Below, one piece after another: positions 1-64,000 of a stretch of DNA of 64,000 bases. The notes beneath the pieces were generated by a model, which searched no databases, was not told the origin of the DNA, and saw only the letters and a program-made list of their open reading frames with translations. The stretch is from Brachyhypopomus gauderio (taxonomy: Eukaryota > Chordata > Actinopteri > Gymnotiformes > Hypopomidae): NCBI RefSeq assembly GCF_052324685.1, contig NC_135218.1, positions 15,291,858 through 15,355,857 on the forward strand. The letters are read 5' to 3'. Both the position numbers and the translations under genes were made by a program. Every line of letters begins with the position of its first letter. The stretch's first letter is position 1.

Positions 1-168
1 GCTCGTATGATGTCTGTGACTGACAGGAGTGAGTCAGATCTCCACTGATGGCTAGATTGTGGTTTAGTGTTAGTTTGCTGTCCATCTTGACTGGTTGGAA
101 TAGGAGGTGACCACTGTGAGTTGCCAGGTGTGGCGGACTGGCCCTGACTGCTTGTTCTGTGTCGCTAG
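1..168 (+). other. tie1 intron fragment at window edge
   Basis: This sequence lies before the first recognisable tie1 exon, whose acceptor AG is at 167-168. I see no exon here that I can defend. The upstream part of tie1 (signal peptide, Ig and EGF domains, first fibronectin III domain) is outside the window. Confidence 0.5.
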
Positions 169-7633
<7,465 letters not shown>

Positions 7634-8290
7634 CTACCCGCCCCCCCAGATTCCGGTAGGTTCCACGCTCCGACTGAGGTGCGCCACAGCCGGCCACTTC
7701 GCTACTGCCAGCCTCCTGCCGTCCGGTTCCAGCGCACAAAGAGGCACTCAAACAGGACCACATGGTTCTAGGAGGAGACCCGTGATTGGACGCTTGTGGG
7801 AGCTTCTTCTCCTTTTGCCTGGATGACGGATGGTCTGGCCATTGGCCTTTGAACACTTGAAAAAAACAGTGGAGCCTAAAATAGTGCAATTTTGCACTGA
7901 ACTTGTACCTGCTGGGATCTGTGGGGATTTGAACTACTCAGTGGACTCATTGTTCATCATTCCCTGGTGATGCTTTTGGAAAGGACAGATATTCCAATGG
8001 AAAAAGATACAAGTCATTCTATGTGGCGTTTGAGTTACGAGGGAAATCTTGGTTGAGTACTATAGTCTTTTTTACCACTACATGTATATGTTTGCCTTTG
8101 ATTTTATTTTTGTGTACAGTCTCAGTGCTTTCTATAGGGAACTTCTTTTCTATCTATAACCTAGTAATAGTACCAATGTTATACTTCTGTGCATCTGACT
8201 GTGTATGTCACGTGTACAGGTAAAGGCCAACACAGAACTGGATATTGTTGCAATTATTAAATAAAGCACTTATACAGCAAGGACTCCCTA
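7634..8290 (+). other. tie1: tie1 3' UTR with poly(A) signal
   Basis: This stretch follows the tie1 stop codon. A canonical AATAAA at 8260-8265 is the best poly(A) signal, which would give a 3' UTR of about 640 bases. No other gene is seen here. Confidence 0.65.
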
Positions 8291-10267
8291 CACAAATATG
8301 TTGTGTCAGATAAACTAGTTGTCTTGGTTCTCGCTCTTTTTCGGGCTTTCAGTGAAGGCCTTGAGGTCGGCTGCCTCGCCTGCAGCTTACTGATCTGTCA
8401 GGGCACTTCCTCCTTCGGTGAGCCGCAGGCTTCTGGGCCTGTCATACGTAGGACACTCAATTTCCTTCCCACTTGCACGCTTTCTCACTAACTCTTGCAA
8501 GCACATACATGCACAGAGGGCATGCTTTTCTGGATTTTTCTGGAGGCTTTTCTGCAAACACAAAGTGGGGTCGTTCTGCATCCTTTAAATGTTCGCTTGT
8601 TTGGAAAACTGTTGCACTGTGCCGGGATGTGTGGTGAAATAGATTGTGCTCAGTTCACACTCTCAGACGCTCAGCGTCTTAGCTGGAGTCTGGATTAATG
8701 CTATATTACTTGTTTTTACTTAAGGAGCTTCATCACAGCTGTCCTTGAAAATTGAACTGATTACCTCCAGAAATACTTCATCATCATGCAGAAACAGCAG
8801 CATTTAGGATGTCTATCACCCTGTCTGACGTGTGGTCTTAACATCCATCATTCTTTGACCATGTTGCTGTTTTGTGCAAAGTTGGCCACACCATAATGTA
8901 TTCATAGTATAGAAATGTATTTTAAGAGATAATTTTCTTTTTCATTCTACTGTAACAATGTAAATATTGCAGTGCAATATTTTTAAATCAAATATTCTGC
9001 TCTCTTGTGTTTTTATAATATCAGGGAGATTGAAATGTGTTTGCCTCAGAAGTGTTGGACTCTGCAGTTATTCTGTGTCAAGATATTTTCTTCAAATTTA
9101 GTTTTTTTTTTAAGCTATAACCAAAGGAATATACGTTTCCAAGCAAACATAACTGTTGTTATTAGAATCTGTTGACGTGTCAGTGTGAGTGTGAGTGTGT
9201 ATGTGCACGTGAGCATGCGTTTGCACGTATGTTTGCATGGTAAAAACAAGACAGAGGCCCAGTATGGGTGTCTACTTAAATCCACTGCAAACACACTTCC
9301 TACTATGATGAAGCCCTGTCAGATAGAGTCACCCACACCACCACCATCACCACCCCCACAACACCCAAAGTGAAAATCCCTCATTAGCTGTCTGACACAA
9401 CCACCCTCATGCAGACATACATGCAGTTCACGGTCATCATGAGTTAAAGAGCTACACGATTTAGAATGGATGCAAATCTCACTTGGTCAATATTACTCTT
9501 TTATCTGATTGTGCAGATGAACTGTGATCCCCTCCTGTCAAAACAAGGTAGGACAAAAGCTGCTCTGTATGTTGCTTTAAGGTTCTCTGTTATGAACTTA
9601 GACAATTATTTTTTAGCAACCTCACCGCAGTGACAGTTTTTGGGGGATGCATGTGCATTCCAGCTGTCCCATGTGTGTCAGTATGATGCATGTAATATTT
9701 GCAAAAATGTGTCCGTGTGAATTCAGAGATTTTTGCGAGGAACATGCAGCCAAATTACAGCCAATCCTAACACGTGGGAATATGAGAGAATATGAGATTT
9801 GTGGCAATCTGCCAATTAAACTGACATGCCTACAGTTATAGGTTGTAATCTACAAAATTTTGTCACCACAGTTGTATTTAATGGTGTCAGTGTTTATGTT
9901 TTGTATATTCTCCATTATGAAAACTACTTTTTTTCCTTCGGTAATCTTCTGTTGACCAAAAGTCGTTGTCAATTCAAGATTTTTTTGTGTGTGTGTGTGT
10001 GTGTGTTTAACTCTGTAAATGTACCTGTACTACTATGTCTGGACTGGTACTATTAATACAGTCAGTTATGAATGGAGCTACAGTATAAACATATTGACAC
10101 CTATATTAAATATCTTACCATACTTTGAAAGATGTCCCACTGATATAGTGAAGCCTCGAATACAGAGTCCTCTTGTGCAAGTGTTGAGTGAATGCGCACT
10201 TAAAAATACAGGTCTGTTATATGACCTTGTATTTGAACTGTATACATGCAATCATATGTACTATATA

Positions 10268-10320
<53 letters not shown>
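10268..10320. repeat. (TA)n microsatellite
   Basis: Perfect TA dinucleotide run of about 26 units in the tie1-mpl intergenic region, just upstream of the Tc1-like fossil. Confidence 0.95.
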
Positions 10321-10322
<2 letters not shown>

Positions 10323-10439
10323 AAATCATATACAAATAGTTTCAGCACACCAGTCTGTCAAACTTAAAACACTTTTTCAACATATTCAATCATATTTTCA
10401 ACAAATCCTAATGCACATTTATTATTTTTCATAACATCA

Positions 10440-11450
10440 TAAAAAATGTAATCAAAATAATCATAGTGTGTGCAAAATATTTCACACCTTACAGAGTCAG
10501 TACAGAGGCACAGCTTGCAAACACGTTTTGTAAACAGTTACATGTCTTCAGTTTTTGTATTTGGAGTTTTTCCCATTCGTCTTTGAAATCATCTGAGAAA
10601 TTCATGGGTTATCTTGCATGCACAGGTTATTTGACTTCTAGACATAAATGATCTATCATGTTTAGGTCAAGGGACTATGAGGGCCCTTCCAAAGACTTCG
10701 GTTTGTCTCTCTTGAGGTAGTCTATGGTGGATTTGGAAGTGCAATCTGAATCATTATGCTGTTGCAGAAGCCATTTGCTTTTCAGCTTCAACTTTTTAAT
10801 AGTTGTTAAACTCTATTCTTCCCTCCACCTGTGCAGTATTTCCACTGATGGCAACACAACCCAAAGCATGATAGCTCCACTCCCATGATTCACAGTTGTC
10901 AAGATGTTCTTTCCTCAAAACGCAATTCCTTTGCCAACTGTAGCCAAAGAGACTTTATCAGTTCACAGCATTTGTTTTCAAAACTCATCTGACTTGCAGA
11001 TGCTCTGTAAAATACTTTTTTTTTTTTAATTACAAACATAATAAAAAATAATATATAGAACAATAATAATAATAGAACAAAAATAAAACATGAATGGAGT
11101 AGCCTATGGGTCCTTCCCTGCTTTCTTTTTTAAATGCAAACCATCAGGTCTGTCCTTCTATCATTAGGTCAGTGGTATCATCTTTTTTCTCTGTACCATA
11201 ACCATTTCTCCCATTTCTTACCACTCTGTAAAATACTTCAAACATTGAAATGAGGTTGCAGGTTAATTTTCCATCATATGGCACGTCCATGAAGGTTGTT
11301 TGTACAGCCTAGAGCTGGAATGATACACCATCACACTTAACCCAGCTATGCCTCCCTGCAGGTTTTTGGCTTTCATATTTCTGACCAAAACCATTTTCTT
11401 AATCTTCCAGATCTCATTTTGACCTCGATAGTTCCTATGAACTACCATTT
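10440..11450 (-). mobile_element. degenerate Tc1/mariner-type transposase fossil
   Basis: Read on the minus strand, this matches from memory the coding body of a Tc1-like transposase widespread in fish. The landmarks on the plus strand are the antisense of the catalytic region: 'cattatgctgttgcagaagc', 'caacacaacccaaagcatga', 'tttatcagttcacagcattt' and, after an insertion, 'cttccagatctcattttgac'. Many frameshifts and stops are present and no intact ORF remains. Terminal inverted repeats were not located, so the ends are approximate. The element is split by a retroposon-like insert at 11018-11223. Confidence 0.6.
11018..11223 (-). mobile_element. retroposon-like insertion inside the Tc1 fossil, 15-bp target duplication
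   Basis: The 15-mer CTCTGTAAAATACTT occurs at 11003-11017 and again, identical, at 11224-11238. The roughly 206 bases between begin with a T run on the plus strand (poly(A) on the minus strand) followed by A/T-rich simple sequence. Identical 15-bp flanks plus a poly(A)-like end are the hallmarks of LINE-mediated retroposition on the minus strand. The inserted sequence itself is not one I recognise. Confidence 0.7.
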
Positions 11451-11805
11451 ATTTATTGAAAAATTAGTATATGCATCAAACTTGACGATTTGCTAATCAG
11501 AAAAAGCTGTCTTGGTGGCAGGGGAGGCTAAGAGATGGGAGCACCCTGAGCCAGAGTGCCCTATACACTCACTACACGTGCTGACCCCGCAAACTTAAGA
11601 ACCCGTCTCCCCCTCGTGCCAAGTGTATCATGAGAAGATGAAGCGAAACTACATTTTTCGAACCCCCCCTCTACCTCCCCATCACACGCACATATACAAT
11701 CTCACACCCTCCCCCCACCCTCCGTCACACGTACAAACAGACAACCCCCCCCCCACCCTCAGTCACGCGCACAAACAGACAACCCCCACCCCCACCCCAC
11801 CCCCA

Positions 11806-11806
<1 letters not shown>

Positions 11807-11868
<62 letters not shown>
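11807..11868. repeat. (CA)n microsatellite
   Basis: About 31 CA units, preceded from about 11700 by C-rich imperfect repeats of the type 'cacacgtacaaacagacaac' (two related copies near 11725 and 11764). Confidence 0.95.
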
Positions 11869-11869
<1 letters not shown>

Positions 11870-11992
11870 CCCCCAAGTCGAACGTTCATATCAAGCCCTG
11901 AATATACTTTTGGCTTTGGTGGCTGTTTATTCTTAAGCCAAAAAAACGAGAGAGAACACCAGTGGAGAGTCAGGTGCAGCTGCCAAGAAATG

Positions 11993-12339
11993 GGCTGTGT
12001 TCGAAATAGCCTACTACATACTACTGGCGTACTGATCGAGCCCCAAATCAGTATGCCGTATGCAGTATGTGACCAAAATGAAAATTTCCAGTACGCGAAA
12101 CATACCCGGATGACCTACTACTTCCGCAAAATATTCCAGTACGCGAACAGAGCTATCTTCGTGGTGTACTGCATCCCATCATGCAACGCTACGTTCACGT
12201 GAACCCGTAGTGTGCTTTGCTTTTGTCGCATACTGGAAACTGTACTGCATACTACTACGAGGACCAGTATGCAGTATCCAGTATATACTGAGTCCAGTAT
12301 CCAGTATCCAGTATGTAGTAGTTTATTTCGAACACAGCC
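11993..12339. mobile_element. 347-bp non-autonomous DNA transposon (MITE) with terminal inverted repeats
   Basis: The left end GGCTGTGTTCGAAATAGCCT and the right end, read on the opposite strand as GGCTGTGTTCGAAATAAACT, form an inverted repeat that continues into TACTACATAC. ATG flanks both sides (11990-11992 and 12340-12342), which looks like a 3-bp target duplication. The interior is rich in 'cagtat' and 'gtacgcgaa' subrepeats and has no ORF. A 3-bp duplication and a GGC-starting terminus fit PIF/Harbinger-type MITEs. The superfamily assignment is an inference. Confidence 0.8.
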
Positions 12340-12728
12340 ATGGTCTCAGAGCTCAGGTAGGAGGGCCCCTTATCAAAACTGCTCTTAGGGCCCCAGGAAA
12401 GTCTGAACCGGCTCAGACTTACAGAGTTTACAGAGCAAAATTTATTTTCAAATTGATGAATAAATAAGCTCAATAATTCTAAATAATGGTATTTACATAC
12501 AGAGATGGAGTACACTGTTATATATTACTTAACGCCCTACAAATTACAGCAGTCGATAAGACGAACTGAATCTGCCGGCATCCATATCCCCCGAGTCTAC
12601 ACTGACTAAAAGGTGCAGTGTGCTCGTACAGAGAAGGAGGACTCAGACATGCCGGGCAGCATCTCAGGGCTGTTTCATGGCGGGTTCTCCATATCCCAGT
12701 GTTGCTCTGAGCATGTCTTCATTTACAG

Positions 12729-15700
12729 ATCAGGCCTTGCTGTCTGCTGAGGAGGATCCAAAGTGCTTCACCAAAACTTTAGATGACTTCACCTGCTTCT
12801 GGGAGGCACCTCTGGGAACATCATACAATTTTATCTATAGAATAGATAAGTAAGTGCCATATACAGAAATAAAATTTTTCTCAGATTTAAACATTGTATA
12901 AATGTATTGGGAGAGAATCTGTTGTGAACAATGGTGCAGGCGGCTACCACGGGGCTACAGGGGAGGCTGATGAAGAAAATGCTGTGTTTGCTTGAACAGC
13001 ACACTTGTCAGTGTCTGGAAAACAGACAGAATTATATAAACAGAATAATAACCATTTTTAATCATTTTGACTCAGCAGTTAACATTCACTGGTGTTAACA
13101 TGTATGTTGCCATCGAAATGCTTCACAGTTTTTTCATAGTGTCCATTTTAATTCTGAAACCAAACAAAACACCAGTACACCGTTTCATTTTGTGACCCCC
13201 ATGAGAACAAATGTAACCATTTTGTTTCTGAGGCCTGCCACATCTTACTGTTTTTATTGGTTATCACTTCAAGAGCGAGGAATCAAGTTTCAGTACTGTT
13301 TCCTCAGTCTGTCGCCTTAAGTTTGGTAGTATGCTATGTAAAGTGGCATTATAAAGGTCTTTGCACTTTAGGCTCAATTAACACCCTATGGGTTGACTTT
13401 TAGTTTTTTCTTATGAGACAAGTAAATAATTTTAATTTAACTGAATGCACAGAAACTACCCACGTTTTTGCAAAAACATTTTAACAAACACTGGTGCACT
13501 GGATTCAAGTATTGGTGTCAATACCATGTAAACTGTAACAATATCAAACAGTATTTGTGCATGCTGGGTAATGATGTTTTTCTCACAGTGAAGAGACGAC
13601 GTGTAATATAAGTCAGCAGAACAGTGAGGAGGGCAAAGTGCTCCATGTCTGTTCTTTCCTACCAAGTGATGTGTTCTTATTCACCAACATACATGTCAAG
13701 GTGATGGACACACACACCAACGCAACCATCTATAAACGCACTGTCAGTATAGAGGAACACGGTAAGTGAACAGAGTTGTGTAATGTATATGCTGGTTACT
13801 CTTAGTGTTGGTTACTCTTAGTGTCGGTTACTCTTAGTGTTGGTCTTAAAGTGAGGGCCTTAGTTTCTCTTTTTTTTTACTCTTACATGTGATTGACATA
13901 TTTATCTACATTCCTTCTCTCCAGTTTTGCTGTATCCTCCATCAAATATATCTCTTCACCTTATTGAGAAGGTAGGGAAAATGCAGGTTAGGTGGCAAAA
14001 CCAAGAAGAACCAAAAGAATTATCAAATAAAATGGAGTATGAAATATGTTACTCCTATAGGAACTCGCAAGCCATGTTTACACAGGTGAGTTAGAAACAT
14101 TAATTGTATTGTATTCTTAAAGGACCTTTAAATCGTATACTTACTGTAGTGCTAATTTTACCACTCTAGGTGATTAAACACTACTGCAGTCCTACATGTG
14201 AATATGAACTGCCCTCCCTGGATCCAGGAGAGAGCTGCATTGTGAAGATGAGAGTTAGGCCCGATAACTCCACCAGCTTCAGAGGACAGTGGAGCAGCTG
14301 GTCACCTGCAGTTGAGGCCAGGGTGCCTCAATCAGCAAGTAAGGGATCCTGTGTCCAATCAGGGTGCAAACTGACCACAAGGCAATTGTTCTGTCTCCCC
14401 AATTAGATTAATTTGTAGCCTGGCCCTTGAAGTTGAAACCAGGAAGTAATTGTTCAGACCATGCGATGCAGAGACGGCTAGGCTGCACGTTTTAGATTTC
14501 GAGACGGCTGGGTATTGTTTCGTAGCTGTTAAGTTCATGAAGGCATTCCCTGTAAGTATTCCAGTTAAAACTGCGTTATATGTGTTAGATAAATAGTAAT
14601 TACTTATGAAACATGTAAGTGGTTAATCCGTGTCATAAGGAGTTATCTAATTAATTGTGTAGTGATGTAACAAATTTGTGTGATCTATATTGAATCTGAA
14701 TTCATAACCACTATGTATATGTGCATACTAAAGCATCAGTTGGGAGACCGCTGCCTTAAAGAGGAGTTCGTGTGCTCAAATTCCCAAGGACGAGCTCCTT
14801 GCTAAATTCTTCATTCTTCTTATCTGCATTGGCGCCCAAACAAATCTCTCCCGGAAGGTCGTCGTCTTGGTTACCTGCTCCTGCCCCCACACAGAGACTG
14901 TCAGAGATGGCTCTCGCCTTTCACCGCGAACTTTGACACAAAAACTCTGTGCCAGGCCTCTACACCCCCCCCCCCCACCCCCCATCTGGATGAATCACGC
15001 CCCTCACTGCTTACTGTCTGTGTTAACAATGCTGTATGTGCTATGGGGATTTTTTGCATGCACACAAACTGTTGTCCTGTTCGCGAGAATAATCTGTGGT
15101 CATATTTTTTTGTCTCCTCCTAATGTTTATCTTTCTATGTTTCTCTCCCCGTCCTGAAGAGTGTAGGGCTGCATGCGAAAGTGCTATTGCGGCTTCTCTG
15201 ACTCTGCCTTAACACTGGTCCCGGGGAATGTAATTTCACTTTGTACTTGTACGATGTGACAATAAACCATCCATCCATCCATGTAAATTGTATTTGCATT
15301 TACAGTTTCACACCTGCCATATAAAAAACTGGTCTGAACCCATCCTGGCGTCCGTGACCTTTGTGTGGGGGTGTTTAGCTAACTGGAGAGTGGGAAAGGT
15401 TCCCACGAGGCCAGCATAGCAATATTAACAATATCATACAAACATTGCAATATTTACAATCGGTGACATCACCATAAGAACCAACGATAATGCTGTTTTT
15501 ACTCCAGTCACATCTAAATTGACTCTGTGAGAAGATGTCTTATCTTGGATTTAACTACGACAGTACTACCCCAAACTGGACCCAGTCCCTCACTTACATG
15601 CTGTTCTTCTCTCCCATCTTGTAACGGGCAGCAAAAACAGCCAACATTCTCAGAACTGTGACGCTGTGTATTTATTTTGTCTCATTCTAATTCTATTGTG

Positions 15701-16069
15701 CAAAATCTATTATAGACAGCATCGAATTACAGTGCCACACTCACGACCTGCATCAAATCCAGTGTAAATGGAACAAGGAGCTGTATAGTGATGCCAATTA
15801 CACCTTACATTACAGGCAGAGTAACAGGTAGCCCTGGGTCTTCCATCATATTTCATGTTTATACTGAAGAAAAAAGACTCGCTGATTATGATGCCTGTGT
15901 CATATTTTTCAGTAGTACGTGGGAGAGCTGTGGTAAGCACAGTGACGCTGCCACACATTGTATTTTCTACGGAGAGGAGTCCACCACTTTCCACGTTTAC
16001 CTCAGAAGTGGTTTGGGGCCCCTCGGTCGTACCTTTTACATGGACAAGATCTGCATGAATAACATCAGT

Positions 16070-16122
<53 letters not shown>

Positions 16123-18311
16123 CGTGTGTTCTTCTTTATTAGATCGTATCTCGTGATTCGTATCACCTGTCACTTGTCTTAATGTTATGTGTCGCATTTG
16201 TGTCTTGTTTATGTTTATGTATTTATGTGTGAGTGTGGTCTGCGTATTTGTCAGTGGTTGTCTGACTACGTCCCTGTGAGTGTTTTGTGTCTAATAGCAC
16301 TAAGCGCTTCTATACTTAAATAAAACACTGAAAGTCCTGAGGGCACTGAGGTGTCCTGCCTCAGCCTCCCGTTACAGTAAGAAATTTCACTACAGAATAA
16401 ACACAGTGTTTTGTGAAAGTATACAAACCCTATGAAAGGTAACACCATTTTATGAATTACAAATGATAATCCAGAAATGAAAAAGACTGAACCCACTATT
16501 CTGTGGAGTTTACACAGTTAAAACTAATAGGTACACAATTTATTCTCATACTGACATTTTTCATTTCAGTGAATTTTTTTAATAAATGAGAAAAAAATGT
16601 AAACACGTATTTTTTACATATGGTCAAGATGTGAATGTGGAAAAAACGCTTTGGAAAGATAACATGGTGAAATGACCACAAATGTTCATGTGACATGTTC
16701 ATGTGCTGCGATGTCACATCGTAAGATTCCGTCTTCTCAGTCATAAATACAGTTGCCTAATACTCACTCCCAACCATGTAAAGGTTATCTGTGCTTGGGT
16801 GCCAGTTACGCCTTCTCCTTCTGTGATTAGTCAGGACAGAGGCTCCACGACGGCTGCAGGAGAGCGTTGAAAAGGGAAGGCTTTGTCTGAAGTGGAGCTG
16901 CCCTCTTCCACTCATATCCCAGCACCTGAAGTACAACGTCCGCTACCAGCTCCAAGGAGAAAATGAATGGAAGGTGTGTAATTAGCATAAGCATCAAGCT
17001 AACCGCCACTAAGCCCCTAATAACTAGAGTAGAAATGGAAATAAGCACTGGGGTATATTTTTTCTTCCTGCTTCTATGGCAGCACGTTACATTTCTCTGT
17101 AATTGTTCTGCAGAGTTTGACAATAATGAGTGCTAAGATCTGCCTGGATGTTCAAATGGGTAGCCATTATACCATCCAAGTCCAAGCTATGCCCAATGGA
17201 ACATTTTACAAGGGACACTGGAGCCACTGGTCCAAACCACTCATGGTACAATTACCATCAAATACAGGTATTCAGGCTTTCTCATAGCCAGTCCTTGAAA
17301 ACATGTGAAAACTATCAACTAACAATTAGACTGTTATAACGGGGCACAACATTTACATATTCATATATTTATATTTACATATTCATATAGTTTGCAATAT
17401 TTACATATTCACATATCTACATGCATTCAGGGTTCCTGTTCATTGTATGTGGCCCATTGAGCTTGCTCATCCTCTCTGTTTCCATCTTGCTGTATCCCTC
17501 CTTCACCAGATATGTCAGGTTGGTTTGAAGAACAGACATGACTTATTTGAAATAAAGATGATGCAATACATGGTCAGTTATCAGGGTTTCACGATACTTG
17601 TTTACAGTGTCAATCATATAATGTTTCTGAACATTGTCCATCAGTAAGCTCAAGCAGTTCCTATGGCCACCAGTGCCAAATCTTAACGAGGTACTGGAGA
17701 ACTTCCTGAAAGACATCAATGAGCAAAACTGGGTAATTATATCTTAGCACATGTACAGTGTACTACTATCATAATTTATAATAAATTAGACATTTTGAAT
17801 TTTCACTTTTCAATTGAAATCACAATATACTTTTCTAAATACTAGTAATGACTTTGTGCCCCTGAACTAGGAGCCCAAGTTCAGCATCAAGATGTGTGAC
17901 GACACTCCTGCCTCAGTGGTAGAGATCATGTCTGAAAGTGGGAGTCAGCTCATGAGGAATCCATCCATGGCATCGACCTGTCCTCTCTTCCTGCCACAAG
18001 GCTCCTTGACTGCGGACAGCGGTGGAGAGTATTCTCAGGGTGGTCTGGAGGTTAGCCGGGAGTATGTGACCCTTGACACCAGTGTCCTCCCATGCCTGAC
18101 TGGGAATGACTACGTGTGCAGTGGGCATGCACCACCGGGTCTGGTTGGTGAGAGACTGTGCTGTTGCTCCTCCATCTGTTCTACAACCTTCTCAGCGTCC
18201 TCCACCAGCATCCTTAACCACTCTTACCTGCAAGCTGAGTTTGGAGAATGCAATTTTCCAGCCTTCCACTACACCAATCTAGATAACACAGAAACAGCTC
18301 GAGTGAAATAA
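12729..18311 (+). CDS. mpl: thrombopoietin receptor Mpl (from exon 2 to stop; signal-peptide exon not found)
   Basis: Type I cytokine receptor that signals through JAK2 in megakaryocytes and blood stem cells. Eleven in-phase exons: 12729-12849, 13589-13761, 13925-14085, 14170-14338, 15716-15827, 15913-16067, 16831-16973, 17114-17267, 17431-17518, 17645-17732, 17871-18311 (600 aa). There are two cytokine-receptor modules. The first opens with PKCFTKTLDDFTCFW and closes with WSSWS (exon 4 of this list). The second closes with WSHWS (exon 8). Exon 9 is the transmembrane helix. Exon 10 carries the box 1 motif WPPVPNL for JAK binding. The last exon has EYVTLDTSV and ends near NHSYLQAEF, resembling the mammalian Mpl tail. 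The donor at 15828 (GTAGCC) is weak but the phase fits. Position next to tie1 supports orthology. Confidence 0.93.
13793..13843. repeat. short tandem repeat, 3 copies of about 18 bp
   Basis: Three near-identical copies of 'ggttactcttagtgtt', with one base difference in the middle copy. They lie in the mpl intron just after the second listed exon. Confidence 0.8.
15165..15290 (+). mobile_element. LINE-like 3' tail remnant
   Basis: It lies in an mpl intron. The run 'gtaatttcactttgtacttg' followed by 'acgatgtgacaataaa' and a short (ATCC)n tail resembles the 3' end of CR1/L2-type fish LINEs, which end in 'gacaataaa' plus a simple tandem tail. No reverse transcriptase is seen. The upstream extent is unknown, and the intron from 14400 may hold more of it. 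Confidence 0.4.
16072..16120. repeat. (TG)n microsatellite at an mpl splice donor
   Basis: About 24 TG units starting immediately after the donor GTAAG of the mpl exon that ends at 16067. Confidence 0.95.
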
Positions 18312-20154
18312 AGACAAAAATGACCCCCCCCCCTCCCCTCCCTTGTAAAAAATACCCTATTCCTCCTCGATTCATTTTAGTATACTAGGTATAATATTGC
18401 CTGTAAAGGAGTGTTTCAAACCAATTTACCACAGGGGCAAAACCTCCATTTTGAATGCAAATGGTGGGGATCAATCTTGCCCCTTTCCTGCCTATACAGT
18501 GGAGTTAGTGATCAGGCTCTATGAAGTGAGTTATTAACACCTACTTGTTCAGCTGTTGTTCAAAAATCCACTCCTGAATGTAATTTTCTATATATGCATT
18601 ACGTTTACAAAAAATATATATATGTAGGATTTGTACCACTGCTAGATCCATCAAATCTTAATCACAAATTTTACTAGCAAACAATATAATCCATTTGGTC
18701 CCAACTTCAGTGAGATGTTTTGTGTGGTTGGCAGTACACAGTTCATACCTACAAGTTCTTTAAATATTACACCAGACTGGATGGCAAACAAAAGCAGATG
18801 ATCATTACATATCAGAGACCCTCTGCTTCTCTGTGCATTGGGTACATCTGATACACTTTTAATGATTCACTATTACAGAGTTGTACATTCCCCACAATGT
18901 TGCAAAGTGCAATATGATGCTTGCAGAAGTGGCAGTTTCCACAACATGAAAAAATTGTATGCAAGTTTATTTTAAAAAAAAACCTCAACAAAAAGTTGTT
19001 GAAAAGTTACTTCCGGAAACAATTAATCTGAGAGCTAGCCTGAACCACAGATGTAATCTAAAATCATACACAGATAATAATCTATTGCCATTTTGATGTC
19101 TGTCACGGTTGTCTTGGTAGACAAATACTGTAAGAGTTTACTGTTATGACATTAAACCCAAAAAAAATTATTCAGCATTTTCAATTGTATGAACATGACA
19201 AATATATTACCATGTATATTTGCACTGTGCAAATTGTTTGTTTATAGCAATCAGGTGTACTGATGTCTGTGCTATTTTCTTTTTTGTATATACACAATCA
19301 AGTATGATTAAATTTTTTATTTCAATACAATTTTCAGTGCTTTTTTATTGGTAAAGATACATTACAGTTCAGACAGAGGTGACAATACATTCTCGCAGTT
19401 GCATATTTAAATTTAAAAGACATGAAAATACTTGGGTTTTTCAATGGATCTGAACACAGCTTGAATACAAGCAAACATATTCTATCGGATTCTGACCCGT
19501 TTATGCTCTTGAGCTTTTTTGGAGTAACACCTATTCCGAATTCACAATAATAAAAAAAAAAGACAACTTCACAAAACATGTTATTTAATGGCTTTATTGA
19601 GTTTATGAAAGTTCTAAGAAAATGGATGGTCATAAAATATCTGGCACACAAAAACATGATTTAATTCCCACACATTTCCACAGAGCACAGATGAGAAAGT
19701 ATACAGATGATTTTTGGTTCGGTCATCAAAGAATGAGGGAGGCTGCCTCTCCAGAGATAAAAATCTAAATGCTTTCTTTAAACGATCACTGAACTGAGTT
19801 ACCTGACAAATACAGTCACCAAGATGGCCATATTGAAATATCTGATAATATCCCTCTAAAGCCTTAAGTGCTTGACAGTGGTGTGAATACAAACGCATTG
19901 GCCATCTCCTGCAACAGCACAGCACTCTCACACGCACTAACAGGAAATCTGTCCATCCGCATGTATGTGTAAGTGTAGATAGACCAGCAGGTCCAGCCCC
20001 TTAGTCACTTTTCACCAGACGCTGAAGTCCAACCCCACAGGCATTCGTGAGCCTGTGTGAGCCTTAAGGAGGTGGAGATGTGGCCCCAGAGAACGTGAGG
20101 CTCCTCTGAGCTGGGGGGGGGGGGGGGGGGGGGGCAGTACGGGGGTGGGTGGGC
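18312..20154. other. convergent 3' UTRs of mpl (+) and orc1 (-)
   Basis: No coding exon is seen. A plus-strand AATAAA at 19549-19554 is a candidate mpl poly(A) signal, which would give a 3' UTR of about 1.24 kb. A minus-strand AATAAA (TTTATT at 19593-19598) is a candidate orc1 signal. The two signals are about 40 bases apart, so the transcripts may abut or overlap. A G run lies at 20113-20134. Confidence 0.5.
20113..20134. repeat. poly(G) tract, about 22 bp
   Basis: G run in the putative orc1 3' UTR, poly(C) in the transcript, starting about 20 bases after the stop codon. Confidence 0.9.
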
Positions 20155-23100
20155 TCACTCGGCCTTCAGGGCGTACAGGACGTCGTCCTGGCTCACGTTG
20201 AGACGCACGCGGAGAAGCAGGTCCAGGCGGCTGGGCTCCAGCAGCAGCAGGCGGCAGGCGCCCAACCTCTGACACACGGCCAGGCTCTCGGACACGTTCA
20301 CCGGCTGTAGGCCCTCCACACGGCACAGAGCCTGGTGCTGCACAAGGACCTGTCCGGAAGGAGATTGGGGGGCGGGGGGCGGGGCAGAGTGAGAATGAAT
20401 GTCCTACATGTACGATGTTTTGTTATGAGTCACATGTTCATATGCGGAGGAAGTACCTGCTGAAACGTAGCTTCTTCCAACCCTAGCCGGCGAAATTCTG
20501 CGATCACCGCCCTCAAGAAGAGCTGCTCCTGCAGAGACGCACACCTGGAACAGCAAAGTCCAGCACCAAGGATCAGAACCGCAGAAACACCTTCCACAAA
20601 ACAGCCCCGGCGACGCACCCACGTCCAGACCTGATGGCTGTAATATAGGAAGAGGAGAACATCTCATCTAGCGCCTCCATCACATGAGTCATCCCGACCA
20701 AGCCGGTGCCGCCCTGCTGTCCGGCGTGCTCGCAGATCTCGGTGGCACGTCGACAGATGTCCAGACACCGGCGGGCATCGCCCGACAGGGCCGCCACCTG
20801 AAGTGGGCACAAACAAAGACAACCGTCACCAGGGAGGTGCTGGGCAGAACACGGACTTTATTATTCAAATCAGAAAATAGTTCTGCCTCCACAGAACCGA
20901 GTGCAGTACTGTAAAGTTACTGTAGTAGAGGATCGTCTGGCTGTACCTTCCTTGAGACCAGCTGAAGAGCATCTTCTTCAAAGGCCTTCACCCTGTTCAG
21001 CCGAGACGTGACGATCTGCTGCAGCTGCTTAAAGGTGTATGGTTGGAAGGACATGCGTGTCAGCCCCTGGAGAGACATGTGAACACACACATGGTACAAC
21101 ATACCAACCAAAGCATCAAACACGCATTTCGCTGCCTGGAAAATGAATCCATCTCAAATTCGCCACCATTTCAGCACTTTCAGAGTCCATTTCAAGCGAG
21201 TCTCACCAGGCGGCTGGCCACGCGGTTGATCATGATGCGTTCGGGCAGGTCCATCGTGTTGGCGATGGTCAGCACCACCAGGCGAGCGTGCCGTCTGGTC
21301 GGCCAGTCAAACAAATTATACATGACGTTCTGCTTCCTGGTCCACAGAAGGTCCAGCTGGGATAGAAGTGTTGAATACAGTATTGAACGCAGTGCAATGG
21401 CATGAAGAAGTTGAAGTTCTCCCCCTCCACAGGTGACCTACAGCTCACCTCGTCCACCAGCAGCACGGTGGTCTCCTTCTTTGGCCCGGGCGTGCTGAAG
21501 CTCTTCTCAAGCAGGGTGGCCGCGTGGTCTGCCGTCGCTTTCTGGTTCGTCAGTTTCTACGACAAGGCGCCAGTTGCCGGGCAAAGTTAAGGCGGGAAAA
21601 GGGTGGGAACCACAGAGAGCTTCAGCTGGAGTGAGCGCGCACCTGCAGTATCTGGACGTACGCCTGATGTGGGTCGGTCATCTTCATGCCGTTGATCTCT
21701 ACGAAGCGGAAGTGGGGCAGCTCTTCCTGCTCCGTGGCCTGCTGGAGAGACCTGATCACTTCGTGCACCGTGGCGGTCTTGCCCGTGCCAGGCACTCCTG
21801 AGATGTACATGCACCTGCATGAAAACCCCCCCCAAAACCCCAGCACATCCATCAGTGCACTTGCTGGGACTCGAAGGTCAGGGGTTTGCGAGGCTCTGCG
21901 TGTTGCTCACCCTCCAGTGCCGTCCATGATCTTGCTCTCCACAAAGCTGTAGATGTCTTGAAATTCCTGCTCCCGACATGGCAAGGACTCGGGAACGGAG
22001 GACACATGCAACCTGTCGATTTAAGAACAAAGAAACTGAGGAAAAAGCAAAGCGAAGACTACACGAGGATGAAGAGAGCAGACTGGCTTACAGCCTTCAT
22101 CCCAAGTTCTCCCATGATAGCTACATTTTCACTGGAAATGACAGGAGTGGAACCCGAGCGGATTCAGAGAGCGGATTCAGTAATGACAGATATTCCTCAT
22201 CACCACCCATCAGGACTTCCCCAATAACCAGCAGGGCCAGGCAGAGTTATGCCTTTATTTGGACATTACATTCAAAAGGCAAAAATCTTTCTTACTGACA
22301 AAAAAAAAAGGTCAACATTCCTACCAGACACCTTTAACTCTCAGCTGGCGTGACTGAAGTGTAAAGAGTGCAGGGAGGTTCTGGCCCACACTCACCTCGT
22401 ACGCGCTTCCTCCAGAACATTCCCAGGCATCCTGGCGGGCCGGCTCCTGTTCGGAATGCTAGGGTTGCCATGACGAGGTGTCCGGGGAGTGGGAGGGGCA
22501 GACTGCAGCACAATTAAAAAACGGCGCTGAGCGAACGCCTGCAGGGCTTTTGCTCTTCATTAAACAGGAGCGTCGCAACATCTCACACCTCATTAGTCAC
22601 AGTGAGAACCACAAAGCGGGAGGTGTGGACACCCCACAGCTCCTCGACAGCGCGAGACCTCCTGCCAACACACCCTCTACCTTTTTGCTGGGCGTTTTGC
22701 GCGGGGTTCTGGCCGACGCCCTGCTCTTGACGGTCGAGCGAGGCGTCCTCCCTCCCGTCCTGCGCCTGCTCCTCTTCGAGATGAACTCATCTTCGCTGTC
22801 CGTCTTGCACTCCTCTTCCTCCTCGCTGCTGCTCTCCAGGTCGATGGCGACGGGCGCAAAGGAGGCGTCGTCATCCGCATCCTCGCCGTCTGACTGCAGG
22901 TCGCCGTAGCTACTCGGCTGACTCCTACAATGTAGTTCACAAACACACTCAAGGGGGAGTTGCAGATCACGTTGTAAAGTTCTAACCAGCAGGACGGGTC
23001 CGAGACGTACAGCTGCAGTGTCTTGATACGGGCCGATCTCCTCCTGGAGGCAGCCGTGTCCGCACTCTGCACAGGTGAGATTTCATGTTCCTCTTCAGTC

Positions 23101-23158
23101 CTAAGACAACAAAAACAAGCAGTTGGTTTCATGGATACGCAACACCCACTTCCCCCGC

Positions 23159-23193
<35 letters not shown>

Positions 23194-26100
23194 GTGCTGT
23201 TAACATCTCAAACTAGAAGTGTGCAGAGCGTGTATATGAACATACTCTCTTCAGAACCCCAATAATGTTATGACGAACATCTTTTTCTAATATAAACTGC
23301 TTCCTCCTTTTATTATTTCAGAAGCTCTTTTCTTGATGAATAACAAAGGCCTATGTGCAAACATCCTGTACTACAGTACAATATATATTTTTTTATTCTT
23401 GTCGGTCTGCCCCCTCAGTTTCTTCCATGGGTCAATATGCTATATTTGGTTTTAAATGAGGCAGTTCAGGTTTTCTGTTTATTGCCTCACGTCCTGCGCA
23501 ATCCAAGTTTTGAAAGAACCACATGAACTACCCCAGAAAGACCTCCAGCCACAAAATGCATGGGAAACAGAGCAACGACCCGAAATGCACCGTGGGTAAG
23601 AACACAGTGCGTGGTACATATCTTAGAAGTCTAAATAAATGTACGCTACATCTTTATTTATTTATTTTGAAAGCAGGACGAAAGAAGGAGAAAGAAGAAA
23701 GGAATGTGTGATTAGCTGTAATCCTGCTGATAATCACATTTGCAAATGTGCACTAGTAATCTAAATTAGTTGTAGTTGTTTATCCTGATTCGAGAACACT
23801 TTCATGCACATTATATCCACTAAAGCATTAATCCCTCAAGTTCAGATGTTTGGAGAGGGTATATAAGACTACTAGGCCACTCGTGCTAACTGACAACGTC
23901 CCCAAACAGCAGGGAGGAGAGAGGAAACGCAGCCACAGGTCAACAAGGTCAAGGCTTTACTGAAAGCAGAGGAAATGTCAGGTGAACACCTACTCTCCAG
24001 TTCACCTCATGTTAGCAACTACTCCACCTTTCTCTCTCTCTCCGTCAGTCTCCCTCCATGTCTGTCTGTCCGTCTCCCTCCATGTCTGTCTGTCCGTCTC
24101 CCTCCATGTCTGTCTGTCCATCTCCCTCCCTCCCTCCCTAGACAGTCAAGGTTACCAGAGCAGCGCAACAGTGAACTACTGGTTGAAATGGTCCTCATAC
24201 AGAATGAGGACACACACCCACACACAGCTGAGGAAGGTGAAGTACAAATAAAAACTGAGTCAAACTGCATCAACATCACATTTCTCCACTTGCAGTTTAG
24301 GATAAATAGACTAAAGATAAGAAACGTCCTTAGGGTGGAGGAGTGAGGATGCGGAGAGACTTCAAACATTTGCAAAGAAACTACAACCGTAGCCCGTCTG
24401 ACACACCAAGAATACCAAACGCAGTTGTAACCGCAAGAGAGGACCGATAAGAGACGGTTGGAGTTGATAACCACAATGCTGCATCAACTCAAGATGGACG
24501 GACACCTAGAGACGAGTCGCCTCACGGTGAATGCCTCCACAATCACCACGATCATTTCATGTGTCATTACTCACCCATCTCACAACCACTACACTATCCA
24601 GATAGCGGTAACCCAGCACAACACGATCATCATGCACGTTCACGTAGCACTTCTGTTGGAGACCTGCCCCGGTGTCTGCTCTAGCTCTTCTGAGAGCATG
24701 GTGAGCTACACATCGTCACTGTGCTTGAGGGTCGTGGCCTCCTGTAGCTCATCACAGGGCAAAACTTGAAACTGCTTGTGGCGAAGCCTGAAGGCACCCG
24801 CCCTACATGGGACTCAGACGCAGGATCGAAAGGAGGAAGAAGAGGAAGAGGATGAAGAGGAAGCTCTGACCACCGGACTAAAGAGCAGCTCCCTGGCATG
24901 GCGGCCAGAGCAGAGCCATTTAACCTTCCTAAATGACTGTCTGGGTCACACTGCTGCATGCAGAATGGGGTGTACTGTTTGAGTGCAGTACACCCACAAA
25001 CAGTGAAGTTAGCCCCTCCACACATCACTTATTTCCCCTGCCAACTCAGATTCACTCACTAGCTCGCAAAGGAGTGGATGAAACGACTCGGCAGTTTCCA
25101 CAGTCCTGGCGGAGCATGTGAAAACAACCGCTCAAAACTACAAAACACAGAGACAACAGCTCTCTCTCTTGATCAGACCACTGCACTTCAGGAGCCCCCC
25201 CCCCCCCCCACACAGCTCATTCCAGTGCTAGACCTACAGCTAGACTACACTGTTGTGAAGTTAAACAGGATGCATTGGTGGTTACTGACAGATTCCTTCG
25301 GGAGAGAAGCAGAGCATCAGAAGATCTAGACTCATCGCTCTGCTTTGCGAAACGTCTATGCAGCAGGGTGGAAAAAAAAGGATGACGCTTGGAACAACGG
25401 GGAAAGAGCCAGAAAGAAAAGCCTGTTTTGTCCTAGACCGACAGGCCTACAGCAGCACCCAGGAGGAAGGCAGAAATACTCACAGCACAGCGAGAGCCGT
25501 CTCCCTCACTGCGGCACACTCTCTCCTCTCGCTCAGGATCCTTGAGCTAACGGTGGATGAGATGCACTGGGGTTATTCATTCTGTCATCACTTAAACCAA
25601 AACGCTGAACCCGCTGAACCGCTGGTGCACATCCATCCCGGAGGGGGGTAGGGAGGTGGTGGGGGGGGGGGGGGGGGGTGAAGGTTCCACTTGTGTACAA
25701 TTTCAAACTGCGTTAAAACAATGGTATAATCCTTATTTTAAAAAATCAACAGTTCAGGTGGAAGGAGGAAGTTGTGATGAGAAAGTCAACTGAGCAGTTT
25801 GAGTTAGCAAGACATGCCCTAAACTCCATCACCAAGGGTGTGAGATTCCATCCCTCTGCCCGAGTGACCCTGTAGTTGGGCAGTGAAGCTTACGTCTGCC
25901 TACTGCTAAACCTCCTGGGAGTGGCCGCTCTCCTACGAGGGGTTCTGGTTTTGGCGAGTGCAGGCTCTAGCGTAAGCACATCGTCTTCCAGGGGCTGGAC
26001 CCCAAGAACGTCCCTAGGAGGACAGTGGGAAACTCAGGAGGCTTCTCCACAAAAGATCAGTCAGCACTTTTCTTACTAACACACTGCCTAGATTTCCGTT

Positions 26101-28091
26101 TACTACAGTTTTGGATTAAACACATAACTTGCATATTGAGTACATGTACCACTGCATAATTTTGGTACAAATTATAACCAAGTAGAAAGACCAGTAGGTG
26201 AAAGTGAAAGAGGAAAGAGAACCTCTTTCTATGCAACAGGCCAGAGCTCTCACCTGGCAGAGTCAGGGCTGGCCAGCGTGGGCTCAGCGGGTCTGTGCAA
26301 AGGTCGCAGGGAGAACCTGTCCTCTTTGGAGGAATGTTCCTGAGGGGCTGATAGAGGGGTCAGGCAGACGGATATGGAGATGGCAGGAGTTGGAGAGCTG
26401 CCTAGTTTGGTGGCCAGGTCTTCCTGTGGATCCTTGTCTTCATCCAAGATCTCACAAAGAACATCATCTCTGGAAAGATTCTTAGCTGGACCTAGGAATG
26501 CAAAAACAGACATATCGGTGCAATGGCTACTATAATGTGATGTCTCTGCCCCTAAAGGAATGCAACGGCACTCACTGCAAAGGTCCAGTTTCTTGCGAAT
26601 GTTGGGGTTGGAGGAGACCCTGCTCCTCCTCTTCACGTTCAGGACTTTGGCGGCGGAGAGTTTGGAGGCGGAGTGGGCCGACTCTGCCTCGGCGGTGACC
26701 ATCTTACCCGTGCTCATGCAGGTGCGCGGGTGGACGCCAATCATGGCCCGCTTCATCACTGTGGGGTCCGGGGTGGGGAGAGCTCGGGTCGCATGTGCGG
26801 GGGGCGGCGGAGATCTGGGGCTCCGAGGAAGCAGAATCAGGTCCGGATCCATGGCACGAAAAGACTTAGTGTCCCATATAAGTTTAACAAACAGAGTATC
26901 TTTGCTTTCATTGTCTGGGAAAGGCTGCGTAGCTGGAATGTGCTTTACCTGTAGGGGAATCAGGAACCCCAACCACCAAGAACAGAATGACTGAACAGGA
27001 AAATTATAATAAACAAATGTATAATTGTAATAAGCTGAATAAACACAAATAAAAGCAGTTAGCAATGTTACTGCAACCCTTAGCCTAAAGTTGTGTGTTT
27101 GGTTTGAATCGCAATCAAATACCACAAAAACACATTAAGTGTTTAAAGCAAAGGCTCATTTGACTTTGGGCTGATGGCAATCTGCAGATCAGATCTTACT
27201 GCCACATCATGTCAGGAAACCAGAAGTAATAAAAGCCCATGTCCACTGCCTCCTGCAGTTTGATTTACTATATATTCCCATTGTCCCACTGACTGGCTGT
27301 AGTTATACTCACTGAAGCATTTTGTCTCGTTAACAAAGTACCGCAGCAGACCAATTTTCCCAGTGTCTGCTGGAACAAGGACTATCTGGCACTACTGTAG
27401 TTTTATATGTGCACATACCTGCACCGCTCCCAGTATGGTCTCAGCCTCCAGCTCGCTGTCACAGGACCCATCCTGGTAGTAGAAGACCTCCTGTGGGTGT
27501 GGGTCCCGGCCCAGGAGCTTGCGTTTGTTCTGGGGTATTTCATGCAGACGCACGAACCAGCGCACCACGGCTTTCATCTGGCTGCCATTAACTAGAAACA
27601 CAGAAGTCGTTACACGATGCGTGGATGCAGTGACACTGAAAACAAAATGTCCAGGAAAAACCACGTTTACCATCTTACCATCCCAGAAAAGCTTTAAGAG
27701 TTGTGCAACATAGGGGTTGTCATCGTCGTGTCCTTCAATCAAAATGTACTGTCCCAAAGTCACCACTGTACTGCTTTTCCTGTCACCCACAGCTATAGTC
27801 AAATACCTGTGGGGGGTTAATATTGTTTATTTATTATTATATTATATTGTCAAAATAATCTGTTACAATTACAACGAAGCTACTTGTAAAATTGCAGCTG
27901 ATTCGTCCATGAGCAGCACCAAACTGCTCTAAAATGAGCTGGTCAACAGATACACTCATTTCATTTCAAGCCCGCCACCGTCTGCTCACTCACTTGTAAT
28001 ACTGTCTCCCCAGCTTTCTGTCTTCATTTATAGCGTTTCCTTTCCAACTGTAAAATCTTCGCACACGCAACATTGTGTGATACCGACTCAT
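20155..28091 (-). CDS. orc1: origin recognition complex subunit 1 (898 aa)
   Basis: Largest ORC subunit; its AAA+ ATPase loads MCM helicase at replication origins. Seventeen exons (plus-strand numbers, first to last): 27994-28091, 27679-27806, 27419-27591, 26576-26948, 26254-26491, 25894-26013, 22987-23100, 22681-22924, 22396-22502, 21911-22012, 21643-21814, 21449-21556, 21207-21356, 20947-21066, 20631-20797, 20457-20544, 20155-20349. They sum to 2697 bases in one frame. Exons 1-4 encode the BAH domain ([29 protein letters not shown]). It keeps the Tyr, Trp and Glu positions that in human ORC1 read H4K20me2. A basic, acidic-patched linker follows. Walker A is GVPGTGKT, Walker B is LLVDELDLLW, and a winged-helix end finishes [14 protein letters not shown]. 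It is head-to-head with prpf38a, as in mammals. Confidence 0.96.
23163..23190. repeat. (CA)n microsatellite
   Basis: Short CA run in the orc1 intron between exons 6 and 7 (gene order). Confidence 0.9.
24049..24130. repeat. tandem repeat, 24-bp unit, about 3 copies
   Basis: Three near-perfect copies of 'tctccctccatgtctgtctg' plus 'tccg', with no unique spacers. They lie in the 2.8-kb orc1 intron (23101-25893). Apart from this, homopolymer runs and a GA-rich stretch near 24825-24870, I see nothing recognisable in that intron. Confidence 0.85.
25661..25678. repeat. poly(G) tract
   Basis: G run of about 18 bases in the large orc1 intron. A C run lies nearby at about 25195-25209. Confidence 0.85.
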
Positions 28092-28532
28092 GTTGCTGAA
28101 ATTATGTAAAATATGTATTAACGCTGCAAATCTCTCTAGTTAGGGGCCTAGTTGTCTATACTAGCAGGACATATTAGTACACAACTATACTGCCACGCTT
28201 ACCTTAAAATGACCTACCTGATTATATTACACCCTCCGAAACAACCTATTTACGTGGACATTAAACATATATCTCTAATTAGCTAGTTGGAAACACAACA
28301 TAAAAAGTACGAATAACGTTATTTAACCTATAGCTAGCTAACCTCAAGTCTGCTACTACACAGAACTCGTAACTTATTTCGCGCGAAAAAACCGTTTGCG
28401 TATTGACGTCATTGGACAAATGCCCCCCTCGCCCCGCCCCTTGCCCCCAGGAAGTGATCGTCTTGCACCGGGAAGCGTAGTGAATCGTTTGCTCGCGCAG
28501 GCTCGCACGAGCGGGTTTCATTCATCTGTGCG
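28092..28532. promoter_or_regulatory. bidirectional orc1/prpf38a promoter
   Basis: Only 441 bases separate the two start codons. In about 80 bases there is a perfect palindromic E2F site TTTCGCGCGAAA (28377-28388), a perfect CRE TGACGTCA (28404-28411) overlapping an inverted CCAAT box (ATTGG, 28411-28415), a GC box GCCCCGCCCC (28431-28440) and an ETS-type CAGGAAGTG (28448-28456). No TATA box is evident. E2F control of ORC1 is established in mammals. Use of these particular sites is inferred. Confidence 0.85.
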
Positions 28533-31500
28533 ATGGCGAACAGGACAGTTAAAGACGCGCATAGCATACACGGGACTAACCCCCAATACCTGGTGGAGAA
28601 AATCATACGGACGCGCATCTACGAGTCCAAATACTGGAAAGAAGAATGTTTTGGCCTTACAGGTGCGCAAGCTGTGCTATGCTATGCTGGCTAGCAGCGG
28701 CCGCTAGCCAGTGCTAACGTGGCTAACTCACCATTCGTGACACTTGGCGAGTCGCACAGACTTAATTTCCTGCAACACCCGGTTTACGTGACTATTAAAG
28801 TTATAAGAAGTATTTTCTAACGTTATATAGTTACTGACCTCACTAGCTAACTGTATATAGATGTGTTGTTGGCTTTACAAATTACTTTACAAATGACTTT
28901 GCCTTGAATGTGAACTCTCTTCTGTATTCTCAATCGTCTCCGTGTCCATCGCAGCTGAGCTGGTCGTGGATAAAGCCATGGAGCTGAAGTATGTGGGTGG
29001 GGTGTATGGAGGGAACATCAAACCCACACCGTTCCTGTGCCTCACCCTCAAGATGCTGCAGATACAACCCGAGAAAGACATCATCGTTGAGTTCATCAAG
29101 AACGAGGATTTCAAGTATGCAGCCCACTATCACACTTTGATTGCTTTTCACGATTTGTCTAATTTATTGAGATTTCCTGGACCAGTTTCAGCTTTTGCGA
29201 GCGACCTTAGCAAAGTACCCGTATATCATATAAATATAAAGGATTTTCTTAAGGGGTGGAGAGGACATTTAGATTTAGAATAGTGGGTGTGTTCAACTGG
29301 AATAATAGGGAATCTGAAAGGTAAGTGGTCTGAGAGCTGCGTGTAGTCTAAACCACCCCTGGTGTCAAACTCGTTTTCATCAGCATAATCGTTGCTCACA
29401 GAGGATGTAACTACTTCTTAATGTTAAATAACTCTGAATTTATTAGTTATTGAAGTTACAAATATTATAGGCCTATTTGCATACATGTCTGTTGTGATCA
29501 CAGTTTGCCATTTGGCAATTTGTTGTTTTCTTGATGCTTAATTTTGCCATACTTGGCTCTGTTTGGTCTCAATATGCCGATGTAGATTGTACTCAGACAA
29601 CAGCCACTGCTTCTAAGCGCAAATGTATTCACTTTCCCATTATTATTTGTATTTCTTAATTACACTTATTGGGAAAATCACATCTGATGTGATCTGTTAT
29701 GGATTACATGCACATATTCTGAAGCGTAGTACAGCTGAGAAGTATTAAAGGAAACATAAGGAGACAGAATGAATATACAGCAGATTTCACGTGTGTTTGT
29801 GAAGACGGTGTCTTTAATTAAATTGGGACTGTTTGTTGTATTCTGTCCAGATATGTTCGCTTGCTTGGAGCGACGTATATGCGCCTGACAGGTACCTCAG
29901 TGGACTGCTACAAGTATTTGGAACCATTGTACAATGATTATAGAAAAATCAAAAGTCAAAACAGAAATGGAGGTAAGCAGCAAACACGCACAGTAAAACA
30001 GATGCACAAATTATATCAACCGTGTAATATTTGCTAAATAACGAGGCCTCTTAAACAATCTTTCTCCAGAGTTTGAACTGATGCATGTGGATGAGTTCAT
30101 AGATGAACTGCTTCACGGAGAGCGTGTGTGTGACGTTATTCTTCCAAGGCTTCAGGTTGGTTTGTCTGTGTTCTGGAAGACTTGTTGAAACTCATTTTGC
30201 TGCATTAAATCTGAGCTTGTGAAGTGATGGTGCTGAGTGCTGGTTGTGGATCTTCTAGAAAAGACAAGTCCTGGAGGAGGCCGAACAGCTTGATCCTCGC
30301 ATCAGTGCACTGGAAGAAGACCTGGACGAGGTGGAGTCCAGCGAAGATGATGATGAAGAGGAGGAGAAGGTACTGCCCAAGTGACTTGAATGTGTTTTCT
30401 ATGATTCCTTCTGGCTTTCACTTGTACAACAAAGGCACAATGAGGAGGGCAATGAGTTAGAATCACAGACATGTCATTGTTAAATCGCTTCAGTACACTC
30501 CTCTCTTTGGCTTAGAGCAGGAGTGGCCAACCTGCGGCTCTTTGCCTGGTTTCATGCGGCTCCCCAGCCGGTCAGCACGCTCACCTGCACAAACAGTCTG
30601 TGCCGTGGCCCGGTTACCTCATCAACTCTGAGGGTGACACACTGCTACAAGCCTTTACAAGCCTAGCGAGCTGCTAATACTTTTAAAACCGGCGTAGTGG
30701 AAAACACGCATTTGACTGTCTTCACACGCTCACACGAGTTACTAATTCGCCAACTACTGGCGATCGATCGATTGCGATATAATACTTTTTTTTTCTCCAC
30801 TCCCCCCGTCAACAATCTACACTCGCCACCCCCCTCCCCACCGTCAACAATTTACATGCCCATGTATGGTGTGGCTCTTTGCTGTAACACAGTAAAAAAA
30901 TTGGCTCTTGGTCTCTGGCGGGTTGGCCACCCCTGGCTTAGAGAAATGGGCGCCTAATCACAAAACTATAAACACGATGAAATGTATTTGAATCGTTATG
31001 AAACAATTATGTAATTTCTTCCTCATCCTTTGGCTGTATAGCCGGAGCGAATCCAGACACCAGAGCCACACAGACGGAGTTACAGAGACATAGACAGACC
31101 CCGCAGGTCTCCTTCTCCCCGTTACAGACGCAGCCGTTCACCCAGAAGGTCAGCGTTTGGCAACTCGTGTCTTCTAGCTCTTCACGTATTGAAAGGATGT
31201 TTTAGTACTATAAATGAAAGTTATTTAATTATTGATCACATCAATAGTATTATATTGCACAGATCTTATTGTGAATGAACAATATTGTGAAATTCCTCAG
31301 TTCCATTCTATCTTTGCTTCTGCACATGAATAAATTGCCTAAGTAATGTAATTCCTTATGAAACCCCTCTGGTAGATAATTAATAGTTAATGTCATTTTA
31401 CAAGTTTCTTAGGTAATTAAATTATTGTTTGTACACTATATTGTGTCCCTTCTGTAATAGCTATAGCTAAGATTTCCAGCTTTTTTGAAGACATTGAACC

Positions 31501-32240
31501 AACCACATGACTGATTGCTTTTCTTTTTTCTCTCTTTATTATTATTTTTTTAACCTTATTACAGACGAAGCAGATCACCCAGGAGACGAAGGTACATGCA
31601 CATATCCAGCAACTCCATCCATCTCCTCATTTCTGTTTGCTATGCAGCTTTTTCCTTGTTGTTTATAAACACGGCAAAAATGTCAACCGTACCTGTGCTT
31701 AGCTACAGCATCACATTCTGAGCATTGGACTAATCCTGTGTCTGAACGACTATGCCGGTCCTCTACGGTTGTGGTTCTGATTCCACGCTGAGTTCTCTGC
31801 GTGTTTCCACAGCCCGTCGCCCAGGCGTGAGCGCGAGCGGGAGCGAGACCGCCACCGCAGTAAGAGTCCCCGCAGACACCGCAGCAGGTCCAGAGAACGG
31901 AGGCACCGCTCCAAATCTCCAGGTATCCTGCTGCTTCCCCAATATCTCTGCTCTCCTCGTACGGAGACCTGCCGTAGAACGTAACTTCCTTTGTTGAGAA
32001 TTCGGCTGGTTTTAATTTAGTTCAAATTTGATCCATATGGTGTTATTACAGGTCACCACAGAAGCCATAGGCACCGCAGCCACTCAAAGTCCCCAGAGAG
32101 GTAACGGAACACTATTAAAGTCGAATTTGTGTGTGTTTGAGATGTACTTATTTGGCACTGACCTGAAATTCTCGTTTGTTTCTTTACCATATAGTCGGTC
32201 AAAGAAGAGTCACAAGAGGAGTCGAAGAGGAAACGAATGA
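28533..32240 (+). CDS. prpf38a: pre-mRNA-splicing factor 38A (315 aa)
   Basis: Component of the pre-catalytic spliceosome B complex, needed for activation. Ten exons: 28533-28662, 28955-29114, 29851-29972, 30070-30155, 30259-30369, 31042-31148, 31565-31591, 31813-31922, 32052-32100, 32195-32240, total 948 bases in frame. The protein starts MANRTVKDAHSIHGTNPQYL. The conserved PRP38 domain spans roughly residues 1-180 (VGGVYGGNIKPTPFLCL; YVRLLGATYMRLTG). An acidic coiled segment ending EDDDEEEEK follows, then an Arg/Ser-rich tail built from five short exons, one only 27 bases long. The start ATG lies in the shared promoter region and gives the full conserved N-terminus. Confidence 0.97.
30518..30935. 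mobile_element. 418-bp hAT-type non-autonomous element with 8-bp target duplication
   Basis: It lies in the prpf38a intron between 30369 and 31042. The left end is CAGGAGTGGCCAACCTGC. The right end read on the other strand is CAGGGGTGGCCAACCCGC. The 8-mer GCTTAGAG flanks both sides (30510-30517 and 30936-30943). CAG-starting termini plus a perfect 8-bp duplication are diagnostic of hAT transposons. There is no transposase ORF. Confidence 0.88.
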
Positions 32241-33346
32241 TTCATTTAACTGTGTGACGTTTTTATGTAATGCTTGTATTAGTAATGTAAAAAAAATAGA
32301 TTGTTTATCTTCTCGTTTTTGCTATAATGTACCTTTTTTATTAGGGTGGTTGACATTTTTTTTTTTTTTTTCATTTTCTTTTTTTTTTTCACTTTTATCC
32401 AACAATCCTAAAATATTGTAATCATTGGGGTAATTAATGAAACTACTTAAATAAACTGTTTTGTTGGTTTTTAACTTGTCAGTTCCTTCATGTTGCACCG
32501 AAGCACCAAATATTTAGTGTTTTGATGCCTTTATATTACTTATTTCTGTAAGTTGTAGCTGTTTACTGATGTGGTAGATATGGTAGAGATCTATCATATC
32601 TACATGGAAATAAAATGACTACAACCCGCCCTCGTTTTTGTTACACATATGGACCAAGTGCTTGTCTTGTATTACTTAGGGAACCAATTGGATGAAGATC
32701 ACTCATAATTTGCTTGTAAAACCGCGACCGTCAGACTCTTATTTTGAAGGATAAACCTCGCGGCAGCCATTGCGTGATTAACAGTTGCTGCCTTCGCTCA
32801 TATATGAGCGTCCAGACTTCACATGCGAGCCGCACTAACGGTCCTCTTCCTCGCCAGTACAAATATAAGAAACGTCCGTCTCAACATGGGTGAATTCAAC
32901 ACATAAACTGCAGTAACGGTAAACGGTCTTAATCCGCCGTGCATACGTGTAATTAAGCTGCACAGTATAAGTGGGCATTAACTGTATGAGTTAAACGGTT
33001 AGCGGGCTGGGCTCGCTAGCTCGGTGCAGTAGTGGAGATATTAAAGGTCTTTAGCTGTTCACCTGGTCTAACATGAGATATTACTGCATACAGTTACAAC
33101 GGCACATAATGGCGGACGAGTCTTTGTATTTCAGCGTTTGCTCCATTTTTTCGCTTTTGAATTAAATTGTTATTCTGATGCTTTGGCCTAACAGAAATAG
33201 CTGTCCGGGTAATATTAGTTGTGTTACAGGGTCGTGGTTAAAGCGAGACACATGTATTGTGTGGTTGTGGTAAATTTCCACTGTAAAAGTTTCACTGGTT
33301 TCACTGGTGTTGTGTGGGCAGTAGCAGCAGAAGCGGGTTAACCGGG
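32241..33346 (+). other. prpf38a 3' UTR and pomgnt1 promoter/5' UTR region
   Basis: Poly(A) signals for prpf38a are AATAAA at 32450-32455 and another near 32610. The pomgnt1 start region follows. It includes an AATGGCGG (YY1-like) motif at about 33108-33115 and a possible 5' UTR exon acceptor (GGGCAG) at about 33320, just ahead of the ATG. Transcription start sites are not placed. Confidence 0.45.
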
Positions 33347-39787
<6,441 letters not shown>

Positions 39788-40530
39788 CCCTGCTGCTGAG
39801 GGTCCAGGGCGCTCACACCGCACTACGAGAGCCTCCCTTGTTCGGGCCGCAGCGAGAGGCTGGCCCAGTCACTGCTGCCTGCACTTCTGGTGTGTGCTGC
39901 TTGCGTGGACTGTGAGCTCTCGCGTTTGAGTGAGGCCAGGTGAACGGAGCTCGTGGGGTTAATAGGAAGAGCTCCACGACGCAAACCACCCCCCAGTCGT
40001 AGAGCTTCCGTGGATGAGCTGCGTCTGTCCACGCCAAGAAAACAGACCTTGTGCTTTCTTTAATACAGGAGACAGGAAACAATTCATAGACCTGATTTGG
40101 TCCCATGATAAAGGACAGTGCTGATCAAAAGAGAAGCTAAATCTAGATATCACAGAGAAGCTGCACCAGAAGGGAATAACTGAATCTAATCACTATTTTT
40201 AACACTACTGAATAATTTTGGATGTACTGTACATTTTAACTTAAGTCCTATTTATTTTACCAGTATCAAGCCTGTTGGGGTTTCTTATTTTGTTAGCAAG
40301 TTCACTTTTATCCAAGAACAATACATTTAGAGACAAAGGCCTAACATTGTTTCAGATAAAGCTCTATAGATATATATTTTTGAAACAAAATGATCATATT
40401 TTTGTCATACATTTTCAAATGGAGTGCATATATAACTATGGTTGTATTTATTATTTATCAAGTGTTCTCCACAACGAGATCTGTGGCTGGCTGAGAGAAG
40501 GTCCTGTTAAAATAAACATTGTTGCCTTAG
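39788..40530 (+). other. pomgnt1: pomgnt1 3' UTR
   Basis: Non-coding sequence after the pomgnt1 stop. AATAAA at 40511-40516 is the first good poly(A) signal. A second possible signal, AATAAA, lies near 41052. Confidence 0.55.
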
Positions 40531-43500
40531 GTGATTATGTTTAATTCAAGGCTGTATGAAGATGTGTTGTATTAGTAAATTAAATGAATGGCTAAGTCTC
40601 TTTCTGGTTGCTTTAGTAATATTTTCAGATGTTGTTCAGTCTGAGAAATATTACATCTCACTGAACATCAGTAATGTCTGAGGAGTCAGAGGTTGTATGT
40701 TAACCAGCAAGTAATGGAGAGGAGTCATGTCTGTCATCCTCAACTACACAGGATTGTCCTGTGATTCTATGTCTTTATTTGATAGTAGTCATATATGATC
40801 ATGCAATAATGTCCAAAACAGTTCATGACTGAGATTTCATTGTCTGCTGAAAATTAAAATGTGGTACGTTACAGCCAGACACATTAGACTTGTTCTCTGT
40901 GCTGTCACTACATGTTTGTGTGTGCAGAACTGCACTAGTTGAGTGACTGTCTGCCTGTGTTGCTTCTTTTCCCCTTTCAAAGAAGTCACAAAGAACATTA
41001 AACATGTCCTTTCCTTTTGTTACATCTATTTGAATTACGTTTTGTATTCTTTAATAAACCTGAAAGTTTGGTCAATAGTTTTTGTTTATTTCATGTATGC
41101 TTCAGGTTGTAAACATTTTGTATCTTCATGTATAAAGCATCTTCACTAACCTAACGTTTCTCAATCGAGGACAACTGCATCTTTTAAGGTATAGTTTGGT
41201 TATCCAATGAGTTACTTGGTCATAAATAAAGATCTATAGATAACTCCACAACTGAAGGGGAACTCAGTAGATATATTGAGTACAAGACTCACTGAAAGCA
41301 GGTGCATCAGTACGCCTGTGAGTCTTTGGGTTGTGCTTCGAAATGCTGGAATGCCATTATTTTGGATATTTGAGTTAAAAACCAAGTTATCTGTGACTGC
41401 TTTATTTTATGTGTGTTGTTGGTTTTTGTTTTTTTACCTACGCATTTCTCTACACATTTCAAAGAGGTTTTGTACCAAAACGTTGTTTGTATGGAGTATG
41501 AGTGGGACTCTTGTCCTTGAAGTCTGCAGACGCAGTTCTGTAATTATTCAGCACCACAGGCAAATCTCTTCTGAATCGGAAATTAAAATCCAGGCAAATC
41601 TGTACCTTGCTCAGTTTCCGATGTAAATGCCACAGTGCATATAATTGCATGCATGTAAGCTACATGATTCACCAATGAGGCCAAATCCTTACTGAGACAC
41701 AAAATAGAATCTATTTTGAGTGTCCTCACTGCTGTGAGACTTGTATGCTATTCTTTTTTTTTAAGACCTGTCTCCAGATACACACACTTAGCAGACAGTA
41801 CATTATGTATGTGTATATTTGACGTAAATTAAAACTCATTTCGCCTGTCTTCTCTCCACTTCGGGAAGAGATAATCGTGTTTTCCTCCCCGTCTTATCAG
41901 CCCTAGTCTCTTTATCTCACTCCTGACATCATCAGAAGGGAGAGATGGTGGGCGTGTACCTTTCACACGCCGTTCTAAAGTTTCAGAGCCCTTTAGGAAC
42001 ACCAGTCAGGCTCATGTAGAGACGGTCTTTGTGGAGGGGATGGGGGCGTGGAGGGGGCGTGTGTCAGCTTCACTTCTCTTAAGGCGCGTACGCAGTAGCT
42101 GACTACGCTCTCGCTTTCTCCCCTTCTATTACTGTCGGTAGTGGATAGACTGAAGTTGCTCTGAGGACTGTTTTCCACTGCAGACTCAGCAGACATCCAG
42201 GCAGGATTAGTGTGCTGAGATTGCACCCTGTCCTTGTGTGCCTTGGATCACGTGGTTATTAGGCTGGTTAACTTGCTTTGAAAGTGGCGAGGTACTTTTC
42301 ACCAGCTGGAAATTCAGCAAATTTCCAAACAAAGTCGTTTGTTACCTTTCGCCATGCTGTTGCTGTCATTTCAGCACAGGTGTCTCTTCTTTGAAGCATT
42401 ACTTAAATGAGGTTCTTCAAGGTTCGCTGGACAGAGTAGTTTTTTTTTTCCTGAAACACTACTTCAGGTTCCCTGCTGAAGTGCCTGGACACTATAGTAC
42501 CCTTTATATTGGTAGTCAATAGACTACTGATGTCAAGGCATCTTGTAGCTGCTATAATGCCCATGTTAGGAACTCCAGGTCTAAAGGACATGGGTAAAAT
42601 AAATGGTGTTTTTGAAAAACCGTTAAAAATCCGAAAAAAATCTTTCTGCAGTATTCACTGATGACCAGAGAATTATTAAAAGAGCTGAAAACTAATTTCA
42701 GTTTGGTGATGTTGAGCATTGGGTTTTGTGCATACTAGTTAAAGCAAGCTTTGAATATAACGGTCCATCGCCAGTGAGCGTCATATGCATAAAATTAGCA
42801 AATTGTGATATAATTCGTGTAACATCCTAACAAAGTAACATTTTGTTGGTACCCAAACACTGAACAGGACGATATACAGCCCAACAGTTCAATTGTAATA
42901 CAACATACTATACTGTAGCCAACATATGGTGTTGGTGGATACGTGCTTAGCTAATAGTTCTTCCGAAGTCAAGCGTTTTAATAGGGAGGGTATTTGTGAC
43001 CCTGTGGTGAGCCCATAGCCGCATTCACTCAAAAGAGCATAAGTCAAGATACTAGTGCTGGGGGATTCGTTCAACATCACAAACACCACTCCAACTCATC
43101 TCCAACTCATCAACCGTGTTCATAGAGGACATGGTTGCACTGCTCAGCAGTCATGTACTGGAGGACTTTAGACCATTCTCGCCGATTATTGGCATTGGAT
43201 ATGATGATCTTAGACTTGTGTTCTATTAGCAGTGAATTTTTTTGCAGATTATACAGGCCATGTGCACAGTTCAATGTCTGTGTCAGCAATGGGTGAACTT
43301 AATGTAGCTTATTTGTCTCAGAAAAGGTGCCCACAAAGTATTGGACAGATGGTGTACATAATTAGGTATGTAGTATAGATATGCAGTACAATAAAAAAAA
43401 ATGCAATGTTCAATTTGTGGAAAATAGAGTGCACAAAATGAATGCTGTTGAACATAGGCAACATTTACACAGGCACAGTGAAAAAATATCTGTAAAAAGC

Positions 43501-45156
43501 AGAATAAAACCTGGACGTTTACTTTCAGTGGTGTGAGATGTGAAACAGTTTTGTTACCAAAGGGGAAAACTGAGACAGGTTTAGAAAACTCATTCATTTT
43601 TCTCTTCGACAAAAAAACAACAACTTTCGACCCAGACTACGTTATAAGAGCATAAAAGCATGGTTTCAGTGGGTTGTGCCTCCACTACAGAGCAGGGACC
43701 ATTCTGTTACAATGCCAAGAATAGCCAGCCAAAATGTTTCTCCAATTTTCTTTCTGAGGAGCTATTCAGCAAAACCCACCGAGGGAGTTATGGCAGTGTG
43801 GCTGGATTTGGGAAGAGTGCAGGAGGAGTGAGAAGCAATGCTGAGGACTTGTGAAGAATGGAGGCATATTTTAGAGAGTGGCATCAAAAGACTTCTACTG
43901 CCCTTTCCTTTCCATGTACTGCAGCAGCAGTTCAACAAGGGGCTTGATAATAAGACCCAACAGGCACTTGTTCCACTGTGGAGTCAGATTCCCTATTCCT
44001 CCCATTATTGACATAGGCCTAGCCAGTAGAAATCCTGGTACGGACACAAAGTACACCTAGTGGTCGTCTGCTTGTGGCTTTTCCTTGCCTAGAAAGGACA
44101 TACTTCAATCCCTTCACGCCTAAACTCCACGGTCATGGTCCTTTACATATTGAGGGTCCCCACCATACACATTCCACACTGTCGGACTTCTGTAACTGTA
44201 GGTGTCACATTTAATGTATGGTGGCCTCCAAAGCAGATGGTCCTGAAAAATGTTGAGCTCCAACCATGAACTCATGAACTCTTTGCTTATCGTAGACTTC
44301 CATTTGACAAATGCCTTTCTGGTCCTTGCATTCAGCTTTTGGCTTGCGTAATATATTATAATGACTTTTTTTTTCCTCAAGTACAGCTCTGCTGCTCTGT
44401 ACCTATGTATTACTAGGGAAATTGGAATTACGCATCTAGTTCAAATCAAGGCACTTTTGCACATTCCAATCTCCATCCTTTAACAAAAGCCTTTACCTGG
44501 TCAATATACTGGACTCGCATGGTATACAAACCCCTGCAGAGTGAATTATTGAGTGGCAAGGTCTGCTGTGCAATCTCATGTCCATTTAAGATAATAACCC
44601 CAATCTTCTCTGCTATATTGGCAAGTTGTCTCCTTTGACCAAGATGCAAGACTATTCATTCTCTGTACTATCTCAAATAACACTGCATCACTGCTGCGTT
44701 GTAAGATTGCTGGCCAGTAGGGTTTCTTTACGCGAGTCAATCTGAAAAGCCCCTTAACAAAAATAAGTAAAAGAAATTATACTGACCAAACACGTCTGTT
44801 CATTGATTGAAGCAGTGAATGCGGCAGCTGATAACTCTTTAAACAGTGATTTGATCCCATAATGAAACATCTATCATGTAATGTGATGTATGGTTGCTGC
44901 TATAAACATTATTTGTTGTTCTCAATATGCTTCAGATGTGAAAGCATTAAATCCACAAAAGCTTTTAATGCTGTTTCATAACAAATGCTCGATTTAGTTA
45001 ATCATACACTTATTTGTTGCTGTTATGAAGGTTATGCTCACAGTAAATGCACATACTTCAAGGATTTACATTTTCAGCTTTATGTGAATAAGATGTTAAA
45101 CATCCAGTCTTACAGTAAGGTAGTGTATATGTACACAAACATTTGTGTTGAAAGCC
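40531..45156. other. pomgnt1-tspan1 intergenic region
   Basis: No convincing gene is seen. It contains a GC-box-rich patch at about 42030-42065 and two adjacent minus-strand reading frames (44446-44649 and 44120-44380) of unknown origin. Otherwise it is AT-rich unique-looking sequence. Confidence 0.5.
42030..42065. promoter_or_regulatory. GC-box/KLF-type motif cluster
   Basis: Consecutive G-rich motifs (GGGGATGGGGGCGTGG then GAGGGGGCGTG) resemble SP/KLF/EGR sites in an otherwise AT-rich intergenic region. This could be a promoter or enhancer fragment. There is no associated gene in sight. Confidence 0.3.
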
Positions 45157-46963
45157 TCATTTGGTAAGTTCATTACACAACAAGCAGCTGTATAATGATT
45201 GTAAGGGGATATTCATGCGTGGGAACTGTCCGTTGCTTTCTTTGTCCATGTAACAGTAAAGATACATGAACACAGCAATTGCTGCCAACTAAAAGATGAA
45301 AGAGAGAGTAAAAATAACAAAAATTTGCTGATAATAACAAGTGCTTTTATAAACAACTTAACAACTTTATAAACAAGCTAATGTCATTTAATTCATAAAC
45401 TAAAACGATAATGCTCTCATTATGAATCTATTACATGCACAACATTAGTTAGGCATAGATGCAGCATAGCTAAATGTAGAACACACTTCAGTCAGTCCAA
45501 GAATTCAGCCTTACTGTAGCGAATGCTTTAAACTTGTATAATAAAGCGCTCTATGTTTAAAACCCACTTGTTGTTAATACATTTCTAAAAGGTTATTGTT
45601 GTTTTTCTTGACGTGCTGCTAGTTGTACCAGCATGAGTGACCAAGACTCACAGTTCCATTGTTCTACGTTTACCTTAAGACCATCAACGATGATGATATT
45701 ACTCCCACAATGAAGAGTTTTTTTTTCCTGCAGGATGGTAGTGTGAGCCACTTATAGCAGCCCTGGTGATGAAAACACAGTTTCCATAATCGTGAGTTCC
45801 ACAACTTTACAGCTCAGTGTTTATATCCCTTTATAAAAGCTCCGGTTCAGGTGAAAGCCTTGGGTTACTCTGCTGTGGTATTGGCTATTGTATGCTTCCA
45901 ACAATTCAGTCCATTTAGGGCTGTGCTCTCTCACCTTCGCTCCACTGTTCACTGCATTCTCCATCACAGATGCTTTGAGTGTGGCTACAGCAGCCAGCAG
46001 GGACGACTCCACTATGGGTCTGGGAGTAATAGGAATCACTGAAGTCCATGTAGTTTGTAAAGCCACTATAGCCGTCACGCATCCCAACAGGAGAGATGGC
46101 AGGTAGTTAGTGGCAATTATGCAGCTTACAGATACGAGTATGTGATGCTTTATGATAAGAATAAATTTGGGAAATTTATTTTACCGGGTTAATGTGCCTG
46201 TGCCTTCATGGGTACATGACTGAGTATTGATTCTTATGCACCAGGTGGAGTTTCATTACTCTGTCAGAGTCCCTATGGCAGTTTATTTAGCAGGCTAATT
46301 TTCACATTCACCTTTGCCCACTCACGTTGGCCTGCAGGGGCTTTGAGGAGGTGATCTAGTGTGGAAATATGACTGATGAATTTTTACACAGCCGCATAGC
46401 GAGCCGCCCCAGGCCTAGATCAATGTGCGCTGGTTTGTTTGGGTTTGGTGGCCGACCCGTAAGCACGCACGCGGTGTATGGTGAGATGTGTTTTGATTAG
46501 CCTTGACTTACCTTCGTCACGGTCATGTTGCACACGTCTGTGACTGCGCTGTCTGTCCCGCACTGCTGATACAGAACATAGCCCACGCCTCCAGGATGCT
46601 CTCAAACCAAACAGAAGATAGACAAAGTAGCAGCAGATAGATAAACAACACGTAGGCATAGGTTAAAATGACAGCATCAGTTAAAGGAACACAACGGTTA
46701 TGACCGGAATGGTGTGCCTGTACAGGAAAATTTTTGGTAGATGTAAAGGTGTCCATAGTCAACCAAAGCAAGTAAAGAAAACATAAAGATTATCTATTGT
46801 TGATCCTGATCACAGGCACATTTCCATATATATTGATGCTTCTGGTCGTCAAGGCTTCCACCAATTATATTTAATCGAATTATCATTTCATGCAGCAAAC
46901 CATATAAAGGGAAGCACTAATGTGGCAACTGGGTTAGCAAAAGTGTGCTGTTCTTTGTGTTGT

Positions 46964-46966
<3 letters not shown>

Positions 46967-47023
<57 letters not shown>
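46967..47023. repeat. (CT)n microsatellite
   Basis: About 28 CT units within the tspan1-like intron between exons 3 and 4. Confidence 0.95.
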
Positions 47024-47027
<4 letters not shown>

Positions 47028-50009
47028 TCTCCCCACATTAGTTGAAGTGCTGTGCTGTGCGAGAGAAACATTGAAGAGAAAAAAAAAACATAAATGTGCC
47101 ATTCTGTGCACCATCCCCCTCCGCCTCCCTTTGATCCTTCGCTCCCACTGTGTTATTTGTTGCAGTTTGGATTAATAAACCCTGATGAGTTTCAATCACA
47201 CAAAGCCTCATTTGCAGGAGAGCCGGCGAAAGGGAGAGATGGATGGACCAGGGGTGTGGGGGGGTCAGTGTGAGCCATGCTCCGCCAGCCTGGGGGGGAC
47301 ATGCAGACAAACCGCAATTAAAAGACCTCCCTCCGTCCGCCATGAAGAAAGGAGAGGGACGCAGATCAGTGCGGTTATTATGCGCTCGCTAGGCTAATCC
47401 ATCACTGTCTCTAGCCATCCCCTCCCATCTGCAGCCCGGCCCGGTGCTGTGGGGAGTGTGAGTCTGCTAGAAGCCCAGCTGAGCTCAGGCGATGCTAAAC
47501 AAGGTTGGGTGCAGCTCACAACCACCCAAGACCTCAGACCTGCTGAGAGAAGCATATTCCATAACCGTAAGAACAAAGGACAATACGTACGACATTTACT
47601 CCACACTAATAGGAACGTGCCATGTTACAAACAAAGGCAACACGTTTTATTTGCAACACAGGATCCATTTATTTGTTGGATTATTTTCTATTCGTTTCTC
47701 CTCATCAATTTTTACTTATTATACACATACACATATTATACATGACTGTAAGTTTGATATGTGCGATGCCATTCTACATGACACTTCCTGGTTAATACCA
47801 GCGGAACATCTTCACAAACAGTAAACAAACTGTTCCTGAAGGAGTCTGTGGACTTTGTTATCTCTGTCTTGAGACATTAGGATTCTGACCTGCTTTCTGC
47901 GGTTAGAGTGCAGCAGGGAACAGGAGTGGTGAACTGCAGTATATGAGGGACAGAAAAATGTTTCCACTCCTTCCATTCTTTTATAGATTATTCAGATGTA
48001 TGCATATATTATTCAAATTCACAGTATTGTGATATTGTTATTCCTATGGAATCCATACTCTACAGAATTCCAGATGAAGCAGCTGGCTGTAGACGAGCTT
48101 ATACAATGTTCAAACAACAATTCTGTTTGTCAGTGTAATGAATAAATGGACAGTGGGATATGAATGATGGTGATATGAACAGCACAATAAATGTGCTTGT
48201 GCAAGCCGAATGTTCCCCCTAACGACTCAAGGTGTCTATAATTCAGACATATGTCCCTCTCTCGTCCTTCCTGTGGCCTAGTGAACGGTCTTAGGAGCGT
48301 CTGATACCACAGTCTTTCACTCAGACTGCTGTCTAAGTGACGCTCAGGGAGCAGTCTGATTTCCTTTTTGCAAAAATACCCAGTGGACCATTAAAAAAGG
48401 TCCTGGACAGACATTCCCACCACGGAGCAGGGAAAACATGTCCGCTACGTCCATCACAGGCTTGGGTAAACTTGGGTGGGGCAAAGGACCATTCTCAGAG
48501 ACAGCTGAACATAAATACATCGTAATATTCAAGAGTATTCCACCACTGGCTTTGACACCTGATATGCATTAGCTGAGATTGTTCCACAATGACAGATTTA
48601 TTCGGTAATTTGACCAAAAAGGTTTTATTTTCTTTATTAAAATGCATTATTCTCTTTAAATGCCTCCAATAACTCACTCAGAATTGCTGTAATTATTATA
48701 CATTTCAGTAAATGGGCATAGCTATATATGTAAATAGCCTATTTTGCATATAAAATGCTTGAACTTCAGTGGTAGAGCAGGATAAATTGCTGGGAGTGAG
48801 AGTGGTGGCATAAAGCCTGGAGCAATCATCATTAAGAGGCTGAATGTAGTGGAGCATCCACCAACGTCCCTTATTTAATAATGGGCAAAATATGATATGA
48901 ATTTGCAGAGACATAAAACAGGCTGGAATGAGAGATGTAGGAAGAGGTGAGCGTCTCAGAGCAAAACTTACTAATGAAGAACAGGTCAGCACAACCACCA
49001 CAGTCGTGGGCTCAGAGATGAAAACCAGCAGAACAACGCAGAAGAACTGCATGCAAAGGCGGAGAAGATGCATAATGAGGCACGGTCTGTATTACCAGGG
49101 ACGTAACCGTATAATCGAGTTATCACACCTTTAAGACTATCTGGAGCTAAAGGGCAGCGTGTGCTGTTGTATTGGAGGATGAAAAGCTCATTCTGATTGA
49201 AAAGTAATGCTTATTTTATTCATATGTATGTAGTATCGCTTGTTAAGGTGACTGTTTTCATTACCGTTATCAGGAGACATTTACTCTCTTTTTCAGGCGG
49301 CACAGGAGCCCATGACCCCCAGCAGGCGATGATGGCAATGAGGAAGACGGCCACACTGACAGAGGAAAGCACATCCGTGGAGAAGATCTCCAGAACGTGC
49401 AGGAAAGGACCTCCACCCACACTCAGGGATAGACCTGCTCCCTGCCAAAACCACCCATTTAGTTGTGGGTTTATTTTTCAGAGGCAAAACATATGTAGTT
49501 TACATCATTAAAAACCTTTATATGATTAAAGTTAATGTAAAAAAAAAAGTTTAAATGGTGATTCAAATTTAAAGGAGATGGATGATTAGAAGCACCAGAT
49601 TCTTCCCTACCCATTTCTAGTGTCAAACACTGATAAAAGCAATCATTCCAGACATGGTTAATTAGCATGGAGAACACTATATCTCCCCTCAGGCACTACT
49701 GGAGAAGGTTCATCTTAGCCTTGGTAAGACTACACTGGCCATGGCGCCAGCCAGCATATCTTTCACACTGCAGCCAGCTCTGTGTTAGGACCTTTATAAG
49801 CCAGTGTCATGCCCACACAGGATAATTGTCTCTTTGTCACATTTTCCCATGACCTTCCTTTACTCACCATTTATATTAGTATTTCATGCAAGGAGTCCTC
49901 CTAAGTGATCTGACATTAGAGCCATTCAGGAGCGGAGACACGAGCACTGCTACACAGCTAGATCATTAATTAATGGTAAAAGGCTCAGTAAGAAACATAA
50001 AAGGTGTCT

Positions 50010-50056
50010 TTATATGTCACTCTGGACAAATGCATCTGTTAAATTAAGTAAAGGTA
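50010..50056 (+). mobile_element. degenerate SINE tail fragment
   Basis: 'tatatgtcactctggacaaa' followed by 'tgcatctgttaaattaagta' is a diverged form of the same teleost SINE tail seen at 6228-6436. No clear head is visible. Confidence 0.4.
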
Positions 50057-52328
50057 ATAATTTTTTTGACACTTTTAAGTGCATAAAGAAGATTTTAGGA
50101 GAAATTTAATTCTTATGGTTCCCCCATCCAACGCATCTTTGTGCTTGTTCAATGTTTCTTTGTTAATTCCACATTTTTGCAGTACTGTTTTCTTCCTTCA
50201 CCAATCAAATGTCAAAAGTTTAGTGCTCTGGAGAGTATTTTACTTTCGTTTTGCGCAAGATGAATTGTGTTTCAGTGACACAAGGGTTAATGAGAGGGTT
50301 GATGTCAGTGTGCTGGTTCATATAAGGCACTGTAACCATCTCGGAAACCTGACAGTTCATGTCAAACGCAATCCCAGCTGTCACGCCGGCTCCTCTGCAA
50401 ATCAGCTGCCTGTCAGATGAAGCCCGTGTGACTCTGCTGCCTCCACGCTGCCTCCACGCTGCCTCTGTGATGCCTTCACATATTTCCTCTTCACTTCTGC
50501 AGCTTCCAGAATAGTCTGCTCGTTTGCCACATGACTTTCTCCCACCTGCTTTTGATAATCAGCACAGCTCTTGGCAAATCAGATATGACAGGCATATCAC
50601 CCTGAACTTCTCATCTCCAAACGCTTCCTGCTGCCTTTCATAATTGCTCCTGGCATTCTCCTTTTCTTCCATGAGGCAGGGCCTGATCCTTGTAATGAAA
50701 TGCCACGTGTGGGGAATGTGGTGTCAGGAGAAGATGCATAGAAGAGATTATATATAAATCAGTTTATGGGCCAGAAAAAGTCCGGAAATGAAAGAGGGCT
50801 GGGGTAGAGGAGGGACAGCGCACTGCTGCCGGGAGAACGGACTGCCTTCGCACATCACAAGGCCACGGAGATCCCCGCAGGAGAAAGATCCAGATGAAGA
50901 GGGGAGAAATAGAAACTCCCCCGAAGTAGATATGCCCGAAGGACACGCGAAGTAGATAAGAATGGCGCAGACATCCAAAGATAGCAGGAACCAGTAAACT
51001 CATGCATCCAAGGCATGAATGAAATGTCCATTTTTACCTGACTTTCACCAGGGATTCGTTTCTATAAGCATGTAAGGAGGCTCTGAAGTGTTCTCATTTG
51101 CTCGTATGTGGCAGTGACTGTGATGGGGACAGAAGTGCAACACCAACTCCCATTGGCTCTTTAGCTGCCGACTGCCTGGACCCGGACAAATGGGGGTGTT
51201 TTAGAGCACTAGACAGCAGCAGGCAAAACGTGGCACTAGGGCTTCTTCCAATGTCACCGCCAACCTTCATTGTATGTTTGGTCGTACCACACACACGAAT
51301 GGCATTTAGATAATGTAATGCAGAACAATCCATAGCCCTAAAGGGTCACTAATTAACATTGGACTTAAGGAATATAATTTCTAAATATATTAAGCATCTA
51401 TTAATAATGTGTTAAACAATGCCAAGACAGCTTTTGTAGACTTTCAAAGTAAACAACAATACCATCCAAATCATATGGCATACAAATTTGGTAATAAAGC
51501 ATGCTATATGCTGTAGTATTCTCAGAATTGAATTGATGAAATGGTATATAAATATCACTTTTAGGAAACCACACTGTCCATTATGCACGACAATATTGAA
51601 AGTATACCATAATGGGCAAGAGGTTTAACAGTATTAGAAAAAAGCCCCCTAACAACAGTGAAGTTTCCCTTTATTTTGCCAGTGTCATTATGTAGGTATA
51701 ATAGCTAACAACAATTGTGGAAAAATTGGAAGCTTTAAAGTTAATGAGATGAAAATTGCTGTATGTAAGAAAGTGTGATTGCCATGGTGGTGTAAGCTTC
51801 CACACAGGGTTGTGAAGCCCACATCCCTTTTGTTATATTTGTATTATCGCGGGTGTAAACTCCTTTGTTATGTGTTTGTATTATCGTGGGTGTAAATTAC
51901 TTTCTGCACATTCAGAGGCAGACTGAATGACCTTAATACTTTACACACAACATAAAAATCTTGGGTAATAAATATAGAAAAGCAATTACTATTTTAAACA
52001 CTGCCACCCCCACACCCCCAACCCCCCCCCCCACACCCCCTCTTAGGCTTATAGGCAAACATGTGATGATGAAACAGAACATGCTTGCCAAGATTAGCAA
52101 GTTGAACAAAGCCATCATAACTCTGACAAATTTGAAGGTGGCCATTTTAGCCTGTGAACATAAGCAATAAAAACAAATCCATGCATACTCTTTTCTCCTC
52201 TTTACATAGGCATGAGAATTTGTGAAATATAGTAAGAAATTGGTATTTAAATGAATAATAATAAAAAGAAACCCACCTGTTTGATTAGAATGTGTTTATG
52301 TCTGCTACGGGGAAAGTAGGTGAGAAAA

Positions 52329-52332
<4 letters not shown>

Positions 52333-52402
<70 letters not shown>
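52333..52402. repeat. (GA)n microsatellite
   Basis: About 35 GA units, about 190 bases upstream of the tspan1-like start codon. Confidence 0.95.
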
Positions 52403-52409
<7 letters not shown>

Positions 52410-54642
52410 AAAAGATGCTCACACAGGTGACATGGGTGTGGTTAGGTCATGCTAGAGTTCGTTGGAGCAGTAAGGTAGCTGTTTGCCAGCAGGCTGGTTC
52501 AGTGTCTGGCTCCAGCCATTGAACGACCATATCAATGAAACACCCAAGCTGGCTCACACAGGGTGATGAGGACCTATTTAAGTATCACCTACACCCACAA
52601 GTCAGTCACGGGCAAATAAAGAAATAGAAAATGTGACAATATTACTGAAGAAATAGTAATATCTTAAAGCCCAAAACTTAATTTGTTCAGTATCAAAGTA
52701 GTTATCACTGCACACATCAGCACAACATGCTCAAACTAGGCAGCGTTTATAGTTAATAGGTCATGTTTGTTTGCGCCTTGATTTCCACAGAGTAACAGCT
52801 CCTCGGGTTCCTTTGTGTGTTTTCCTTTGTTCTTTTGTGCACAGCTCCCGATGAATTTCCTATTTCCACCTGTAGAGGACAGTATTGCAACACTTCACTA
52901 AGGCACTAGGCTTCACTAATTCACCATTGTGCTGTCTGCGGTTCATGGAGTTGATTGATGTCCTCTCGGAGGAGGACAGCGTCTTTCTTTGTCCAGTTTT
53001 CGCTGTGAGAAATGCCCAGCTCAAAACAAAGAGGTAATCAGATAAGCCTGTGGAAGACTCAAAGAAATGGGCAGTGACCTAGTGTAGGCAGCGGGTCTCC
53101 GCAGCTGCAGCCAAATGAATACCTGTTTCTGTTTAAGATAACAAAGCATTTGAAAACAACTTTTGGGCTACAGCTGACACTATTATTTACCGTAGTTAAA
53201 AACAAAGTTATATAAAAAAAAGTTTTGGGGTCCAGAGGGGAAAAAAAAGATCTTGGGAGAGTATAGATTACATTGGGAGTAGCTGTTCTTCACCCTGTGT
53301 TAGAAGAAGTAGTCGGGTTGTGTGAGGTTCTGGTGGTGCTGAGGCTGATCGGAGCGGAGGGTGGAGTGCTCACTCTCCACCTCGTACCTGCTTTCCTCTG
53401 CTCTTCTCTCCTCCAGCCCACTCTAATCATCTTCAACCAGCATTCCAACACAATTTCATTCTATCACCCCTATACCCCCCATCCCCCTCACCATGTCAGT
53501 ATGGGACATGACATCCATAGTGGTGGCCCACAGGTATAAAAAAAGAGGAAAGATGGATTGCTTGGCACCACCATGCTGAAGTTAAATGTATATATGCTAC
53601 AGTCCTCTCTATAATGCCTCTTTAATGGTCCTATTGTGAGTTATGCCAATCTCAGCCACACCATCATTAAATCCCCAGCTCTTAATCTTAGTGAGAAAAG
53701 GACCCATCATGCTTTGCACTACTGGTATTAAACCAGTTAATAGTTTCCATGCATAATCCAGTACTTAGGGGAAGAAAAAACGAAATTATTATTTTGGTCA
53801 TTTTCCATCATCCCGGTAACAAGAAGTGGAGAAGCTGTGATGCCGACAGAGCCAGTAAAACATGGATGTCTATAATGAGTTTGGCGAGATTGACCATTAC
53901 CTGCTTGCTCCAGGGCAGGTGCGTAGGTGATAGATCTCTGGTCGTGCCTCATGAAGCTCCTTTTCCCTGGGACAGGGCTCTCTTTATAGTCTACCCAGAC
54001 GATATGACCCTTAAACCCGCAAAGCAAGTGGCAGAGCTCTAATGGAGAAGAAAGCAGACAGACCAGAGCAGACGAACACAGAACTGCGCTTGTTCTGTCA
54101 CAGGAGTAGACCGGTGGAAAATAAGCGAGAGGAAATACAAAGTTATGATGTCATAAAGAGAGGAGCACTTTTAAAAGGACCTCGTTCCCTAAATCATGAT
54201 CCAAGTCCCACCATCCAGCTGATAATTGCACATTATCCAGAGCCATAAAAGAGTGGCTGCAGGCGGAAGACACATCAGGCACTGTTTATGAGGGAACGGA
54301 CACAGTGACACACGGCCCTGCTACAGAACTCGCTGTAATGACTGTTTGTAAACATATAATGAAGGTCCACTTGTCTGGCTTGTGGTACCATTGAGGTGAG
54401 AAATTGCAATAATAGTAACACCCCAAAGCTGTGGTGTCTTCTCCTAAACACGGAGGCTCCCCTGTGACCTCTATTGTCTTTCTGAGTCTTAATTCATCAC
54501 TGGCAGCTGTAAGCAAATGCATATTAATTTTAGCGGGTCCTCGGTGCCATAGGCGACCGGGCCAATAAATCAGAACAGGAGTGGTGCCTAATTGACTCCA
54601 GTTTATGGAAGACAGCGAGAGGAGAAGATCGAGACAGTGAGA

Positions 54643-54707
54643 TAGTGTGTGTGTGTGTGGTGGAGGGGGGGGGGGGGGGGCAGAAAGAGAGAGAAAAGGA
54701 GAGAGCA

Positions 54708-54748
<41 letters not shown>
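54643..54748. repeat. compound (GT)n / poly(G) / (GA)n repeat
   Basis: Short GT run, then a G run of about 17 bases (about 54664-54680), then imperfect to perfect GA repeats to 54748. Confidence 0.9.
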
Positions 54749-54751
<3 letters not shown>

Positions 54752-55289
54752 CTGGGCTAAGAGGCACAGGATCCATCTTTCCTTTGTTCTTTGTATTGCT
54801 CTTCAGACGGCCTCTGCAGCACAGAACATGCCGAGCTATCCTCACGTTCCTCATGAAACCTTCATAAGCGTGTCTGCAAATGTGTTCAATAAAGTCGCGC
54901 CTATGTTTCCTGTGGTCTCTCCAGAGATGCATACTCACCACATTACATTAAGCCCCAATATCCTAAATATCCTGAAATAATCATTTGCATAAATATATGC
55001 TCATGAACTGCTATATGTGGCAGCAGACGAGGTTGCAGGGATTGTGATTGTCTCTGAGGAACAAGCAGGAGGAACAGAATAAGCCCATTAGTGTAAACTA
55101 GATTATTGCATTAAAAATGTATTCACCTCAGCACATTTGATTTTGCTGTGTTGCCTGATGATGTCATGGTAAAGAGTCGTGAAGAAGATGATGTCCTATT
55201 TGATCTGAATATTCTGAAGCACAAATGATCCTCAGGGTCAGGTTATGGGTCGGGTCACAATGATATCTGAAATCATTGTTGGGGACCGA

Positions 55290-55437
55290 AGGTGCACAGA
55301 CTGAGTCTCTGGCGGTGCAAGCAGAGGAAGGTGCTAGCAACACCAAGGTCATAGGTTCACCTCCAAAGGGAGCACACAGACTGTTAAACTGATAAATATA
55401 TGTAAGTCCCTCTGGACAAGAGTGTCTACCAAATGAA
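55290..55437 (+). mobile_element. tRNA-derived SINE, plus-strand copy, degenerate
   Basis: It has the B-box-like 'aaggtcataggttcacctcc' and the tail 'tgtaagtccctctggacaag' plus 'agtgtctaccaaatg'. Both are diverged versions of the SINE in the tie1 intron. The head is too eroded to place its 5' end. Confidence 0.55.
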
Positions 55438-56019
55438 AACCTCCTGCAGCGTACGCTGAACCCTAATGCATTAAACTGCACATGGCCTATTAATCTGCTC
55501 TGTTGTTACCGCTGCTTTCTTTTGACTCATTTTGTGTTTATTTGTTTGTGCAATTGCTCCAAAAAGAAACATATCCACCAAATATGCCAAAACAACCTTC
55601 AGTCAAAGTTATGTGCAATTCACATGTTCAGTTTCTTGAAAAAAAGATTTGCACTTGGTTAATTCACTTATAGAGTTGGCTGAGTATCCATGGGTAAAAA
55701 ATAAGTCTGTGGCTCAGTAGATCACTTGACTGCTCTGAATAGCAGAGTTAAGAATCTGCACTTGGTGTCCATATGTTAAATACTGAACCTGATGAGATCT
55801 TCTGCAGAGTTCAGGTTATGCAAATTGCTTTTAGAGTGCAGAAGAGAACTGTTCTCTGAAAAATCCTCTTTATTATTCATCTCATGTCCTTGTGTTAAAA
55901 AGAACTAATTAGATTCAATTCTTTGAAAACATCAGTAATTTCACAGTTCAATAAAACCTTCACAACAGTTAAATCATTTACTATTATATATTCTTGCTTG
56001 AATCGCACTTAGACGTTTT

Positions 56020-56090
56020 GAGTTAGTTCCCTATGTAATAAATTAGAGTTAGTTCCCTATGTAATATTTGAGTTAGTTCCCTATGTAATA
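56020..56090. repeat. tandem repeat, 24-26 bp unit, 3 copies
   Basis: Three copies of 'gagttagttccctatgtaat' starting at 56020, 56046 and 56070, with 4-6 variable bases between copies. Confidence 0.9.
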
Positions 56091-56868
56091 TGTTCCAAAA
56101 TGACAGATGACGAATTTGCTCCTTTCAGAGTTCCAGTCATTGCCGAGCTTAGCACAGAACACCAGCGGTTCCCTCCAGTGATAACACATCCGGTTACATC
56201 CTCAAGTTCCCTTATCCATGGTCAATTTACAACAGTAGACTTCACAACAGGAGAACGGTGGAGGTGAGCTTCTGAGGTCGTCATTCCCGCCTGCGACGAG
56301 ACCGTGAGCTCAACCTCTTTCCAGTCGTTCCCAGTCTTCTTTACACGGTAGATGCCGTTTAGGGCAGAGAGGGTCCAGCTGGGGACCTGAAGATGCTGGA
56401 ACACCTCCCGGTTGGCAGGGGGGCTGCCGGCGATATGGGGCCACTCATGCGGTAAATGGCTTGGGGCAGCGCCGAGCTGAGCGTCCCCGGTGTGCGGCTT
56501 TCCTTAACGGCGCCGCCCCCTTTCACCTGCGGAAATGTTAACTACGTCCTCGGGAGCGGCGATGCAGAGAGCCGGCCGGCGGCCATATTTCATGCAGATG
56601 GCCGGGTTAAATATGCCGACCAGGCATGCGATGGCGAGCCACCTTCCTCTCCTTCTGGCTTAAATCTTCTCTTAGGTTTTTTTTTTCGTCTCTCCATACC
56701 TGGAGGCCAATCGCCTCTTTGAGTTTCATCAAGTATGTGGAGCATCTCATTGGACCGCTGGAGCTTTGGGAAGGTTAATGTGTTGGACGATTGTAAATTG
56801 TTTGGCTATTTGAGTGGACATAGAGCAGGAGGGGGAGATGAACCGTAAAATTTGACCACCTTCACAAT

Positions 56869-56891
56869 CCCCCCCCCCCCCCCCCCCCCCC
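56869..56891. repeat. poly(C) tract
   Basis: Run of about 23 C in non-coding sequence. Confidence 0.9.
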
Positions 56892-57559
56892 ACACTTTTT
56901 CTCCAACAAGTTCCTCATTTTTTTGGTCTGTTTCCCACTGCTGCTCTCTGTCTCTGCCAAACGCTGGTGGAGAACTGGCTGAGATGAAGAGAGGAACACC
57001 GTCCAGATGAGCAGCAGTTAGCGCCCTCACAGACAGGAAGTTTCAGCCAAAGAACCTGTTCCATTACTCAGGGCCCATGTTTGGGAGAGTTACACAATTA
57101 CACACAGTTCCCTGTCAGGCACAGGCGCAGGCTGTCCTAAGAAGTAAAGGCACAGGCAGGCAGTTCTAATAAATAACGAGAAAGGCAAAGGCTGAGTGTG
57201 ATTTGGTGATAGCACAGCTCCACATTGTTTCATGTTACTAATAAAACACTGAGACATTTTATGTCCTTTTTGGTTTGGGTTTTACACATAACGGGCCACT
57301 TCGGCGAGATGGCTATAACCAGTGGAGCCTTTGTTCAGTGGCTTATCAGCAAGTATTTTTCAAATGAAATAGACCTTGATATGAAAGAATGACCTAATAA
57401 TGTAGTAATGGCCAAATTATGAGAACAATATGTCACACTGTGTGGTGAATGTGTGCGTCATTTTATATCTGCCGCTCTCCTGGAGAATTGCACTCTGCTT
57501 CATTTAATTAACTCTCACCCGCTTTCTCTTTCAGCCTCTTCCCCTGCACTCTGCCCATC

Positions 57560-57562
<3 letters not shown>

Positions 57563-57592
<30 letters not shown>
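57563..57592. repeat. (GT)n microsatellite
   Basis: About 15 GT units in non-coding sequence. Confidence 0.93.
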
Positions 57593-57595
<3 letters not shown>

Positions 57596-57877
57596 GGCTG
57601 TTGCTCTACAGAGAGTGACATTGCCAGTACTATTGGAGATCTATGAATGGCCCGAGGCGGCCGTAGCAGTCATAAGGCTCTCTTTCTGATATCATCTGAA
57701 CAGTTAAACAAGCCCAAGGAAGTGGGAGAGGCGGATCACAAGGGTGCAATTCCCTGTGGCCTGAAACATACGTCCACACACACAGAGTGAAACGCTCCGG
57801 GACATTCCGCAATTCGTTCTCTCTCAGAAAGAAAGACTTTGTAATGAGTGAGAGTGTTTATGAGAGTCAGTGAAGAG

Positions 57878-57908
57878 GGAGAGAGGGAGGGAGAGAGAGA
57901 GAGAAAGC

Positions 57909-57942
<34 letters not shown>
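57878..57942. repeat. imperfect (GA)n repeat
   Basis: GA-rich run with occasional GG or AA interruptions. Confidence 0.9.
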
Positions 57943-58319
57943 TGTTGACTCCATTCCCATTTCCAGCACTGGCCTGCTCAAACCACTATCACCTCGAATT
58001 AAAATTTAATCTGACGCAGCATGGTGTATATCTGTAAAATGGAGATTTATTATTTATTGGACATACAGTGCTAGCTGAGGCTCATTAATTATATGTCATA
58101 TATACATCCTCTTTATATAGACCCATATCGCAGATATATGAAACTCGTAAAAATGCAGGCGAGCCGAACGGATGGGGAACCCCAGAGCAATGCCAGGTGC
58201 TTTCGGCGGTCATGTGCGCTCCTCGCCTGCCAAACACTTCTTTGTCTTTCTTCCCGCTCTGTGCCAGGGCCCCTTCTCCCCAAACCGCTGTCCTTGCTGC
58301 ACCGTGCGTGCGCGCCCTC

Positions 58320-58620
58320 TCAATGATAATACCCTCTCCGCTTCTCCGCTCAACAGATGGACCGCTGCCTCATTAACTTTAATACATCCAACATCAATTA
58401 AGAGGGAGTTAATTGGGATGCTCGAAAGGTGATTGCCAGGCAGCGCGGTGCGCACGAAAGCCCCGCGCTTAATAAATGAGGCTCGTCAAGCCGAAATATG
58501 CCAGCAGCGGCGTTGGCGATGCCCATCACGAGCGTCCGCCCTGGCTGGGATTAGTGCCGCCGCTTCCCCGCCGCGCCTGTGCTTTGTTTCTTTTCTTTTC
58601 CCTCCATCATTCACGTGGGG
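58320..58620. promoter_or_regulatory. possible conserved non-coding block
   Basis: Unique-looking sequence with clustered homeodomain-type words (CATTAACTTTAATACATCC; CATCAATTAAG; GTTAATTGGGA) next to a GC-richer segment. This composition is typical of vertebrate developmental enhancers. I cannot test conservation, so it is only a pointer. Confidence 0.22.
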
Positions 58621-58654
58621 AGGAGCTAACCTTGCCAGAGCGCCATTAGCTGCA

Positions 58655-58665
58655 CCCCCCCCCCC

Positions 58666-58697
<32 letters not shown>
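58655..58697. repeat. poly(C) plus (CA)n
   Basis: About 14 C followed by about 14 CA units. Confidence 0.93.
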
Positions 58698-58700
<3 letters not shown>

Positions 58701-60641
58701 CACCACTGCTGCTCCTTCACTGGGTTGCACTTTTATTTTACAAAGGTGGATAATAATAAACTAACTAGTTAGGGGTACGTGTAAAACCACACAAGAATTT
58801 ATTATTTTCCAGAGACTACACTTTTGGCTTGTTTTTGAAGTGTACTTGCGAGAAAACCACTGTTTTTGTTGTTGTGCTTGTACTTTTACATTTGCCCATC
58901 TGCTCTAAATTCTAGTTACTTCAGACGAGCGCGTTTGCCGCCTCTCCCTACGGTTCCCACACGCTTGGCAAATCGTACAGCTTCTCAGTCTCCCCGAGGC
59001 CGAGCACAGGGACAGTATTCTCCTCTGTTCTGGAGCCGTTGTCCTCTGGTGGCCTTGGACCCTGGAGACGGTGCTCGGGGACGTGAGCGAGCGTTTGCTG
59101 ACTCAGAGCCTCACGGGTGCTGCCGTCTCCTGGAGCAGGTGCTGATGGGGTGGCGAGATCAGAGGCTAGCACCACACGAGCTTCATTAAAGAGATGAATG
59201 GGTTTGTTTGCTGTTTGTAACAAATGTAAACACGTGGAGACAGAGAGGATGGCGTAAGACAGGCAAGGCGAGGCGTTCCACCGCTCAAAGGGTCCGCCTG
59301 GGTAAGCAGGCAGCGGAACAAATCTTGAAAGCTTCTTTTGCTCTTACTGTGGGGTTGCGTGATGCAAAAATAATATTAAAACATCATGGGCCTTGCTTTC
59401 TTGATCTTGCTGTAGTGTGGATCTCTGTGATCCCTTTGACTACATTGAGAAGATATTGGGGAAAGGAAAACATTTTAAGATTTACTTCAAACGTGATTTC
59501 TGTGCGGGCTGCATGTGTGTCATGTGATTAACACGGAAGACCATATGATTAACACTTAATACTGGAGTAGCTAACAAACCATGGGTGTTTTGAGAGTTCA
59601 GAGCTCTTCGTTGTGCACTTCATAGGAAGACATCAGATATCAGAAAACATAAATGTCAGATACGTTTGGTTTTATCAGCCCTTGAATAAGGCCTGTCCCC
59701 CAAGTCTTGAAGAAAAGACCATGTGACATTTTTCACATCTGTATGGGGCTTTAGAGAATCCTTGAAGAGCCTCAGATAATCACGCTTGGACAAAGCTCCA
59801 AACACCAGTAAGACGCGAGCCTAATGGTTCTTCAGCAGAGATGATCTGAAGAACCCATGTAGGCTCTGTTTAGTGCTGCTTCTTTTAAGAGTGTCTACTG
59901 CGTGTGCATGTTTCCAGTCCGACAGACCTTTAAGGATCTCAGAGGAGGGGAACCTGGATCAAACCTTTCCATCTATGTACTATTGGGTAAACTGCCCTTT
60001 GCAGTACCTACTTGTCTATGAATAACTAATCCTTTATTACCCATTTAAAAAGGAAACAACCATTAACCTCTGGAAACTGAATAAATAAACAATGCCACCA
60101 GACTGTATGCCCAGCGTCAGCGCCACAGTGCCTCTGGATGGATGACTCATTACACCTGCCCCCCCAGCCCACCCCCCTTGATGAATGTGGCGGACCACAC
60201 CACTAAAACTGACCTGCTACCTACTACTTCACCATGGGGAAATTTGCATGTGCACTGACTGTAAAATTGAGAGCTCCCACAGAATCAAGTCTTAATCATG
60301 CAAGTCTAATGATCCTCCATTGGGATGAGATTCATTTTATTCTCTTTCCTCCTGAATCTGATTGTATTTATAATAGGGCATGGATGGGTAGAGAGGCTAT
60401 AAGCCAGATGAACTCTAACCTACAGCCAGAATGTGGAACCACAGACATCCTTATGTTTCCAGACTACAGTGCAGAAAGTTGATCAGAGCGTTGAAGCCGT
60501 GAACACTTGCTCACTGATACAGCCAACGCACTTTAACCCCATCAGGTCAAAACTGACCAGCTTCCTTTGGAATCAACATTGTGTTAAGTCACACCGAGCA
60601 TTCTGTCAATTAGTTGGGGTGGCATGGTGGCACAATTGCTA

Positions 60642-60692
60642 GATGGATGGATGGATGGATGGATGGATGGATAGATGGATGGATGGATGGAT
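60642..60692. repeat. (GATG)n tetranucleotide repeat
   Basis: About 12 units of GATG/ATGG with one GATA interruption. Confidence 0.93.
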
Positions 60693-61435
60693 GCATTTCT
60701 GGATCGAAACCAGTCAGTCAGTTATATGGCATGAAGTGCTTTCAAATGATTAAGTGCTAGCTGATACACAATGACAAGAAAAACAGATAAAGTGTTTATG
60801 TAGAGTGCCAGAATGGAGTGAGAACAAAAGAGCTGCAGAAACAGCACACCTGTGTGTTGTTTTTGTTGTTTTTGCAAATGACCACATAGGGGCGCTGTGT
60901 ATCACAGTGAGGAGAAAGGCAAATTCCCAGCCTCAGCACAGAATGTTTCATCACACAACATGATTTCAGTTAAGCTCACACACAATGGAAAATATCTTGG
61001 AACCACACATATGTGGCCCATGTAGAAAAACTTTCAGTAAGCTGAGGTTGTAATAAATAGCAGCTGATTTTCAGTATATTCTCAAAGTGAAACTGAGGGC
61101 CCAAAAGATAAAGTTAGAAAGATAAACTTAGAATGTGGAAACCTTGACTTGCAAGCTAAGGAGAATGTCATTTTATGTATGTTGTGTGTTTTATGTATGG
61201 TATATATTTTATGTACGGTGTGTACTTTATGTATGGTAATTGTAAAGACCTTTATTTCCACCAGTGGGAAAACCAGAATCATGTATTATCAAAGATGGAC
61301 ATGAATATTCTTTACTGCGCCTGTTCCTAAAAGCAGCAGGCAAACGTGGTTGTGTGAATGTAGCCCTGCCTGCTCGCTGTCTCTGAGATCTGGGTGAAAG
61401 AGAAGCAGTGGGAAGGGGGGGTTCAGTGTTATGCA

Positions 61436-61436
<1 letters not shown>

Positions 61437-61494
<58 letters not shown>
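61437..61494. repeat. (TG)n microsatellite (left arm of an inverted pair)
   Basis: About 29 TG units. The complementary (CA)n tract starts about 120 bases downstream. Confidence 0.95.
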
Positions 61495-61496
<2 letters not shown>

Positions 61497-61614
61497 TGGG
61501 GCCGAAAGAGAGCAGCCAGTGTGATGGCACTGAATGTGGGTCAGAGGTATGTTCAATGAACCATCAGACCAAGTCTGGGAAAGAGCAATGACTCTAGGCC
61601 AGTATCACACACCG

Positions 61615-61616
<2 letters not shown>

Positions 61617-61685
<69 letters not shown>

Positions 61686-61734
61686 GCACACACGCGCATA
61701 CACACATGCGCACACACGTGCTCACACACACACA

Positions 61735-61768
<34 letters not shown>
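61617..61768. repeat. (CA)n then (GA)n compound microsatellite (right arm of an inverted pair)
   Basis: CA repeats with one CAAA interruption to about 61681, degenerate CA/CG repeats to about 61734, then about 17 GA units to 61768. Confidence 0.93.
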
Positions 61769-61771
<3 letters not shown>

Positions 61772-63239
61772 GTTGTGTGAACTCGGTGATGGGCGTACAG
61801 AAGGGGGAGACTGAAGGAGATAGCGGTGGAGAGGTGATTGAATGAATCATAATAAGCACAGTTTGTTACAACAAGACAACAGGTCTCCACAAACCTTACA
61901 AGGACAGATCAGGCAATTAGCCACATTGTGAGCAATGGGCACACCACATCTCTCTCCTTCTTCCTCTTAATCTCTCTTTTTTTCTCTCATCTGCAGTTTC
62001 AGAGCAGGAGATAAGCACATATAAACAGAGATAAAAGAGGATGTTACAGAGCTGAGATACATGACAGAAAAAACAATCAGCTCCTAGCCATATGCATGAC
62101 CCCTTCTTCCTCAGAAAGATTAAAATATCTCCTCACTGGGCACATACTGCGCTGGGTTTAGGCTTTGTTTAAACACAGAGATCACATCCAGCAACAGCAC
62201 ATCCAGGCAGCTTCGTCCACACACATGTAACACGCTGGATACAATTTTGAGTGTATTGTGCTTTATGGTATGAAGAATTGCATAATGCATTTTGCCCTCT
62301 CAGTATAGACTATTGCAAATTGTTGCATAATGTGTCCAATCAAGACCTACTTTTAACCCTGTGTTGTTCACAATTTTGTATGCTTTATAAATCATTATGC
62401 CTCTGGACTCCTTTTTATAAAAGTGAGTGTTTATATATGAGCTTCAGAATTCAATTCTGGTTGTTTTTGATCATGTGCTTTACTTTTAATATGTAATATT
62501 AATATGCCCTTTACTATACTGAACTACACAATAAAACACATGTTCTATTTTACCATAAGGAAGTCTTCCCACCAGAGGTCAGACTTACTTAAAGCATTAT
62601 GTAAGGGTTCATTCTCTTTCTTGCATTTCCCTCTCCATTTCATTTTTTGTTTCCAACTTAGACTTTCTCCTATTCACTCCTTTTATCTGATGGCTATTTT
62701 TTGCCTGGCAATCTAATATTGAACTTTGTATCCAAATCCCAAACACTCTGCTTTTCTACGGTGCCTGTGATGTGTGACTACAGCTCCGTGCCAGGGAGCA
62801 GGGACATGCCTGACCGATCCGTCCCCTTCCCGTCCCTCTGCGAGACGTGTGCTCGTGTGGCTGTGCGCTTTGTACGCTTTGAACTCCACGCGCTGAATAA
62901 TGCATGTAGACGTGAAACACCCAGCACCAGAACCAGCTGAGCTGCGGCAGCACGGGCCGCCTGTGATCTGGCTCAGTGCCACTTCAGTGTACACAGTACA
63001 TCAAGACCGTCCCCGAGGAACCTCCGAGTCGTAATGTCTGCCGTGTTAGGGTCTGCTGGGGTTTACTGCCATTTAGTGCCATTTAAAGAGACATTTGCTG
63101 CCACTGGAACATGCTAACGAACGCCACACGCCTGTCCTGAGGCCCAGGAACATGACTTCAGGTGCTTAAACAGCCGGTGAACAGCACTGCCCACACTGTT
63201 ACACACACCAGGAAAATAAAATGTTAAAAAAAAAAAAAA

Positions 63240-63660
63240 ACTCTTTGGGCCAAACCTTAATTGCCATTAAAATCATCATGAATTTAAATGCAAATGAATC
63301 TGCGAGGGAAATGAAGGTGCAGGGGGGGGAAATGTAACCTTTTTAAATTGGTTAAAGCCAATCAGGTAAACTTTTTTTTGATTGGCAATCCTGTAAATGA
63401 TCCTAATCAGCATATTAGGTCGAAATGTCTTGCCTTGCTTTCTTTTGTTTCTGCCTGAAGCCAAACGGTATCAGCTGTCATTCACCGGACTGAAGGGAGG
63501 CTAACAAGAGACTCGTGGCCTAGAGAGAATGTCAGTAAATAATAAAACTCCTGAGGTCAACAATGAATATTTAAAATGACCTCTGTATCAAATTAGTCTT
63601 GACCTTGAAAATGCACTTCTGCCTGGTGAAGCTGAAAGGAATTTTAATTAGCTATTTCTC
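63240..63660. promoter_or_regulatory. possible conserved non-coding block
   Basis: AT-rich, repeat-poor sequence with many ATTA, CCAAT and ATTTGCAT-like words (AATTGCCATTAAAATCATC; AATTGGTTAAAGCCAATCAG). It looks like a candidate enhancer. This is a composition-based guess without comparative evidence. Confidence 0.22.
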
Positions 63661-64000
63661 GAGCTACTACTGGGATTCCTGTGAGCTCCTGAGCATGGCT
63701 AGCAGGGTCAGCAGGATGTATGGTGTTGACGTGTAGGGATGAAGTATTTTAAAGATGAACGTTGCGCCCCGACTTGAGAAAAAATATGTATGAATTAAAA
63801 ACTCCTGACAAGGAGCAGATGACGTCCACATGTGCATCGATGGCATTCGTCCTGCATTCAGACGCCGAACTCCGACCTCCGTGAACGCCTCCCTGTTGCA
63901 TAAAGAGCCTCGATAGCACGCGTGGACCAAAGGAAACCTGAGTGCCAGGGAGTCTAATGGAAAAAGATAGCGCTGATTAGCGGCGGGCCCGTGCGGAGGC

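Follow-up and report, generated by a model that had tools for sequence, protein, structure and literature searches.

The 64-kb stretch of DNA analyzed here (C8:15291858-15355857, hereafter the window) very probably carries a unitary pseudogene, in which the orthologue of vertebrate TSPAN1 is decaying in place at its ancestral tail-to-tail position beside pomgnt1. Seven tspan1 exons follow one another in order on the minus strand from 52145 to 45157, each visible in three-frame readings, and the introns between them lie at conserved positions with splice signals that are mostly good. The exons of the remnant are as follows (positions are those of the window).

52089..52145, minus strand: exon 1, 57 nt, ending at the conserved place
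49265..49448, minus strand: exon 2, 184 nt by homology, with a good donor
48972..49046, minus strand: exon 3, 75 nt, open, with both splice sites good
46512..46600, minus strand: exon 4, 89 nt, with a frame break near 46588
45935..46076, minus strand: exon 5, with the acceptor AG absent at its start and a good donor
45674..45762, minus strand: exon 6, 89 nt, with good acceptor and donor
45157..45288, minus strand: exon 7, with a homologous LAAIAVFMYLYC (45288-45253) and a normal start

An initial annotation of this DNA had placed seven tetraspanin exons here and had called for a frameshift-aware alignment, and both the three-frame readings and such an alignment bear out the order and coordinates of all seven. 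We employed a purpose-written spliced, frameshift-aware protein-to-DNA program with a human TSPAN1 sequence as the query, which itself matches PF00335 at 175 bits as well as eight PDB tetraspanin sequences. Residues 1-238 of this query align along the remnant with a score of 179.9 and with 85 of 230 matched residues identical. By comparison, when the first 42.5 kb of the window were divided into 18 overlapping segments of 8.5 kb and read on both strands, none scored above 55. The locus itself scored 41 on its plus strand and 50 when reversed, the reversed protein scored 50.5, and 20 shuffled TSPAN1 proteins scored at most 58.5 against the locus.

A tblastn search of the 64-kb window with the human protein ranked exons 5, 2, 1, 3, and 7 within its top seven matches (E values of 6e-5 to 0.8), the remaining two being chance matches; exons 4 and 6 were not recovered by this search. 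Homology extends along the whole protein in the joined native-frame read-through, which matches PF00335 at 39.2 bits (E = 7.7e-10, cut-off of 32.1). A second version of the read-through matches with an E value of 3.3e-9, the two versions falling at 37-39 bits. Of nine pieces of the remnant scanned against Pfam, the eight individual exons gave no match and the joined piece alone did; a PDB search using the read-through likewise returned no match.

The plus-strand gene pomgnt1 has its end at about 39790, and the minus-strand remnant occupies the positions from 45157 upward. In zebrafish, TSPAN1 and pomgnt1 are syntenic, according to the available part of one study (PMC1851013), and position and synteny together support the proposal, already made in the initial annotation, that tspan1 occupies its ancestral tail-to-tail place.

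Intact relatives elsewhere in the genome (796.5 Mb in 840 contigs) provided the standard for judging each exon. A tetraspanin search of this genome returned 59 exon-level matches, from which 30 were taken as loci. The search with human TSPAN1, which scored the best candidates only, gave at least 23 matches, 20 of them taken as loci; none is the remnant, and the best lie on contigs C63 (51% and 50%) and C40 (49%). When 49 overlapping loci on both strands were classified against a panel of eight human tetraspanins (TSPAN7 and TSPAN15 left out), the loci whose best human match was TSPAN1 all lay on C40, C63, or C12. Six intact genes were found there.

Contig C63, gene C63a: intact, 121/234 residues identical to human TSPAN1
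Contig C63, gene C63b: intact, 111/215 identical to human TSPAN1, first exon not found in the stretch examined
Contig C63, gene C63c: intact, 73/233 identical to human TSPAN1
Contig C40, gene C40a: intact, 113/233 identical to human TSPAN1
Contig C40, gene C40b: intact, 68/223 identical to human TSPAN1
Contig C12, one gene: intact, 91/230 identical to human TSPAN1

Among the loci on these three contigs, only C40a, C63a, and C63b reach an identity of at least 48% to human TSPAN1; two CD81-like loci show higher identity over short stretches. All 35 introns seen in the six genes (two on C40, three on C63, and one on C12) are in phase 0 and, apart from small shifts, at the TSPAN1 positions, and each inner exon is therefore a multiple of three. 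The genes on C63 (C63:342665-404400) form a tandem array of at least three TSPAN1-like genes, of which C63a and C63b are near-identical over long stretches and C63c is much more divergent. On C40, the two TSPAN1-like genes adjoin (C40:1320859-1326031), and both are free of lesions. A genome devoid of any TSPAN1-like gene was considered and rejected, given the intact genes on C40 and C63 that are about half identical to human TSPAN1.

Comparison of the junctions of the remnant with those of C63a and C40a reveals lesions in most exons. The exon 1 donor (52088-52087) is GC (gcaagc), where the intact paralogues have gtaagt. At the homologous start of exon 2, the AG that precedes it in the intact genes is missing, an extra G is present in the first codons, and a two-step frame excursion occurs near 49324-49295. 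These lesions in exons 1 and 2 add to those of the initial annotation. Note that GC donors can work and that an inner AG, seven bases into exon 2, would yield an in-frame exon of 177 nt. Exon 4 had been described as changing frame, and its length of 89 nt is confirmed, compared with 87-126 nt and multiples of three for its counterparts in the six intact genes. However, this frame change alone is not decisive because a second, tandem AG two bases further on (tttgagag followed by CATCC) would restore the frame.

For the lesions that lie downstream, no comparable way out was found in the native frames. The intact paralogues begin exon 5 with ag followed by CTGAAATGCTGTGG or ATGAAGTGCTGTGG, whereas the remnant reads GACGGCTATAGTGG, without an AG. 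From 46073-46065 on, GGCTATAGTGG stands where TGCTGTGG is expected, and the Cys-Cys pair is gone. The junction comparison thus upholds the earlier observation that the ELKCC part of the CCG motif is missing, and the remnant does not carry the CCG motif that functional tetraspanins have in the large extracellular loop. Exon 5 also has a frame break near 45944, and exon 6 has one near 45690 that leads to an out-of-phase join with exon 7. The exon 5/6 and 6/7 junctions, previously described as out of phase, are indeed so: by our count 130 nt separate the conserved GGC of exon 5 from its donor, and exon 6 measures 89 nt, compared with multiples of three in 6/6 intact genes. After its homologous part, exon 7 remains open to a stop at 45157, with a tail longer than that of human TSPAN1.

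The exons were also aligned after joining, since in the spliced alignment a spurious short intron had masked the exon 4 shift. In the joined alignment, three frame shifts (exons 4, 5, and 6) were placed at penalties of 15 and 20, and five at a penalty of 12, the two additional ones falling in exon 2. Six were placed at a penalty of 9 and 12 at a penalty of 6, where alignment noise starts. The spliced native exons accordingly give no single open frame, with three to five frame shifts at penalties from 20 to 12. Disabling lesions at the ancestral place, with introns kept, are one mark of a unitary pseudogene, and the remnant shows them. In such a history, function would have been lost through splice-site and frame mutations (exons 2, 4, 5, and 6 and the exon 1 donor), followed by decay in place. 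Because exon 5 lacks an acceptor that keeps phase with exon 4 and each of the two junctions after it shifts the frame, the product would be missing both the large extracellular loop and the fourth membrane helix, and probably no functional protein is made.

Position, score, and trees support identification of the remnant as a putative TSPAN1 orthologue, although the alternative tree is only marginally worse and is not rejected (p-AU of 0.052). The main competitor, that the remnant is instead a decayed copy of the TSPAN1-like group on C40 and C63, is improbable. It draws on the constraint that unites the remnant with the C40 and C63 genes, which costs only 5.4 log units (p-AU of 0.052, with a long remnant branch), and on the union of human TSPAN1 with those genes (p-AU of 0.065); the alternative with the C12 gene gives 0.004. 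It is also favored by the fact that C63a (121/234) and C40a (113/233) are more identical to human TSPAN1 than the remnant is. Nevertheless, the remnant reaches a score of 179.9 against human TSPAN1, whereas none of the six genes of its own genome takes it above 100.5, and its aligned identity is higher with human TSPAN1 (79/207) than with C40a (64/208) or C63a (62/209). Both trees pair it with human TSPAN1: the support is 96/95 in the tree of 15 rows and 99/97 in the tree of 10 rows, from which five divergent rows were dropped, and the C40 and C63 genes stand apart in both. Moreover, the remnant sits where zebrafish has TSPAN1, as far as the available part of PMC1851013 describes it. In a genome search with the remnant, with the best candidates scored, 6/6 matches listed were its own exons (exon 7 being absent from the list), and no second copy was found among the matches listed. 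The best matches of the search with human TSPAN1, on C63 and C40, are placed as paralogues by the trees.

We consider it very improbable that the locus is a rearranged, still expressed tetraspanin-like gene that leaves out exon 4 and reads exon 6 in a different frame. Such a GT-AG path does exist, free of frame shifts and stops (score of 163.4), and the third-position GC of the remnant is still coding-like at 0.60 (pomgnt1, 0.64; orc1, 0.80; region overall, 0.42). However, the exon-4-skipping product reaches only 20.2 bits against PF00335, below the cut-off of 32.1, whereas the native-frame read-through reaches 37-39 bits, and such a gene would abandon exon 4, as well as the hydrophobic reading of exon 6, despite their good splice sites. 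A frame-keeping GT-AG model can thus be threaded through a pseudogene, and automatic annotation might accept such a model.

The possibility that the lesions reflect sequence quality was weighed with two neighboring genes as controls.

34158..39772, plus strand: coding part of pomgnt1, 559 aligned codons, 18 GT-AG introns, no lesion
20158..22014, minus strand: C-terminal part of orc1, 367 aligned codons, 7 GT-AG introns, no lesion

For pomgnt1, 458/559 codons are identical to the human protein (a reference in which ten residues are unknown), with no frame shift or stop, and orc1 residues 494-861 are lesion-free with 278/367 codons identical to the reference. Together, the two neighbors present 0 lesions in 926 control codons and 25 introns. 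The earlier statement that five other genes of the window read without a frame error therefore holds for the two that were aligned (most of pomgnt1 and residues 494-861 of orc1). Two further genes of the window are putatively tie1 and mpl. Pfam identified fn3 and a kinase domain in the tie1 candidate and PRP38 in prpf38a, and found no domain in three mpl pieces tried. All 80 simulated intact orthologues (mean identities of 35 and 41%) were lesion-free, each simulated gene having just two in-frame indels along with strong splice sites. Two intact tetraspanins of the same genome that are more distant from human TSPAN1 than the remnant (68/223 and 73/233 identical; 30-31%) also have 0 lesions. 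Distance from the human query is therefore not the cause of the lesions.

That an intact tspan1 was garbled by errors of sequencing or assembly is the least probable explanation. Two frame breaks are indeed single short indels and exon 6 has a run of nine A, but the control codons and introns of the neighbors are clean, the loss of the exon 5 acceptor and the altered CCG motif are not simple homopolymer errors, and the aligner places the exon 6 shift near the donor, away from the A run. With several independent lesions in the remnant versus none in two neighbors, six tetraspanins of the same genome, and 80 simulations, decay in place, which the initial annotation had also favored over noise, appears much likelier than sequencing noise.

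The age of the decay can be bracketed loosely. By our count, the remnant has 5-7 indels in about 700 nt, and its aligned frames contain 0 premature stops in 214 codons, a count favored by the choice of frame because the aligner avoids stops. In simulated neutral divergence, no stop arose in 3.5% of runs at 0.2 substitutions per site and in 9% at 0.15. Because of the indel count and the absence of stops, divergence since constraint ended would be very roughly 0.05-0.15 substitutions per site, an uncalibrated range. The decay may thus be fairly young, and we infer only in a rough sense that the loss was "recent."

Several other features of the window were recorded. A CT microsatellite in intron 3 (46960-47031) pairs with a GA microsatellite that lies a short distance upstream of exon 1 (52341-52412), the two forming a long inverted pair, and intron 3 also includes a GC-rich, non-repetitive-looking stretch (47090-47500). 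At the gathering threshold, Rfam yields a single match in the window, a UnaL2 LINE 3′ element (RF00436) at 6241-6294 on the minus strand (57.7 bits). Between 53001 and 64000, no Pfam domain exceeded the cut-off (plus frames of 53001-63000 and minus frames of 54001-64000), with one mucin-like match below it. The first exon of PIK3R3, sought with a fragment of the sequence, was not found in the window.

The decay of tspan1 at this locus belongs to an ordinary class of events and has left well-preserved traces. The available part of one report on vertebrate tetraspanins describes gene losses that outweigh gains (PMC2965184); TSPAN1 does not occur there as a whole word. For fish, the accessible portions of three further papers give the following: in zebrafish, tspan1 marks mantle cells and cells of the amplifying lineage in the lateral line (PMC6363392); in grunts, its dN/dS exceeds 1 in every pairwise comparison (PMC6398375); and in salmon with moderate gill damage, it is among the annotated upregulated probes (PMC8996064). 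A search by title and abstract found no description of a fish tspan1 pseudogene in the literature covered, which is a part of the whole.

The initial annotation had proposed that this lineage lost a conserved epithelial tetraspanin. For the orthologue this proposal has moderate support; as a statement about TSPAN1-like genes at large it does not stand, since close relatives survive intact on C40 and C63, so that the loss is limited to the orthologue. The surviving paralogues may cover the role of tspan1. A fuller scenario, in which an old sister group of TSPAN1-like genes (tandemly expanded on C63, with members also on C40) assumed the role of the orthologous tspan1 as the lineage lost it, is conceivable, although we hold it to be rather doubtful. 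If it is true, a comparison of related species could date the loss, because every exon survives, and set it against the C63 expansion. A conserved tetraspanin lost with every exon readable is a datable event, and a fish without tspan1 but with intact TSPAN1-like paralogues could reveal functions that they share.

Set against known systems, the remnant resembles vertebrate TSPAN1 in its seven exons, their order, their place beside pomgnt1, and the identity of its aligned residues to the human protein (85/230). It differs in its frame breaks, lost acceptors, and lost CCG motif, and no working tetraspanin would be expected from it. The TSPAN1-like genes on C40 and C63 share intron positions and phases with the remnant and, like it, have TSPAN1 as their best match among the human proteins compared, but they are lesion-free, form a separate branch of the tree, and lie on other contigs. 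A further parallel is the channel catfish, for which the available part of a 2015 paper (PMC4372039) reports tspan1 as absent from the corresponding conserved neighborhood; decay of the kind described here may explain such annotation gaps. In both fish the same gene is missing from the same conserved neighborhood, but the catfish case is an absence from gene prediction, whereas here a remnant with its exons is still in place.
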